Shown: piece after piece, positions 1-64,000 of the stretch
Numbering within the stretch: the first letter of the stretch is position 1
How the letters are laid out: every line of letters starts with the position of its first letter
Assembly (NCBI RefSeq): GCF_003353065.1
Contig: NZ_CP027806.1
Span: forward strand, 3,492,501-3,556,500
From: Cyclonatronum proteinivorum
Lineage (GTDB): Bacteria > Bacteroidota > Rhodothermia > Balneolales > Cyclonatronaceae
Direction: 5' to 3'
Length of the DNA stretch: 64,000 bases
Made by a program: the position numbers and the translations under genes
The notes under the pieces: generated by a model
What the model was told of the DNA's origin: nothing
Databases searched by the model: none
What the model saw: only the letters and a program-made list of their open reading frames with translations

Positions 1-2013
1 TTAGACAATTTTGGCCGGGATTTGACCAAGCTGGCCGAAGAATCCAAATTGGACCCCATCGTAGGACGCGAAAAAGAAATTGAGCGCCTAGCACAGGTTC
101 TGAGTCGCAGAAAGAAAAATAATCCTGTGCTCATCGGTGAACCCGGCGTGGGGAAAACAGCGATTGCCGAAGGGCTTGCGCTGCGTATTGTAGAGCGCAA
201 AGTATCCCGCGTGTTATATGAAAAGCGGGTTGTCGCCCTTGATCTTGCCGCGCTGGTCGCAGGCACGAAATACCGCGGTCAGTTCGAAGAGCGCATGAAA
301 GCGGTCATGACGGAGCTGGAAAAAGTAAGCAACGTCATCCTGTTTATTGATGAGCTTCATACCATTGTAGGTGCCGGCGGCGCTTCCGGGTCGCTCGACG
401 CTTCGAACATGCTCAAGCCTGCGCTCGCACGCGGCGACGTTCAGGCCATAGGCGCGACTACGCTCAATGAGTATCGTCAGTTTATTGAAAAAGACGGTGC
501 GCTCGAGCGTCGGTTCCAGAAAATTATGGTCGATCCCACTACGCCGGATGAAACCGCCATCATTCTGAATCAGATTAAAAACAAGTACGAGAAACATCAC
601 TCGGTTCGCTACACAGACGAAGCCATTGAAGCCTGTGTTAAGCTGACCGACCGTTACGTAACCGATCGCTTCCTGCCCGATAAGGCCATCGACGCCCTTG
701 ATGAAGCGGGTGCCCGCGTACACCTTGCCAATATCACCGTGCCGCAGCACATCATCGATCTCGAAGAGCAAATTGAAAAAGCTACGGAAGAGAAGAACAA
801 GATGGTAAAAAGCCAGCGTTTTGAAGACGCGGCACGCCTGCGGGATACCGAGAAAAAACTCATGGAAGAGCTCGAAAACGCCCAAAAAGACTGGGAAGTC
901 GAGTCCGAGAAAATTGTCTTCGATGTGAATGAAGAAGACGTCGCCAAGGTCGTTGGGATGATGACCGGCATTCCGGTTTCCAAAATCGCGCAGAGTGAAG
1001 GCACCAAGCTTCTCAAAATGCGCGAAGAGCTTACCCGGCAAGTTATAGGTCAGGACGAAGCCATTGTAAAGCTTTCCAAGGCCATACAGCGCACCCGCGC
1101 AGGTCTCAAAGATCCGGCCCGCCCCATTGGTTCGTTTATTTTCCTGGGACCTACAGGCGTCGGAAAGACGGAGCTTGCGAAAAGCCTTTCACGCTATCTG
1201 TTTGATGTGGATGACGCGCTTGTCCGCATTGACATGAGTGAGTACATGGAAAAGTTCTCTGTATCGAGACTTGTCGGAGCGCCCCCGGGCTACGTCGGTT
1301 ACGAAGAAGGCGGCATTCTCACAGAGAAGGTCCGGCGCAAGCCTTACTCGGTAGTACTGCTCGATGAAATTGAGAAAGCACACCCCGATGTATTCAACCT
1401 GCTGCTGCAGGTACTCGACGACGGAATCCTGACCGACTCTCTTGGCCGCAAAGTTGATTTCCGGAACACCATCATTATTATGACATCGAATATTGGTGCA
1501 CGGGATATCAAGAACCTGGGTCGCGGTATCGGTTTCAGCCCGACCGAATCTGCCTTTGACTACGCGAAGATGAAGTCCGTCATTCAAGACGCGCTCCGGA
1601 AGGTTTTCAATCCGGAATTCCTGAACCGCGTTGATGATGTGATTGTCTTCAAGCCGCTCGAAAAAGAAGACATTTTCAAAATTATCGACAATATGGCGGA
1701 CCTGCTCTTTAAGCGAATCCGCGATCTCAACTTCAATGTAGAGATTACCAAAGGTGCTAAGGATTTCCTGAGTGAGAAGGGCTTTGATCCGAAATACGGT
1801 GCCCGGCCCCTGAAGCGTGCCATCCAAAAGTACGTGGAAGATCCGCTCGCAGAAGAGCTGCTGTCCGCTCAAAAGGAAGAAGGTGCAACCATCCGGATTA
1901 AGATGAACGCTTCGCGCGATAATCTCACCTTTGAGTGGAAGAGCCCGGAACAGTCAGGTGGAAGCGAAAGCGAAACAACGGACGAAGAAGAGACAAGCTC
2001 CAAAGAAGCCTGA
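1..2013 (+). CDS. clpC: ATP-dependent Clp protease ATPase subunit ClpC (5' end missing)
   Basis: The reading frame is open from the first base, so the N-terminal part (the Clp_N repeat domain in this family) lies before the window. Visible parts in order: AAA+ domain 1 with Walker A GEPGVGKTA and Walker B VILFIDELHT, a middle region containing a UVR-like motif (around SQRFEDAARLRD), and AAA+ domain 2 with Walker A GPTGVGKTE and VVLLDEIEKAHPDV, then a Clp D2-small domain. The UVR-type linker points to ClpC rather than ClpA or ClpB. ClpC unfolds substrates and feeds them to ClpP in the cytoplasm. The C-terminus is an acidic Ser/Glu-rich tail. A strong terminator follows about 35 bp after the stop, so clpC is the last gene of its transcript. 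Confidence 0.95.
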   Translation, partial: LDNFGRDLTKLAEESKLDPIVGREKEIERLAQVLSRRKKNNPVLIGEPGVGKTAIAEGLALRIVERKVSRVLYEKRVVALDLAALVAGTKYRGQFEERMKAVMTELEKVSNVILFIDELHTIVGAGGASGSLDASNMLKPALARGDVQAIGATTLNEYRQFIEKDGALERRFQKIMVDPTTPDETAIILNQIKNKYEKHHSVRYTDEAIEACVKLTDRYVTDRFLPDKAIDALDEAGARVHLANITVPQHIIDLEEQIEKATEEKNKMVKSQRFEDAARLRDTEKKLMEELENAQKDWEVESEKIVFDVNEEDVAKVVGMMTGIPVSKIAQSEGTKLLKMREELTRQVIGQDEAIVKLSKAIQRTRAGLKDPARPIGSFIFLGPTGVGKTELAKSLSRYLFDVDDALVRIDMSEYMEKFSVSRLVGAPPGYVGYEEGGILTEKVRRKPYSVVLLDEIEKAHPDVFNLLLQVLDDGILTDSLGRKVDFRNTIIIMTSNIGARDIKNLGRGIGFSPTESAFDYAKMKSVIQDALRKVFNPEFLNRVDDVIVFKPLEKEDIFKIIDNMADLLFKRIRDLNFNVEITKGAKDFLSEKGFDPKYGARPLKRAIQKYVEDPLAEELLSAQKEEGATIRIKMNASRDNLTFEWKSPEQSGGSESETTDEEETSSKEA

Positions 2014-2044
2014 CATCCGCTTTCATTCCGTAACAGCGCTATAT

Positions 2045-2085
2045 GAAAAAAGCCTGAGCATGTTCATAGTGCTCAGGCTTTTTTT
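2045..2085 (+). terminator. Rho-independent terminator after clpC
   Basis: Perfect 9-bp stem GCCTGAGCA / TGCTCAGGC with a 9-nt loop, preceded by an A run and followed by a T run. The A and T runs could make it partly bidirectional. Confidence 0.9.
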
Positions 2086-2343
2086 GTTGAGAAAATTTAA
2101 AGGCTTAGGGATAACGCTCTTTTACATCAAAACCGGCACTTTAGGACAGTGCTTCGCGTTGCTATGTGCTCAATATTAACCTAAAATTATATTAGCGGTC
2201 ACTGTGTTGACTTAGCTGATAAAAGGGACTACCTTAAAATAGTCCCATTACCCTAAACGAATTATAAGAAAAATGGACGAAACGCATAGGTGCTTTACCG
2301 CACGCATGTTTTATCCTAATTGCAGATTTGTTCAGGACGCGCT
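2086..2343. other. Gene-free stretch between clpC and the MgtE-N-like gene
   Basis: No convincing coding frame. It holds one small inverted repeat, GGGACTA / TAGTCCC near 2227-2248, with only a weak T-rich flank on the minus strand. I see nothing else I can name. Confidence 0.5.
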
Positions 2344-2398
2344 GCATTTGATGACTTATTTCCGGACTTAAACCGGACGGTCTTAATACATCAAATGC
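2344..2398 (+). promoter_or_regulatory. Two-tier stem-loop leader upstream of the MgtE-N-like gene
   Basis: A perfect 10-bp outer inverted repeat, GCATTTGATG (2344-2353) with CATCAAATGC (2389-2398), encloses an inner hairpin TCCGG / CCGGA (2361-2377). The structure ends 37 nt before the ATG at 2436 and has no following T run, so it is not a simple terminator. An RNA leader or an operator are both possible. It does not match a riboswitch class I recognise. Confidence 0.45.
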
Positions 2399-2435
2399 GG
2401 CTCGTTAAACCTAAACAGCCAAATTTTGATGTACT

Positions 2436-2807
2436 ATGAACACCTATCCCTTTCCAAAAGGCGGAGCCGCTGAGCTGTATGATTTCAGCAACCTTTATGA
2501 GCTTCGCAATGCCTGCTACAATCTCGATACGGAGAAAATTATACACTACGCCAATTCAGCTGACACTGACGAGGTGATTTCGCTGCTTCTTGTACTTGAA
2601 GGCGAAAAAAAGCGCGCGCTTATCAACGGACTTTCCGTAGCGTCCATTCTCGATGTTGCAGAAGATCTTCATGTAAGTGAGCTCGCAAACTTGCTGGATG
2701 AACTTGATGAGCGCAAGCGAACCCAAATTATGGGTCAGCTTTCGGATCATACGCTTTACCGGCTGGGTTCCATGAAGAAGCTTTTTTTGAAATCCAGGAC
2801 GGAGTGA
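2436..2807 (+). CDS. Small MgtE N-terminal-domain-like protein
   Basis: 123 residues, no signal peptide and no membrane segment. From about residue 20 onward it consists of short amphipathic helices with the spacing of the MgtE_N (armadillo-like) domain, such as EVISLLLVLEGEKKRALI and ELANLLDELDERKRTQIM. This resembles the cytoplasmic N-domain of the full MgtE at 18945-20345, but without the CBS pair and the membrane domain. The function is unknown; a free-standing scaffold or regulator is possible. The gene is monocistronic, with its own structured leader and a terminator about 50 bp after the stop. The assignment rests on helix pattern, not on a database match. Confidence 0.55.
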   Translation: MNTYPFPKGGAAELYDFSNLYELRNACYNLDTEKIIHYANSADTDEVISLLLVLEGEKKRALINGLSVASILDVAEDLHVSELANLLDELDERKRTQIMGQLSDHTLYRLGSMKKLFLKSRTE

Positions 2808-2855
2808 ATCCTTAGGGATCGACCTTAACCGGTGCTCAACAAGCCCCTAAAGGTA

Positions 2856-2894
2856 AAAAGCCTGCCTGAGCATGATGTTCAGGCAGGTTTTTTT
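2856..2894 (+). terminator. Rho-independent terminator after the MgtE-N-like gene
   Basis: 10-bp stem CCTGCCTGAG / TTCAGGCAGG (one G-U pair), 7-to-8-nt loop, followed by eight T residues. Confidence 0.9.
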
Positions 2895-3010
2895 TATTTC
2901 GGTAAGGAGCAAGTTCAGCATTCGGAAGTAGCCGGATACCCGTCAATCGCGCTGCAGGCCGAATCAATCGTATTTTGGAAAGGGCCGGATGCCCGAAGCG
3001 CGCGGCCTAA

Positions 3011-3097
3011 CCCAAAAAGCAAGGGCCCCATCTTAGGCTTACCAACGCACAATCTACCAAGAAGCCCTTGATGTTCTCGGAGTTTTACCCAAAAAAA
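3011..3097 (-). repeat. Terminator-associated intergenic repeat, copy R1
   Basis: Member of the ten-copy family described in the findings. Read on the minus strand it starts with a T run and GGGTAAAACTCCGAGAACATC and ends with CCCTTGCTTTTTGGG. It abuts the terminator of the RND gene and has the same orientation as that gene. Confidence 0.85.
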
Positions 3098-3131
3098 TAA
3101 AAACCGGAACAGCTGTGCAGCGGGGTTCCGG
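3091..3131 (-). terminator. Terminator of the RND efflux operon
   Basis: Stem CCGGAAC / GTTCCGG with a 14-nt loop, followed on the minus strand by a T-rich run that is also the left end of repeat R1. Confidence 0.75.
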
Positions 3132-3160
3132 GCTACAGGGGCCGGAATTGCCCGCCATCA

Positions 3161-6100
3161 TCAGGCGGTTTCGGTTTGCAGGCGGGGCTTTACTTCGAGG
3201 TCGTAATCTTCGATGTTAATGCTGCGGTTTGCGCCTTCTTTGGAGAAGTAGGAGTATATGGCGGGGATCACAAAAAGCGTGAGGAGGCTTGCAAACAGAA
3301 GGCCGCCGATGATGGCGATACCCATGGAAACCCGGCTTTCACTTCCGGCGCCAAGGGCGAGGGCAATCGGCAGCACGCCCAGCACGGTTGAGAGGCTCGT
3401 CATGAGAATCGGGCGGAAGCGGGCGGCGGCGGCGTCCTGAATGGCCTCCATTACAGAGAGGCCGGCTTCTTTGCGCTGATTGGCGAATTCGACAATCAGG
3501 ATGGCGTTTTTGGTTACAAGGCCAATCAGCATGATCATACCGATTTGTGAGAAGATGTTGATGGTTTGACCAAAGAAGTACAGGGTCATGAGCGCGCCGC
3601 CGATGGCGAGGGGCACCGTAAACAGAATGGTGAAGGGATCGCGGAAGCTTTCGAACTGCGCGGCAAGGATGAGATAAATCAGCACGACGGCCAGCATGAA
3701 GGCGTAGAGAAGGCTGTCTGAGCTTTCCTGAAAATCGCGGGAGGTTCCGGTGAGGGAGGTCGCGAAGGTGTCGTCGAGCTCGCTTGCCGCTATGCGGTCC
3801 ATGGCGTTAATGCCATCCCCGAGCGAGTAGCCGCTTGCCAGCCCTGCCGACACGGTTGCGGATACGAAACGGTTAAAGCGGAACAGCTGCGGCGGATTGT
3901 TGTCTTCACTGATGGTGATGAGGTTATCGAGCTGAATGAGCTGTCCGCTTTCTGAGCGCACATAGATGGAGGCCAAATCGCGCGGATCGTTGCGGAAGGC
4001 CCGCCCCATCTGCCCGATGACTTCGTACTGCTTGCCGTTCATGATGAAGTAGTCGAAGCGCTGTCCGCTGAAGGCAAGCTGCAGGGTTTGCGCAACATCG
4101 CGGATGGATACGCCCAGCGCCCTTGCCCGTTCCCGGTTGATTTCAATGCTGAGCTCGGGTTTGTTGAATTTGAGATCGACATCCACAACGGAAAAGGTGG
4201 GGTCGTCGGCAGCGGCGTCCATGAAGCGTGGCAGGTATTCGCGCAGCTTTTCGAAGTTAGGGGCCTGAATCACGTACTGCACCGGCAGGCCGCCCCGCTG
4301 CGCGCGAATGCTTTGCTCCTGCGTTACAAAGCCGCGGGCTGCCGTGTGGTTTCGGAGCAAATCCGAAACATGGTCAGCCACTTCAAACTGTGAGCGGGAG
4401 CGCTCGGAGGGGTCTTTGAGGATGACGTTCACAAAAGCCGAGTTGACCGAGCTTGTTGCGCCAAAGCCGGGGGAGGTCACCGATATGATGGCTTCAAGTT
4501 CAGGCACTTCTTCATTGAGGGCCGCAACAACTTCATCAACATAATCATCCATGTACTGAAAGGTGACGCCTTCCGGACCTGTGGCGAAAATGCGCATGCG
4601 GCTGCGATCTTCGAGGGGCGAGAGCTCCTGCTGCAGGTTCAGACCGAAGTAGGCAATCATCCCCCCTGCGGCCAGAATGATGAGGAAGGCCGCCCACCGG
4701 ACTTTTATGAATGCGCCCAGTGCCTTGCGGTAGCCGCTGTTCAGGGCCACATAAAACGGCTCAGTGACGCGGTGAATCCAGGATTCGCGCTCGCGTTTTT
4801 TGAGGATTTTCGAGCAAAGCATGGGCGAGAGCGAAAGCGCTACAAAGGAAGAAATGACGACCGCACCGGCCAGCACCAGTCCGAACTCGCGGAACAGGCG
4901 GCCTGTGAGGCCTTCCAGGAAAATCACCGGCAGAAACACCGCAACAAGCGCCGTTGTCGTGGAAACGACCGCAAAAAAGATTTCGCGGGAGCCTTTGAGT
5001 CCGGCTTCGATGGGATTCATCCCCATCTCAATTTTGGCGTAGATGTTTTCCATGACCACGATGGCGTCATCAACGACCAGACCAATGGCCAGCACCAGTC
5101 CGAGCATGGTGAGTACGTTGATGGAAAAGCCGAGGATGAACATCACAAAAAAGGCCCCGATCAGCGCGATGGGAATCACGATGATGGGGATGAGCGTCGT
5201 GCGCCAGTCCCGAAGGAACATAAAGATGATGAGCATTACGAGTCCGAAGGCGATGAAAATCGTTTGCCGCACTTCCGCGATGGAGGCCCTGATGTACTCG
5301 GTGACATCAAAGCCGATGGCTACGCTTACGTCTTCCGGCAGGTCGCGTTTGATAACTTCGAGCCGGTTATAAAATTCGTCAGCAATGGCGATGTTATTGG
5401 CGCCCGGCTGCGGCACGAGCACGACACCGACCATGGGGATCCCGTCGCGTTTCAGGATGGTGCGCTCGTTTTGCGGGCCGAGCATAGCAAGACCGACATC
5501 CCGGAAACGCACAATGTCATCCCCGTTTTGCCGGATAATCATATTGTTGAACTCTTCCGGTGTGCTCAGCCGGCTCAGGGTGCGCACCGTGAGCTCGGTA
5601 CTCGCCCCTTCGATACGGCCGGAAGGCAGCTCCACATTTTGGGCCGCGAGTGCGTTGCGGATATCAATGGGCGTCAGGCCGTAGGCGGCAAGCCGTGAAG
5701 GCTCCATCCACAGCCGCATGGAGTAGCGTTTCTGCCCCCAAATATTGACTTCACTCACGCCCGGGATGGTTTCGAACCGCTCCTTGAATTCCGTGATGGC
5801 AAACTCGGTCAGCTCCATCATATCCCGCAAATCACTGCGCACATTCAGGAAAACGATAGGGCTGCTGTCGGCGTCGGCCTTTGAAACGATGGGGTTATCT
5901 ACGTCGGGCGGCAGCCGCCGGATGGAGCGGGAAACCCGGTCACGCACATCATTGGCGGCAGCTTCCATATCAATACCGAGCTCGAACTCCACCGTGATGG
6001 TACTCCTGCCTTCGCGCGACACGGATGTCATCGTGCGAATGCCCGCAATGCCGTTGATGGACTCTTCGAGCGGCTCGGTGATTTGCGATTCCACAATATC

Positions 6101-6271
6101 GGCATTGGCGCCGGTATAATTGGTCGTTACAGTCACGATAGGCGGATCGACCGCGGGATATTCCCGGACACCAAGGTAGTTATAGCCAATTACGCCGAAG
6201 AGAATGATGGTGATGGCCATGACCGAAGCCAGAACGGGACGGCGTATGCTGAGTGACGAAAGACTGCTCAT
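3161..6271 (-). CDS. RND-family efflux transporter, inner-membrane pump (AcrB/MexB type)
   Basis: 1036 residues, the usual length for an HAE1-type proton-driven drug exporter. TM1 follows the start (RRPVLASVMAITIILFG). TM4 carries the proton-relay pair in GLVVDDAIVV near residue 400, and the conserved lysine of TM10 is in GLVTKNAILIVEFA. Two large periplasmic porter/docking regions lie after TM1 and TM7. The pump would work with a periplasmic adaptor and an outer-membrane TolC-like channel; the adaptor is the gene just upstream (21-bp gap), and no channel gene is visible here. Substrate cannot be told from sequence. The ATG is the only start that gives a complete TM1. Confidence 0.95.
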   Translation of the reverse strand: MSSLSSLSIRRPVLASVMAITIILFGVIGYNYLGVREYPAVDPPIVTVTTNYTGANADIVESQITEPLEESINGIAGIRTMTSVSREGRSTITVEFELGIDMEAAANDVRDRVSRSIRRLPPDVDNPIVSKADADSSPIVFLNVRSDLRDMMELTEFAITEFKERFETIPGVSEVNIWGQKRYSMRLWMEPSRLAAYGLTPIDIRNALAAQNVELPSGRIEGASTELTVRTLSRLSTPEEFNNMIIRQNGDDIVRFRDVGLAMLGPQNERTILKRDGIPMVGVVLVPQPGANNIAIADEFYNRLEVIKRDLPEDVSVAIGFDVTEYIRASIAEVRQTIFIAFGLVMLIIFMFLRDWRTTLIPIIVIPIALIGAFFVMFILGFSINVLTMLGLVLAIGLVVDDAIVVMENIYAKIEMGMNPIEAGLKGSREIFFAVVSTTTALVAVFLPVIFLEGLTGRLFREFGLVLAGAVVISSFVALSLSPMLCSKILKKRERESWIHRVTEPFYVALNSGYRKALGAFIKVRWAAFLIILAAGGMIAYFGLNLQQELSPLEDRSRMRIFATGPEGVTFQYMDDYVDEVVAALNEEVPELEAIISVTSPGFGATSSVNSAFVNVILKDPSERSRSQFEVADHVSDLLRNHTAARGFVTQEQSIRAQRGGLPVQYVIQAPNFEKLREYLPRFMDAAADDPTFSVVDVDLKFNKPELSIEINRERARALGVSIRDVAQTLQLAFSGQRFDYFIMNGKQYEVIGQMGRAFRNDPRDLASIYVRSESGQLIQLDNLITISEDNNPPQLFRFNRFVSATVSAGLASGYSLGDGINAMDRIAASELDDTFATSLTGTSRDFQESSDSLLYAFMLAVVLIYLILAAQFESFRDPFTILFTVPLAIGGALMTLYFFGQTINIFSQIGMIMLIGLVTKNAILIVEFANQRKEAGLSVMEAIQDAAAARFRPILMTSLSTVLGVLPIALALGAGSESRVSMGIAIIGGLLFASLLTLFVIPAIYSYFSKEGANRSINIEDYDLEVKPRLQTETA

Positions 6272-6292
6272 AAGATGTTGTTACGTTTGGGG

Positions 6293-7396
6293 TTATTGCT
6301 GTGCGGAGCTGCGGATTTCTGCGATACGGACATCCATGCCCGGCCGAAGCTGCAACATGCCGGTCGTCAGAAGCGTGTCGCCCTGCGCAAGGCCTTCGGT
6401 GATATGCACGCGACGGTCGGTTCTGACGCCGATTTCAACCTGACGGCGCTCGGCCTTGCCGTTGCGGTACACATACACGCTTTGCCCGCCCATTTCCGGA
6501 ATGATGGCTTCGGAAGGTGCCATCAGCGCCCGGTCGATGGCACGAAGCGCAAGGTCCACTTCAACAAAGGCCCCGGGCAGGAGTACGTTATCGGTGTTTT
6601 CAGCAACACCCCGCAGGCGCAGCGTCCGGGTGTCCGGCTCAACCCGCGGCTGAATCGCATAGACTTCGCCATCATAGGTATTTTCGGAACCCTGCCGGTT
6701 GAAGCGGAACGCCTGCCCCTGCACAACCATGCCCGAAAACCGCTCCGGAACCGAAAAGTCAACCTTCACCCGGTTGACTTTCTGCAGCTCTGTGATGTAC
6801 GTCTGTGGCGTAATGTAGCTGCCGGGAGAAATGGCCCGAAGTCCGATAATACCATCGAAGGGCGCACGAATTTCCGTTTGAGCGATACGCGCATTAATGA
6901 GATCAATTTCCGCCTGAATGACCATCAGCTCATTGAGCGCGGTATCGTACTCCTGCTGCGAAGTGGCATTTCGCTCGAGAAGAGACGCCATGCGCTGTTC
7001 TCTGATTTCGGCCAGATTCCGGCGGTATTGTGCCCGGCGCAACTCCGCCTGCAGATCCGCGTCATTGATTTTCACCAGTAGATTTCCGGCATTAACCAGC
7101 TCACCTTCCGTAAAATTAATGCTTGTTACCCGCCCGGAGACTTCCGCCTGAAGCGTCACGCTCTCATCCGCGACAACCGTGCCGGTGGAGCTGATCCGGT
7201 TTTCAAAGGTTTGGGGCTCCATCACAACGGCACGCACCGCGAGACGCCGGTCATTTTGCTGTGGCGCGGTCTGCGGCTGAGCCGAAACCGTGCCTGCCCC
7301 CCCATCATCCCCGCCGCTAAGCCGGGGCAATAATAATGAAAACAAAAGCACTGCGCCAGCAAGGGCAGTGAGAACACCAACCGTCAGTTTATTCAT
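6293..7396 (-). CDS. RND periplasmic adaptor subunit (membrane fusion protein)
   Basis: 367 residues with the chosen start. Layout: N-terminal signal/anchor (VGVLTALAGAVLLFSLLLP), lipoyl/biotinyl half-motif, a coiled-coil alpha-hairpin (around ELRRAQYRRNLAEIREQRM to INARIAQTEIRAPFDG), second lipoyl half ending RAPFDGIIGLRAISPGSYI, then beta-barrel and membrane-proximal domains. It bridges the pump at 3161-6271 and an outer-membrane channel. The frame is open to an upstream ATG at 7477, but an AGGA sits about 8 nt before the ATG at 7396 and the hydrophobic segment follows at once, so I take 7396; 7402 is a near alternative. First gene of a two-gene operon. Confidence 0.92.
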   Translation of the reverse strand: MNKLTVGVLTALAGAVLLFSLLLPRLSGGDDGGAGTVSAQPQTAPQQNDRRLAVRAVVMEPQTFENRISSTGTVVADESVTLQAEVSGRVTSINFTEGELVNAGNLLVKINDADLQAELRRAQYRRNLAEIREQRMASLLERNATSQQEYDTALNELMVIQAEIDLINARIAQTEIRAPFDGIIGLRAISPGSYITPQTYITELQKVNRVKVDFSVPERFSGMVVQGQAFRFNRQGSENTYDGEVYAIQPRVEPDTRTLRLRGVAENTDNVLLPGAFVEVDLALRAIDRALMAPSEAIIPEMGGQSVYVYRNGKAERRQVEIGVRTDRRVHITEGLAQGDTLLTTGMLQLRPGMDVRIAEIRSSAQQ

Positions 7397-7645
7397 ACGC
7401 ATTTTCCTGAAATTCAATACATTCAATATCTTACACGAAGGGCAAATACCTGCTGCCCGGAATAGTTGTCGTAACAAGGAAAATGCTGAGATTGTTAAAC
7501 AATCATTGTTAAAAAATGTGGATATGCCCCCAATCCGCTAACATCAGGCGGCAGGCTTGTAATAAGTTGATGAACCATCCGGACACACGCTGCCCACATC
7601 AACCTACTTTGACCTGAACAGGCCGCGTATTCAGGCACAGCTTTG

Positions 7646-7731
7646 TTTTTTTGGGTAAACTCCGTGAACATCAATGCCTTCGTGGCAGATCAGGAGTTCC
7701 TAAGCCTAAGATGGGTCCCTTGCTTTTTGGG
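7646..7731 (+). repeat. Terminator-associated intergenic repeat, copy R2
   Basis: T run, GGGTAAACTCCGTGAACATC, a small hairpin TGCC-TTCGT-GGCA, and the right end CCCTTGCTTTTTGGG. A weak hairpin (CCTGAA / TTCAGG) precedes it, but no plus-strand gene ends here. The rest of 7397-7796 holds only the upstream region of the efflux operon and nothing else I can identify. Confidence 0.85.
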
Positions 7732-7796
7732 AGAGCACACCAACCCTTCTTTCCCGGAAACCGCAGCTTAGCGACTCTCCCCCTTCCCCCGCCCCT

Positions 7797-8411
7797 TCAC
7801 TTAATCCGAATAATCTTGTCGCACAAATCAAGCTCGCGGCTTTCGTTGCTTGCGATGATGAGCGTCTGACCTTCTTCACGGGCTTTGGCCGTAACGGATC
7901 CGATGTAGGCGAAACCAGCGGTATCAAGATTGGTGCCGGGCTCATCGAGTAACAGAAATGGCGTTTTCTTGATCAGCGCCGAAACAAGCCGGACCCGCTG
8001 CTGCTGCCCCGAACTGAGCTGCCCGTACCAGGTTTCGGTTTTGGCTTGGAGTCCGGTAACGCTCAGCTGTGCCCGGATCTCATCATCGCCCACAGCCCGA
8101 CCGGAAAGTTCGCACACCAGCCGGATATTTTCGGTACAGCTAAGCTCATTATACATCCGGATATAGGGCGCCGAAAAGCCGAGCTGCCGGTACAGCTGCT
8201 GCGGCTTGAGCGGACTGCCTTCCACTTCCCAGCTGATCTTTCCCGCGTCAGGGCGGATGAGCCCTGCAATGCATTTCATCAGGGTAGATTTACCGCTACC
8301 GTTCGGTCCCGCAACGCCATGTACGCCGGGCCCGATTTCTGCTTCAATCCGGCGAAAAATCACGGATTGCCCGAATTTTTTTGATATTTTATTCAGAATA
8401 ATTTGCTGCAT
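7797..8411 (-). CDS. ABC transporter ATP-binding protein, CcmA-like
   Basis: 204 residues, a minimal nucleotide-binding domain. Walker A GPNGSGKST is near residue 36, the signature is variant (LSSGQQQRVRL), Walker B is FLLLDEP, and the switch region is IIASNESREL, where the usual His of the H-loop appears to be Asn. Length and sequence resemble CcmA-type heme-exporter ATPases. No permease gene is adjacent, so the partner is unknown. The family assignment beyond 'ABC ATPase' is an inference. Confidence 0.8.
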   Translation of the reverse strand: MQQIILNKISKKFGQSVIFRRIEAEIGPGVHGVAGPNGSGKSTLMKCIAGLIRPDAGKISWEVEGSPLKPQQLYRQLGFSAPYIRMYNELSCTENIRLVCELSGRAVGDDEIRAQLSVTGLQAKTETWYGQLSSGQQQRVRLVSALIKKTPFLLLDEPGTNLDTAGFAYIGSVTAKAREEGQTLIIASNESRELDLCDKIIRIK

Positions 8412-8522
8412 ACGGTTAAGGTACTACGCAACACTGCTCAAGTACAAGTAAGAGTTTACAAGCCTGCTGTGTGCATTTTTTCCACATGAATACTCTTCAC
8501 CAAACGCCAACTCAGTGCCCGC

Positions 8523-10232
8523 ATGGATCAGCTCGTCCATCAAATAACGTCCCGGCTGTGCCGCAAACTCAACGAAGAACAGCCCTATTACACCCCTGCC
8601 GATCTTACCGAAGCGGGTATGCCCGACTTCCTGGTTTCGCGCATACGGCTCGAGTTGGAACACAATCTCCGGGATAGCATTGTCCCCCCGGATTCCGACT
8701 GGGCGTCGATGTCGGCACCGGATGTGCGTCAGGCCTGGGCCTTGTTTTTAGACGCCATCAACGGGCAGGTGCGGCTGCCCCACGCCTTCACCCGCGGCGT
8801 TGTGGAATCGGCGGTTGCCGACCTTGTGGATTTGCTCTCGCAACCGCTCGCGCACTACCCGCCCTATCTGTTCGGAACGGCTTCGGCGCTGAGCTACGAA
8901 GAAGTGCAGGCGCAAATGAGATTGGTAGTCGTGTACCCGCACCTCGGGCTGTTCCTGCCACGCTACATGCTCAAGCGCGGCCTTAACGAAATCAGCATTG
9001 ATACCTACCGCCACCTGCTCACACAGCTGGATTCGCGCGTCTGCCGCAACTACAGCCCGCTCAACTGGGTGCAGCTGCTTGAACCCCTTTTCACCCTTTG
9101 CGGCGGGGAAGTCGAAGGGGAACTGCTTGCGCGTTTTTTTACGGAAAAAAAGCTCCCCGATCAGGCGCGCTGGCTCCGTCAGATTCAGGACCCGCTCGAT
9201 TCCCAACAACTTGTCGAGCTGCTTTCGCGACCCGTGTACCGCTACGATGAGCCTGAAGCTGAAGCTGAAGCTGAAACCGATACGACCGAAAGCGCAAGTC
9301 CTCAAACTGAACCCGAACCAAAGCCGGAAGATGACGAGCCCAGCCGTACCGATTCCCTAAAAACCAAAGTCATACCCGGAAGCATTGCCGGCGCGGCATT
9401 CCGTGAAAGCGGCCCCAAGAAAGCTTCCTCCCCAACCGAACAAACGGCGCAGCACGAAGACGCCACAGTGCACGAACCAACAAACCTCCCCGAACAATCA
9501 GCCGAACCGCACGGAAGCGAATCCGAGCCACAGGAACGACCGAAAAACCCGTCAGACGAATTTGAAAACGATGGTGCGCCACAAGGCGAAGACGAGCAAG
9601 ACGTGCCGCTGTACCAGCGCCTGGCCCTGGATGATGACGATAATGACGACGACGAAACCGAAGCCGATGACGCCAGCGAACACGCGCTGCCCCAGGCTCC
9701 TGCAGAATCCGGTCACCCTGATACAGAAGACGAAGGCGATGAACCGGATGAACCCCTTTCCCTCCCCCGCTTCCGAAACGAAGAATCGTATCCGGAAGAA
9801 GCGACCGAAGACGCGTCCCATGAAAACATCCGCCCGATTGCAGGAAGCGAAACCGAAGGCGACATAGATGATGACGACGACGATGATGAAGACAACATCC
9901 CGCTCTGGCAGCGCCTCCGGGTCGATGATGACGAAAATGAAGCCGAACCACACCCCCCGCAAACCATCGGGCCTGCGCCCGACAATGCCCGTTTTGAAGA
10001 ACTCTACAGCTTTCTGCAATCGGACGAAGACCGATTCCTGAGAGAAATTTTTGACAGCGACCGGCGGGCTTACATCGGAGCACTCGAACAGCTCTCAGGC
10101 TTCGACAACTGGCGCAAAGCCGGGAAATACCTCACCAACGAAATTTTCCGCCGCTACGAAATCGACATGTACAAAGACGTTTCAATCGATTTCACAGATC
10201 AGCTGCACCGCTTTTTTAAAAATCATGCTTAA
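8523..10232 (+). CDS. Unrecognised protein with a long acidic low-complexity middle
   Basis: 569 residues, no signal peptide. Residues 1 to about 240 are mostly helical and ordered (LTEAGMPDFLVSRIRLELEH). Residues about 245-475 are Glu/Asp/Pro-rich and probably disordered, with a short EA repeat from a GAAGCT hexamer. Residues about 480-569 are ordered again (FLREIFDSDRRAYIGALEQL). Within the acidic part one motif occurs twice: DVPLYQRLALDDDD and NIPLWQRLRVDDDE. This looks like repeated short linear motifs between two folded ends, as in a scaffold or tether. No enzymatic motif is seen and I do not recognise the family. Codon use is like its neighbours. It is transcribed divergently from the CcmA-like gene. 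Confidence 0.85.
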   Translation: MDQLVHQITSRLCRKLNEEQPYYTPADLTEAGMPDFLVSRIRLELEHNLRDSIVPPDSDWASMSAPDVRQAWALFLDAINGQVRLPHAFTRGVVESAVADLVDLLSQPLAHYPPYLFGTASALSYEEVQAQMRLVVVYPHLGLFLPRYMLKRGLNEISIDTYRHLLTQLDSRVCRNYSPLNWVQLLEPLFTLCGGEVEGELLARFFTEKKLPDQARWLRQIQDPLDSQQLVELLSRPVYRYDEPEAEAEAETDTTESASPQTEPEPKPEDDEPSRTDSLKTKVIPGSIAGAAFRESGPKKASSPTEQTAQHEDATVHEPTNLPEQSAEPHGSESEPQERPKNPSDEFENDGAPQGEDEQDVPLYQRLALDDDDNDDDETEADDASEHALPQAPAESGHPDTEDEGDEPDEPLSLPRFRNEESYPEEATEDASHENIRPIAGSETEGDIDDDDDDDEDNIPLWQRLRVDDDENEAEPHPPQTIGPAPDNARFEELYSFLQSDEDRFLREIFDSDRRAYIGALEQLSGFDNWRKAGKYLTNEIFRRYEIDMYKDVSIDFTDQLHRFFKNHA

Positions 10233-10635
10233 ACGCATGAGCTGCCCCAAAACCTTCCGGCTTTATGATCCGCAACGGCGGTAAGTGAAATATTTTCCCA
10301 CACCCGCATAAACTGAGTTTTTCAAACCACCCATTTTCTATAAACCGCAAAATATCAATCCATTATACAAACCAACATCATAGTACGAATAATGCGTGCT
10401 GAACGCCGGTTTATTCTGTTATTCTAATCTGATATTATTATTTTGAATCGGGATACGGGTTAAATTCAACACCTGTCTCCCGCCATACTATTGTTTTCGA
10501 AAAGCGCTTTGCTAAGGCAAAACAGCTTTCCGGTCAGCTTGCAAAACCTGTTATTAGTTATCCGCCCAGCGGTGCGTACAGCCGGGCTCCTTCCTTCAAC
10601 CTTAATGTTATTCTCTATTTATTTAGTCGTGACTT
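10233..10635. other. 403-bp gene-free region before the carboxyltransferase gene
   Basis: AT-richer than its surroundings. It presumably holds the promoter of the gene at 10636. I see no hairpin with a T run, no repeat copy and no convincing small reading frame. Confidence 0.5.
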
Positions 10636-12186
10636 ATGGAACAAAATAAAAAATTTGAAAAGCTCACGCAGCTTCGGAAAGAAGCACGGCTGGGCGGCGG
10701 TAAAGAACGTATCGAAAAACAGCATAAATCGGGTAAGCTGACCGCTTACGAACGTGTTGATCTCCTCCTCGATAAAGGCAGCTTTGAAGAAATCGGCGCA
10801 TTTGTGCGGCACCGCTGCCGCGACTTCGGCCTCGACAAGCAAAGTATTCCCGGCGACGGCGTAGTAACCGGCTTCGGAAAAATCAACGGACGCCCCGTGT
10901 ATGTGTTCTCGCAGGACTTCACCGTTTTTGGCGGCTCCCTCTCTGAAACACATGCCGAAAAAATCTGCAAAATCATGGACCTGGCCGTGAAGAACGGCGT
11001 GCCCGTCATCGGCCTCAACGACTCTGGTGGCGCACGGATTCAGGAAGGCGTCGCCTCACTGGGCGGTTACGCCGAAGTCTTCTGGCGCAACAGTATGGCT
11101 TCGGGCGTCGTCCCGCAAATTTCCGCGATCATGGGCCCCTGCGCGGGTGGCGCGGTGTACAGTCCGGCCATCACCGACTTCATTTTCATGGTTAAAGACA
11201 CAAGCTTCATGTTCGTGACGGGCCCCAACGTCGTAAAAACCGTGACGCACGAAGAAGTCACCTCCGAAGATCTCGGCGGCGCCTCAGCACACAGTAGTAA
11301 ATCCGGTGTCGCGCACTTCGCAACCGACAACGACGCCGACTGTCTCGCACGCATTCGCATGCTGATGAGCTACCTCCCGCAAAACTGCGAAGAAAAAGCC
11401 CCCCTGCAGCCCGCCCGCGATCCGGATCCCAAATTCGCCGAAAAACTCGATACCATCGTCCCGGATAACCCCAACAAACCATACGACATCAAGGATGTCA
11501 TTCGCGGCGTTGTGGACGCAGACACCTTCTACGAAGTCCATGAAAATTATGCGGATAACATCGTGGTTGGTTTCGCGCGTCTCGGCGGACGCAGCGTAGG
11601 CATTGTCGGCAATCAGCCGCTTTCCCTCGCAGGCTGCCTTGACAACGACGCCTCCGTAAAAGGCGCCCGTTTCGTACGCTTCTGCGACGCCTTCAACATC
11701 CCGCTTGTGGTATTCGAAGATGTACCGGGCTTCCTGCCGGGCACCGATCAGGAATGGGGCGGTATCATCAAGCACGGCGCCAAACTCCTCTACGCCTTCT
11801 GCGAAGCCACCGTGCCTAAGATGACGGTCATCACCCGCAAAGCCTACGGCGGCGCCTACGACGTGATGAACTCCAAGCACATCCGCGCGGACTACAACAT
11901 CGCATGGCCTTCCGCCGAAATCGCGGTTATGGGCACCAAAGGCGCGGTCGAAATCATCTTTCGTCGCGATATTAAAAACGCAGCCGATCCGGAAGCCACC
12001 CAAAAACGTCTCGAAGACGAGTACGAAGAAACCTTCGCCAACCCCTACCGCGCAGCCGGTCGCGGGTATATCGACGACGTCATCTTCCCGAACGAAACCC
12101 GCAGTAAACTCCTGCGCGCCTTCGACCTCATCCAAACCAAGGCCGACAGCGTACCCCGCAAAAAGCACGACAACCTGCCGCTCTAA
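10636..12186 (+). CDS. Acyl-CoA carboxylase carboxyltransferase subunit (PccB/MmdA type)
   Basis: 516 residues, full length for the family. N- and C-terminal carboxyltransferase (crotonase-fold) halves are present, with the oxyanion-hole glycines in [13 protein letters not shown] and [11 protein letters not shown], and the C-half signatures [18 protein letters not shown] and [13 protein letters not shown]. It transfers carboxylate between biotin and propionyl- or a similar acyl-CoA. It could belong to a propionyl-CoA carboxylase or to a Na+-pumping methylmalonyl-CoA decarboxylase; no biotin carboxylase, carrier or membrane subunit is in the window to decide. BirA, needed to biotinylate the partner, is at 25335-26147. 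Monocistronic with a clear terminator. Confidence 0.93.
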
Positions 12187-12221
12187 ACGGGTCATCCCAT
12201 TCAGCGGAAATATCCCTACAC

Positions 12222-12254
12222 CGGCTCCGGATTTAATTCGGAGCCGTTTTTTTT
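12222..12254 (+). terminator. Terminator of the carboxyltransferase gene
   Basis: Stem CGGCTCCG / CGGAGCCG, 9-nt loop, followed by eight T residues that are also the left end of repeat R3. Confidence 0.9.
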
Positions 12255-12332
12255 GGGTAAACTCCGTGAACATCAAGGGCTCCGTGACAGGTCAAAACAC
12301 CCCAAGTCGGCGGAGAACCCCTTGCTATTTTG
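12247..12332 (+). repeat. Terminator-associated intergenic repeat, copy R3
   Basis: T run, GGGTAAACTCCGTGAACATC, then a diverged middle and the right end CCCCTTGCTATTTTG. It lies about 250 bp before duplicated block A. The remaining 12333-12579 holds nothing I can identify. Confidence 0.8.
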
Positions 12333-12632
12333 CCGGTTACCCGACGCACCCGCCCGGCCTCATCAAGCCGCAAGCAAACCTTTACAGAGATTCGGGGCAC
12401 ACATCCCAAACCAAAGTCTGTGCTCATCACGCACGACTCCCGCAACCGGTTTACGGACCGTTCACAATTCACAGCTCGCACAACTGTACAACTTCAGTTC
12501 GGCGCGGACGCAACGCCGCACTTCAATTCCAAAAAAGCGGGACAGTCACCGACGAGATACAGCGCAGCAAAAAGCTATGATCTCGTTATTTTACCGGACG
12601 CATGACAGTTTTCCATTCACAAAACGGGCAGC

Positions 12633-14000
12633 ATGAATCTATTTGAAGATCCCTCCGACGACGCACAAAAAACCCGGAACCGGCAGGCGGCCGAAAGCCT
12701 GCGGGCGGCGCCGCTTGCTACGCGCATGCGACCGGTTTCACTCGCTGAGTTTGTCGGGCAGCGCCATCTCTTAGCCGAAGGCAAGCTGTTATTTCGTATG
12801 ATTCGCAGCGGACAGATCGGCTCCGTGATTTTATACGGTCCGGCAAGTAGCGGCAAAACAACCCTCGCCAACGTCATCTCACAGGAAATCGACGCCCGTT
12901 TTGTCGTGCTCAACGCCGTGCTTGATGGCATCAAGGAGCTGCGCGCGGTGGTCGAAGAAGCCCGCACCCGAGAGCGGATGCAGCAAACCCGCACGATTTT
13001 GTTCGTGGATGAAATCCACCGCTGGAACAAGGCCCAGCAGGATGCCCTGCTGCCGCACATCGAATCGGGCCTGCTCACGCTGATCGGGGCAACGACCGAG
13101 AATCCGTACTACTCGCTCGTGAGTCCGCTGCTTTCCCGCTGTCAGCTCTTCGAGCTGTACCCTTTCGACGAGGAAGACCTGCTCACGCTGCTGCGCCGGG
13201 CGCTCGGCGATCAGTCCCGCGGACTCGCGCGCTTCAACATCGAAATCAGCGACGACGCCCTGCGGCACTTTGCCTCCTACGCCGCCGGCGACATCCGCAA
13301 TGCCCTGAACGCCCTCGAAATGGCGGTGCTCACCACCGATCCGGACGCGACCGGCACGCGGCACATCAGCCTGGAAGTAGCGCAGGAATCCATCCAAAAG
13401 CGCAATGTGCGGTTCAGCCGTCAGGGCGATGAGCACTATCACTACGCTTCGGCGCTCATCAAAAGCCTGCGCGGCTCCGATGCCGATGCGGCCCTGCACT
13501 GGCTCGCGGCCATGCTCGAAGGCGGCGAAGACCCGCAGTTTATTTTCCGGCGCTTCCTCATTTTTGCTTCCGAAGATGTCGGCATGGCCGAGCCGAAAGC
13601 GCTGGAACTCGTGCAGGCCTGCCTGCAGTCCTTCGAGACCTGCGGCATGCCCGAAGGCCTCTATTTTATGTCTCACGCCTGCCTCTACCTCGCGCTCTGT
13701 CCCAAAAGCAACAGCACCAAAGGCATTTTCAAAGCACTGGCACACGTCCGGAAATCCGGACCGGGAACCGTGCCGCCCCATCTGCGCGACCGCACCGCCA
13801 ACCGGCTCAAGTCCCGCTACGAAAGCACCGACAACCCCTGCGAAAACTACCGCTACCCGCACGAATACCCCAACAACTGGGTCGCGCAGCAATACCTGCC
13901 CGACGAATTCCCCAACCTCAAACACTACGAGCCCGGCACAAGCCCCGTCGAAGAACGCCTGAACGAGCGGCTCAGACGGATTCGGGATTCAAAGCTTTGA
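12633..14000 (+). CDS. rarA: Replication-associated recombination protein A (AAA+ ATPase), copy A
   Basis: 455 residues, typical length for RarA/MgsA/WRNIP1. N-terminal FVGQRHLL motif, Walker A GPASSGKTT (near residue 72), Walker B ILFVDEIHRWNKAQQDALLP, sensor 1 region GATTENPYYS, then the lid and the C-terminal tetramerisation domain (EDVGMAEPKALELVQACLQS; PHEYPNNWVAQQYLP). RarA is a clamp-loader-like ATPase that acts at stalled replication forks. This is one of two nearly identical copies in the window. It converges on the pyruvate-kinase-like gene at 14234. Confidence 0.95.
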   Translation: MNLFEDPSDDAQKTRNRQAAESLRAAPLATRMRPVSLAEFVGQRHLLAEGKLLFRMIRSGQIGSVILYGPASSGKTTLANVISQEIDARFVVLNAVLDGIKELRAVVEEARTRERMQQTRTILFVDEIHRWNKAQQDALLPHIESGLLTLIGATTENPYYSLVSPLLSRCQLFELYPFDEEDLLTLLRRALGDQSRGLARFNIEISDDALRHFASYAAGDIRNALNALEMAVLTTDPDATGTRHISLEVAQESIQKRNVRFSRQGDEHYHYASALIKSLRGSDADAALHWLAAMLEGGEDPQFIFRRFLIFASEDVGMAEPKALELVQACLQSFETCGMPEGLYFMSHACLYLALCPKSNSTKGIFKALAHVRKSGPGTVPPHLRDRTANRLKSRYESTDNPCENYRYPHEYPNNWVAQQYLPDEFPNLKHYEPGTSPVEERLNERLRRIRDSKL

Positions 14001-14233
14001 TAATCATACCGGGCGGAAGTTTGCTTTTTTTTCGGAAGATGTGTGTCCGGGCGCATTAACCATTTCAGGCAAAGCCGGCGAATAATTGTGATTCATTGGG
14101 GTTCCCTCAGGGGAGCTCACCGGCATTGCACCCATGTTTTCAAACATCCCGCTTTGGCAATGAAGCTACCGGACTACCGGAAAATCTTACAGGCAGAAAG
14201 TCAGACCGTCAGACCGTAGCTGACCGCATGTTG

Positions 14234-16150
14234 CTATGCAAGCCCCCTGTCCTCAAAACTCAGCTTCCGTAACAGCGCTTTTTTCTTGGTCTGATGTGCC
14301 TCCATGCGGTGCAAAATATTGTCGAGACTTTGCACGGCAGCCGTGATGTGCGGCCCCTTGTTCAGCATTACGCACTCTGCGCGGTTGCCCATGGCGGCGT
14401 CGGAGATTTCGGCCCGCGAAGGCAGCCCGGTTTTGGCGAGATTTTCGAGCACCTGCGTCGCCCAGATAACCGGCACATGCGCGGCCTCGCTGATCCACAG
14501 GATTTCTTCCTGCACTTCGGCCATGCGCTCAAATCCGCACTCGATCGCAAGGTCGCCGCGGGCAATCATCACCCCGCAAAACCGCGCCTGCATGGCCGTA
14601 AGGAGCATATCGGGCAGGCTGTCAAAAGCCTGCCGCGTCTCGATTTTCAGAATGATGGCCGGCTGTTTAGCGCCCGGCGCGTTGGCTTCCATCACGTCCA
14701 TCAGGTGCTGCACATCCTCCGCCTGATTCACAAACGAGAGTGCCACAAGGTCTGCATGGTGCTGAATCCACGGCAGATCGGCGCGATCTTTCTCCGTCAG
14801 GGCACTGACTTCGATCACCGTTTGCGGCAGGTTGATACCTTTATCCGCCCGCAGCTTCGTGCCGGTCGGACGCGCCTGACGAATGCGCACCAGCACTTTT
14901 TCTTCAGCAATATCTTCGATGATACCCCCGATTTTGCCGTCGTCGAACCAAACCGGCGCACCGGGCAGGGCATTCCGGAAGGCCTCGGGAAGCGAACAGG
15001 CAATGTGCGCCGTCACTGTTGTTGACGCTGACGCTGAAGGTGACGCTGAGAATGATGCTGATTTTTGGGGATGCAGCGCGATTTCGAGTAAATCACCCGG
15101 TTTGAGTACGACTGCAGGATCCGGGTTGAGCACCGCGTTCACCAGGACGGCGGGCTGATCGCTGCGCCCGGGTTTGAGTCGAATGCCGGGTGCGGCATAA
15201 ATGGTTTTGTGGCTCAGACCAAGTAGTCCGTCGCCATCGGTTTGCTCGAGCAACAGCTTCCGTCGGGCGCCCCGTGTATCGCGCAGGTGCAGCGTATCGC
15301 CCGGCTTTAGGTTATTGAAAGCCTTGTCATCCAGAACGAGTGCGGGAAGTGTTTCGCCGCTGTCCGCGCAGGCAGCGGTTCCGGATGCAGGAAGAAGCCT
15401 GATTCGGGCCGGTAGCGTGACCCGGCCCAGGGTATCGCGCTCGGGCTTGATTTTGAGCACCGGCACTTCCGCCGGCACTTCTGCCGTCCGGATTTTGGGT
15501 CCGGCGAGGTCGGTCATCACGCGGCAGTTTTTGCCGGTCGCCCGGCTGGTTTCGGCAAGGTTTTGGGTCATACGCAGCCAGTCCTCCGGCTGATCGTGCG
15601 CGCAGTTGATGCGCGCCACATCCATGCCGCTTTCGAGTAGGGACGTAAGCAGCGCGAGGTCGTGCGCGGCCTCGGGCGGCATGGTGACCATAATCCGGGT
15701 GTTGCGGTGCGGCTGCGGCGGCCCCAATACGTGCGCGGTGTTCTCCGTAAGTCGCGTGCTCCCGCAGGGCGGCTGCAAAAAAGCCGGGTCGCTCTCCGGC
15801 ATTTCTGCCGGCTTGGCATTACCGTCGGCCGCGGCCAGCGCCGTATTGATGAGGCGGATCACCGCCCGGAAACTCTCCATCACCCCGGCCTCCGCCCGCC
15901 CCAGCGAGGACAGCCCCAGCCCCGCCAGCTCCCGCTGAATACCGCGCAAATCATGCTGCCGCAGCACCAGATATTGCAGCAGGTTCACCGCACTTTCCCG
16001 GTTCTCAGGATGCACCCGCTTTAGCCGGGCCTCAAAGCGGTCGGGCACAAGCTGCATTTCAGCAACCATCTCCTGCAGGGCAGGCAGCAGCTCGCGCATC
16101 TTTTGAATGCGCCACGGGCGCAGGCGGGAATCATCGTAAAGGGGCTTCAT
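14234..16150 (-). CDS. Pyruvate-kinase-like protein with N-terminal extension and no C-terminal domain, copy A
   Basis: 638 residues. The first ~150 residues are a helical domain not found in classical pyruvate kinase. The catalytic barrel follows: [63 protein letters not shown] (conserved Lys-x-Glu), [34 protein letters not shown]. The protein ends just after the barrel, so the regulatory C-terminal domain is absent. The usual MLSGET motif is VMLNKGPH. A Ser/Ala repeat (around KSASFSASPSASAS) sits in the B domain. It may convert PEP + ADP to pyruvate + ATP, but the changed motifs make activity uncertain. Start chosen at MKPLYDD, matched in copy B. Confidence 0.85.
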   Translation of the reverse strand: MKPLYDDSRLRPWRIQKMRELLPALQEMVAEMQLVPDRFEARLKRVHPENRESAVNLLQYLVLRQHDLRGIQRELAGLGLSSLGRAEAGVMESFRAVIRLINTALAAADGNAKPAEMPESDPAFLQPPCGSTRLTENTAHVLGPPQPHRNTRIMVTMPPEAAHDLALLTSLLESGMDVARINCAHDQPEDWLRMTQNLAETSRATGKNCRVMTDLAGPKIRTAEVPAEVPVLKIKPERDTLGRVTLPARIRLLPASGTAACADSGETLPALVLDDKAFNNLKPGDTLHLRDTRGARRKLLLEQTDGDGLLGLSHKTIYAAPGIRLKPGRSDQPAVLVNAVLNPDPAVVLKPGDLLEIALHPQKSASFSASPSASASTTVTAHIACSLPEAFRNALPGAPVWFDDGKIGGIIEDIAEEKVLVRIRQARPTGTKLRADKGINLPQTVIEVSALTEKDRADLPWIQHHADLVALSFVNQAEDVQHLMDVMEANAPGAKQPAIILKIETRQAFDSLPDMLLTAMQARFCGVMIARGDLAIECGFERMAEVQEEILWISEAAHVPVIWATQVLENLAKTGLPSRAEISDAAMGNRAECVMLNKGPHITAAVQSLDNILHRMEAHQTKKKALLRKLSFEDRGLA

Positions 16151-16254
16151 AGCGGGAAGAAATAGGGAAGTCTGTTGGATAAGGAATCAAGATAGCATTT
16201 CTTTTTGAAGCCCATATTACGGAGAGTGCAGAGTGCAGAGTGCAGAATTGTTGA

Positions 16255-16308
16255 TTGTTGATGCCTAAATACGGTTGACGTTTTAGTTGAGATGAAACAT
16301 TTTTGTGG
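16255..16308 (+). repeat. 54-bp direct repeat, first copy
   Basis: Begins TTGTTGATGCCTAAATACGG and ends GAAACATTTTTGTGG. It matches 16509-16562 with about three differences. Confidence 0.85.
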
Positions 16309-16508
16309 CGGTCAGTTTTGTGGATCTTCCGGATGCTTTGATGGGTATCCGGGCAGGTCAGACGAAGGGGATCTCTCACATGATGCTTCGACGGGTTTCC
16401 AGGTTTAGCTGTGCTTCAAAGCCTTGAGGAGTGCGGTGGTAGGTCCCGCTGTTCGAGATGACACCTTTGTTAATTCTTAGTGATGATTACTGGGTTCTCA
16501 CTGCAGAG

Positions 16509-16562
16509 TTGTTGATGCCTATGTACGGTTGACGGTTTAGTTGAGATGAAACATTTTTGTGG
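16509..16562 (+). repeat. 54-bp direct repeat, second copy
   Basis: Begins TTGTTGATGCCTATGTACGG; same sequence and orientation as 16255-16308, 254 bp apart. Confidence 0.85.
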
Positions 16563-16717
16563 GTTATGTTTTTGCGGCACCGCATTGGGGAACGGTCGGT
16601 AATATGGGATGCTATCCGGGCTGGCAGTAAGGCAGATTAGCTTGGCTATTTTTGGAATCCGCCGAAGGTCTGATAAACTTGGTGGGTCGTAAACGGAACC
16701 GTTGCTTAATTACGACT

Positions 16718-16806
16718 CCCCAAAAAGCAAGGGATTCATCTTTGACTTGGGGACTTCCGATCTGCCACGAAAGACCGTGATGTTCTCGGGATTTCCCCCA
16801 AAAAAA
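16718..16806 (-). repeat. Terminator-associated intergenic repeat, copy R4
   Basis: On the minus strand: T run, GGGGGAAATCCCGAGAACATC, ACGGTCTTTCGTGGCAGATC, and right end CCCTTGCTTTTTGGGG. Co-oriented with and directly after the CDF gene hairpin. Confidence 0.85.
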
Positions 16807-16831
16807 TAAAAGCTGCGTACTGCGCAGGCTT
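16798..16831 (-). terminator. Terminator-like hairpin after the CDF transporter gene
   Basis: Stem CTGCG / CGCAG with a 5-nt loop, extended by flanking partial pairs, followed on the minus strand by TTTTATTTTTTT, which runs into repeat R4. It lies about 85 bp past the CDF stop. Confidence 0.65.
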
Positions 16832-16914
16832 TCAGCGTCAGGTTTTGGACGTTGTTACAGCACCATCCCAAGCCGGGTTTGGTTGGGGAGTAGGGACCCG
16901 GACTCCGTTTTTTT

Positions 16915-17862
16915 TCAGGCGAATTCGTCGAGTTTTTTCTTTTTGTTGGCGCCGCGGAGGATTTGATGATCCGTGTCGTGGGCGGTTTGGGGCTCGAGGT
17001 GCAGGGTGATGACGCCGTCGGTTTTGAGGGCGTCGATGAGGCTGCGTTCGAGGCGGGTGGCGTCGGCGTGGGCGGCTTCGAGGCTGATGTTGTCGGCGAA
17101 GACGAGGTGGAGCTCGACCCAGGTGGTGCGTCCGGAGGTGCGGTGGCGCAGGTGATGCCAGCCGGTGATGTGGCCGGGCAGCTCGCCATCGAGTACGCCG
17201 CGGAGGGCCGCGTCGGTTTCGGGGTTGCGCTCATCCATGATGCCTTTCACCGAGAACCGCAGGAGCCGGTACCCTTCGAAGCTGATGTAAGCGGCAATTC
17301 CTAAACTGATAATGATATCGATGAAGAGCCAGCCGGTGAAGTGGATGATGACGAGTGCGGCGACAACCCCGGTGCTGGTCCAGACATCGGTGAGGGTGTG
17401 TTTGCCGTTGCTGATGGCGATCATGCTGTTGTGCTTTTTCCCGACCGACACGACGTAGCTGCCCAGCGCGAGGTTGATGAGGGCTGCGCCAATGAGCATA
17501 ATCAGACCGGTACCCATGTTTTCGATGACGATGCCGGTGATCATACTCTGCACCGCGTAGTACACGATGGTGAAGGCGGCGGCTACGATGATGGCACCTT
17601 CCGCGCCGACCGACAGGAGTTCGATGCGTTCGTGCCCGTAATGGTGATCGTCGTCGGCGGGTTTGAGGCTGAGGTAGTAGCCGTATACGACGAAGGCGAC
17701 TGCGAAGAAGTGGACGACGGACTCGAGGGAGTCGGAGAGGGCCGCGGTTGAGCCCGTGACAAAGAATGCGCCAATTTTCATGGATAGCGATACCGCGGAA
17801 ACGGCAAGGCTTAAAATCAGCGCTTTTTTTACCGGGTCTTTTGTTGCAGTGCCTGAAATCAT
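16915..17862 (-). CDS. Cation diffusion facilitator (CDF) family metal exporter
   Basis: 315 residues: about six membrane segments followed by a C-terminal cytoplasmic CDF domain (LDGELPGHITGWHHLRHRTS ... WVELHLVFADNISLEAAHADA). The cytoplasmic His-rich loop DDDHHYGHERIE replaces the common HPYGHGR motif. TM5 has the metal-site motif HTLTD. In TM2 the usual [HD]xxxD reads DSLESVVH, so the position normally holding the last Asp is His. CDF proteins export Zn2+, Fe2+, Mn2+ or similar ions against protons. It is followed by the hairpin and repeat R4, and preceded at 53 bp by mgtC on the same strand, so the two may be co-transcribed. Confidence 0.92.
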   Translation of the reverse strand: MISGTATKDPVKKALILSLAVSAVSLSMKIGAFFVTGSTAALSDSLESVVHFFAVAFVVYGYYLSLKPADDDHHYGHERIELLSVGAEGAIIVAAAFTIVYYAVQSMITGIVIENMGTGLIMLIGAALINLALGSYVVSVGKKHNSMIAISNGKHTLTDVWTSTGVVAALVIIHFTGWLFIDIIISLGIAAYISFEGYRLLRFSVKGIMDERNPETDAALRGVLDGELPGHITGWHHLRHRTSGRTTWVELHLVFADNISLEAAHADATRLERSLIDALKTDGVITLHLEPQTAHDTDHQILRGANKKKKLDEFA

Positions 17863-17915
17863 AGTTGGCCGTTTTTAAAGTTTCTTTTTCATTATTTCTG
17901 AGAGATTTGCTGCGG

Positions 17916-18617
17916 TTATTCTCCAAAGGTTGATTCAACTTCCCAGTCAACACTACTCACCGTTGGTTCTTTGCTGAGCCTTTCTGCGATATTTTCGATA
18001 ATCAGCTCATGGGTGCCTTTTACATGTATTTTGGCTTCAACCTGAATAAGCGAGGCGTTGGGAATATCTTCGGTTTTGAGCGCATTCAGTGTCGCGTTTT
18101 GAATGCTTTTTAACTGACGGATGATGATGTCGCGAATCAGGATTTCATCTTTTTCTTCTATGACGGCTGTGAGCGTGTACTCGGTTGTGGCGCTTCGGAA
18201 GTAGTGAGGAAGTTCATCAAGTTTATGGGCCACAGGCCTGAGGAGGGTGTGGGCAAGAATAATGAGCGCTGTGCCAACCGTTGCTTCTGTCAGGAATCCG
18301 CTGCCAGCAAGTACCCCGATTGCGCCGGAGCCCCAAATGGTGGCAGCGGTATTGAGGCCGCTTACGTTGAGGCCTTCTTTGAAGATGACCCCTGCCCCTA
18401 AGAATCCGATACCGGAGACAACCTGTGCGGCAACACGTGTGGGACTGACTTCGTCGGGGGTCATCATCCCCAGAGAAACAAACAGCGCGGCGCCTACAGC
18501 GACCAGGGCATTGGTGCGCAAGCCAGCCATGCGCTGCCTGATTTGCCGCTCGACACCGATCAGAGAGCCTAAAATAAAGGCTGCCCCAACCCTGATGGTG
18601 AATTCCAATAATTCCAT
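17916..18617 (-). CDS. MgtC/SapB family membrane protein
   Basis: 233 residues. The N-terminal half has four or five membrane segments with the family signatures RVGAAFILGSLIGVERQ, MAGLRTNALVAVGAALFV and SGIGFLGAGVIFKEG. The C-terminal ~90 residues form a soluble ACT-like domain (YTLTAVIEEKDEILIRDIII). MgtC-type proteins are linked to growth in low Mg2+ and to control of the ATP synthase in pathogens; the role in free-living bacteria is less clear. It lies between CDF and MgtE genes on the same strand, a divalent-metal gene group. Confidence 0.92.
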   Translation of the reverse strand: MELLEFTIRVGAAFILGSLIGVERQIRQRMAGLRTNALVAVGAALFVSLGMMTPDEVSPTRVAAQVVSGIGFLGAGVIFKEGLNVSGLNTAATIWGSGAIGVLAGSGFLTEATVGTALIILAHTLLRPVAHKLDELPHYFRSATTEYTLTAVIEEKDEILIRDIIIRQLKSIQNATLNALKTEDIPNASLIQVEAKIHVKGTHELIIENIAERLSKEPTVSSVDWEVESTFGE

Positions 18618-18736
18618 ATACCAGCACCAGTTTGCAGCTTTTTTGGGAATCAGAAAGAAAGTACCCGGAAAAGCTGTAAGATTATGCGTAACAGCGGCTG
18701 TTTTCGATCAGTCCGGTTACTAAGATCATTTGAATA

Positions 18737-18799
18737 GCATACACCTTTTCAACAGTATATGCACGCACATTAGGTAGAGGTCGGTTAAGATACCTAATG
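18737..18799 (-). promoter_or_regulatory. Inverted repeats upstream of mgtC
   Basis: A perfect 9-bp inverted repeat CATTAGGTA / TACCTAATG (18768-18776 and 18791-18799, 14-nt spacer) sits about 150 bp upstream of the mgtC start. Next to it is a smaller one, GCATA ... TATGC (about 18738-18762). They could be operators or a leader hairpin. There is no T run. The rest of 18618-18944 shows only another stem, GGCTTC / GAAGCC near 18830-18850. Confidence 0.4.
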
Positions 18800-18944
18800 A
18801 TTTGATACCGAATTAACTTAAGACTGGGCTTCGGGAATTGAAGCCGGATTTGTCAGACTCAGCCTTAAATAAACAGGATGGCGAAACATCAGCTCTGCAC
18901 ATCCTTTGTACCTTTAGGTTTTATATATGCTAACTCAACTAATA

Positions 18945-20345
18945 TTAAACACCTATCAGGGTTGCGACGAGGTAGAAGTACAGTCCTAAACCTGTGAAAT
19001 CCTTGATGGTGGTAATGAAGGGGTCGGCGCCCGGTGCGTGGTCGAAACCAAGCTTGAGGAGGATGTACGGCAGCAAAAAGCCGAGTAGGGTCGCTACGGG
19101 AACCACGACTGCAAGACCGATGCCCACCGCAAGGCCAATTTCAGGAATGCCGTTGGGCATACCCTGCCAGTACCAGGCAACGATGCCGCCAATTAAGCCA
19201 AGCGCAAGACCCATTATCGCACCAATTGATACTTCACGGCCTATGTGACCGAAAATCCTTGAGGTATCAATGTGCCCGAGTGCCAGGCCGCGGGCGAAAA
19301 TGGTGGAGGACTGCGTACCTACATTGCCCCCCATATCCATCAACACCGGTATGAATACGGCGGCAACCAAAACAGCTTCCAGAACATCTTCGAAGTAATC
19401 GATAACGCCCCCAACCAGAAAACCGCCGGCAAGCGTAACGAAGAGAAACATCATGCGCAGGCGGATCGGGTACCAGATGCTGCCTTTCAGGAGCTTGCTG
19501 CTGTTGACCAGATCTTTTTCGCGCTCCTTATCGCGGTCGCTGCGGCCGGCAATACCGGCTTTCTGGAACATGGTTTCGGATGTTTCTTCTTCAATCACCT
19601 GCATGGCGTCGTCGAAGGTTACGATGCCGGTAATCCTGCTTTTCCGGTCGAGTACCGGAATGGCAAGGAGATCGGCTTCTTTAAGCATGCGTGCCGTTTT
19701 TTCCGCGGGTTCGTCTGCGAAAACACTGACAAAATCGGCGGACATCAGCTCACTGATTTTTAACTGCTTATCGGCCGTGATGAGCTGACGCAGCGAAACG
19801 GTTCCGATCAGGCGGCGCTGCGCGTCGATTACGTAAGCGTAGTAGATGGTCTCTTTTTCCGGGGCTTCCAGACGAAGCTGCTCCAGCGCCTGCTCGGCTG
19901 TTATTTCCGCTGTGATGACGGCATAGTCGGTCGTCATGATGGCACCGGTTGTGCCTTCGCTGTAGGAAGAAAGTTTGAGGATGTCTTCCCGCTCGGTTTG
20001 AGCCAGCTCTTTCATGATTTCTTTCCGCTTGTTTTCAGGGAAAGATTTGAGCAAATCTACACGCTTATCGTGCGGCATTTTTTCAACCAGTGCATAAATA
20101 TAGCTTACAGGCTGTGTGGAGAGAATTTCATACTCAATATCTTCATCAAGTATGCGCAAAACCTGAAGCTGTGCGTCATTTTCAAGGGATTTGAATACCC
20201 GGACTTTGTTTTGGGTTTCCAGTTCAAGGATAAATTCGGCAACATGGGCCGGGCTGAGCTCAGCAAGTAAGCGCACGAGGAGGCTTGTTTCGCCTGCCTT
20301 CAGGGCATTCATGAGCTGTGTTTTCAGGGAGTTGTCTAAGGTCAT
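18945..20345 (-). CDS. mgtE: Magnesium transporter MgtE
   Basis: 466 residues, full length. The N-terminal superhelical MgtE_N domain (about 1-130) is followed by two CBS domains (about 135-260; MTTDYAVITAEITAEQAL and MSADFVSVFADEPAEKTA) that act as the Mg2+ sensor in the known structure. A connecting helix and five membrane segments follow, with the pore signatures PVLMDMGGNVGTQSST and GADPFITTIKDFTGLGLYF. It is a Mg2+-gated Mg2+ channel of the inner membrane. The 327-bp gap before mgtC makes independent transcription likely. Confidence 0.95.
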   Translation of the reverse strand: MTLDNSLKTQLMNALKAGETSLLVRLLAELSPAHVAEFILELETQNKVRVFKSLENDAQLQVLRILDEDIEYEILSTQPVSYIYALVEKMPHDKRVDLLKSFPENKRKEIMKELAQTEREDILKLSSYSEGTTGAIMTTDYAVITAEITAEQALEQLRLEAPEKETIYYAYVIDAQRRLIGTVSLRQLITADKQLKISELMSADFVSVFADEPAEKTARMLKEADLLAIPVLDRKSRITGIVTFDDAMQVIEEETSETMFQKAGIAGRSDRDKEREKDLVNSSKLLKGSIWYPIRLRMMFLFVTLAGGFLVGGVIDYFEDVLEAVLVAAVFIPVLMDMGGNVGTQSSTIFARGLALGHIDTSRIFGHIGREVSIGAIMGLALGLIGGIVAWYWQGMPNGIPEIGLAVGIGLAVVVPVATLLGFLLPYILLKLGFDHAPGADPFITTIKDFTGLGLYFYLVATLIGV

Positions 20346-20619
20346 AATTCTGAATTTTTGCGCGTACTATTCCCGTGCGGGTTTCACGCATAGTTTTTTA
20401 AAAAGGGTGGATTTAGAAGAGCGGCAAGCTGCTACTTCGGGCTGCCTTGGGTATCATCAGGCCTGCATGCCCCCGCGTACATAAAGCTTCTTATTGCAAT
20501 CAAAAGGCATTTTTTGAATTTTTGCCGAAGATTGAAATAATCAGCCCTACCATCGCGGGTGCAAACCCGTAGTAGTTCCTGTTATTTTCGGAGTACAGGA
20601 ATGTTTACAGGCAGCCGGC

Positions 20620-21333
20620 TTACCAGAGGCTGTCCGGTGTAAAGGCAATACCTACGTTAAATCCGGGGAAGTCAAAGCCACTTTCGAATCCGCGGCCATA
20701 GGTGATGTCCATCTCGAGGAGACCATCAATAAGGGCGAGACGCAAGCCGCCATTAAGTCCAAAATCAGTGCTTTCGGCAAAAACTTCTGCAAGTACAGAA
20801 ACCCTGTCATGGATGCCAAAATCACCGCGTACGCCATAAATTGGGGTAAATTCCCAGTCATCTCCATCATCAGCAAGTACGAAACCTGCGTTGAGATGCA
20901 GCATGGAATCCCCGCCCAATATCAGACGGCTGTAAGGGACGTAGGCCATAAACTCTTCAAAATCACCGCCATCGCTGAAACCAAAAGCGGTAACCAGGCC
21001 AATGGCACTGCCGAATTCTTCGACATCGCGGTTTACAGCTTTGAGTTCGGCAAAGAAACCGGCAAATTCGAAATCGCCTGCCGTATCAAAAGCAAGGCCT
21101 GTGGTTAATTCGAGCCATTCCGTCACGGCAAAAGCCGGCTGAAAAATGGCTTCTTCGGTCCCGGCCCAGGTTTCAATCTGGAATGAGCGATGGGTGGTAA
21201 CCGCCGCGTCATCAATGATCATTTGCTGGGCGTTTGCAGCCTGTCCGATCAAAATAACAATGCCAACCACAAACATGATGGCAATTTTGATGAGCAGGTG
21301 TAATTCTTGGGTGAGCTTCTTTTCGTAACGCAT
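20620..21333 (-). CDS. Putative outer-membrane beta-barrel protein
   Basis: 237 residues with a signal peptide (IKIAIMFVVGIVILIGQAANAQ). The mature part alternates short beta-like strands with aromatic ends and turns (WLELTTGLAFDTAGDFEFAG; MLHLNAGFVLADDGDDWEFT), ending in LW after a terminal strand. This is the pattern of a small outer-membrane barrel. I do not recognise a specific family. It is monocistronic. Confidence 0.75.
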   Translation of the reverse strand: MRYEKKLTQELHLLIKIAIMFVVGIVILIGQAANAQQMIIDDAAVTTHRSFQIETWAGTEEAIFQPAFAVTEWLELTTGLAFDTAGDFEFAGFFAELKAVNRDVEEFGSAIGLVTAFGFSDGGDFEEFMAYVPYSRLILGGDSMLHLNAGFVLADDGDDWEFTPIYGVRGDFGIHDRVSVLAEVFAESTDFGLNGGLRLALIDGLLEMDITYGRGFESGFDFPGFNVGIAFTPDSLW

Positions 21334-21918
21334 ACTTTTTATAATTTTTGCGGTACGGCAGAAATTGCATCACGAGCATACCAAGCCCCTGATAACTGAA
21401 CCTTCAACTTCGCCTGACTCGTCCAGCACTACCATTAAGCAATGCGAACTTTGGCAAGGAGTTATTGGAATTGTGGTTCCACAATTCAGGCAACTGGCAA
21501 TTCATCGCGGGAAGGCGGCGATGAACTGAAATCTATACGCTCAGTGTTGAGCGAAATCCCATTCACCACGGCCGGTCACGCCATAAATCTGAGCTACAGC
21601 TGCAGGCTCAGGGTCCGGATCAGTATGCAGGCAACAACTATGACTGTCGTCCATTTCCGTGGTTTAGTTTAGGTTTAAAATTTTAAATCCGATTTTTTCG
21701 GATCGCAAAAGGTAGGGTTGATTTTGCGGTAAAGTCAACCCTTTATTTTAATTTGCCAGATTATGAAGGGGAATTCCGTTCATTAACAGCCGCTCACAAT
21801 GGCGGCTATAGGTTTGAATTTTATTGAGATAGTTATGTCTGACAAACATCTCCGGAGGCTATTCAATTTTTGTTCATTTCATACCCGAATATAGGTCGCT
21901 GTATCCTATTTTAGCCCT
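21334..21918. other. 585-bp gene-free region ending in a plus-strand terminator
   Basis: Between two divergent genes. It contains a weak reading frame (21442-21672, 76 codons) with no family resemblance, a short hairpin ATCCGA / TCGGAT, and a strong plus-strand terminator (listed next). The terminator has no annotated plus-strand gene before it, so a small RNA or small protein gene is possible. Confidence 0.45.
21714..21750 (+). terminator. Plus-strand terminator without an assigned upstream gene
   Basis: Perfect 8-bp stem AGGGTTGA / TCAACCCT, 13-nt loop, then TTATTTTA. It could close a small transcript starting within 21350-21700. Confidence 0.7.
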
Positions 21919-23190
21919 ATGAAATCCAATATCCCTTCTCTCAAAGCGGCACCAAAAGTACTTATCGTTGCCAATGTGTGGCCTGAGCCGGACTCTTCGG
22001 CAGCCGGAAAACACATGATGCAGCTGCTGGAAACGCTCAGCGTACTTTCAGAAGAGATGCTCTTTACCTGTACGGCAGTCGAAAGCCATTTCGTGAGTCC
22101 GCGTCTTTCTGAAATCTGTAAGACCGCAAACATCCGGATGAACTGCAGTAGCTTTGATCAGCTCGTTTCAGATTTTTCACCAGACCTTGTGGTGTATGAC
22201 CGGTTTTTGGCGGAGGAGCAATTCGGATGGCGTGTGCGCGAGAGATGCCCCGAAGCTGTTACGATGCTCAATACCGAAGACCTCCATTTTGTCCGGCGCT
22301 GGCGTGAGAACAACCGCAGTGACACCGGTTTTTCGTGTACCGATATTCCGGTGAGTGCATTTCTTACTACCGACGCACAGCGGGAGCTCGCTGCCCTGTT
22401 CCGCTCTGATCTTACGCTGCTTATCTCGGAAGCCGAGCACAGGCTTTTGCTGCACCATTTGCCTGCAACAGCCGGTTTACTGCAGTATCATCCGCTTTGC
22501 AAGGAGGGCGGGAATCAGGCGCTGAACACGGTAACAGACCATCAAACCAACGTTATTTCGCTGGGTAACTTTTTGCACAAACCCAATCAGGACGCAGCAC
22601 TAACCCTGATTCAGCACCTGTGGCCGGCCCTTGGTCCGCAGTTAAAAAATGCGGAATTGCACCTGTACGGGGCGTATCCATCCGAAAAGCATTTCAGATG
22701 GAGTCAGCCCGCTAAGCGGGTTTGGGTGAAAGGTCGCGCGAAAAATTTGCAGGAAACGTTGTGTGCACACCGGCTGATGCTTGCCCCCATCCGCTTTGGT
22801 TCGGGCATCAAAGGTAAGCTGCTGGATGCCATGCAGTTCGGGCTGCCTTTTGTCACTACGCCAATCGGTATCGAGGGTATTGACAGCACCGAAAACTGTG
22901 AACCCTTTGTGGGCTTTACGCGGGAGGATTTCATTCAAAAATCAGTGCGTTTGTACGAAGATGTGGCGCTGCGCAACGAATTCCGGGCATGGGCGCATGA
23001 AGTGCTCAATAATCGTTTCGAAAGCCGTGCCCATGAAACCTCCCTCATCAAAACGCTTACTGCGCGCCTTCGTAATCGCTCGCACTTCCGGCAGCAAAAT
23101 ATTATCGGCGCAATGCTGCAGCATCACTCCTTAGCAAGCACGCGATACATGGGGAAGTGGATAGAAGCCAAAAATGCAGGCATCACATAG
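21919..23190 (+). CDS. Glycosyltransferase, GT4-like (GT-B fold)
   Basis: 423 residues, no signal peptide. The N-terminal half starts VLIVANVWPEPDSSAAGKHM. The C-terminal Rossmann-like half has the typical series NVISLGNFLHKPNQDA, VWVKGRAKNLQETL and LAPIRFGSGIKGKLLDAMQFGLP...TPIGIEGI. The last segment is the nucleotide-sugar-binding region of family 4-like enzymes. Donor and acceptor are unknown. It is monocistronic and separate from the polysaccharide genes at 30-39 kb. tRNA-Ser lies convergently downstream. Confidence 0.88.
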   Translation: MKSNIPSLKAAPKVLIVANVWPEPDSSAAGKHMMQLLETLSVLSEEMLFTCTAVESHFVSPRLSEICKTANIRMNCSSFDQLVSDFSPDLVVYDRFLAEEQFGWRVRERCPEAVTMLNTEDLHFVRRWRENNRSDTGFSCTDIPVSAFLTTDAQRELAALFRSDLTLLISEAEHRLLLHHLPATAGLLQYHPLCKEGGNQALNTVTDHQTNVISLGNFLHKPNQDAALTLIQHLWPALGPQLKNAELHLYGAYPSEKHFRWSQPAKRVWVKGRAKNLQETLCAHRLMLAPIRFGSGIKGKLLDAMQFGLPFVTTPIGIEGIDSTENCEPFVGFTREDFIQKSVRLYEDVALRNEFRAWAHEVLNNRFESRAHETSLIKTLTARLRNRSHFRQQNIIGAMLQHHSLASTRYMGKWIEAKNAGIT

Positions 23191-23213
23191 CAAAGCGCGG
23201 CTGACATGCGGGC

Positions 23214-23252
23214 ATAAAAAAAGCTTCCGGTTGTATCAAACACGGAAGCTTT
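23214..23252 (-). terminator. Terminator after tRNA-Ser
   Basis: Stem AAAGCTTCCG / CGGAAGCTTT with a 13-nt loop. On the minus strand it is followed by TTTTTTTAT, so it serves the tRNA; the stem may also stop the facing glycosyltransferase transcript. Confidence 0.8.
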
Positions 23253-23284
23253 GGGATATATTAATGCGATATATATAATTCTTG

Positions 23285-23373
23285 CGGAGAGAGAGGGATT
23301 CGAACCCTCGATACCCCGGAGGGGGTATAACACCTTAGCAGGGTGCCGCTTTCAACCACTCAGCCATCTCTCC
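23285..23373 (-). tRNA. tRNA-Ser (anticodon GCT)
   Basis: 89-nt cloverleaf. Acceptor stem GGAGAGA / TCTCTCC with discriminator G, D arm GCTGAGTGGTTGAAAGC, anticodon loop CTGCTAA (anticodon GCT, reads AGC/AGT), long variable arm TACCCCCTCCGGGGTA as expected for a class II tRNA, and T arm GAGGGTTCGAATCCCTC. The CCA end is not encoded. Confidence 0.97.
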
Positions 23374-23439
23374 GGTTGAAGACTCCAAATATAATCTTTT
23401 CTAAGCCTCTGTTGCAACTGTTATTTTTGGAAGTGTAAT

Positions 23440-24012
23440 TTATTTTTCCTGCTTTTCTTCATCATCAATAACATAGATTTGGGCGAGATTACGCCCTTCC
23501 TGCGCGTAGTCGAGACCGTAACCCAATACAAACAGGGTCGGTATTTCGAAACATACGTACTTGATATCAAGGTGATATTTCAGGGCTTCCGATTTTTTGA
23601 GCAATGTTACCCACTCAACCGAGGCAGGCTTTTTCTGTTCCACAATGTTGGTGATGTAGGAAGCTGAGAGACCTGTATCGATGATATCCTCAACAAGGAT
23701 GACGTGACGGCCGGTCAGGTTTGCGTCTACATCCTTACGCTGCTGCACGAGACCGGACGAAACTTTAGCGTCCCCATAGCTGCTCAGCTTGTAAAAGTCC
23801 ATTTCACAGGGTATGGTGATGTATCGCATCAAATCTGCCAAAAAGATAAAGGCGCCGTTCAGCACCCCAATCAGAATAGGCTTTTTACCTTCGTAATCGC
23901 GGTCTATTTGCGCCCCGATTTCAGCTATGCGTTTTTGGAGCTCCTGCTCCGGAATCATCACTTTAAAGCGCTCGCCGTTGCAGAGTACTTCCTCGGGTTT
24001 GTGAAAGGACAT
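23440..24012 (-). CDS. hpt: Hypoxanthine phosphoribosyltransferase
   Basis: 190 residues. The PRPP-binding motif VILVEDIIDTGLS (near residues 104-116) is intact, and the flexible-loop SSYGD motif is present (KLSSYGDAKVSSG), as is the purine-contact region TLFVLGYGLDYAQEGRNL. It salvages hypoxanthine and guanine to IMP and GMP with PRPP. It follows tilS with a 1-bp gap, the common tilS-hpt arrangement, and is the last gene of birA-tilS-hpt. Confidence 0.95.
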   Translation of the reverse strand: MSFHKPEEVLCNGERFKVMIPEQELQKRIAEIGAQIDRDYEGKKPILIGVLNGAFIFLADLMRYITIPCEMDFYKLSSYGDAKVSSGLVQQRKDVDANLTGRHVILVEDIIDTGLSASYITNIVEQKKPASVEWVTLLKKSEALKYHLDIKYVCFEIPTLFVLGYGLDYAQEGRNLAQIYVIDDEEKQEK

Positions 24013-24013
24013 A

Positions 24014-25360
24014 TCAGGATATTCTTTTGAAAATTAACGTTTTATCTCCTTGCAACCGGCACGCAGCATGCGCAGCAATGAGACCTGTTTTAAGATATTC
24101 ATTGCGGGGAAAGATAACAGCGAGAAGTACGCCATCAAACGAAACAAGTACCTTTGCTGAAATTCTTTGAGCATGCATCACTTTGTGATCTGTGAGAATA
24201 TCAGAAATGAGTTTGGTACCCTTCATTCCCAGCGGCTGCATGCGATCGCCCGCTTTCCATGGACGAATAACAAGCGGAAACCGCAGGCTTGCGGCCCGCA
24301 ATTCAAGCACATCAGCCTGCGGTTCACCCTGCCAGGCTCCTGCTGTATAGAGAAGGGAAGCATCCGATTTACAGACGATCTCCTCCCCCGCAACCGGCAT
24401 TGCATGAATGTATTCCGGAGCATGTTCCGGGTTTTCCCCGGGGATTAACCGGAGCAATAGTGTTTTTTCTTCCCGTACTACTTCAAAGCCGTTACCGATG
24501 TGCAGCTGACTTCCCTTTTGCAACTTGAGATGGTTGCGCAAAGCTGAAAGAACCGATTGCGGCGGAGAAAAGCCGGCTTCCCGCAACACCCAGGCGTCAA
24601 GAACAGCTTCACATAAGTTGTCACTTATACAATTAAGTGCCGATATTTTAATCTGATTTTTTTCAGAATAAGCACTTGCGAGTTCAGCGATGATCTCAGC
24701 TACGTGCTTATTGGCCGCTGCCGTTTTTTGAAGCCGGTCCGACCAGCCGGGAAACAGCTTGTCAAGCACGGGCAAAATTTCATGACGGAGACGGTTGCGG
24801 GTGTAGTCGGGGCTCTGATTGCTTGCATCCTCCCGCCACTTTAGACCAACGCTTTGGGCGTACTGTAAAACATCCGCTTTTCTCAAGTGCAGCATAGGAC
24901 GAATAATATGCCTGTCTCTCGCTTTAATCCCTCTCATGTTGCGAAGGTTACCTGACCGAAAAAGCTGCATCACAAGGCTCTCCTGCACATCATCCGCGTG
25001 ATGGGCCGTAGCGATATAGTCCGACTGCGTCGCAAACCGCACCTTTTCAAAAAACCGATAGCGCAACACCCTCGCGCTTTGCTGAAAATTTCCGGTCAGC
25101 TCTTCCTCTGTAGCATGATACACAAATAAGGGTATATCATTGCTGCGGCAATACTCAGATACCAGTATTTCATCGGCATCGCTTTCCGCTCCGCGCCTGC
25201 CATAATTAACATGCGCCGCAACAACAGACTCCCTGTGCAGGGCACAGCGCATGAGCAACACCATACTGTCAGCCCCCCCGCTTACGGCACAAACTATTTT
25301 TTTTGCCGGTAATTTAATTTTTTTCTGAAGCTCTTCAGTCAAGCGGTTCAAAACGGACAT
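24014..25360 (-). CDS. tilS: tRNA(Ile)-lysidine synthase
   Basis: 448 residues. N-terminal PP-loop ATPase motif AVSGGADSMVLL (residues 25-36), the ATHHADDVQESLVMQLFRSG segment typical of TilS, and C-terminal domains including the RPWKAGDRMQPLGMKGTKLI region. It modifies C34 of tRNA-Ile(CAT) to lysidine so that it reads AUA. The start overlaps the 3' end of birA by 26 bp and the stop is 1 bp from hpt, which shows tight co-transcription. Confidence 0.95.
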   Translation of the reverse strand: MSVLNRLTEELQKKIKLPAKKIVCAVSGGADSMVLLMRCALHRESVVAAHVNYGRRGAESDADEILVSEYCRSNDIPLFVYHATEEELTGNFQQSARVLRYRFFEKVRFATQSDYIATAHHADDVQESLVMQLFRSGNLRNMRGIKARDRHIIRPMLHLRKADVLQYAQSVGLKWREDASNQSPDYTRNRLRHEILPVLDKLFPGWSDRLQKTAAANKHVAEIIAELASAYSEKNQIKISALNCISDNLCEAVLDAWVLREAGFSPPQSVLSALRNHLKLQKGSQLHIGNGFEVVREEKTLLLRLIPGENPEHAPEYIHAMPVAGEEIVCKSDASLLYTAGAWQGEPQADVLELRAASLRFPLVIRPWKAGDRMQPLGMKGTKLISDILTDHKVMHAQRISAKVLVSFDGVLLAVIFPRNEYLKTGLIAAHAACRLQGDKTLIFKRIS

Positions 25361-26147
25361 CCTGCTTCGTGAACCTTCTTACACTGTCGCTTTCATCCAG
25401 AAATACAGGGTAACCGCCAAGATCAATTCCCAGGAATTTAAAGCTGCCTTCCAGTACCTTGTTCTCCACCCGTACACGGTTGAGCTGTCCGTAGCCCCGG
25501 TGCATTCTGTTGATTTCCAACAACTGCTGCTTCAGGTCGACCCGGCTTCGATTATACTGCTCATCAAATTCATTCAAAACTGCGGCAAGTAAAGCGGTAT
25601 GATTAACATCCCGGCCCAAAATGCCGCTTAGGTTTACCGCTGTGTCGGAAAGCTCAGGCGGCAGCTGACCGTTTGTGTTTATGCCTATACCTATAACGAA
25701 GCGCTCCAGCTCCGTACCCTTAAAAGTACCTTCAGCCAGAATGCCGCAGGCTTTTTTACCGCCAATCAGGACATCATTCGGCCATTTAAGGGTTGCATTA
25801 ACGGCACAGCATTTTTTCAGCGCTGTAACCACAGAGTAGGCTGCGACCTGAAGAAGCATGTGCAGCGACTGCTCTTTTTCCGGTTTTAAAACCACTGAAA
25901 AAGTGAGCGCGGTATGCTTTCCGGCAATCCACTCATTTTGCCGCTGCCCGCGACCGGCATACTGCTTTACCGCCACACACACCAGCCCGGGATCAGCCAG
26001 TGCTGCGGGCAGTTTTTTCACCAAGGTATTGGTCGAAGGGAGCTGTTTGAAGCACCAAAAGTCCTGACCAATGGTCCGGGTATCCAGCAACTGATACAGC
26101 TGTATGAAGTCAATCTGACTATCGGAATGCGCTTGCTTAGTTTTCAT
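25335..26147 (-). CDS. birA: Biotin--[acetyl-CoA carboxylase] ligase
   Basis: 270 residues, so it lacks the N-terminal DNA-binding domain of bifunctional BirA. Biotinyl-adenylate site GRGQRQNEW (variant of GRGRxGRxW), KWPNDVLIGGKKACGILAE with the catalytic Lys, and GIGINTN are present. A short C-terminal SH3-like domain follows (YGQLNRVRVENKVLEGSFK). It attaches biotin to carboxylase carrier domains, which connects it to carboxylases such as the one using the subunit at 10636-12186. First gene of birA-tilS-hpt. Confidence 0.94.
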   Translation of the reverse strand: MKTKQAHSDSQIDFIQLYQLLDTRTIGQDFWCFKQLPSTNTLVKKLPAALADPGLVCVAVKQYAGRGQRQNEWIAGKHTALTFSVVLKPEKEQSLHMLLQVAAYSVVTALKKCCAVNATLKWPNDVLIGGKKACGILAEGTFKGTELERFVIGIGINTNGQLPPELSDTAVNLSGILGRDVNHTALLAAVLNEFDEQYNRSRVDLKQQLLEINRMHRGYGQLNRVRVENKVLEGSFKFLGIDLGGYPVFLDESDSVRRFTKQDVRFEPLD

Positions 26148-26163
26148 GGCTGAAAATGCATAT

Positions 26164-26200
26164 AAAAAAAGCCCTGTGCAAGATACACAGAGCTTTTATA
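26164..26200 (-). terminator. Terminator after the CBM48 protein gene
   Basis: Stem GCTCTGTG / CACAGGGC (one G-U pair) followed on the minus strand by a run of seven T residues. It separates the CBM48 gene from birA. Confidence 0.8.
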
Positions 26201-26236
26201 TGTCAATCAACGAACGTAACTGAGCTCTAAAGCCGG

Positions 26237-26542
26237 TTAGTTGCCGTCGCCGATAACGAGAACGGAATCCTGTGAACCGTACTCATTTTCTTCGTAGCGA
26301 TCGGCTTCATCATCGTTTTCCCAGCGCTCGCCATCGAGAAAGTAGCGGAACTTGTACTCGCTTTCAGGCTTTAGGCGAAGTACGGTTTCCCAACCGCCGT
26401 TTTTCTTTTCAAGCTTATTTGCAGCGGGATCCCAATTGTTGAAATCTCCTACAACTACAGCTTCTGCTTCTGCCCATTCAGCGGGAATTTGCAGACGCAC
26501 TTTACAGATCGTCTTCTTAGGGGTGAATTCTTTGCTTACCAT
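26237..26542 (-). CDS. Stand-alone CBM48 / isoamylase N-terminal domain protein
   Basis: 101 residues with the start at MVSKEF; an in-frame ATG 13 codons upstream (26581) is possible, and neither start has a clear Shine-Dalgarno. It is a single early-set (Ig-like) domain with the glycogen-binding signature VVVGDFNNWDPAANKLEK, GGWETVLRLKPESEYKFRY and FLDGERWENDDEADRYEENE. Such domains bind alpha-glucans or act as protein-interaction modules (as in AMPK beta). No enzyme domain is attached. It is monocistronic with its own terminator. Confidence 0.85.
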   Translation of the reverse strand: MVSKEFTPKKTICKVRLQIPAEWAEAEAVVVGDFNNWDPAANKLEKKNGGWETVLRLKPESEYKFRYFLDGERWENDDEADRYEENEYGSQDSVLVIGDGN

Positions 26543-26766
26543 TGGTTTGCGTAGATTATATGGAGTGAAGTGAACATCCACAAACTAATTTCTTTAGTTT
26601 CTAAAGTCAATCAGATTTAAAGATTCCCGGAAAACCCAAAACAGGCTGAATTGCCAAATAAAATTAATCTCTGACCACATCTGCCTTAACTAATTCGGCC
26701 TGAAACCGCTTTTACATTTGCTGTATTGCCGCGGTGATTTGCTACCCCCGCGACAATCCCCAGGAA

Positions 26767-26789
26767 TTTACTTTATAATATAAAGTAAA
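26767..26789. promoter_or_regulatory. Perfect AT-rich palindrome upstream of the CBM48 gene
   Basis: Two 11-bp arms, TTTACTTTATA and TATAAAGTAAA, around one base. Perfect symmetry, AT-rich, no T run: more like an operator than a terminator. It lies about 225 bp upstream of the CBM48 start and about 95 bp past the pgi/pmi stop. The rest of 26582-26881 shows nothing else. Confidence 0.45.
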
Positions 26790-26881
26790 AGTGGCGTAAG
26801 GCGAGTTTCTCTCCGAAATTTCCCTGTCCTGCAGCGTCCAACACGCTTTCACTCCCCCGCATGACAAGCGGCAGCTATTCA

Positions 26882-27934
26882 TCAGATATCAACTTCGTTC
26901 AGCCTGCGCTTGAACAGCTCAATTTTTTCTATAGGAAGCGGATCGACCTTTGAGAAAATAGCCAGATAGAAGGATGTGAAGTCACCCAGCAAGCTCATAT
27001 AAAGCACCCGCTGCAGCGCATTATTACCCACAGCATTTACCCGCTTCAGGGTTTGGGCGTGCGGATAAATAATTTCTGCACTCACATTCATTCTGTGCCT
27101 GATTCTTGGGTGATCAGAATCATCCTGCAAAATAAGCACCGACAGCCTGCCCATCAGGTGCGAAGTGAGCTCCCACCCTTCTACCTCGTTGTGATTCATT
27201 TCAGGAATGTGACTGCAGTAGGCGAGTACTTTGGCATTTTCGTGAAGCTGCGTTTTCCAGCGCAGCGCGACCGGTGCCATCAGGCCATCGCCCGAATAAA
27301 TAATCGGAAGCGTATTCTGAAGGTCTCTCGCAAGCTCGATAGCAATGTTTTCCTCAAGGGAAGCAAGAATTTCGATTTGCTCCTGAAGAAAATGGGCTGC
27401 CTCTTCCAAGTCTTCGTCTCCGGGCTGAAAGATGTCAAGATGCTGAAAAACGCGCCAAATGGCACAGAAAGAATACGCAAGCGCGGCCCGGGTTATCCGG
27501 GATTGCGGAAGTCTGATGATGGGAATGCCCTGCGTATCGGCCGTCTCCTGAAGCTGACCGCCGGTTGTAATGATTACACGCTGCGCGCCGCGGGTGGCAG
27601 CTTCTTCAAAAGCCGAAAGGGTTTCTTCGGTATTTCCTGACTGTGATACCGCTACAACCAGGGACTTCTCATTCACAAAAGACGGCAGCGAGTACGATTT
27701 GTTCACATGCACCGGCAAATGGCCCGTTTCAAGTGACATCGCCCGAATCAGCTCGCCTCCTATAATAGCCCCGCCCATCCCGGTGATCACAACATCCTGA
27801 ATGCGGCTTTTATCGATTGTCAGCTTCACATCACGGGTTTCTATGATAGCGTCGTGCAACTGCTCATCGAAGGTGCAAAGTTTATCCCATAGCCCCTGCG
27901 GATCAATACTTCGAATCAAATCAAGCGTAATCAT
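26882..27934 (-). CDS. Bifunctional phosphoglucose/phosphomannose isomerase
   Basis: 350 residues, two SIS domains. Signatures of the PGI/PMI family: VVITGMGGAIIGGELIRA, VVAVSQSGNTEETLSAF, IIYSGDGLMAPVALRWKTQL and the catalytic region AYCSHIPEMNHNEVEGW. It interconverts Glc-6-P and Fru-6-P, and Man-6-P and Fru-6-P. It lies 22 bp after ptsI, so PTS phosphotransfer proteins and hexose-phosphate metabolism share one transcript. Confidence 0.93.
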   Translation of the reverse strand: MITLDLIRSIDPQGLWDKLCTFDEQLHDAIIETRDVKLTIDKSRIQDVVITGMGGAIIGGELIRAMSLETGHLPVHVNKSYSLPSFVNEKSLVVAVSQSGNTEETLSAFEEAATRGAQRVIITTGGQLQETADTQGIPIIRLPQSRITRAALAYSFCAIWRVFQHLDIFQPGDEDLEEAAHFLQEQIEILASLEENIAIELARDLQNTLPIIYSGDGLMAPVALRWKTQLHENAKVLAYCSHIPEMNHNEVEGWELTSHLMGRLSVLILQDDSDHPRIRHRMNVSAEIIYPHAQTLKRVNAVGNNALQRVLYMSLLGDFTSFYLAIFSKVDPLPIEKIELFKRRLNEVDI

Positions 27935-27956
27935 AACAAGTCCCTCTTTATAGTAA

Positions 27957-29732
27957 CTAAAAGTACAACAGTATTTTTTCTGCCTCGCTTCTTGTCTGCA
28001 CTTTCAAGATAGAAAGGGCTTGTTTCTCCATCAATTCCAAAGTGTGTGAACGCAGTATTTTTTTGACGCCCGGAATATAAGGACCAGCCATGCTCAGCGA
28101 GCTTACCCCGAGCCCTGTTAAAATGCAGGCAGCCTGCGGGTTAGCGGCCAGCTCACCGCATACGCTCACCATAATATCCCGTTTTTTACAGGCCTTCACC
28201 ACCTGATGAATAAGCCGCCATATAGCGGGATGTGCGGAATTGAAATAGCCCGCTACTTTAGGATTTGAGCGGTCTGCAGCGAGCGCGTACTGCGTAAGGT
28301 CGTTGGTGCCGATACTCATAAAATCCACAACTTCGGCCAGGGCTTCCACCATCACAACCGCTGAAGGTACTTCCACCATTATGCCCAGCTCCGGGTGCAT
28401 GTGCGGGAAGGATTCAAGAAGCGTGTCGAGCTCTGCTCTAACTTCCAGCACATCTTCCAGGCTTGTCACCAGCGGTATGAGAAGCCGGAGCTTACAGGGA
28501 TAGTTACGTACGGCTTCGAGAATGAGCCGGAGCTGCGCCCGTAACAGGCTTCTGTTTTCAAGCAAAATCCGCACACCACGCCAGCCCAGCGCGGGATTTT
28601 CTTCCTTTTGGGCATAGCTTGGGAGTTTATCAGCCCCTACATCATACAGCCTCACGGTCAGATAATCATCACCGGCAAGCTGTGCGGCGCGCTGCAGAAA
28701 CCGGGTCTGATCATGCGAACGGCCTGACCCGTTCGGGCTTTCTGCCTGATCTTCGGCTTCCGCTTCGGACGCGGCATGACTACCGTCCAGAAAATAAACT
28801 TCGGTGCGTAACAGCCCAACGCCTTCCGGCCGGAAACGGGCGACCCGGTCGATTTCGGCTTCAAGCTCGATATTTACGCGGATCGGAACCTGATACCCGC
28901 AGGCCGTCATACCGGGCTCGGCGTAAAGATTTTGTTCCTCCGTCTGCCGGATAGCGAGTTCACCTGAAGCTTCTCTGACCGCGGCAACGAGCTCGGGCGT
29001 CGGCTGTGTCACCACAATGCCCTTGTAACCGTCCACAACCGCCCACTCTCCGGACTGCACGCCTTTGGTGATCCCCTCCACCTCAAGCACAAAGGGAATG
29101 CCCATTGATTTGGCAATGATGGTCGCATGGGTGGTGAGTCCGCCGCGCTCGGCTACGATCCCTTTGACCTTGCGGCGCGCAAATAAGATGATTTCTGAAG
29201 GATTGATGGCCTGACTGACTACAATTGAATCTTCCTTCACCTGTACAATCATGTCCTTTTGCTGAAGGCTGTTGATCAGCCTGCTGCGAATGTCCACGAT
29301 ATCCGGAATGCGCTCTTTAAAGAAAGTACTGCCAGAGACCTCAAGCTTCTGTATATAGTTACGAAAAACGAGAAAAATAGCCCGGTCGCCGGATATCAGG
29401 TCTGTCCTTATGCGCTCATTGACTTCCGCAATGAGCTGCGGATCGCGCAGTACTTCCCGATGAAAGTTGAGAACATCTTTGGCCGCCCGCCCGCCTGTTT
29501 CCTCGTCTTCAGCGGCAAGCTGCGCCATCTTCCGGGTTTCGAGCTCCACAATGCGCATGGCTGAAGCCACTTTTTTCTGCTCTTCACTGACCTGCTGTGA
29601 AGCAATTTTCCGGTCAGAAAGCACAACGGATTGTGTATTATACACATAGACGGGACCGGCGTAGAGCCCTTCGGCTGCGGCCATTCCTTTCCAAACCCTG
29701 TTCCCCTCTTTCTGCGGCTCAATGTGATACAT
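27957..29732 (-). CDS. ptsI: Phosphoenolpyruvate--protein phosphotransferase (PTS enzyme I)
   Basis: 591 residues, slightly longer than the common ~575. N-terminal HPr-binding region, phospho-His site GGLTTHATIIAKSMGIPFVL near residue 200, then the PEP-binding barrel with RPEGVGLLRTEVYFLDG, GVRILLENRSLLRAQLR, FMSIGTNDLTQYALAADRSN and the active-site Cys region VCGELAANP. It takes phosphate from PEP to HPr. It lies 26 bp after ptsH. No enzyme II gene is in the window. Confidence 0.95.
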   Translation of the reverse strand: MYHIEPQKEGNRVWKGMAAAEGLYAGPVYVYNTQSVVLSDRKIASQQVSEEQKKVASAMRIVELETRKMAQLAAEDEETGGRAAKDVLNFHREVLRDPQLIAEVNERIRTDLISGDRAIFLVFRNYIQKLEVSGSTFFKERIPDIVDIRSRLINSLQQKDMIVQVKEDSIVVSQAINPSEIILFARRKVKGIVAERGGLTTHATIIAKSMGIPFVLEVEGITKGVQSGEWAVVDGYKGIVVTQPTPELVAAVREASGELAIRQTEEQNLYAEPGMTACGYQVPIRVNIELEAEIDRVARFRPEGVGLLRTEVYFLDGSHAASEAEAEDQAESPNGSGRSHDQTRFLQRAAQLAGDDYLTVRLYDVGADKLPSYAQKEENPALGWRGVRILLENRSLLRAQLRLILEAVRNYPCKLRLLIPLVTSLEDVLEVRAELDTLLESFPHMHPELGIMVEVPSAVVMVEALAEVVDFMSIGTNDLTQYALAADRSNPKVAGYFNSAHPAIWRLIHQVVKACKKRDIMVSVCGELAANPQAACILTGLGVSSLSMAGPYIPGVKKILRSHTLELMEKQALSILKVQTRSEAEKILLYF

Positions 29733-29758
29733 ATTGACTTTTCCTTTGGTCCATAGCT

Positions 29759-30037
29759 TTAGTCGTCCTCTTCCATCATCCCAAAACCCTCCTCAAAAAG
29801 GCGCACAATAGCCTCACAGGCTTCCTGTTCATCTTCCCCGTTGAACTCCAGCAACAATTCAGCCCCGCACTCAGCGGCAAGTGTGAGTACCCCCAGAATA
29901 CTCTTCGCATTGATCCGGTAGCCGTGGGAGTGTATATGAAATTCAGACTGATATTTAGCGGCCGTTTTTACCAGCATGGAGGCAGGCCTCGCATGAATGC
30001 CGCTGGCATTGATTACCGTCACTTTCTTTTTGAGCAT
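29759..30037 (-). CDS. ptsH: Phosphocarrier protein HPr
   Basis: 92 residues with the start at MLKKKVTV; the frame is open further upstream but that part has no HPr homology. Phosphorylated His in GIHARPASMLV, and a Ser-46-type site in NAKSILGVLTLAAE, the position used by HPr kinase in other phyla. The C-terminus is acidic (EEGFGMMEEDD). First gene of ptsH-ptsI-pgi/pmi, divergent from gatC. Confidence 0.93.
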   Translation of the reverse strand: MLKKKVTVINASGIHARPASMLVKTAAKYQSEFHIHSHGYRINAKSILGVLTLAAECGAELLLEFNGEDEQEACEAIVRLFEEGFGMMEEDD

Positions 30038-30275
30038 AGAAGCCTTTACAATGTATGCGATGAGTTTTTTTAACCGAAACCACAGGTTCCAACAGTACTT
30101 CACGGTCTTATTTTTACAATAGCGCAATATATAAATCCTATACATGATTTGGGATAAGATTATGCGGTTAGGGTCTGAAAAGTGGTATTTAAAGATGAAT
30201 CCGTTTATTTTCGTTAGCTTTAATCTACACCGCCCCTTCCGGCTTTTATTCCACCTTTTTAATCTGCTTTTTTCC

Positions 30276-30563
30276 ATGTCTGTCACAAAAGAAGATGTAC
30301 TGTACGTTGCCGGCCTTGCACGCCTTCGTCTTTCCAATGAAGAAACCACGCAGCTTGCAGCTGATATGAATCAGATTCTGAGCTACATGGAGCTGCTTAA
30401 TCAGGTTGACACGACGGATGTTGAACCGCTGGAGCATGTGATGGGACATGAGCCTGAACTCCGGGCGGATGTTGCCCTGCCCCCTCTGCCGCACGAAGAA
30501 GCCCTGCGCAACGCGCCCGACGCTGATGCCGATCATTTTCGCGTGCCCAAGGTTATCGAGTAG
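30276..30563 (+). CDS. gatC: Asp-tRNA(Asn)/Glu-tRNA(Gln) amidotransferase subunit C
   Basis: 95 residues with the start at MSVTKED, which fits the family; an in-frame start 132 bp earlier gives an unrelated hydrophobic extension. Signatures VAGLARLRLSNEE, ILSYMELLNQVDTTDVEPLEH and the C-terminal FRVPKVIE. It stabilises the GatA subunit of the transamidation complex. gatA and gatB are not nearby. The YfhO gene follows 57 bp later. Confidence 0.93.
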   Translation: MSVTKEDVLYVAGLARLRLSNEETTQLAADMNQILSYMELLNQVDTTDVEPLEHVMGHEPELRADVALPPLPHEEALRNAPDADADHFRVPKVIE

Positions 30564-30619
30564 TCTCCCGCTCCGCCATCACGCCCTATTTTAAACAGCC
30601 TGTTCTGTAATCTCCCTAT

Positions 30620-33157
30620 ATGCCCGCCAAACGCTCTTCCCGTAAATCCGAAAAGTCTTTTACCCGCCCTTTATCCCGCTGGGATGACCTCCGGCCTGCA
30701 TGGCAGCACGCCATTTGCCTGGGCTTTCTGCTGATCCTTCCGCTGTTTCACTACAGCGATGTCATTATCGGGGATCAGCGCTTTTTCTCGCCCGATATCA
30801 TACAGTGGCGGGCGAGTGCAGAATCCGTGATACAGCACCGGGAGCAATACGGGGAAGAGCCGCTGTGGGCGGAGAACATGTTTTCCGGTATGCCGGCTTT
30901 TATCGTTTCTTACATGCGCACCGTGCCGCATGCAGACGTTATTTTCAGCTGGCTGGTCACCATATTTCCGGCGGCAGCACTCTGGGTAATGCTCGTTGGA
31001 ATTTACCTGTTCCTGCTCCGCCTGAAGCTACATCCGCTTGCGGCAGTTACCGGCGCAGTTATTTTAGGGCTTACCACCTACATGCCGATCATTGTCGGAG
31101 CCGGTCACAATGCCAAAGTATATGCGCTGGCTTTTATCCCCTGGATGTTTTACGGATACATGCTGCTAACGCGGTCCCGGCACTGGCTGCTCGGTCTGGC
31201 CGTTTTTGCATTGGCCGCAAATCTTGAGTTTAGGGCCGGACATCCGCAGGTCACCTATATTTTCCTCTATTTGTTTTTTATCTGGTGGGTTTACGATACC
31301 ATCAGGGCCTACCGAAGTAAAACCCTTCCGGCATGGATGCGCAAAACCGGACTCATTGCCGCCGCCGCACTGCTGGCGCTGGCTGCCAACATTCAGCCCT
31401 ACTGGAGCATTTACGAGTACTCCCCTTACAGCATTCGGGGCGGCAGCGATGCTGAAGAGCGCAGCGGCCTCGCCCTTGATTATGCGATGGCCTGGTCGCA
31501 TGGCTGGTTCGAACTCACAACCCTGGCCGTACCGGGCATTATGGGCGGCAGCTCTGCGGAAGGCCTGTACTGGGGCCCCAAAATAATGACAAGCGGTCCG
31601 CATTACCTCGGCGCCCTGGCCATCATGCTCGTGCTGCTGGCGCTTTTCAAGGTGAAGTCAGGATTGAAATGGGTGTTTTTATCGGGTGCCGTGCTCTCGG
31701 CTCTTTTTGCGCTCGGCGAACATTTTATGGCCTTTAATGCCCTCTTTTTTGATTACATGCCGCTGTTCAACAAGTTCAGGGCGCCGGAAAAATGGCTCAT
31801 GCTCACCACCTTCAGTCTGGGTATGCTGGCAGCGCTTGGTGCCAACTGGTTGTTTCAGACTGAGCGGTCGGGGGAAATCACACGCTTAAAAGACGCCCTC
31901 TGGCCCTCGGCAGCCGCACTCGGCATAGGCCTGATCCTTTTCTTTGCTGCCGCCAACCAGCTTTCATTTACGAAAGAAGGCGAGCGTCAGCTCATCATGA
32001 ATCAAATAGCGCAGGCCAATCAGGTTGATGTCAACGATCCGCGTGTTGCGGATGTAGCAGGTCAGATTCTGGCTGAGTTCAGGCTTGATCGTCAGGATCT
32101 TGCCCTGGGTGATACGACGCGCTTTTTGCTGTACACCGCAGCAGGTATAGGTCTGCTTGCTGCTTTCACAGCCGCAAAATTACCTGCCTATCTTGTGATT
32201 GTCCTGATGATCGCACTTCTCACAGCCGACCTGAGCAGCGTAGGACAGCGCTACATCCCGGCAGAGAGTAAGATGGATCAGTTCATTACGCAAGAAGACT
32301 TTCTGGAGCGGCAACGACGGCCCTTTCACACCTTTATACAGCAGGAGCAGCAAAGCCGTGATTATCCGTACCGGGTTTTTCCGATTGATCAGAATCCGTT
32401 CAACAATGCAATTCCGGCCTACTTTTTCCCAAGCGTAGGCGGGTACACCGGTGCCAAGCTCAATCGCTATCAGGATGCGATTGACAACGCTTTCTTTGTT
32501 CCCCCGGGCCTGAATTTTGGTCTGCTTGATATGCTTAACGTGCGCTACATCACCGCGTCGGCCGACTTTCAGTTTCCTGAGTTTCCGGTAGTTTTTGAAG
32601 ATGAATCCGGCGTTGTGATGGAAAACCGGGGCGTGCTTCCCAAAGTTTTTGTGCCTGCCAATATCAAAGCTGTGGATCGCCCCGCCGAAGCCCTCGAGTT
32701 TATCAGCGCCCCGTTTTTTAGTGCCGACATCCGTTCTGTCATTGAAAAAAGCGAAGACGAGCTGCTGCCCCATCGCGCCGACCCTCGTGCAGATTTTACC
32801 ATCACACAGTATAATGCGCGGGAAATAAGCTTTTCGATGACCCGCACCGAACCCGGGTACATTGCCATTTCAGAGATGTTTTACCCGGCGGGATGGCGGG
32901 CCTACGTGAACGGGGAAGAGCAGCCCATTTATGCGATGAATTTTCTGCTGCGCGGCCTGCACCTCACCGCCGGAGAACATGACGTTCAGCTTGTATTTGA
33001 ACCCCGCTCCCACTACCTGGGCTCGGTTTTATCCTGGATCTTCAACATTGTTATTATGGTGCTGCTGGGTTTGGGTATTTTTCGGGTGAAAGCTACGGCA
33101 GCCTCATCCGGTACAAAGGTAAATTCAGCTGCAGGCGGGGGGCAGGACCGATCTTGA
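30620..33157 (+). CDS. YfhO-family polytopic membrane protein
   Basis: 845 residues. The N-terminal ~600 residues hold about 12 membrane segments interrupted by large loops, among them FFSPDIIQWRASAESVIQHR and the region AHSNTP-like proteins lack; the C-terminal part is a soluble extracytoplasmic domain (FFSADIRSVIEKSEDELLPH; EMFYPAGWRAYVNGEEQPIY) that ends in a last membrane helix. This is the YfhO layout, a GT-C-like group linked to glycosylation of surface polymers. The FYPGW-type motif FYPAGW before a final hydrophobic segment is typical. The stop codon overlaps the start of the next gene, a glycosyltransferase, so they act together. Confidence 0.88.
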   Translation: MPAKRSSRKSEKSFTRPLSRWDDLRPAWQHAICLGFLLILPLFHYSDVIIGDQRFFSPDIIQWRASAESVIQHREQYGEEPLWAENMFSGMPAFIVSYMRTVPHADVIFSWLVTIFPAAALWVMLVGIYLFLLRLKLHPLAAVTGAVILGLTTYMPIIVGAGHNAKVYALAFIPWMFYGYMLLTRSRHWLLGLAVFALAANLEFRAGHPQVTYIFLYLFFIWWVYDTIRAYRSKTLPAWMRKTGLIAAAALLALAANIQPYWSIYEYSPYSIRGGSDAEERSGLALDYAMAWSHGWFELTTLAVPGIMGGSSAEGLYWGPKIMTSGPHYLGALAIMLVLLALFKVKSGLKWVFLSGAVLSALFALGEHFMAFNALFFDYMPLFNKFRAPEKWLMLTTFSLGMLAALGANWLFQTERSGEITRLKDALWPSAAALGIGLILFFAAANQLSFTKEGERQLIMNQIAQANQVDVNDPRVADVAGQILAEFRLDRQDLALGDTTRFLLYTAAGIGLLAAFTAAKLPAYLVIVLMIALLTADLSSVGQRYIPAESKMDQFITQEDFLERQRRPFHTFIQQEQQSRDYPYRVFPIDQNPFNNAIPAYFFPSVGGYTGAKLNRYQDAIDNAFFVPPGLNFGLLDMLNVRYITASADFQFPEFPVVFEDESGVVMENRGVLPKVFVPANIKAVDRPAEALEFISAPFFSADIRSVIEKSEDELLPHRADPRADFTITQYNAREISFSMTRTEPGYIAISEMFYPAGWRAYVNGEEQPIYAMNFLLRGLHLTAGEHDVQLVFEPRSHYLGSVLSWIFNIVIMVLLGLGIFRVKATAASSGTKVNSAAGGGQDRS

Positions 33158-34476
33158 AGCGCGTGCTTCTGATCACCTATTACTGGCCCCCTTCCGGCGG
33201 ATCAGGCGTACAGCGCTGGCTGAAATATGCCCGGTATTTACCGGCTTCCGGATGGCAGCCGGTAATCTATACCCCGCTCAACCCGGAAGCTCCGGCAACC
33301 GACGAAAGCCTGCTCTCAGACGTTCCGCCGGAAGCGGAAATTCTGAAGCGCCCCATCACCGAGCCTTATCAGTGGTACAAAAAAGTAACCGGCCGGAAAG
33401 AGTCCGTAAATGTCGGGTTCATTCGTTCTGAGAGAGACGGTCCCGAAAGCCGGGCCGAGCTTTTTTCACGCTGGGTCCGCGGCAACTTCTTCATCCCCGA
33501 TGCCCGCTGCCTCTGGATTCGCCCCTCCGTGCGCTATCTGCGCAGCTACCTGAGTCAGAATCCGGCAGACGCCATCATCAGCACCGGTCCGCCGCATTCC
33601 ATGCACCGAATCGCCCAAAAGCTGGCACATAAAACCGGCCTACCCTGGCTGGCTGATTTCCGCGACCCCTGGACCGGCATCGACTTTTATGACGACCTGC
33701 TCCTTACGCCTCCAGCCGACCACCTGCATCACCGGATGGAACGGGCTGTTCTGTCTAAGGCCGATGTCGTCACCACAGTAAGCCCGCACATCAGCAGAGA
33801 GCTGTACCGCAAAGGCGCCCGGCGGGTTGAGGTCATCCCAAACGGCTACGACCCGGCTGATTTTTCCGGACTGGAAGACAGCCGGAAACCTGATTCCAAT
33901 ACGTTTACCCTCCTCCATTCAGGCTCGCTCGTACCTTCGCGCAATCCGCACAGCCTTTGGGCAGCCTTAAGCAGGCTGTGTGATACATTACCCGGCTTTC
34001 GGGAAAGCCTGCGCATACGGCTGGTGGGAAGTGTGGATGGAAGCGTACGTCAGTCGGTGGAAAAGGCCGGTCTGAGCCGGCAGTGTGAGGTTGTACCCTA
34101 CCTGCCGCATCAGGAAGCGCTGCGGGAAGTATTTTCCTCTGATGTGCTGCTACTGCTCATTAATCAGACGGCCAATGCCGAAGGCTTTCTTTCCGGCAAA
34201 GTCTTCGAATATCTGGCTGCCGGTCGTCCGGTGTTGTGTATTGGCCCCAAAAAGGGTGATGCGGCAGCCTTGCTTCGTGAAACAGAGGCCGGACTCACCC
34301 ACGACTTTGATGATCAGGACGGCATCTTCATCACCCTGAAAGAATGGTTTGCAGCCTGGCAAAAGCAGCAGCCCGTTACTACACCAAACCTGGAGGCCGT
34401 CCAAAAATATTCCCGTCCCTTTCAGGCGGCTCAGGTAGCCGCACTGCTTGATAGGCTCCCCGCGCGTAACGACTGA
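33154..34476 (+). CDS. Glycosyltransferase, GT4-like
   Basis: 440 residues. N-terminal acceptor half begins VLLITYYWPPSGGSGVQRWL, a common start of GT4 enzymes; the C-terminal donor half has VIPNGYDPADF, LLHSGSLVPSRNPHSLW, VPYLPHQEALREVFSSDVLL and SGKVFEYLAAGRPVLCIGP. The start is a TTG that overlaps the TGA of the YfhO gene (shared bases), with AGGA about 5 nt before it. This implies translational coupling. Sugar specificity is unknown; surface polysaccharide assembly is the likely context. Confidence 0.9.
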   Translation: MKRVLLITYYWPPSGGSGVQRWLKYARYLPASGWQPVIYTPLNPEAPATDESLLSDVPPEAEILKRPITEPYQWYKKVTGRKESVNVGFIRSERDGPESRAELFSRWVRGNFFIPDARCLWIRPSVRYLRSYLSQNPADAIISTGPPHSMHRIAQKLAHKTGLPWLADFRDPWTGIDFYDDLLLTPPADHLHHRMERAVLSKADVVTTVSPHISRELYRKGARRVEVIPNGYDPADFSGLEDSRKPDSNTFTLLHSGSLVPSRNPHSLWAALSRLCDTLPGFRESLRIRLVGSVDGSVRQSVEKAGLSRQCEVVPYLPHQEALREVFSSDVLLLLINQTANAEGFLSGKVFEYLAAGRPVLCIGPKKGDAAALLRETEAGLTHDFDDQDGIFITLKEWFAAWQKQQPVTTPNLEAVQKYSRPFQAAQVAALLDRLPARND

Positions 34477-34487
34477 AACGCGCCTGT

Positions 34488-37301
34488 CTACCTGTATAAT
34501 TTTTTAAGATAGGATTTCAGGATCCGGGCAAGCTCGGCTGTTTTAATAGGTTTGGTAATATAGTCGTTCATGCCGGAATTCAGACAGCGCTCCTGCTCTT
34601 CTTTTACGGTACCGGCCGTTAAAGCCACAATAGGCGCGCTTGCATTATGATGATCAAGCAAGCGGATTTCCTTTGTGATTTCCACGCCATCTTTGTCAGG
34701 TAAATGCACATCCATGAAAATAAGGTCTATCGGATCGCCTTTTGAATGCTTTAGCGCCTCTTCAGCATTGTAAGCCTTCAGTAGCTGTGCTTCAGGCAAT
34801 AGTTTGGAAATCAGCGTAGTAGCAAGCATCATATTGAGCTCCACGTCTTCAACAATGAGAATCACCGGATGCCGGTCGTTAAGCCTGCGGGCAATACTGC
34901 TAAACAGTGGTCTGATTTTACCTTGCTGAGCGACTGATACGGTATTTGATTCCGGTTTTTCGGCCTGCTGCAAGTATGCATGCCCCAGCTTATCAAGTAC
35001 CGTTTCAACACTGAATGGTCTGTTGAGCTTCAGGACAAGGTTGAAGCTGTTTTTCAACGCACGCTCTGCGCGAATAAAGTCCCCTAATGGGTTGACCACC
35101 AGACAGATGATCGCCGATGCAGTAACCCGCTTTACAAAACGGCTCAGCATTTTCTCATTTTGAAGCAGCGGATCATCAGCCGAAATAAATACGAGCTGCC
35201 ATCTTTGCTGATTCTCTTCCTGCAATGAAATAAAGGTTTGCAGCGAATCCACACAGAAGTCTTTAATCTGCACCGACTTCAGAATACGCTTAAAAATCTT
35301 CTGTTCAGCTTCATTATCGGAAACGACCAGCACATCTGTGATACCCGGAATATTGGAAGGGAGCGGCGACTTCTGCAGCTCAGCTTCCAGGTCAAGATCA
35401 AAGTAAAAAGTGCTCCCTTTTTCAAGCACACTCTCCAATCTGATGCTGCTGCCCATTTTCTGTGTGAGCATATTTGAAATGATCAGTCCGAGACCTGTTC
35501 CGCCGAATTTTCGGGTTGTGGAATTATCGGCCTGCGAAAAGGCCTGAAAGAGTTTTTTCTGATTTTTCTCCGAAATCCCTATACCGGTATCGCGTACATA
35601 GAAGGTAATGCGCCACTTATCACTGTTAGGAATGGCGGCTCCGTCTACACGGAGTTCTACGGTACCGTTATGGGTAAATTTATTCGCATTGCTGAGCAGG
35701 TTAATCAACACCTGTTTCAAACGAAGAGGATCTACAACTACATCAAGGGGCAAACCCGGCTGCATGTTCAGCAGTAAGGTATTACCGTTTTGATGGGTCT
35801 GATAGGAAAGAATATCCATGACCTCCTGAATAAGCGCATACAAACTTGTTTTTATGGGATCAAGTTCGAGTTTGCCCGCCTCAATCTTAGAAAAATCCAG
35901 CACATCATTAATTAACCCAAGCAGACTTCTGGATGATGAGATCACGTTCGAAACATACTCGTGCTGTTCATCATCAAGATCGGTATCATCAAGCAACTGA
36001 CTGAACCCGATGACTGCATTTAGCGGGGTGCGTATTTCATGGCTCATGTTGGCCAAGAACAGCGACTTGGCTTTGTTTGCATCTTCCGCCTTTTGTTTAG
36101 CTTCCTTAAGCCTGAGTTCGTAATTTTTTCGCTCTGTAATATCACGCGAGATAGCAATGACATACCCAATACCTGCAATGGTTACAAACTTTACAGAGAC
36201 TTCAACCGGGAAAGTCCGCTTGGTAACAAGGTTTGAGTTGGTACTGTAAATGGTTAAGGGATAGCCTTTTTTCAGCTCCTGAATATGTTCCTGCCAGGTG
36301 CCTTCTTCCCTAAACAGTGGCTCAAAGTCTTTTACATGATAGTTTGCTGCATCTTCAGCCCGTATTCCAAGCCGCTGACTCGCTTCGGTATTCACATAGA
36401 TCATGCGACCGGTTTCATCGGCAACCTGTACCGCATCTGAGGAGTCATTAATCAGGTTCTTTAACAGGCTTAGCTCCTGCTCCCGCATCCTGCTTTCTGT
36501 ATTGTCGATGGTGATGCCAAGCAAACCGGTCACATTGCCGTCATCATCTTTCATGGGAAGTTTCGAAATGATGCCGAACTTACCCGGTTTGTATTCAAGC
36601 TCTTCATTCAGGATCGGTAAGCCTTCTTCCAAAACAATGGAATCCATCAGATTTGCCGGTTCTAAAAATGGTGCCGTATAAAAATCTTCATCCTTTTTTC
36701 CAATTACCTCATCCTCGTTCGGAACGCCGAGAATCTCAAGTTCCTGCTTATTCGCAAGGGTCTTACGCCCTTCAATATCTTTGGTATATACACTCACCGG
36801 CAGGTTATCAACAACGGTACGAAGCAGACGTGTTTTTTCCCGAAGCTGTTCCTGCGTAGCCCTGAGCTCATTCTCGCGCAAAATCTGCAGAATAGTTCTT
36901 GCAAGCATATCGACGATATGGCGTAGCTCATATTTGAAAGAGTAGTCAAAACTGCTGTTCTTGCCCAGCACCAAAAGCCCGTAACCATCTATTTTGTAAA
37001 CGTAAAACTGCTTGTCATCAATACTTGCTTCAGTCGGAGAGCTGCTTAAGCTGTTTTTTGCTACTGTTTTGATAAGCGAGAACACTTCTTCCCAAATAGG
37101 CTGTCTTTTCAAAGACCTCGGAAAAATCACAACCTCTTCTAAAAGCCCGTGTTTATCACGGTACACTGAAGCCATGAAGCAATTCAGCTTTTTCATGAAA
37201 ACCGGCAGGCACTTTTCTAATATCTGAGGAGAGTGCGCATTGGCATCAATGCTATAAATCAGCTGTAACAGAATGTTTGTGTGAAGTCTTTCTTCGACCA
37301 T
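34488..37301 (-). CDS. Hybrid sensor histidine kinase with two PAS domains and two receiver-type modules
   Basis: 937 residues, no membrane segment. Order: N-terminal GAF-like domain (about 1-150), PAS (about 170-275), PAS (about 285-400), coiled coil, HisKA with phospho-His in NMSHEIRTPLNAVIGF, HATPase_c (INLLSNANKFT; DTGIGIS; KFGGTGLGL), a degenerate receiver-like region (about 655-790) lacking the usual acidic pair and phospho-Asp, then a complete receiver (VEDVELN; phospho-Asp in LIFMDVHLPDKDG; Lys in DYITKPIK). It senses a cytoplasmic signal and phosphorylates itself and probably a phosphotransfer protein. No partner regulator is adjacent. It converges on the glycosyltransferase at 33154. 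Confidence 0.92.
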   Translation of the reverse strand: MVEERLHTNILLQLIYSIDANAHSPQILEKCLPVFMKKLNCFMASVYRDKHGLLEEVVIFPRSLKRQPIWEEVFSLIKTVAKNSLSSSPTEASIDDKQFYVYKIDGYGLLVLGKNSSFDYSFKYELRHIVDMLARTILQILRENELRATQEQLREKTRLLRTVVDNLPVSVYTKDIEGRKTLANKQELEILGVPNEDEVIGKKDEDFYTAPFLEPANLMDSIVLEEGLPILNEELEYKPGKFGIISKLPMKDDDGNVTGLLGITIDNTESRMREQELSLLKNLINDSSDAVQVADETGRMIYVNTEASQRLGIRAEDAANYHVKDFEPLFREEGTWQEHIQELKKGYPLTIYSTNSNLVTKRTFPVEVSVKFVTIAGIGYVIAISRDITERKNYELRLKEAKQKAEDANKAKSLFLANMSHEIRTPLNAVIGFSQLLDDTDLDDEQHEYVSNVISSSRSLLGLINDVLDFSKIEAGKLELDPIKTSLYALIQEVMDILSYQTHQNGNTLLLNMQPGLPLDVVVDPLRLKQVLINLLSNANKFTHNGTVELRVDGAAIPNSDKWRITFYVRDTGIGISEKNQKKLFQAFSQADNSTTRKFGGTGLGLIISNMLTQKMGSSIRLESVLEKGSTFYFDLDLEAELQKSPLPSNIPGITDVLVVSDNEAEQKIFKRILKSVQIKDFCVDSLQTFISLQEENQQRWQLVFISADDPLLQNEKMLSRFVKRVTASAIICLVVNPLGDFIRAERALKNSFNLVLKLNRPFSVETVLDKLGHAYLQQAEKPESNTVSVAQQGKIRPLFSSIARRLNDRHPVILIVEDVELNMMLATTLISKLLPEAQLLKAYNAEEALKHSKGDPIDLIFMDVHLPDKDGVEITKEIRLLDHHNASAPIVALTAGTVKEEQERCLNSGMNDYITKPIKTAELARILKSYLKKLYR

Positions 37302-37539
37302 AAATATGCCGGATATAATGGCTTTATCAGATTGCTGACCAGTGCTTTAGTCAATTAAGAGAAAAAATTGCCTTCTTTAAATATACAATATTCAGTTTTT
37401 AAGTGCGCAAAATGCTTTAATGGGATGCATCGGGAAGATATGCTCCAAATATCTTCCAAACGAACCGGATGCTGTGGTTTAGAATGACGTAAAAACTAAA
37501 TTAAGCCTTATTTTAAAGCCCAATTTTTACTTTTTTTCC

Positions 37540-38628
37540 ATGAAATCTATTGTCACCGTTACGGGTGCTCGGCCGCAGTTTGTGAAAGCCTCTGTAGTAA
37601 GCAGGGCATTAAAGGCTTCCGGAATTCCGGAACTTCTGGTACATACCGGGCAGCACTACGACGCTGCGATGAGCAGCGTTTTTTTTGAGGAGCTGGGTCT
37701 GCCGGAACCGGCCTTTAATTTCGGCGTCGGCTCGGGACCGCACGGGGCACAGACCGCCGAAATACTCCGCAAAACCGAGGCCCTTCTCCTGGAACGGCTC
37801 GATCAAACGGCTGCACTCATGGTGTACGGCGATACCAACTCCACCCTCGCCGCTACCCTCGCTGCCGCCAAGCTGCATGTTCCGGTCATACACGTCGAAG
37901 CCGGCCTCCGCTCCTTTAACCGGGAAATGCCGGAGGAAGTGAACCGCGTGCTCACCGATCAGCTCAGCAGCCTGCTGTTTTGCAGCTCCGAAACCGGGGC
38001 CGTACACCTGCGCAATGAAGGTATCACGGCCGGCGTGCACATCAGCGGGGATGTGATGCAAGATGCGGTGCGGATTTTTTCCGGTATTGCAAACCAAAAA
38101 GGAGACGCCCTCCGGCTCGAACCGCTTGATGACGGCGACAGCTTCATGCCCCCCAAAAAAGCTGCCCTGCTTACCGTGCACCGGCCTTCCAATACCGATG
38201 TACCCGAAAACATGCAGTCCATATTAGAGGGCATCGCGGATTTTTCAGGGGATGTGATCTGGCCTGTTCACCCGCGTAACCGGCATCACATTTCCGGCCT
38301 GCCGACCCCCCGTAACCTACGGCTCGTGAAGCCCCTCCCCTACCTGAGCCTGCTACGGCTGCTGTCGGAAGTCAGCATCGTGCTCACCGATTCCGGCGGC
38401 CTACAGAAAGAAGCCTATTGGCTCCGAAAGCCCTGTATCACCCTGCGCGAAGAGACCGAGTGGGTAGAAACGCTGGAAGGCGGCTGGAATCAGCTCACGG
38501 GGCCGGATGCTTCGGCTATCCGGTCAGCACTCGATCGAGCGCCTGCAGGTCCGTGGGTGCCGCTGTACGGCGACGGTCAGGCCGCGACTTATATCGCGCA
38601 AACCATCAAGACGCATTTTAAGCTATGA
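37540..38628 (+). CDS. wecB: UDP-N-acetylglucosamine 2-epimerase (non-hydrolysing)
   Basis: 362 residues. Family signatures: GARPQFVKASVVSRAL, VHTGQHYD, VYGDTNSTLAATLAAAKL, HVEAGLRSFNREMPEEVNR, TVHRPSNTD, VWPVHPRNRH, LTDSGGLQKEAYWLRKPCIT and LREETEWVETLE. It interconverts UDP-GlcNAc and UDP-ManNAc for surface polysaccharide. The stop overlaps the next start by four bases (ATGA), so it is co-transcribed with the GNAT/FemAB-like gene. Confidence 0.94.
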   Translation: MKSIVTVTGARPQFVKASVVSRALKASGIPELLVHTGQHYDAAMSSVFFEELGLPEPAFNFGVGSGPHGAQTAEILRKTEALLLERLDQTAALMVYGDTNSTLAATLAAAKLHVPVIHVEAGLRSFNREMPEEVNRVLTDQLSSLLFCSSETGAVHLRNEGITAGVHISGDVMQDAVRIFSGIANQKGDALRLEPLDDGDSFMPPKKAALLTVHRPSNTDVPENMQSILEGIADFSGDVIWPVHPRNRHHISGLPTPRNLRLVKPLPYLSLLRLLSEVSIVLTDSGGLQKEAYWLRKPCITLREETEWVETLEGGWNQLTGPDASAIRSALDRAPAGPWVPLYGDGQAATYIAQTIKTHFKL

Positions 38629-39617
38629 ACGGACTTGACCTTCAGCGCTTCGATCCCAAAAAATACTATGAGTGGGATTCCTTCGTGCTCGCACAGCGGG
38701 ACGGCACTCTTTTTCACACGAGCATCTGGCTGAACGAGCAGCCCGAAACCGAAACACAGATTTTCGGCCTGTACTACGAAGGGAAGCTTGTTGGCGGCAC
38801 CGCCCTCGCTGTAAAAAAACGCTGGGGACAGCGCATCGTCCCGCAGCCGCGCATGACACCCTACTACGGTCCTGTTTTTTCAGATGCGCTCGCACTCAGC
38901 GCGGGCCTGAAAAACGCCTGCACCTATCTGCTCTCGCAAGTCTATGCACGCTTCGATGCATTCAGTTTCAATTTGCCCCCGCAGGCGGTGCAGGCCTCAC
39001 AGGCCTTCGCAGCCGCGCTGCCCGGACTCTTCCCCGATAGCACCATCAAGCCCATGCGCACCAACCGGATTTGCGACATCGAGGCAAACCTCTTACTGGA
39101 GAGCTATACCGGCAAGTCACAGCGTCGCTATATTCGCCGCGCATCACGAATGCCGGAAATAAGCACGCAGACGTCCGAAGATTTTGAGCAGCTCTACCTC
39201 CTCGCCGAAGAATCCTTTCAGGCCGCAGGACGAAAACATCCCATGCCAAGAGAAACTTTTATCCGTCTCGCAAAAAAACTGCATCATCACGGACTTGCCA
39301 ATTGCCTGACGGTGGAATTCAAAGGTCAACCGGTAGCCGCTTACTGGGTACCTTTCGACCGGCATACGGCCTACTATCTTTCAAGCGGCCTGAACCAATC
39401 CTTCAAAAATCTCCATGCCGGTCCTTATGCCATGCATCTTATGATTCGTGATGCTATGGATCAAAAACTTGTCTTTGATTTCGAGGGATCCATGAATGAA
39501 ACCATCAACCGGTATTTCACTTCTTTTGGGCCTGAAGAAAAAAAATATGTGCACTTCAGGGTTGTACCTTCAAAAACCTGTCGTTTTTTGATTCAATCAA
39601 AAGCACTACGATTTTGA
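38625..39617 (+). CDS. GNAT/FemAB-like acyltransferase
   Basis: 330 residues with two GNAT-like halves as in FemAB/aminoacyl- or acetyltransferase proteins. N-terminal part: GTLFHTSIWLNEQ and LVGGTALAVKKRWGQRIV. C-terminal part: KSQRRYIRRASRMP, HHHGLANCLTVEFKGQPVAA and LVFDFEGSMNETINRYFTSFG, the last typical of the group. It probably acylates a sugar or peptide, and the overlap with the UDP-GlcNAc 2-epimerase gene suggests an amino-sugar intermediate. The substrate is not determinable. Confidence 0.82.
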   Translation: MNGLDLQRFDPKKYYEWDSFVLAQRDGTLFHTSIWLNEQPETETQIFGLYYEGKLVGGTALAVKKRWGQRIVPQPRMTPYYGPVFSDALALSAGLKNACTYLLSQVYARFDAFSFNLPPQAVQASQAFAAALPGLFPDSTIKPMRTNRICDIEANLLLESYTGKSQRRYIRRASRMPEISTQTSEDFEQLYLLAEESFQAAGRKHPMPRETFIRLAKKLHHHGLANCLTVEFKGQPVAAYWVPFDRHTAYYLSSGLNQSFKNLHAGPYAMHLMIRDAMDQKLVFDFEGSMNETINRYFTSFGPEEKKYVHFRVVPSKTCRFLIQSKALRF

Positions 39618-39647
39618 TGTGTTTTACGCACAGCTTAAAACTGTACG

Positions 39648-40778
39648 TCATTTCATTTCTCTCCATTTCATCATTTCGATAGTGTCACCTGTTTCCGTCA
39701 GGTAGGCGCCCATACAGTCTGCCGTCAGGCAGGAGTGCACCGGCAGCACACCAATGAGATCCCCGACCTGAATCCGGTCAAATTCCGGTTGCGTCAGTTT
39801 GATGATGCCGTGCTCCTGAGACAGTTTACGCACATAGCAGTCCTGCATCGGCTCGCCCCAGTGATGGTCGAAAATGGGAACGGGGCGTCCGAAAATCATC
39901 TGATTTGACCCGTCGGGAGCTTTCTGCATCAGCCAATCCTTGGATAAATGAATCGCACCGCCGTGCACCACTATTTCGGTGCGGCTTTCGTGCTTCGCAA
40001 CGACCGGGCAGGCCATACACACCGCTATATCGGTAAACTCACACGCACCGATAGCCGCCATCGTCAGGTCGTAAAAAATGAAATTGCCCGGCCTGATTTC
40101 ATCAATTCCGTCGAAATTATCGAGCATAGAGCAGGCAGGCGTGTCGCCCATTGAAATCTTAAGCTCGGGAAAAACAGGCTCCCATGCGGTCAGGAGTGCT
40201 TTTAGTGCCGATAATCCCTGCTGATGAATCGCGGCAACTTCATTCCGGTTTGCGGCATCATAGGTATGACCGGCATGAATGTAAAACCCATAAAACGGGA
40301 ACTGCAGCTCCTGAAAGCACTCAAGCAGCGCTCTGATCTGCCCAGTATCGTTTACCGAAATACCGGTGCGACCATATCCCGCGTCCACTTCGACAAGCAC
40401 CGTTACCGGATGGGTCAGATGCTTGTGCAAGAAGCGCGAAGCTTCCACCGAAATAACGTTCAAAGTCAGTTTAACCTTTGATACAAGCGCATTGATGCGG
40501 TTTATATCCCGGATATTCACCGGGAAGAGTACCGTAATATCGGTACAGCCAGCATCAGCAAAATAGGCTGCCATTTTCAGACTTGAAACGGTGATTCCGG
40601 TACAACCACGCTCCGTGAACCAGGGCACGCAGGCTGCTGACTGATGCGTCTTGAAATGCGGATTAAGACGTGCGCCGGCACGCTGCGCCTTCTCTGCCAT
40701 CCGGTCGAGGTTACGAAGCGCAATGCGGGTATCTAACAACAGTGCAGGACTTGTGCACGATTTCCAGGAAGTTTTCAT
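39648..40778 (-). CDS. D-threonine aldolase / D-serine dehydratase-like PLP enzyme
   Basis: 376 residues: alanine-racemase-type TIM barrel with the PLP-lysine in LNPHFKTHQSAA, then a C-terminal beta domain with the metal-binding His/Cys in GVLPVHSCLTADCMG. The motif FYGFYIHAGHTYDAA is shared with D-threonine aldolases and eukaryote-type D-serine dehydratases. Exact substrate (D-Thr, D-Ser or another beta-hydroxy-D-amino acid) cannot be told. It is convergent with the FemAB-like gene and downstream of a terminator, so it is probably its own unit. Confidence 0.88.
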   Translation of the reverse strand: MKTSWKSCTSPALLLDTRIALRNLDRMAEKAQRAGARLNPHFKTHQSAACVPWFTERGCTGITVSSLKMAAYFADAGCTDITVLFPVNIRDINRINALVSKVKLTLNVISVEASRFLHKHLTHPVTVLVEVDAGYGRTGISVNDTGQIRALLECFQELQFPFYGFYIHAGHTYDAANRNEVAAIHQQGLSALKALLTAWEPVFPELKISMGDTPACSMLDNFDGIDEIRPGNFIFYDLTMAAIGACEFTDIAVCMACPVVAKHESRTEIVVHGGAIHLSKDWLMQKAPDGSNQMIFGRPVPIFDHHWGEPMQDCYVRKLSQEHGIIKLTQPEFDRIQVGDLIGVLPVHSCLTADCMGAYLTETGDTIEMMKWREMK

Positions 40779-40784
40779 AAAAAA

Positions 40785-40832
40785 AGAAGGCTACTATTCG
40801 CATGATGATGTGCGCGAATAATAGCCTTCCTT
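40785..40832 (-). terminator. Terminator after the small membrane protein gene
   Basis: Long stem, AAGGCTATTATTCGC against GCGAATAGTAGCCTT with one mismatch, followed on the minus strand by CTTTTTTTAT. It sits just before the start of the D-threonine-aldolase-like gene and so also shapes its leader. Confidence 0.8.
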
Positions 40833-40897
40833 CTGACCCCCTGCAAGCAAAACTTTAGCGCAGCGGATGTATGACCCAAATTCCGGTTCCTGCCCTG

Positions 40898-41257
40898 CTA
40901 ATCCTGCGAATCACGCAGCTGATGATACACCTGATTCAAGTCACGGGTAAAGACTTCCTTCTCATGATCGAAATCTTCGTATCCAAATTCATCTTCTTTT
41001 TCCAACTCCTTACCATCGAATACACCATGCCTCACGACGATCCACGCAAAGAAAATGACCATCACCTGCGAAAAGAAAAACATGCTGATGAGCAGCCCTG
41101 CGTTTGCTTCGAGATTGATTAGCAGCACATAGAGTACCAGAAATAACGTAGCAAACAGAAGCATAAACTGTGGTGTACGAATTTTATGCCAGTAGCTTGA
41201 AATGACATCAGAAAATGATGTTGAAACAGACGCCGTTTGGGATTGACCAGATTCCAT
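40898..41257 (-). CDS. Small two-helix membrane protein of unknown function
   Basis: 119 residues. Two adjacent membrane segments (FMLLFATLFLVLYVLLINLE and LLISMFFFSQVMVIFFAWIV) are followed by an acidic cytoplasmic tail (KELEKEDEFGYEDFDHEKEV). I do not recognise the family. It ends in a strong terminator and has no partner genes. Confidence 0.75.
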   Translation of the reverse strand: MESGQSQTASVSTSFSDVISSYWHKIRTPQFMLLFATLFLVLYVLLINLEANAGLLISMFFFSQVMVIFFAWIVVRHGVFDGKELEKEDEFGYEDFDHEKEVFTRDLNQVYHQLRDSQD

Positions 41258-41738
41258 AAGATTACCTCATTTTTATTGGGATTGTTTTCGCGCAAACAAG
41301 CATCCCCCAAACATCATTCAGACTATTTTTAGTAGTATTCCCTATTGAAAAGACATGACTGTAATTCAAATATTGTATTTATGGTTGACTGAAACCTTAA
41401 GTCACTTTGCGCCATGCAGATATATAAAAACCGGATACATACAGAACGAGTCATCCATGCATGTGCGGTGGAAAATTTAAAATTATCCGGGTTGTACCGC
41501 CAATAGGAGTTTTTCACCTTGCGGGCATATTCAGACGAAGGAGATCCCTCACATGCGCGTTTGATGGTTTCGTGATTGGACTGATATTGAGGCTTCGATG
41601 GTGTTCCCGCCAAATGATAAGCGTTCGATTTGATCTTTTGGGATCTTGGGATTTTGGATTGGTGGGCTGATGATGGTTTTTTGCCGTCATATCCCATACC
41701 GGCTTATCATTCAGATGCGGTTGATAAAACCTGAAGGC
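41258..41738. other. Gene-free stretch with decayed repeat DNA
   Basis: No convincing gene. The segment at 41522-41554 (TCAGACGAAGGAGATCCCTC...) matches 16350-16382. The remainder looks like degenerate non-coding repeat sequence and merges into the palindromic cluster that follows. Confidence 0.55.
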
Positions 41739-41965
41739 AAAGCCCCAACGGGGCGGCATATCACAGCCCGGGGTGCTAACCCCGGGTTTGGCCGTGACCC
41801 GAAAATAGCAAGCCCTGCAAGGGCGGCATATCTCCGTAGCTTTGATTCTGCATGGTGCGCAGTTCCGGCATCGGAGGTATGTCGCCCCTTCAGGGCTCTA
41901 TTCCTGGCGCGTCAGGTTTCACAGGGTTGGAACCCCGTGCTGTGGTATGCCGCGCTTTCAGCGCT
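41739..41965. repeat. Cluster of four palindromic GGGGCGGCATA-type repeats
   Basis: Units i (41739-41793) and ii (41810-41836) read forward, for example AGCCCCAACGGGGCGGCATA then CCCGGGG / CCCCGGG. Units iii (41872-41898) and iv (41921-41965) are the same motif on the opposite strand (AGCCCTGAAGGGGCGACATA; AGCGCTGAAAGCGCGGCATA). Each unit contains one or two small hairpins, so the cluster as a whole is roughly inverted-symmetric. A degenerate fifth copy lies at 60757-60793. Confidence 0.75.
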
Positions 41966-42083
41966 TTTTGTGCTTGATTGCGTCTCGTGATCTGATCCGG
42001 TTTAAAAATACGATTCAATGATTTCGTGTAAATCCCGCCCGACAAATCTTAAATATCCGCATTCCTTCAGACGCGTAACGAGC

Positions 42084-42169
42084 AAAAAAAGCAAGGCACC
42101 ATGAAACCGATTTGGGATGCCTGGAACCAGCACTGCGCACAGTGATGCTCTCGGAATTCCCCCCAAAAA
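42084..42169 (-). repeat. Terminator-associated intergenic repeat, copy R5
   Basis: On the minus strand: T run, GGGGGGAATTCCGAGAGCATC, an internal hairpin CACTG-TGCG-CAGTG, ATCCCAAATCGG and right end GCCTTGCTTTTTTTG. Co-oriented with the propeller gene. Preceding 41966-42083 holds nothing identifiable. Confidence 0.85.
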
Positions 42170-42206
42170 TAAAAAAGGCCGGACAAGCATGGCGTGCTGT
42201 CCGGCC
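42165..42206 (-). terminator. Terminator of the B12-uptake operon
   Basis: Perfect 9-bp stem GGCCGGACA / TGTCCGGCC, 12-nt loop, then TTTTTTATTTTT on the minus strand, which runs into repeat R5. Confidence 0.92.
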
Positions 42207-42240
42207 GTTTGGGATGGCTGGCCTGAACTTTCCGCGGTGT

Positions 42241-43566
42241 TTAGCGGACGAGCGTCATGCGGCGGGTAGCGGAGAGGCTACCGGCCTGCAGGCGGTAGAG
42301 GTAGATGCCACTTGCAAGGGTGCCGGCGTCGAAGCGGAGCTGATGCGCGCCCGCTGTGCGGAATCCGGCATCGAGGACCGCAACGCGCTGTCCCATCAGA
42401 TTGAAGACTTCGAGGCGAACTTCCGCGGCTTCGGGCAGTTCGTAGCTGATGACCGTTGCCGGGTTGAAGGGGTTGGGATAATTTTGGTGCAGCCGGAAGC
42501 CCGAAGCGATTTCATCGCCGCCGACGGAGACGGGGCCGCCGCTCACGAACTGCACGAAATCCGGACCGATGCCTGCGGTGAAGCTCGTGAGTACATCCCC
42601 GTCGGTGCTGAGCACGGTGACGCTACCCGCCGAGCTGAAATCCGGCGCAGTGGTCGCAAAAATGCGGGGCTGATCGCCGTTCCAGAAGCGCATCCCGAAA
42701 TGGGCAAAATCCCTGAGCTTGTCATCGGCGAAGGTGAGCGTTTCCATGTCGAGCTTCATGATGCCATTGTTGAGCACATATAAAATGTTATCGGCTTCAT
42801 TGAGCTGAATGCGCTGCGGTTTGCCGGGGACATCCACGGTTGCAGTGACGGTGTCGGTAGCGGGGTCAATGATGCTGATTTTGCCGTCACTTTCGGGGAT
42901 GCCGAAGCTGCCGGTGCTCATGAGCCACACGCGGCCATCGCTGCCGGTGTGGAGGAAGCGCGGATTATCGTGCACATCGATCAGGGCGGTGCGGGTATCG
43001 GTCGCGATGTCGATCACGGCGACCTGCTGACCGTTGCCAAAATCGGTGAGGGCGACATAGGCTTTGCCGCCGCTCACGGCGATACCCTCGGGGTTGGGGC
43101 CGACTTCAATCGAGCCGGTAATTTCGTTGGTGACAAGGTCAAGCACCGAAACGGTTGTGCCGGTCAGGTTCGAAACGTAGGCCTTGGTGTCGCTTACCTG
43201 CTCAATCCACTGCGGACTGCTGCCGCCGAAATCATCCACGAAAATGCGTTTCATCGACGCAAAGGTTTCCGGATTCACGATTTCGATGGTGTCAGAATTG
43301 CTCACCAAAATATAGAGGAGGCCATTTATGAGGGCTGAATGCACCGCCACATCGCCGAGCGGGCGCCCGTTGACCTGCTGAAACACGTTTTGCTGCACCT
43401 GCCCGGTCGCGGGATTCCAGGACGTAACCGAGGCGTTGGCCTGCAGGAAGGCGCCCTGATTGAGTACATAGACTTTTTCAAGCTGCTGCGCGTGAAGGCC
43501 GGCTGCGAATACCAGCATCAATAGCACGGAGAGAGACGTAATTTTTTGCATCATACTGTTTTTCAT
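42241..43566 (-). CDS. Secreted beta-propeller with T9SS sorting domain, BtuG-like
   Basis: 441 residues. Signal peptide (ITSLSVLLMLVFAAGLHAQ), then YVTN/YncE-type beta-propeller blades (YVLNQGAFLQANASVTSWNP; GSIEVGPNPEGIAVSGGKAY; TVDVPGKPQRIQLNEADNIL) and a C-terminal type A sorting domain ([20 protein letters not shown] ... [11 protein letters not shown]). The opening 'VLNQG...NAS' pattern is that of the DUF5074/BtuG group, whose Bacteroides members are surface B12-binding propellers. It lies 154 bp after the TonB receptor under the same cobalamin riboswitch. I infer a surface B12 capture protein displayed through T9SS rather than as a lipoprotein. Confidence 0.82.
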   Translation of the reverse strand: MKNSMMQKITSLSVLLMLVFAAGLHAQQLEKVYVLNQGAFLQANASVTSWNPATGQVQQNVFQQVNGRPLGDVAVHSALINGLLYILVSNSDTIEIVNPETFASMKRIFVDDFGGSSPQWIEQVSDTKAYVSNLTGTTVSVLDLVTNEITGSIEVGPNPEGIAVSGGKAYVALTDFGNGQQVAVIDIATDTRTALIDVHDNPRFLHTGSDGRVWLMSTGSFGIPESDGKISIIDPATDTVTATVDVPGKPQRIQLNEADNILYVLNNGIMKLDMETLTFADDKLRDFAHFGMRFWNGDQPRIFATTAPDFSSAGSVTVLSTDGDVLTSFTAGIGPDFVQFVSGGPVSVGGDEIASGFRLHQNYPNPFNPATVISYELPEAAEVRLEVFNLMGQRVAVLDAGFRTAGAHQLRFDAGTLASGIYLYRLQAGSLSATRRMTLVR

Positions 43567-43720
43567 GGGTTTGAATTTTATCGATGGATGGCATCCGGGC
43601 GAAATCCGGCTGCCGTATTTGATTGAGGTTTTCGTTGGAGGATGTTTCGGATTGGGGAATGAGTGAGGTGCTGCAGCCTGCTTCTTACTGTGGAATTAGC
43701 GACGGAAGGGCGCAGGGCAA

Positions 43721-45694
43721 TCAGTACAAAAAGCCGATACGGAGGGAGAGCGTCTGATAGCGGGGCGGCAGCGGGTAGCGGGAGATGAATTCGTGCTGAC
43801 CGTCGGTGAGGTTGTGAAGCGTCCAGGCGAGGCGGAGTTGGGTGCCGCGGAAGCGGCCTTCGTAGCCGAGCTGCAGGTTCATGTCGGTGAAGGCGCTGAG
43901 GGGATCAATCGGACTGCTGTGATCGGCGGTCGTGAATCGGCTGCCCGCGTGCTGCAGGCTGAAATTTGCAAAAGCGCCAAGTTTGCGGATCCCCGCACCG
44001 GCTTTCCAGCTCCATTCGGGCACGTAGGTGAGCTGACGATCAACCCGGCGGAGCTGCCCTTCGACCGTTTCTTCGCGCGGAATCGTGGCACGGGTTCGGG
44101 CAAGGGCCGCATCCATCGAAAATCCCCAGCCGCGCCAGTCGTAGCTTAGGGAGAGGTCGGCTTCGACGCCCCGGCTGTCGATTTCGAACAGATTCACCGG
44201 CGACCAAATCCCGCCGGCACCGGGCAGCCAGCGGATGCCGTTTTCGAACCAGATCCGGTACAGCGTTACGCCCGCCCGCGTTTGGAGTTCGCCGAGATTC
44301 CGCGCCCAGGCCGCTCCGGCTTCAAGACTGAGGCTTTCCTCCGGCTTCAAGTCCGGATTGCCGCCCTGCCCCCAGAACAAATCGTTGAGTCCGGGCGGAT
44401 TGAAATTCCGGGCGATTTGCCCCCGCAGGTACAGGCCGTCGAGCGGCGTGCGCCAGTTGGCGCCGAACGAGCCGGTGAAGGCCTGACCAAAGTCGGAGTA
44501 GGTGAGCACCCGCAGCACGGGGTAGATGGCAAGAGTTTGTGTGGGACGCACCTCTGCCTGCACAAAAGCGGAGAGCTGCTGCCGGGTTTCGGTGCCGCTG
44601 TAGTTGTTGGTTTCGACGCTCAGATGACCCGCATCGAGCCCGCCGGATAAAAAAAGACGCGTCGAGAGTTCCTGTCGGTACACGAGCCGCGCCTGATGCC
44701 GGCGGAGGTCGCTTGTGCTTTCGATGCGCGCGGGCACGTCGGTGTAGTCGAGGGCGTACCATTCGTGAAAACTGCTGAGCTGCCAGAGCCCGCGGCCCTG
44801 CTGCCGCGCGAGCAGGTTGGTCCAGCGGGTAAAACGGTCGTCCTGCACGGCGCGCGGATTTCGGATGGCCGAGGAGCCCGCGATGTGATGCTCCGCTGCG
44901 CCCAGCCACAGGCTGCCGTCGTAGTGCCAGCTGCCCTGCGTGAAGCCTGCATTCAGTAAGGCGTGCCGGTTCTGAAACTGATTGTTGCGGCGGACTTCCT
45001 CCCGCTGCCGGATGTCGTCGAAATACGGGTAGTTGTTCATGGCCTGCGCCCCGCTCAGGTGCAGCGAAGCCCGGAAGACAGGTCCGCGGAAGCCGGTTTG
45101 AAGCCCGAACTGCCGTTGCCCCCAGGCGCCGGTTTGCAGAGAGAAGGCCGTCTCATTTTCCGGCTGCGGACTATCGAACAGCACTGCCCCTGCCGTGCTG
45201 CCTTCCCCGAAACTCGCACTGCTGTTGCCGGTCGCGACGCGAATATTCGAGGCGAAGCCGGCGGGAATCAGGTTGTAATCGGTCTCGCCCAGCATGGCGT
45301 GATTGATGCCGAAGCCGTTCCACATCAGCGAGGTCTGCCGCGCCCCGAAGCCGCGTGCCGAAACCGACTGAATGCCGCCAAGACCGTAGGCACGGATCAT
45401 CACCGGCGTGTGGAAACGAAGCACATCCCCCAGACTCGCTGCCGCCGAAGCCGCTGCTGCATCCGCGCGAACGAGGCTCACCTCCACCGGCAGACGTTCC
45501 GGCGCAACCGGCATACGCGAAGCTTCTATATAGATTTGCTCGAGCCGCAGCCGCAGCGTATCCGGCTGCGCGGTTTGATTTAAAGCATACACAAGTGCCG
45601 GAAAAACAGCAAGCTGTAAAATCACAAAAAAGCCCACAACGAGCCAGAAACAAAATGCACCCCTGCCCGGAGTGCTGCAAAAAAAGGAAGACAT
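43721..45694 (-). CDS. btuB: TonB-dependent receptor, BtuB-like, riboswitch-controlled
   Basis: 657 residues. N-terminal hydrophobic signal (FWLVVGFFVILQLAVFPALV), possible TonB box (EQIYIEASRM), plug domain (GDVLRFHTPVMIRAYGLGGI; SVSARGFGARQTSLMWNGFG; SSASFGEGSTAGAVLFDSPQ), then a 22-strand-type barrel ending in RYQTLSLRIGFLY with the C-terminal aromatic. The cobalamin riboswitch 50 nt upstream indicates that it imports B12 or another corrinoid across the outer membrane. It is co-transcribed with the BtuG-like propeller. No BtuFCD genes are in the window. Confidence 0.88.
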   Translation of the reverse strand: MSSFFCSTPGRGAFCFWLVVGFFVILQLAVFPALVYALNQTAQPDTLRLRLEQIYIEASRMPVAPERLPVEVSLVRADAAAASAAASLGDVLRFHTPVMIRAYGLGGIQSVSARGFGARQTSLMWNGFGINHAMLGETDYNLIPAGFASNIRVATGNSSASFGEGSTAGAVLFDSPQPENETAFSLQTGAWGQRQFGLQTGFRGPVFRASLHLSGAQAMNNYPYFDDIRQREEVRRNNQFQNRHALLNAGFTQGSWHYDGSLWLGAAEHHIAGSSAIRNPRAVQDDRFTRWTNLLARQQGRGLWQLSSFHEWYALDYTDVPARIESTSDLRRHQARLVYRQELSTRLFLSGGLDAGHLSVETNNYSGTETRQQLSAFVQAEVRPTQTLAIYPVLRVLTYSDFGQAFTGSFGANWRTPLDGLYLRGQIARNFNPPGLNDLFWGQGGNPDLKPEESLSLEAGAAWARNLGELQTRAGVTLYRIWFENGIRWLPGAGGIWSPVNLFEIDSRGVEADLSLSYDWRGWGFSMDAALARTRATIPREETVEGQLRRVDRQLTYVPEWSWKAGAGIRKLGAFANFSLQHAGSRFTTADHSSPIDPLSAFTDMNLQLGYEGRFRGTQLRLAWTLHNLTDGQHEFISRYPLPPRYQTLSLRIGFLY

Positions 45695-45744
45695 ATAAAT
45701 GAGCTACTGAAACTTTTACCCGAAGTTTACAGCGTCGGAACATC

Positions 45745-45950
45745 AAGGCAGGTCTCCTGACTTGTCCGTTAAGCGTCTGCCGCCTTCCCATTTCTTTGGG
45801 GCTCGAAACAGTGGCGTTGTGGCAGCCGCGAAAATGCGGGCGAAGGTTAAGATTCAGACTTCACCCCGCGTCGGACTTACAGTTGCGGGTACAGCTCCCG
45901 ATTTTCACGGGATTCCCTTTTAATCATCCAAAGGATGAACCAGGTTGTTC
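45745..45950 (-). ncRNA. Cobalamin riboswitch
   Basis: On the minus strand: the conserved start AAAGGGAATCCCGTGAAAAT, CGGGAGCTGTACCCGCAACT (core) with GTAAGTCCGA, the GCCACTG box, GGGAAGGCGGCAGACG, and the B12 box CAGGAGACCTGCC ending near 45748. The order and spacing are those of the Rfam cobalamin class. It is about 50 nt before the receptor start, so it probably turns the uptake pair off when B12 is plentiful. Confidence 0.96.
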
Positions 45951-46000
45951 GTATTCTGAAGTGCCTAAAGTACGCCTTTTTCAGGACGCATCACAACACC

Positions 46001-46032
46001 AAACCCGGGAAGTTTTGGACTGCCCCGGGTTT
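46001..46032 (-). terminator. Terminator-like hairpin after the DoxX gene
   Basis: Perfect 9-bp stem AAACCCGGG / CCCGGGTTT with a 14-nt loop about 50 bp after the DoxX stop, but without a T run. It may block read-through into the riboswitch. Confidence 0.45.
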
Positions 46033-46081
46033 GCGGCGATGAAACGAAAAATCGGACCGCTCAGAAAATCGGGCGCAGCAG

Positions 46082-46504
46082 CTATTTTTTAAAGCTAAAC
46101 CCCGTGTCAATCCCGAAATGATCGTGCTCGGTGTTGGTGAGCATCAGATAGACCGCAATCGCATAAATCAGAATATTGGCTACGGTGCCGTAGTTTTGCA
46201 GCAAAATCTGCCCTATCGTCAGGCTCGCCATCAGCAGCCCCATGCCCGCGAGGGCGTAGCGGGTCTTCCAGCCGAGGATCAGCAGCACCCCGATGACCGC
46301 TTCAGCTAGCAGGATCACGTAAGCATACACGAGCACAAACGGCTCCGGCAGAATCGTATCGGCAAAATTCCGCGCCATCCCCTCCGCAAACTGCTGCGCA
46401 TCCGGAAGCCTGACCAGCGCCCGGCCCAGCATATTGATTCCAAGCGTAAGCCGCAGCAGCGCAAACGCCATCTGCTTATCCGTTTTGTGAGAAGTCTTTG
46501 ACAT
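46082..46504 (-). CDS. DoxX/DoxD-family small membrane protein
   Basis: 140 residues with the start at MSKTSHKTDK. The frame stays open about 106 codons upstream, but that part translates repeat R6 and is not protein. Four membrane segments, with the family features ALLRLTLGINMLGRALVRLP, FVLVYAYVILLAEAVIGVLL and LGWKTRYALAGMGLLMASLT. DoxX proteins are linked to quinone or thiosulfate redox in a few systems; the role here is unknown. Confidence 0.82.
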   Translation of the reverse strand: MSKTSHKTDKQMAFALLRLTLGINMLGRALVRLPDAQQFAEGMARNFADTILPEPFVLVYAYVILLAEAVIGVLLILGWKTRYALAGMGLLMASLTIGQILLQNYGTVANILIYAIAVYLMLTNTEHDHFGIDTGFSFKK

Positions 46505-46624
46505 AATCCGAAAAATGTTTTGGATGAATAGGGTATTGAAAACAGCACATAAAGTCGATACTGGCACTTTAGTATACAAAAAGCAAAGACCGGCCCGAAA
46601 ACCAAAAATCCCGGCAAATAGAAG

Positions 46625-46717
46625 TTTTTTACTTTTTAGGGTGAACCCCGTGCACATCACTGGCAGCAGTGCCAGATCCCGAAATCCCAAATCAACGGAA
46701 AAGCCCTTGCTTTTTTG
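46625..46717 (+). repeat. Terminator-associated intergenic repeat, copy R6
   Basis: T run, AGGGTGAACCCCGTGCACATC, internal hairpin CACTG-GCAG-CAGTG, ATCCCAAATCAACGG and right end CCCTTGCTTTTTTG. It faces R7 across 95 bp. No plus-strand gene ends before it. Confidence 0.85.
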
Positions 46718-46812
46718 TTTGCTATACACCGCAGGAGCGAACCTGCGAGTCCGACCTTTACTGCCGAAGCCCCTGATCTCGCCCAATCTGCGTTCCCTCA
46801 ACGCCCCGCACG

Positions 46813-46899
46813 CAAAAAGCAAGGCGCCATGAGACCGATTTGGGATATCAGGAGCCTTCGCTGCTGCCCGTGATGCTCGCGGAGTTCACCCTAAAAAAG
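46813..46899 (-). repeat. Terminator-associated intergenic repeat, copy R7
   Basis: On the minus strand: T run, AGGGTGAACTCCGCGAGCATC, ATCCCAAATCGGTCTC and right end GCCTTGCTTTTTG. It lies 90 bp before duplicated block B. The 46505-47037 interval otherwise shows no gene. Confidence 0.82.
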
Positions 46900-47037
46900 A
46901 AAGCCATTGCAGGCACGGGGGGTGGGGGGAAGGTTTGGGTGGTTGAGGCCTTTTTGCGGGCGACTTCCGGTGGTGCAGAAAGTTTTTATCTCGTTATTTT
47001 GCGGGTCAACGAGAACCATCCATCCCAAGGGCGCAGC

Positions 47038-48405
47038 ATGGATTTATTTGAAGAGAAGCAGGAAGGCGGGCGGAAACCGGGGAACCGGCAGGCGGCGGAG
47101 GCGCTGCGGGCGGCGCCGCTTGCCACGCGGATGCGGCCCGTTTCGCTCGCAGAATTTGTGGGGCAGCGGCACCTGCTGGCCGAGGGCAAGCTGCTCTACC
47201 GGATGATCCGCAGCGGACAGATCGGCTCGGTAATTTTGTACGGTCCGGCGAGCAGCGGCAAAACGACCCTCGCCAACGTAATCTCGCAGGAAATCGACGC
47301 CCGCTTCGTGGTGCTGAACGCCGTGCTTGATGGCATCAAGGAGCTGCGCGCGGTGGTCGAAGAAGCCCGCACCCGAGAGCGGATGCAGCAAACCCGCACG
47401 ATTTTGTTCGTGGATGAAATCCACCGCTGGAACAAGGCCCAGCAGGATGCCCTGCTGCCGCACATCGAATCGGGCCTGCTCACGCTGATCGGGGCAACGA
47501 CCGAGAATCCGTACTACTCGCTCGTGAGTCCGCTGCTTTCCCGCTGTCAGCTCTTCGAGCTGTACCCTTTCGACGAGGAAGACCTGCTCACGCTGCTGCG
47601 CCGGGCGCTCGGCGATCAGTCCCGCGGACTCGCGCGCTTCAACATCGAAATCAGCGATGAAGCGCTGTGGCACTTTGCTTCCTACGCCGCGGGCGACATC
47701 CGCAATGCCCTGAACGCGCTCGAGATGGCCGTGCTCACCACCGATCCTGACGCGACCGGAACGCGGCGCATCAGCCTGGAAGTCGCGCAGGAATCCATCC
47801 AAAAGCGCAATGTGCGGTTCAGCCGTCAGGGCGATGAGCACTATCATTACGCCTCCGCGCTCATCAAAAGCCTGCGCGGCTCCGATGCCGATGCGGCCCT
47901 GCACTGGCTCGCGGCCATGCTCGAAGGCGGCGAAGACCCGCAGTTTATTTTCCGGCGCTTCCTCATTTTTGCTTCAGAGGATGTCGGCATGGCCGAACCC
48001 AAAGCGCTGGAGCTGGTGCAGGCCTGTCTGCAATCCTTCGAGACCTGCGGGATGCCCGAGGGCCTCTATTTTATGTCACACGCCTGCCTCTACCTCGCCC
48101 TCTGCCCGAAAAGCAACAGCACCAAGGCCATTTTCAAGGCGCTGGATCACGTCCGGAAATCGGGCCCCGGCACCGTGCCCCCGCACCTGCGCGACCGCAC
48201 CGCGAACCGGCTCAAAGCCCGCTACGAAAGCAGCGACAACCCTTCTGAAAACTACCGCTATCCGCATGAGTACCCTAACAACTGGGTCGCGCAGCAATAC
48301 CTCCCTGACGAGTTCCCCAACCTAAAACACTACGAACCCGGCACCAGCCCCGTCGAAGAACGACTGAACGAGCGGCTGAAGCGGATTCGGGATTCAAAGA
48401 TTTGA
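47038..48405 (+). CDS. rarA: Replication-associated recombination protein A, copy B
   Basis: 455 residues, the same length as copy A and nearly identical in protein sequence. Walker A GPASSGKTT and Walker B ILFVDEIHRWNKAQ are intact, so it should be functional. The frame is open about 66 codons upstream, but the homology with copy A and the conserved GCAGCATG context set the start at 47038. Differences from copy A cluster at the two ends of the gene; nucleotides 47317-47657 are identical to 12912-13252. The last codons run into a short tandem repeat. Confidence 0.94.
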   Translation: MDLFEEKQEGGRKPGNRQAAEALRAAPLATRMRPVSLAEFVGQRHLLAEGKLLYRMIRSGQIGSVILYGPASSGKTTLANVISQEIDARFVVLNAVLDGIKELRAVVEEARTRERMQQTRTILFVDEIHRWNKAQQDALLPHIESGLLTLIGATTENPYYSLVSPLLSRCQLFELYPFDEEDLLTLLRRALGDQSRGLARFNIEISDEALWHFASYAAGDIRNALNALEMAVLTTDPDATGTRRISLEVAQESIQKRNVRFSRQGDEHYHYASALIKSLRGSDADAALHWLAAMLEGGEDPQFIFRRFLIFASEDVGMAEPKALELVQACLQSFETCGMPEGLYFMSHACLYLALCPKSNSTKAIFKALDHVRKSGPGTVPPHLRDRTANRLKARYESSDNPSENYRYPHEYPNNWVAQQYLPDEFPNLKHYEPGTSPVEERLNERLKRIRDSKI

Positions 48406-48450
48406 GGATTCAAAGATTCAAAGATTCGATGATTTGAGGATTCGGGGATT
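48383..48450 (+). repeat. Short tandem repeat at the 3' end of rarA copy B
   Basis: Units of the type GATTCAAAGATT(TGAG) repeated about four times, starting within the last codons (RIRDSKI) and passing the stop. Copy A has only the first unit. Confidence 0.8.
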
Positions 48451-48673
48451 TTGGTGGGGGCACCATCTGCTTTTTTTATCGGAAGATGTGCTTCCGGGTG
48501 CACCAACCAAATCAGGCTAAGCCCGGCGATGTTTGTGGTTTATTCAGGGCGCCTCAGGCGGCCCGTCGGCATTGCATCCCAAACCTTGAAAACATTCCGT
48601 TCAGGCAACGAGGCTGCCGGACTACCCAGAAACGCTCCCGACTCAAAGGCAGATCGTTGGTGATCGCAGTCCG

Positions 48674-50577
48674 CTACACCAGCCCCCTGTCCTCAAAACT
48701 CAGCTTGCGAAGCAGCGCTTTTTTCTTGGTTTGGTGCGCCTCCATGCGGTGCAAAATATTGTCGAGGCTTCGCACGGCAGCTGTGATGTGCGGTCCCTTG
48801 TTCAGCATCACGCACTCTGCGCGGTTGCCCATGGCGGCGTCGGAGATTTCGGCCCGCGAAGGCAGCCCGGTTTTGGCGAGATTTTCGAGCACCTGCGTCG
48901 CCCAGATAACCGGCACATGCGCGGCCTCGCTGATCCACAGGATTTCCTCCTGCACCTCGGCCATGCGCTCAAACCCGCACTCGATAGCAAGGTCGCCCCG
49001 GGCAATCATCACCCCGCAAAACCGTGCCTGCATGGCGGTGAGCAGCATATCGGGCAGGTTGTCGAACGCCTGACGCGTCTCGATTTTCAGAATGATGGCG
49101 GATGCTCCGCGCCCGGCGCGCTGGCTTCCATCACATCCATCAGGTGCTGCACATCCTCCGCCTGATTCACAAATGAAAGCGCCACAAGGTCCGCGTGACG
49201 CTGAATCCACGGCAGATCGGCGAGATCTTTTTCGGTGAGGGCGCTTACCTGAATTGCCGTTTGCGGCAGGTTGATGCCTTTATCTGCCCGCAGCTTCGTG
49301 CCGGTCGGACGCGCCTGACGAATGCGCACCAGTACCTTGCCCTCAGAAATTTCTTCGATGATGCCCCCTATTTTGCCGTCGTCGAACCACACCGGCGCAC
49401 CGGGCAGCGCATTCCGGAAGGCTTCGGGAAGCGAACAGCCAATGCGCGCCGTCACTGAGGCTGAGGCAGAGGCAGAGGCAGATGCTGATTTTTGGGGATG
49501 CAGCGCAATTTCGAGCAGATCACCGGGTTTGACCACAACTGCCGGATCCGGGTTTAGGACCGCTTTTACCGGGATAGCCAGTTGATCGTTGCGCTCCGAT
49601 GTGAGCCGCATGCCGGGGGCCGCATAAATGGTTTTGTGACTCAGGCCAAACAGGCTCCCCTCCTGGTCCGGTACCAGCAGCAGCTTACGGCGGGCACCGC
49701 GGGTATCACGCAGGTGCAGCGTATCGCCCGGCTTCAGACTGCGGAGCGCATCATCATCCAGCACGAGCGCAGGATGCGATTCGTCGCTATCCGTGTGAGT
49801 ATCGGTGCCCGATGCCGGAAGAAGCCGGATTCGGGCCGGGAGCGTGACCCGGCCCAGCGCATCGCGTTCGGGTCTGATTTTGAGCACCGGCACTTCCGCG
49901 GGCACCTCTGCAGTCCGGATTTTGGGTCCGGCGAGGTCGGTCATCACGCGGCAGCTTTTGCCGGTCTTCCGGCTGGCTTCGGTAAGGTTTTGGGTCATGC
50001 GCAGCCAGTCCTCCGGCTGATCGTGCGCGCAGTTGATGCGCGCCACATCCATGCCGCTTTCGAGCAGGGATGTGAGCAGCGCAAGGTCGTGCGCGGCCTC
50101 GGGCGGCATGGTGACCATGATCCGGGTGTTGCGGTGCGGCTGCGGCGGACCAAGCAGTTGCGCTGTGTTCTCCGCAAGACGCGTGCTCCCGCAGGGCGGC
50201 TGCAAAAATGCCGGATCGGAATTCGGAATATCTGCCGGTTGCGGGCTTCCGTCGGTCGCGGCCAGCGCCGTATTGATGAGGCGGATCACCGCCCGGAAAC
50301 TCTCCATCACCCCGGCCTCCGCCCGCCCCAGCGAGGAAAGCCCCAGCCCCGCCAGTTCCCGCTGAATACCGCGCAAATCATGCTGCCGCAGCACCAGATA
50401 TTGCAGCAGGTTCACGGCACTCTCCCGGTTCTCAGGATGCACCCGCTTCAGGCGGGCCTCAAAGCGGTCGGGCACAAGCTGCATTTCAGCGACCATCTCC
50501 TGCAGGGCAGGCAGCAATTCGCGCATCTTTTGAATGCGCCACGGTCGCAGTCGGGAATCTTCGTAGGGGGGCTTCAT
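48674..50577 (-). pseudogene. Pyruvate-kinase-like gene, copy B, frameshifted
   Basis: Same domain order as copy A (helical N-terminal extension, barrel, no C-terminal domain). The frame breaks near 49098: copy A reads GATGGCCGGC and copy B GATGGCGG, a loss of one base. The N-terminal piece (50577-49087) ends after [12 protein letters not shown]; the remaining piece (to 48674) continues in another frame with KIETRQAF and [14 protein letters not shown]. The frameshift removes the conserved Lys-x-Glu and ARGD motifs from the main product. The B-domain Ser/Ala repeat is shorter than in copy A. A sequencing error cannot be excluded. The start is set by copy A. Confidence 0.85.
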
Positions 50578-50647
50578 AGCGGGCAAAAATGGGGAAGTTG
50601 GGATAAGATCACATCAATATATCATTTCTTTTTGAAGCCCATATTAC

Positions 50648-51099
50648 TGCACGATGTGTTTCGGGGGTAGGGAGATGCTTTCGTGTCTTTGGTTTCGGTT
50701 TATTGGAGCTTTATCCCCTATTTGTGGCCGGTGTGTGGAGGCCTGCCGCAATAAATAGAAATACCCCGGAGCGCTGCACCCGGTAGCGTCGTGGTTTGAA
50801 CAGGATTTTTATGATGGAGAGATGAACAGGATGGGTCAGGGGCCAATCAAGCATCCGAATGGGGCGACCACAAGGGTGCGCCCCTACGGTGTGACGCCGT
50901 ACAAATCCCGGTGACATCCTGTTCATCCAATCAATCTTAAAAATCCTGTTCAGAAAACGGGGGGTGGCCAACCAGGCGCTTGGGCGTTGCGCGTTTGTGC
51001 CGCGGAATTGGGGTTCATGTGCGCACAGCAAATTAATCCGCGCAAATCCGATCAATCCGGTCAATCAGGAAAATCCGCATTCTGTCAGCGGGTCGCAGG
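50648..51099. other. Gene-free region with inverted non-coding repeats
   Basis: No gene seen. An outer inverted repeat, about 50797-50833 (GAACAGGATTTTTATGATGG...) and 50914-50953 (CATCCTGTTCATCCAATCAA...), encloses a smaller hairpin GGGGCGACC / GGTGCGCCCC (about 50860-50886). The following stretch (ATCCGATCAATCCGGTCAAT) is simple-looking repeat-like DNA. Confidence 0.6.
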
Positions 51100-51183
51100 C
51101 AAAAAGCAGGGCGTTTCCGTTAGGTTTGGGGTTTCCGGGCTACTCCGATGCCAGTGAGGTGCACGGGGTTTCCTCCAAAAAAA
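51100..51183 (-). repeat. Terminator-associated intergenic repeat, copy R8
   Basis: On the minus strand: T run, GGAGGAAACCCCGTGCACCTC, a diverged middle and right end GCCCTGCTTTTTG. Co-oriented with the subtilisin gene and joined to its terminator. Confidence 0.82.
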
Positions 51184-51218
51184 GAAAACCCGCCGCGAGG
51201 ACAAGGCTTACGGCGGGT
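51177..51218 (-). terminator. Terminator of the T9SS subtilisin gene
   Basis: 8-bp stem ACCCGCCG / CGGCGGGT, 15-nt loop, then TTTTCTTTTTTT on the minus strand, running into repeat R8. Confidence 0.9.
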
Positions 51219-51262
51219 TTCAGGCTTGGATGGGTGTTTCGGGTCTTGCCCGGAATCGGGGT

Positions 51263-54200
51263 TTATTTCACCAGCATCATTTTGCGGGTTTGTACAAAGG
51301 TCCCTGCCTGCAGCCTGTAGATATACATGCCGCTGGAGAGGGCACCGGCGTCGAAGCTGACGCTGTGGCGGCCTGCGGTTTGCTGGCCGCTGACCAGTAC
51401 TGCGACCCGCTGACCCATCAGGTTGTACACTTCGAGGCGGACTTCAGCGGCCTCGGGCAGGGCGTAGCTGATGAGGGTGGTCGGGTTGAAGGGGTTGGGG
51501 TAGTTTTGGTTGAGGGTGAATTCCGTCGGCAAATCATCGCGGCCGATATCGGTAGTGATGATGGTATCGAATACGAAAGCTTCTGACCATGGCCCTACAC
51601 GGTCGCTGTTTTCGCCACGCACGCGCCAGAAGTAGGTGCTGCTGCCTTGCAGGCCGCTGACAAACTGCTGGGTGTTGGTGATAGCGGTTACGTCAACGGC
51701 GAGTTCTTCGAAGGCCTCGTCGAGGGCAATCTGCAGGTCGTAGGTCTCCGCGTTGGCGGCGGCCTGCCAGTTGAAGACGCCAAAGAGCTGAACATCCGTC
51801 GAATTGTTGGCCGGGAAGAGTTTCTGCACTGCTGAAGGCTCGGCTTTGGCCGTGGTAAAGCTCCAAAGTTCACTCCACTCCCCTTCACCCGCAATGTTAA
51901 AGCCTTTCACCTGCCAGAAGTAGGTGGTTTCGGGCTGCAGGTCTTCGACCGTGATAAAGGTTTCTTCCGTCGTTGACTCAAAAACGGTTTCGGCCAGCTC
52001 ATCATCGGTGGAAATCCGGAACATGTAGCTTTCCGCATTTGCTTCAGCTTCCCACTCAAACATAATATCCTCAAAAACGGCAGATGCTTCATTGACAGGC
52101 GCGGTAAGCGCGATGGCTTCCGGCAGCGCTTCAACAATAACAAGGCTTACCGGAATGGTGAGGGTCTCGTTTTCCGGATCATTCGTTTCAATATTGATAT
52201 TGGCGCTGTAAGATCCGGCAGGGACGCCTTCAATAGAGAACTGAACCGTCACTTCCTGCGTGTCCTCGTGCTGCAAAATACCGGCCTGCGGATCCGTTGA
52301 GAGCCAGCCCATGGCCGCTTCATCTACGGATATGCTGTATTCGAGCGGCTCAAGTCCGCGGTTGAAAAACGAAAAGCTCGTGTCTTCGGGGTTTTCATCA
52401 CGTACTGTTGCAAAACTCATGCTGCCTGCGGTAAGTACAATGCGCGGGTCTTCAATCACGATATCCATCTCCAGGGTTACCGGAATCTGGAAGAGCGGAT
52501 TTTCAGGATCGTTGGTAGCGATGGAAATGAGCGCGTTATATACGCCTTCCGGCATGATACCCGAAGCGGTAAGGGTGATTTGCTCAGAACCGAAACCATC
52601 AACCCGACCGGCACTGCTGCTTACGTTCAGCCAGCCGTCGTTGCCGCTGAAGCGCACATTGTCGAAGAATCCGGATTCGCCATCATTGTTGTTGTTGCTG
52701 AGGAATACCGCCTGCTCAACCGTAGTGGCCGACCAGAAGCTTCCCGTATGAATCACTTCGCCATCAATAATGTAGCGGATTTCATTGGCCTCGGTATCGA
52801 TTTCCTGGGCGAAGGCATACCACACACCCGGCTCAAAAGTGCCCACGTTGATGGTTGAGTTCCCGCCGGTAAAGACCTGAAGGTTTCCGTTTGAAGCAAA
52901 GCGGAAGCGGGTCGTGATACTGCCGAGAGATGGTGCCTGCAGGGCGATATCATAGCTTGCCCCGCCCAGCTCTTCTACAAACACATCCGTTTCCAATGTG
53001 TAGAATTTGCTTCCGGTAGGAATCAGCGGGGTCCGCACGCCTATATTGGTGTTGCCGCCCGTACCTTCCTGACGGGCAATTTCCAGCGCCCAGTCGCCGT
53101 CGCTGGCGCGTACATCAGAAATGACCGGCTGCGTGCTGCTTGCATTGAGTGTACTCCAACCCAGCTGATTTCCGATAAACCCGGGCTCAAATCCTTCTTC
53201 CGGCTCGAAAGAAGCTACGACTTCATCGGACTGAAGGCCTGCCGCATCCCAAAAATTCTGATCCACAAAAGCCTCCGCACCCGGAGCGATTGGCAAACCA
53301 GCAAGTTCGGCTGTTCCCTCGCCGTACGCGACGCCAATCGTATAGTTGAGCGGGCCTTCAGCATCATTCAGGATATCAATTACTTCAGTAGCGACTTCGC
53401 CCTCATTCAGGCTGAATACAAAACCGCTTGTAGGGGTCACACTCGCCGATGGCGGTCCGAGTAAGCTGAGTTCAAGCGCCTGCGCCGCGTTAATGCGTCC
53501 GCCGGCGATGGTGTTGTCCACAAATGCAGGAACAGGATCAACGCTGTTCATAATCCAGGAGCGGAGCTCGGAAGGTGTTGCGTCCGGATTAGCCGCTTTC
53601 AGCAGGGCTGCAACACCGGCAGCATGCGGGCTTGCCATGGAAGTTCCGGAAAGGGAAGCATAGCCGCTGGCATTGATGTAAGTGCTGAAAATGGCAGAAC
53701 CGGGCGCCGCGACATGCACCGTATTGGCACCAAAGTTCGAGAAGCCGCTGCGCTGATCGTTACGGTCGGAGCTCGCAACCGCCATTACATTGGGAAGGTT
53801 GTACCCGGCAGGGTAGAAGTTCTGATTGTCGTTGTTGGTACCGTTGTTACCGGCAGCGGCAATCACGAAGTGACCGGCCTGACCGGCAGCCTGAATGGCG
53901 TTGAAGCCCGCCTGAGAGAATCCGGGGCCGCCCCAGCTGTGATTGGAGATCGTTGCGCCGTTCTCAACCGCATATTGTAGTCCCTGAATCATAGCCGCAC
54001 CGTTACAGGTGTTGGCCCCGTTGAGACCGCAAATTTTAATATTCATAAGGGTCACATCCCAGTTTACCCCTACTACACCCACGCCGTTGTTGCCAACCGC
54101 GCCAATGGTGCCCGCTACGTGCGTGCCATGACCGTTCAGATCGTTGGGGGTATCCCCCAGAAAACTCTGGCCTACATTGCCGTCTGCGTCAGTCCACAGG

Positions 54201-54778
54201 TTATCAAGCAGATCGGGATGGTTGTCACGAATACCGGAGTCGAAAACAGCCACAATCACATCAAGTGAGCCGGTTGTGTATTCCCAGGCATCGAGGGCGC
54301 TGATGTCAGCACCGGCTGTGCCGCCGCTTTGACCCGTATTGTTGAGTCCCCACAGCTGACCAAAAGAAGGATCGTTGGGGATGGTCTGCAGGCTTTCGAA
54401 AACTTCGTCGAAGCTGTAATCACGGATTACATCGGGAATGCGGTACACAAAGTTGGGCTCGGCGTATACCACATCAGCGCGGCTGTTCAGCATGTCGAGC
54501 GCCTGTTGAACCGTTCCGTTGCGGAATTCCCACAATTCGGCATCAATAAAAGTAAGCGGCGTAACCGCTTCAACGGCCAAAGATTCCTGCAGCATGGCAT
54601 AATCTTCCGCTGAAAGCAAGCCCGGTACAAACTCTACAACAAGCTGACCGTCCATAAATTCCACAAGCCCTGTGCCTGCGATTTCCTCATGTAGTATTTC
54701 CTGGGCTTTCACCGTGTATACACCCAGTATACATACCAAAAACAGCGCCATAAGCGCTGATAGTTTTTTGTACTTCAT
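51263..54778 (-). CDS. Secreted subtilisin-family (S8) protease with T9SS sorting domain
   Basis: 1171 residues with the start at [10 protein letters not shown] (signal peptide [18 protein letters not shown]); a start 26 codons earlier is not needed. A propeptide ([19 protein letters not shown]...) is followed by the S8 domain with Asp in [15 protein letters not shown] (near 178), His in [14 protein letters not shown] (near 219) and Ser in [18 protein letters not shown] (near 378). Then come a LamG-like jelly roll (about 520-680), two Ig-like repeats, two fibronectin-III domains and a type A sorting domain ([20 protein letters not shown]). It should be an extracellular or cell-surface endopeptidase exported by Sec and T9SS. 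Its sorting-domain codons closely resemble those at 60150-60401. Confidence 0.93.
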
Positions 54779-55185
54779 TATAAATAGGCTGATTCTGTTC
54801 GTTAGTAAGATTGAAAAGCGCGGTGAGCCAGGGGCATTGTCAAACCGGCACCCCATGATAACAAATATTACCGGTTAAGGTTTTCCGCTTTCATTTTTTC
54901 ACACTTTTGTTAGCAAAGCACATGCTCGTTAAATACTTCCTTGTGAAGCTTACGTTACAATCGACCTCAGCCTGATAAAAAGCGCGCTTGGTAACACTCA
55001 ACTCCGCACAACGAAAAAGCGATAAATATATATTTTTTATTGATTTAATTTATCTCACAAAAGGCAGGTCGGTAATGATGTAAAATTTCAAACCATTAAA
55101 ACTGCGCATTCTCCCTTTAGCACGGTCATCCCGCTGCCCGTCACACGTAACCCAGCAAATAAAATCCCTGATCAGCGGCGCAGGC
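54779..55185. other. 407-bp gene-free region between the GDPD and subtilisin genes
   Basis: AT-rich near 55020-55060. It presumably holds the subtilisin promoter and the 3' end of the GDPD transcript. I see no hairpin with a T run and no repeat copy. Confidence 0.5.
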
Positions 55186-56169
55186 TTACATTCCTAACGC
55201 CTCTGTTGCGCGGTTCGGATAATCCGTAATCAGCCCGTCAACGCCCAACGAAACCATGCGCAGCATATCGTCCTTTTCATTGATGGTCCAGGGCACCATC
55301 CGCATGCCCTTAGCGTGTACGCGCTGCACCAAATCCGCATCAATCAGCCGGAAATCGGGGCTGTACACTTCCGGGATAAACCCCAGTTGCTCAAGATTCC
55401 AGTCGAGTCCGCGCTCGTTTTCCACCAGCAGGACCAGCGGCAGGGTCGCATCAATTTCACGCATTGCCTGCAGGGTTGCAACATCAAAACTTTGGATGAA
55501 CACACGGTCCAGCACCCCAAGCCCTTCCAGTTCCCGGTACAGGAGCTCGGCAAAAACCTGCGGCTCCGGCGTATAGCGGTTATAGCCGCTCGGATGACTC
55601 TTGGTCTCGATATTATAAAACACAAGGTCCCGTCCGCTGTCGGCTTTATGCGCTTCAACCGCAAGAATAGCGTCGCGCATGAGCGGCTTACTTGCTGCCA
55701 TAGGCTCCTGTTCAGGAAAACGGGAATTGCCGCGCAGTCCCACATCGAAGCGGGAAATTTCTTCGTATGTCATTTCAAACATATTCAGCCCCAGCGCTTC
55801 TTCGGGCAAAACCGGTCGCCCGTCCGGATGTGAGCTAATGTCATGATGAAACCAGGGTTCGTGCGAAAGCACGATCAGGCTGTCCGCCGAAACAACGACA
55901 TCAAATTCCAGGGTCGTAATCGGAAAATCGAGCGCAACCAACAGGCTCGGGATGGTATTTTCAGGAAGGATTCCGCGCGCACCGCGATGTCCCTGCAGGT
56001 CGAATTCAGGAAAGTTGGCCATAGCTCTGAACTGATGGGGCTGGGTATGGTCGTCACTCCGCTGTGCTTCGTCCTGCGGCGCCTCAGACTCCGACTCACA
56101 GCCGGCAAGCCCGGCAACAAGCACAGCAAAAATGACCGGAAAAACGAAAGATCTGAAAACAGTCGGCAT
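55186..56169 (-). CDS. Glycerophosphodiester phosphodiesterase-family lipoprotein
   Basis: 327 residues. Signal peptide with lipobox LAGC (Cys near residue 24) and an acidic linker, so it is probably a periplasmic or outer-membrane lipoprotein. GDPD barrel motifs: QGHRGARGILPENT (the catalytic His and Glu), TTLEFDVVVSADSLIVLSHEPWF, YNIETKSH, VFIQSFDVATLQAM and a terminal DGLITDYPNRA. It releases an alcohol from glycerophosphodiesters. It is monocistronic. Confidence 0.92.
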   Translation of the reverse strand: MPTVFRSFVFPVIFAVLVAGLAGCESESEAPQDEAQRSDDHTQPHQFRAMANFPEFDLQGHRGARGILPENTIPSLLVALDFPITTLEFDVVVSADSLIVLSHEPWFHHDISSHPDGRPVLPEEALGLNMFEMTYEEISRFDVGLRGNSRFPEQEPMAASKPLMRDAILAVEAHKADSGRDLVFYNIETKSHPSGYNRYTPEPQVFAELLYRELEGLGVLDRVFIQSFDVATLQAMREIDATLPLVLLVENERGLDWNLEQLGFIPEVYSPDFRLIDADLVQRVHAKGMRMVPWTINEKDDMLRMVSLGVDGLITDYPNRATEALGM

Positions 56170-56782
56170 AAGGCAAAGCTCTTTTAAATTGACGTTCAGC
56201 CTGAACAGGCACTCCGCACAAGGTAAGCGTTTTGCAACAACGCCATGTTAACATTTTATCAAATCTCAGCCTGCACCCGGCGACCATGCCGATCCCGCTT
56301 TTTTTATTTTTTGGGGGAAACTCCGTGAACATCACGGTCTTTCGCGGCAGATCAGAAGCAAGTAAACCTAAGACAGGCTCCTTGCTTTTTGGGGTACCCG
56401 TAATTAGCTCATACCTCAAACGTGAATGGCCAGAAAGCAAGGAACAAAAAAACATCATTTAGGAAGTAAACCCTTTTTATTGTGATTCATGCGGGATAGA
56501 TGAACCGCCAGAATGTTACCTACAGGTTATACTTGACCCAACTTGATGTAAATTTCGGCCGTAATCAAAAAAACTTAGCACTTTACAAATCTAACACGTA
56601 GCTTAGATTTTAGGGCAAGAGCCTTTGCCAGCCAAGCTGCTTAGCAATACTAAAACCTGCATAGATTCCCAATTGCAAGGATTGGCATTGAGTCCGTTCC
56701 AATCGACTTTGCATGGCTTGGTTGGCTTTGACAATCTGATCTTGTTATAAATATAACCTCTAAACTACCAAACCTTAGACCT
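56170..56782. other. Gene-free region holding repeat R9 and the promoter side of the disrupted gene
   Basis: Apart from R9, no gene is seen. The last part (56470-56782) is AT-rich and leads to the ATG at 56783, so it should contain the promoter of the gene broken by the IS element. A TTGACA at about 56728 is followed by TATAAAT only 12 bp later, which is too close for a normal -35/-10 pair. Confidence 0.45.
56307..56394 (+). repeat. Terminator-associated intergenic repeat, copy R9
   Basis: T run, GGGGGAAACTCCGTGAACATC, ACGGTCTTTCGCGGCAGATC, AAACCTAAGACAGG and right end CTCCTTGCTTTTTGGGG. A weak hairpin (CGGC / GCCG) and T run precede it, but no plus-strand gene. Confidence 0.85.
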
Positions 56783-56805
56783 ATGAAATATCTGCTTACT
56801 GTATT
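56783..56805 (+). pseudogene. 5' fragment (start codon and first signal-peptide codons) of the IS-disrupted T9SS gene
   Basis: ATG followed by codons for M K Y L L T V F, then the IS1380 element. Joining this fragment at its TGTATT to the sequence after the element restores a continuous frame: [20 protein letters not shown]. Confidence 0.85.
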
Positions 56806-58537
56806 CCTCAATCCGTGAGTAATCTCGCCAATTCATAGCCTAACATATTTGTATTACTAGCTTTAGCGATTCTGCGTATTTTCACCCAACCGGTGAACCC
56901 TTATATAATCGTTTGAGCATGCCAAAAATACAATTTGAGCTTACCTCTACACCAATTACCTCTCATGCAGGTCTGGCTTTTATTGGTCAGGCCCTTGATG
57001 ATCCCGTGCTGGCCAGCGACATCAATGGCCTTTGTTCGCTGCCCCGCAACAAGAATTATATTTCCACCCTTGATACCATTAAGGCCATGATTGGGCTGTT
57101 GTCGGTCGGTAAACCTCAGTTTGACGCTATAGCTGAATATCGTGCCGATCCCGTATTTGCCACTGCCTTGGGAATAAAAAAGACCCCCTCACCGGAAACC
57201 CTGCGCCAGCGTATTGAGCAATGCCCGGAGTCATTGAATAATGTCTTTCGTGAGTTCAACACCCGCCTGCTGGCAGCTCATCCGCACCTGCTGACCGAAG
57301 ATCTGCACGGGCAGACCTGGGCGGTAATTCACTGTGATGTCTCACCCATGGATAACTCCAACAGCCACAAAGAAGGCGTAGACTGGACATACAAACAGTT
57401 TGAAGGCTATGCGCCCATGCTTGGCTACATCGGTCCGTATGGTTTGATGATAAACAACGAGCTGCGCAACGGCTCGGCGCACAGCAACACACCCGGCACC
57501 GATGCGTGGTTCAGGCAGACCATGGATATGGCTGAGCGTATGACCAGCCACAAGCGGCTTGTGGTGACCGACTCGGGCAACGATAGTGGCGTCAATGTCA
57601 GGTTATTTATGCGCCAGAAGGATACCGATTTTGTTGTGAAGTGCAACCTGCGCAATCAGGATCCGCAGGAGTGGCTGGATCTGGCTATGGAGCAAAACGA
57701 CGGAGCTGATGGTGAGTACGTAGATATAGGCGCACGGGCATGGTACGGACAAAAGCAAGTACAGATTCCCGGACATAGTGACAACCCTGATGACCCGAAG
57801 ACCTGCCGGATTGTGTTCCGGGTTACCAAGCGGTTTGCCCGCACGGACGGGCAGTATATGTTTCCGGCACTGATCACCGTGGATGCGTACTGGACGAGCC
57901 TGGACTGGACCCCGGAGCAGATACATGAGTTCTACAAACAGCGGGGTACCAGCGAGCAGTACCACAGTGAACTCAAGACAGATATGGATGTAGAGCGACT
58001 CCCATCGGGCAAATTCAGGGTCAACCAGCACGTGCTGGATATGAGCATGATAGCCTTTAATTTATTGCGACTGGCGGGGCAAGGCATGCTAAAAACAGGT
58101 CTGGTGCCGGGGCGAAAAGCCAGGAGTAAACGGCTTCGGCTGCGCACCGTCATCCAGAACCTGATGTATATGGCGGGACGGCTGGTACAACATGCACGCA
58201 AAACCATCATCCGCATTTTTGAGGGTCACGGCTGGGCAGCGCCTGTCATGGCGCTCAAACTTTTACCTCGTGGGTAGCACAGCATACAGCTTGGGATAGA
58301 AAACAGACGGCAAAACAGCAAGTGAAACAAAGCCCATGCAGGCATTGTGGAATTGGTATGCGCTGTAAAGCCAAAACAAGAGCAAAAACGGTGCTTGAAG
58401 AGGTCTTGCGGGGATTGAATTGATCGTAATGAACGACTTTGGTGAGCTACATCAAGCTGAGTGAGCGATATTTCTAACAGCTATTGCCTGTATTGACCGC
58501 AAAATACCTGTCAAATAAAACTTTTCACGGATTCAGG
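56806..58537 (+). mobile_element. IS1380-family insertion sequence
   Basis: 1732 bp. Terminal inverted repeats CCTCAATCCGTGA (56806-56818) and, on the other strand at the right end (58525-58537), CCTGAATCCGTGA; 12 of 13 positions match. Direct repeats TGTATT (56800-56805 and 58538-58543) flank it. One transposase gene fills the element. Complete ends, flanking repeat and intact frame indicate recent movement. Confidence 0.95.
56913..58277 (+). CDS. IS1380-family transposase
   Basis: 454 residues, full length. DDE-type catalytic residues are probably in VIHCDVSPMDNSNS, RLVVTDSGNDSG and the C-terminal motif YKQRGTSEQYHSELKTDMDV, the last being the recognisable IS1380 [YxxRG...E] signature. The region RLPSGKFRVNQHVLDMSMIA follows as in the family. 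It cuts and pastes the element bounded by the CCT[C/G]AATCCG ends. Confidence 0.95.
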   Translation: MSMPKIQFELTSTPITSHAGLAFIGQALDDPVLASDINGLCSLPRNKNYISTLDTIKAMIGLLSVGKPQFDAIAEYRADPVFATALGIKKTPSPETLRQRIEQCPESLNNVFREFNTRLLAAHPHLLTEDLHGQTWAVIHCDVSPMDNSNSHKEGVDWTYKQFEGYAPMLGYIGPYGLMINNELRNGSAHSNTPGTDAWFRQTMDMAERMTSHKRLVVTDSGNDSGVNVRLFMRQKDTDFVVKCNLRNQDPQEWLDLAMEQNDGADGEYVDIGARAWYGQKQVQIPGHSDNPDDPKTCRIVFRVTKRFARTDGQYMFPALITVDAYWTSLDWTPEQIHEFYKQRGTSEQYHSELKTDMDVERLPSGKFRVNQHVLDMSMIAFNLLRLAGQGMLKTGLVPGRKARSKRLRLRTVIQNLMYMAGRLVQHARKTIIRIFEGHGWAAPVMALKLLPRG

Positions 58538-58543
58538 TGTATT

Positions 58544-60401
58544 CATTAGCCTGTTCCTCGTGCTGCCGCTTGCGCTGCACGCCAACAACATTCAGGTCAC
58601 CAACGTAACCCTCACCGGCCAAAACACTGAGCAGGACTATTGGCTCGAGGTTGGATACCCTGTTTTCCCTTACTTTGGATATGTGAATTCTATCCTTCAT
58701 TCAGATAAAATTTATGTACTTAATGAAGATTCATCTGTACAGTATCATTCCGCTGTGACTTTTGTGCCTGATAGTACTCCCGTAAAACCAGTCATTACAT
58801 CAAACTACTCTTTCTTAATTGAAGAAGAATACTCATCACAGACTTTCGAAACTAATAATACTTCAACCGAACCAGATTTATCTGAGTATAGGACTCAATC
58901 GGTGAAATTGAAGGTAAATGATAAACTTTCTAATGAGCAATTCGATACGACGGCCACATGGCCTGTCAATCTGCTTGATCAACCGTTTTCCGGAAACATC
59001 AGAAAATCTGTATTAAATCAAAATAATCTTAGGGCTTCTTATAATAACTTTGGATTTGCTGGCAGATCAAGTGACGCTAACTTTGATGAGTTTTTCTATG
59101 AGTTTCCTAAAGACACAAACCGAAGATATATTTATTTTACTGGTTTGTTCATAGGCACAACCGTAACCGGAATGGAATCTGGCGAAGAAATACCAATTGT
59201 TATTGCTCCTAACTATAGAACCAACCCCCAAACTGGGCAACGGTGGACTTGGTATCCAACAGATGGATATTTTAGCGAAACATCCGATGAAATGCCAACA
59301 AAATCTAAACCCGATACTTGGCCCTTTATTTGGCAAGAACTTGAAATAAATGAATGGCCATCTTTAGTCTCTGGTTTTGGTGGCGACATAGAAGAACTAT
59401 ATGCAAAATTCAATGATCGGCTATACGATCGTTACTTAATCAACGGCGAACATATTCCCATATCAAACGACCCGAATCGAGGCGGACTTGGCCTTGATGT
59501 TGAGATGTGGATAGTCGCAAGCAATGAACCAAATCTTCAAAATACTCATATAATTATTTATGATATTCACAATAAAAGTGATCATGATTATGATAATATG
59601 AGCCTTAGTATTTGGGCTCAAATGTGGCTTGGAATACCTTCAAATAACTTTGCATATTTTACTGAAGACTCGAACACCGTTTTTTTCAAAAATGTGTCAC
59701 CAACTCAAACTCCACCTGAGTTTAACGGCACATCAATCGGTGTTGCAGCTATCAGACCTTTAATGTCACCACTTTTATTACCGGAAGATGTGGATCCTTA
59801 TATTATTCCTCAAGTTACCGGTTTTACATCTTTACCAGCAGGTTCACTTGCCTTTAATGACAACCAATTGTGGAATACTATTCTGCAACCAGCTTTCACT
59901 GAATTGCCATCGCCGTCACAAGATACAGTTCCGTTTATCAATTTCGGGTTGTTCTCCATTCCAAGCGGTGAAATGCGAAGATTGGCCTATGCAATATCAG
60001 TAGCACAGACTGACACTCCAACTAATGATGCTGATATTAGCGCTGTTTCAAACCAATTAGATCAAGCTCAGGCTTTTTGGTTTGAAAACAACGGTTTTTG
60101 GACTGATATTACCGATCATAACTCTATTCAAATCCCGAACTCAGTAAATCTTTTTCAAAACTACCCCAACCCGTTTAACCCCACCACCCTCATCGCATAC
60201 GCCCTGCCAGAAACGGCAGAAGTCCGCGTCGAAGTTTTCAACCTGATGGGGCAGCGGGTAGCCGTGCTGGTAAACGGCACCCAAAACGCGGGTCACCACA
60301 GTATCCGTTTCGATGCATCCAGCCTTTCAAGCGGACTGTACCTGTACCGCCTGCAGGCCGGCAGCTTCGTCCAAACCCGCAAAATGATGTTGGTGAAATA
60401 A
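58544..60401 (+). pseudogene. T9SS-secreted protein gene, main part, cut from its start by the IS element
   Basis: The frame resumes right after the direct repeat with the rest of a signal peptide ([20 protein letters not shown]) and continues for about 615 residues to a type A sorting domain ([20 protein letters not shown] ... [20 protein letters not shown]). [15 protein letters not shown] resembles the mature start of secreted formylglycine-generating-enzyme-like proteins. The following ~480 residues are of unknown function and encoded by AT-rich DNA. A GTG at 58560 could still start translation, but without a proper signal peptide n-region. As it stands the gene is probably not exported. 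Confidence 0.8.
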
Positions 60402-60442
60402 ATGCGCGCTCCGCTAAGCCGCGATAAGTAAAACAAAACAAA

Positions 60443-60481
60443 GCCCGCCGCGAGCACTGTACTTGCGGCGGGCTTTTTTTT
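60443..60481 (+). terminator. Terminator of the disrupted T9SS gene
   Basis: 9-bp perfect stem GCCCGCCGC / GCGGCGGGC (extendable), then eight T residues that are also the left end of repeat R10. Confidence 0.9.
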
Positions 60482-60566
60482 GGAATAACGCCGTGCGCTT
60501 CACGGGTTGGGGGGCAACGCTCGCTTCTACAATCCCAAAACGATCTCATTACGCCTTGCTTTTTTG
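60474..60566 (+). repeat. Terminator-associated intergenic repeat, copy R10
   Basis: T run, GGAATAACGCCGTGCGCTTC, a diverged middle, ATCCCAAAACGATCTC and right end CGCCTTGCTTTTTTG. The most diverged copy. Co-oriented with the upstream gene. Confidence 0.75.
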
Positions 60567-60756
60567 CCTTTAAAGCGCTGATAGAACGTGGATTTGACGA
60601 ATCGGGCGGATTTGCTCAGATTTATTTTTGTCTCCGGTTTATACCACTACGATGCAGCTTTTAGCAAACAGAGCATGCCGGTAAAAACGCAACATCTTGC
60701 GTCTATGCAGAGCGGCATTCAGAATTAATGCCAAATTGCAAAGACCCAAAATCTCG

Positions 60757-60793
60757 AAAAGCCCCGAAAGGACAATATCTTCATAGCACCCCG
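60757..60793 (+). repeat. Degenerate copy of the palindromic repeat seen at 41739-41965
   Basis: AAAGCCCCGAAAGGACAATA followed by TCTTCATAGCACCCCGG matches unit i (AAAGCCCCAACGGGGCGGCA..TATCACAGCCCGGGG) at most positions, with decayed pairing. The remaining 60567-60756 holds nothing I can identify. Confidence 0.55.
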
Positions 60794-60795
60794 GC

Positions 60796-63327
60796 CTACC
60801 CCGCCCGCAGGATTTCGAGGGGTTTGCGGTTGCGGATGCTGCGGCTGTTGAACAGGCCGACGGCGAGGGTGAGCAGCACGATGACGGCGGTGGTGCCGAG
60901 CAGGACGGGGATGTCCGGTACGTAGGCGAGCTCGAAATAGAAGTAGGCAATGAGCCAGCCGGCGGTGAGGGCGAGGCCGAGGCCCGCGAGGCAGGCGAGC
61001 AGGCCGAGCAGTGCGTACTCGACGAGCTGAATGCGGCTGACCTGCTGCTGCACGGCGCCGAGGGTGCGGAGTAGTACGGCCTCCCGCACACGCTGAAAGC
61101 GGCTGATGGCAATCGCGCTGCCGAGCACAATCAGGCCGGTGAGCACGCTAAACAGCGCCATGAACTGCACCGCAAGCGCGATTTTATCGAGGAAGGTGCG
61201 CACGCTTTCGAGCACGATGCCGATATCCAAGGCGCTGATGTTGGGGTGCGCCCGCACGACGGCCTGCTGCATGGCGGCGACTTCATCGGCGCCGCCGGGG
61301 ACGTTCACGACGGTTGCGAAGAACTGCGGCGCGGGCTCGAGCACACCCGCCGGAAACAGTACAAAGAAGTTGGGCTCGGGTCGCTGAAAATCAATTTCGC
61401 GGATGGAGGTGACCTCGGTTTCCACGGGGATGCCCTGCACGTCGAAGGTGAGGCGGTCGCCGAGGCCGATGATCAGCTCTTCCGCTATGGTTTCGCCTAT
61501 GGAGATGGGCACGATTTCGTCGAAGCCGCCTTCGTGCCGCCCGATCCAGCGGCCCGCAATCACGGTCTCGGCCTCGTTCAGGTTTTCGCGATAGGTGACG
61601 CGGTACTCGCGGGTCAGGGCCCAGCGGCTGATACGCACCTCATCGTCCTCGCGCAGCTCGCGGATGCTGCGCTCGTTGATGCCCGCCAGCCGCATGGAAA
61701 CAATGGGCACATTCTGCAGCACCGCTGCCCCGCGATCTTCGATGATACGGATGATGTCGTCGTTCTGATCGGTCTGCACGTCGTAAAACACGAGATTCGG
61801 CTGCTGATCGCCGGTCTGAAAAGCGATGCGGTCGAGAATCATGTCGCGGGAAACGCTCATCACCCCGATCAGAAGCATGCCCATGCCGAGGGTGGTGACC
61901 AGCACCGCGGTCTGATTGTTAGGCCGGAACAGGTTGGCCACGCCCTGTCGCCAGACATAGGAAAAGGCGGGCAGACGCAGTTTTTTGAGCGTGGTGATGA
62001 GCAGTTTGGAAACGCCCAGCAGAATCAGCACGGCGGCGGTAAGACCAAGTACAAAGAAGGCGGCGACGATGTGGCTTCCTGTGAGCAGCGCGAGGACCCC
62101 GCCGATGGCGAGTACGGCTGCGAACATGACCGCGGCGACGGTCGTCTTCGGGAGATGCGCAAGCGGGGAGAAATCCGCGGAACGGATGGCGAGCAGGGGC
62201 GGGATGGTGTTCACGCTGAGCAGTGGCAGCAGGGCAAAAACCAGGCTGATGAAGACGCCGACGCCGAGTCCCAACAAAATGGAGGACCAGCTCAGGGCCT
62301 GCTGTATTTCAAAGGGGAGCAGTTCGAGGAACAGCATCGGCAGAAACTGCTGCACGAGCACGCCGATGACCGTGCCTGCAAGCGCCCCGATTACGCCCAT
62401 AGCCACGACCTGAAGCGAGACGATGGTGAGGGTCTGCCGTGAACTGACCCCGAGACAGCGCATCGTCGCCAGGGTCGCGCTTTTGCGCTTCACGTACACA
62501 TACACCGCGCTTGCCACACCGAGGGCGCCGAGCAGCAGGGCCACAAAGCCGATCATGCCCAGAAAGCGGGTCAGGTTATCGACAATGGCGCTGAACTGTT
62601 CCTTGCGCCGCTCAACCGTTGTGAAACTGAGGCCGCCGTTTTCGGCATCTTCGCGGAGGGTGCTCACGAGGGCGCGCATATCCGGGGTTTGCTCCCAGGC
62701 GAAATATTGTTTGTGCATCACGCGGCTGCCGCGCTGCAGGAGGCCGCTGTCGGCGATGGCGTCGAGGGGCAGCATGATACGCGGCCCGATCAGCGAGAAG
62801 GCGGCAGATTCACCGGGAATTTCCAGAATTTCGCCGGCGATGGGAAGTCTGACCCCGCCCACCTGCACGGAATCGCCCACGCTGAGGCCGAGCTGCCGCA
62901 TGATGGGCCGGTCAACGAGGGCCGCGTTTTGCTCCTGATAGGTGAAGGCGGCTTCGGCGGGCACGGTTTTGAGCGTGCCGTAAAACGGGAAGCCGCCGCG
63001 TATGGCGCGGATTTGCGACAAGCGCGTCTCCCCCGCTTCGCCGTAAAGCACCATGGTCGAAAACTCCACAACCGAGGACTGCCTGCCGCCGAGGGTGTCG
63101 AACATCGCAATCTGCCGCTCATCAAAAGCCTGGTTTTGCGCGATTTCGAGGTCGGCCCCGAGCAGCTCCTTGGCCTGCTCATCAACGGTGAGCAGAACAT
63201 CGGCCCGGAATGAAAGAATGGCGACGAGGGCAGCAACCCCGGCAATGATGCCGCTGCAGTACAGCAACAGGCTGCCGAGCTGCGGACGCGCATCGCGCCA
63301 GGCGGTTACGAAGGAAAAACGATCCAT
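60796..63327 (-). CDS. ABC transporter permease, FtsX/YbbP-like, large
   Basis: 843 residues. Layout: TM1 (LLLYCSGIIAGVAALVAILS), large periplasmic domain, three membrane segments (FLGMIGFVALLLGALGVASA...), further segments in the middle, a second periplasmic domain and a final FtsX-type group of three segments (AVQFMALFSVLTGLIVLGSA ... ALTAGWLIAYFYFELAYVPD). Doubled FtsX domains with about ten helices are typical of YbbP-type permeases, which act with a LolD-like ATPase in envelope processes. The ATPase gene is just upstream, 117 bp away. Substrate unknown. Confidence 0.9.
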   Translation of the reverse strand: MDRFSFVTAWRDARPQLGSLLLYCSGIIAGVAALVAILSFRADVLLTVDEQAKELLGADLEIAQNQAFDERQIAMFDTLGGRQSSVVEFSTMVLYGEAGETRLSQIRAIRGGFPFYGTLKTVPAEAAFTYQEQNAALVDRPIMRQLGLSVGDSVQVGGVRLPIAGEILEIPGESAAFSLIGPRIMLPLDAIADSGLLQRGSRVMHKQYFAWEQTPDMRALVSTLREDAENGGLSFTTVERRKEQFSAIVDNLTRFLGMIGFVALLLGALGVASAVYVYVKRKSATLATMRCLGVSSRQTLTIVSLQVVAMGVIGALAGTVIGVLVQQFLPMLFLELLPFEIQQALSWSSILLGLGVGVFISLVFALLPLLSVNTIPPLLAIRSADFSPLAHLPKTTVAAVMFAAVLAIGGVLALLTGSHIVAAFFVLGLTAAVLILLGVSKLLITTLKKLRLPAFSYVWRQGVANLFRPNNQTAVLVTTLGMGMLLIGVMSVSRDMILDRIAFQTGDQQPNLVFYDVQTDQNDDIIRIIEDRGAAVLQNVPIVSMRLAGINERSIRELREDDEVRISRWALTREYRVTYRENLNEAETVIAGRWIGRHEGGFDEIVPISIGETIAEELIIGLGDRLTFDVQGIPVETEVTSIREIDFQRPEPNFFVLFPAGVLEPAPQFFATVVNVPGGADEVAAMQQAVVRAHPNISALDIGIVLESVRTFLDKIALAVQFMALFSVLTGLIVLGSAIAISRFQRVREAVLLRTLGAVQQQVSRIQLVEYALLGLLACLAGLGLALTAGWLIAYFYFELAYVPDIPVLLGTTAVIVLLTLAVGLFNSRSIRNRKPLEILRAG

Positions 63328-63444
63328 CAGGTGGGTTTGAAAGGTTTGTTTTATCGGATGATGGCCTCAGAGCCTTTTCAGGGCTACCGGCTTGATTCCG
63401 AGAAATTTAGGGGAGGCGGGGAAGGACGACTGACCGGCACAGGC

Positions 63445-64000
63445 TCAGTGCTCGTGGACGAGGGTGGTATCTGCGGCGGTGAGGTGATCGCTTGCGATGC
63501 GGCCGGATTTAAGGCGGATGATGCGGTCGCACTTGGCCGCGAGCTCGTTGTCGTGGGTTACGATGATGAGGGTCGTGCCCTGCTTTTGGTTCAGCTCGAA
63601 GAGGATGCGCTCGACCTGCTCGCCGGTCTCGGTGTCGAGGTTGCCGGTCGGCTCGTCCGCGAACAGGATTTCGGGTGCGTTAATGAAGGCCCGCGCGATC
63701 GCGACGCGCTGCTGTTCGCCGCCCGAGAGCTGTGTGGGGTAGTGCGTGAGGCGGTGTCCAAGGCCAACCTCGTGCAGGAGTTCTTCGGCGCGGGCATGGA
63801 CGGTTTTATAGTCTCCGCCACGCAGCTCGACCGGCACCATCACATTTTCGACAGCGGTGAGGGTCGGGATGAGCTGAAAGGACTGGAACACGAAGCCGAT
63901 GTGCCGGTTCCGGATTTGGGAGAGCTGATCTTCGGTTTTGGTTTCGAGGGCGTGACTGCAGAGCTGAACCGAGCCGGAGGACGGCTGATCGAGTCCGGCG
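63445..64000 (-). CDS. ABC transporter ATP-binding protein, LolD/YbbA-like (N-terminus outside the window)
   Basis: The frame is open to the window end and continues upstream, so Walker A is not seen. Visible: Q-loop FVFQSFQLIPTLTAVENV, signature LSGGEQQRVAIARAF, Walker B EILFADEPTGNLD and H-loop LIIVTHDNELAAKCD. These are the features of LolD/MacB-type ATPases, which pair with FtsX-like permeases such as the downstream gene. Confidence 0.94.
   Translation of the reverse strand, partial: AGLDQPSSGSVQLCSHALETKTEDQLSQIRNRHIGFVFQSFQLIPTLTAVENVMVPVELRGGDYKTVHARAEELLHEVGLGHRLTHYPTQLSGGEQQRVAIARAFINAPEILFADEPTGNLDTETGEQVERILFELNQKQGTTLIIVTHDNELAAKCDRIIRLKSGRIASDHLTAADTTLVHEH

Follow-up and report, generated by a model that had tools for sequence, protein, structure and literature searches.

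Organization of the locus

The window, that is, the whole stretch of 64,000 nucleotides analysed here, belongs to the Cyclonatronum proteinivorum genome and carries a cobalamin riboswitch aptamer followed by the genes of a BtuB-type TonB-dependent receptor and of a BtuG-type propeller protein ending in a sorting domain of the type IX secretion system (T9SS) (Table 1). The aptamer exceeds the RF00174 gathering score (31.5 bits) and is the sole cobalamin riboswitch found in the 4.29 Mb single-contig genome. An earlier sequence-only reading of this DNA had proposed the order riboswitch, TonB receptor, propeller, and every element that it named was found at the locus, the Rfam span of the riboswitch being slightly longer than the 45745-45950 assigned to it then. 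Prediction of promoters and terminators on the coding (minus) strand of the gap between the two genes returned none; many relatives lack such a gap, their two genes overlapping or directly adjoining each other. Unlike the Bacteroides thetaiotaomicron BtuB2-BtuG2 and BtuB3-BtuG3 systems, the locus is one two-gene unit devoid of further accessory lipoproteins. It probably constitutes a B12 uptake unit under putative riboswitch control, which would be regulated by B12.

Table 1. Features of the cobalamin uptake locus (positions in the window).
Feature	Coordinates	Strand	Residues or length	Basis
Cobalamin riboswitch aptamer, RF00174, full-length	45730..45959	-		Rfam, 96.8 bits, E 7e-23
BtuB-type TonB-dependent receptor	43721..45694	-	657 aa	Pfam Plug + barrel
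Extracellular loop EL8, NGIRWLPGAGGIWSPVN	44192..44242	-	485-501	Alignment with B. thetaiotaomicron BtuBs
Intergenic gap	43567..43720	-	154 nt	Between receptor and propeller genes
BtuG-type propeller protein with T9SS tail	42241..43566	-	441 aa (with stop)	Pfam + TIGR04183
Sec / signal-peptidase-I leader	43489..43566	-	1-26	Cleavage site by eye, between AHA and QQ
Seven-bladed propeller domain	42541..43485	-	28-342	AF2 pLDDT about 96
Flexible C-terminal linker	42496..42540	-	343-357	pLDDT <50 at 345-354
T9SS type A C-terminal sorting domain	42244..42495	-		TIGR04183 41-43 bits; beta strands predicted

Relationship to the BtuB-BtuG pairs of Bacteroides

In Bacteroides, BtuG acts as a lid on BtuB, according to the BtuBG mechanism of Abellon-Ruiz et al. 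2023 (PMC10404256). The best PDB matches of the window receptor by sequence were the Bacteroides BtuB2, BtuB3 and BtuB1 chains of BtuBG complexes, and its profile matched BtuB2/BtuB3 at E 8e-150, BtuB1 at 3e-86 and E. coli BtuB at 1e-44. The E. coli protein is likewise a TonB-dependent cobalamin receptor under riboswitch control, but it has no lid. Given that the AF2 model of the receptor (pLDDT 88.6) also has 8p98, 8p97 and 8bmx as closest folds, sequence and predicted structure clearly group it with the Bacteroides BtuBs of BtuB-BtuG pairs, above other barrels.

The propeller was matched in Pfam by DUF5074 (E 5.6e-15) and YNCE, its full-length PDB sequence matches were BtuG1/2/3 entries, and a profile built from 43 family members recovered BtuG2 at 4e-97, as against 1e-14 for YncE. 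VIA-align comparison of the AF2 propeller gave the same picture, with eleven top matches that were all BtuG (Z 38-41) and an archaeal S-layer propeller as the next fold (Z 32.5). BtuK1 (9s6c), which binds B12 and is a propeller like BtuG, is clearly more distant from the window protein (Z 30.7, 15% identity). A generic YncE/YVTN propeller is excluded by these margins of profile and fold. The YncE/DUF5074-like beta-propeller of the sequence-only reading was in this way confirmed, with BtuG as its nearest kin by profile, and the structural match to BtuG1/2/3 on which that reading had made its proposal depend is present. Sequence and model thus mark the propeller clearly as a true BtuG relative, set above other propellers, despite an identity to BtuG2 of only about 26%.

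The aromatic residues of the BtuG2 pocket include Trp194, Tyr316 and Tyr335 (PMC10404256), which in the alignment correspond to Phe176, Phe290 and Phe310 of the window propeller. BtuG2 Trp272 is not retained, being replaced by Lys249, and the blade-5 loop bearing Tyr239 aligns ambiguously. The window propeller is strongly acidic (pI 4.3), as expected for a negatively charged B12 face. Together with loop EL8 of the partner receptor, the pocket aromatics and the acidic pI support, short of proof, corrinoid binding by the propeller, which in a BtuG would be expected to be of very high affinity.

In B. thetaiotaomicron, EL8 of BtuB enters the BtuG pocket and is required for growth on B12, and in Bacteroides it displaces B12 from the lid; the aromatic residue by which it contacts the ligand is Tyr538 in BtuB3, a Phe in BtuB2 and a Trp in BtuB1 (PMC10404256). 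Trp497 of the window receptor aligns with Tyr538 of BtuB3 and is the same residue as that of BtuB1, meaning that the receptor has, as a sequence feature, the EL8 with aromatic of a lid-partnered BtuB. An alignment-based count was made for 77 BtuBs of the same taxonomic class with a BtuG neighbour and eight without BtuG, all under the same riboswitch. All 77 of the former carry Trp489, against 0/8 of the latter, and a typical loop has 17 residues in lid-partnered receptors versus mostly 12-13 in those without BtuG. Position 497 is aromatic in 70/77 lid-partnered BtuBs, the exceptions being seven tail-bearing pairs, six of them with Ser. An EL8 with W-x-P is accordingly a sequence marker separating lid-partnered from lidless BtuBs in this class.

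Overall, the window pair resembles BtuB2-BtuG2 and BtuB3-BtuG3 of B. thetaiotaomicron in its riboswitch, in the pairing of receptor and propeller, in fold (Z about 40), in the EL8 aromatic, in an aromatic residue (here Phe) at three of the pocket positions and in the acidic propeller, while differing from BtuG2 in the sequence identity and in the Trp272 position given above. BtuB1-BtuG1 of the same species shows the same pairing and fold, but the C-terminal extension of BtuG1 is BtuH-like and B12-binding, whereas that of the window propeller is a T9SS tail.

A putative lid with a type IX sorting domain

BtuG proteins were described as surface lipoproteins, with lipobox and Cys, for 114 homologues (PMC6143338). 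BtuG2 and BtuG3 of B. thetaiotaomicron accordingly bear an N-terminal lipid-modified Cys, in place of which the window propeller combines a leader for signal peptidase I with a T9SS tail at the C-terminus. The leader, MKNSMMQKITSLSVLLMLVFAAGLHA followed by QQ, is free of any Cys and of a lipobox. Por_Secre_tail and TIGR04183 both matched residues 363-437 above their curated cut-offs in two libraries (23 bits for TIGR04183), so that a propeller with no lipobox and a type IX sorting domain, as the sequence-only reading had it, is indeed what the gene encodes. The features expected of T9SS type A cargo, a Sec leader and a TIGR04183 tail above cut-off, are both present, the tail being of the same TIGR04183 type as in type A cargo of Porphyromonas gingivalis and Flavobacterium. 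Because the lipobox is replaced by the T9SS tail, the propeller is classed, from its sequence, as a BtuG-type variant with another lid anchor, apart from the canonical BtuG lipoproteins.

The host genome encodes the machinery that such cargo requires, i.e. translocon, sortase and shuttle, in the form of SprA (1541 bits), PorU (955) and PorV (286) in a genome profile search, with the PorV gene adjoining that of PorU; the hosts of type A cargo named above have the same three components. T9SS tails number 91 in the genome. As for the need for the vitamin, the genome encodes the B12-dependent MetH and NrdJ and has no convincing match to the corrin-ring enzyme CobJ, the sole corrin-synthesis marker searched. 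The cell would therefore need B12 and probably imports it; B12 auxotrophy is likely, as judged from CobJ as a single marker.

Linkage and anchor exchange in the class

Among 245 genomes of the class, a propeller match was obtained in 144 and a cobalamin riboswitch in 217. Eighty class loci chosen via the propeller were taken; one of them, L068, is a contig that holds the riboswitch of a locus split between contigs. BtuB adjoins the propeller in every class locus not cut by a contig end. Linkage to the riboswitch was assessed in the 78 loci selected by the propeller alone, six of which are cut by contig ends; a riboswitch precedes the neighbouring BtuB in all of the 72 with enough contig. Since these testable loci were picked by the propeller alone and every one has the riboswitch, the riboswitch-BtuB-propeller linkage is not due to chance. 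The riboswitch-linked btuB neighbour that typifies BtuG is found at the window locus as well.

The means of anchoring was compared in 80 class propellers, the window's own included, with a few assignments corrected by eye. Forty-four have a lipobox and no tail, 34 have a tail and no lipobox, and none has both; in the remaining two the tail lies in a shifted frame (L119) or the protein is cut by a contig end (L102). Four apparent exceptions to this exclusivity were dismissed, the lipobox matches of L121 and L122 being false, upstream of the start Met, and L082 and L114 proving to be lipoproteins on inspection. The 44 lipobox forms terminate a few residues past the propeller, and the 34 tail forms combine a signal-peptidase-I leader with a tail of roughly 100 residues. 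TIGR04183 matched 37/37 scanned tails, including three from outside the class.

Mapped on the propeller tree, the two anchor forms require five changes, and well-supported (starred) branches force two or more of them. SprA scores above cut-off in 76/77 of these genomes, of both anchor forms; the exception is a tail-bearing draft genome (G177), in which no match reached the cut-off. T9SS availability therefore does not decide the anchor, and the explanation that the T9SS form merely reflects which route is available is excluded on the T9SS side. The spacing of the tethers follows the exchange. Lipoprotein forms have 17-29 (mostly 17-24) residues from the Cys to the first conserved Asn, and tail forms, in which the mature protein starts about nine residues ahead of that Asn (by eye), have 20-24 residues (one 33) between the propeller end and the conserved PNP of the tail. 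The predicted linker thus changes ends, N-terminal in the one form and C-terminal in the other, with little difference in length. The best reading of these sequences is the same B12 lid re-tethered through the T9SS, with tethering as a prediction.

Proposed mechanism and alternative explanations

The proposal as a whole, a BtuB-type receptor with a T9SS-exported, predicted B12-binding lid under riboswitch control, is given a probability of roughly 0.72. Low intracellular cobalamin would cause the riboswitch to permit expression of the receptor and the propeller, the riboswitch presumably mediating repression by B12. The propeller would cross the inner membrane via Sec and the outer membrane via the type IX system (SprA/PorV), with PorU removing its tail. 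Sitting as a lid on BtuB, it would capture corrinoids through its acidic face, and EL8 would displace them from the lid for hand-over to the receptor, as in Bacteroides. The tether would differ from that of Bacteroides, the N-terminal lipid giving way to a C-terminal linker that precedes the T9SS tail and would mediate surface retention.

In other bacteria, part of the T9SS cargo is set free and not attached. A different outcome of export would be that the T9SS frees the propeller into the medium, where it would act as a soluble corrinoid scavenger ("corrinophore") docking in its loaded state on BtuB, in a haemophore-like manner. Such a released lid would be compatible with the expected removal of the tail by PorU, with a mature N-terminus that has no tether, with the fact that T9SS cargo can be soluble and with the receptor loop, which could unload a docked lid. 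On the other hand, in 44 cases a close relative occupying this position is a lipoprotein, and the tail belongs to the TIGR04183 type A, which in Porphyromonas gingivalis directs surface attachment. Once its tail is cut off, type A cargo would be expected to be linked to lipopolysaccharide at the surface, and PorV and PorU are both in the genome. Release is on this evidence considered unlikely.

It is quite improbable that the protein is a YncE-like propeller residing in a B12 operon, no longer corrinoid-binding or with another ligand for the receptor. The distance to BtuG2 (about 26% identity) and the change of Trp272 to Lys would agree with such a loss, but family-level profile and structure scores set the propeller apart from YncE, the riboswitch is linked in every testable relative, and three pocket aromatics are kept as Phe alongside the EL8 of the partner. 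The notion that the tail stems from an error of the gene model or of the assembly, the real protein being a lipoprotein, can practically be dismissed, as the gene is an unbroken reading frame on the genome's single contig and 33 more class relatives, each known from another assembly, share the architecture, none with a lipobox.

Significance and distribution in the phylum

What is new is a BtuBG system with a predicted T9SS-type lid anchor, the lipoprotein-lid BtuBG of Bacteroides being already known. A full-text literature search, with subscription papers excluded, found no report linking BtuG with the T9SS or with Rhodothermota/Balneola, and we are not aware that T9SS cargo has been described in which the passenger is a transporter lid of the BtuG type. 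The T9SS tail occurs in several separate branches and always replaces the lipobox, which suggests that selection preserves the lid on the pore rather than the mode of anchoring. A possible function is also suggested for many proteins named only "T9SS sorting domain" or "YncE". With natural pairs of close relatives it becomes testable whether the pedal-bin motion of the lid depends on a lipid hinge at the N-terminus, or on a tether of any kind. The further idea that lids of TonB-dependent nutrient receptors can switch from one export route to the other, lipoprotein or type IX, and that, in T9SS lineages, the B12 lid has become a released, diffusible corrinoid carrier is unlikely.

Wexler et al. 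2018 reported BtuG to be exclusive to Bacteroidetes among 313 gut strains (PMC6143338). Beyond the class, a contig scan with a closer family alignment (A2) showed BtuG relatives adjoining BtuB in much of the phylum, among them Kryptonia, Hymenobacter, Pontibacter and Bacteroidales; a lipobox is present in nearly all of these, and three have a tail (L230-L232). The sequence-only reading had placed the different attachment route outside the Bacteroidia; the T9SS form is real here, but that framing is too simple, since both forms alternate within the class and even inside a single family (f2). The named relatives are Balneolales/Balneolia, largely represented by metagenome bins, and several belong to sediment series that, to judge by their names, probably come from soda lakes.

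EL8 variation among BtuB receptors

Cobalamin riboswitches also precede BtuB genes that have no BtuG gene beside them (L246-L251, L254 and L255, loci of relatives), and these receptors form a separate, more divergent subfamily, with profile scores of 142-177 bits versus about 600-800 for many of the lid-partnered BtuBs in the class. The W-x-P motif of EL8, the extracellular loop that displaces B12 from the BtuG lid in Bacteroides, is absent from all of them, and its absence is a possible sequence marker of lidless receptors. Within the tail-bearing clade of family f2, part of the loci (L091, L092, L096, L101 and L127) carry Ser in place of the EL8 aromatic at position 497 (numbering of the window receptor), with Trp489 and the length of the loop unchanged. 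The hand-over of B12 may be different in that part of the clade.

Propeller variants and T9SS context

Two lipobox relatives of BtuG (L234 and L235) possess an additional C-terminal stretch of about 290-316 aa, an extension that recalls BtuG1 with its BtuH-like domain. In L114 (genome G124), the lipoprotein BtuG bears an extra domain of ~80-100 residues placed between the lipobox and the propeller. A T9SS-form BtuG is accompanied by a second propeller relative in L133 (see table). In genome G177 (draft, 91% complete), no SprA match above cut-off was found, though its BtuG is tail-bearing. The T9SS tail of a subtilisin-like protein encoded in the window closely resembles that of the propeller, and is counted among the 91 of the genome.

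Features in the window and in locus L133
Feature	Location	Strand	Remarks
Acido-Lenti-1 RNA match	window 41741-41786	-	45.6 bits (cut-off 37)
Acido-Lenti-1 RNA match	window 41920-41965	+	47.4 bits (cut-off 37)
Subtilisin-like protein with T9SS tail	window 51263-54856	-	1197 aa
Second, weaker propeller relative	L133:1424-2476	-	directly downstream of T9SS-form BtuG

Other RNAs and riboswitch-associated genes

Downstream of the propeller gene, a non-coding stretch holds both Acido-Lenti-1 matches, which are on opposed strands. The genes found behind the cobalamin riboswitch in L252 and L253 resemble, by eye, the B12-independent MetE and ribonucleotide reductase subunits, and in L254 the riboswitch and BtuB are followed by a 1218-aa ORF resembling NrdJ. 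In genera g7 and g15, a second cobalamin riboswitch is located ~3.6-7.4 kb upstream of that of the BtuB-BtuG pair (L093, L097, L106, L107, L109, L111, L123 and L126).
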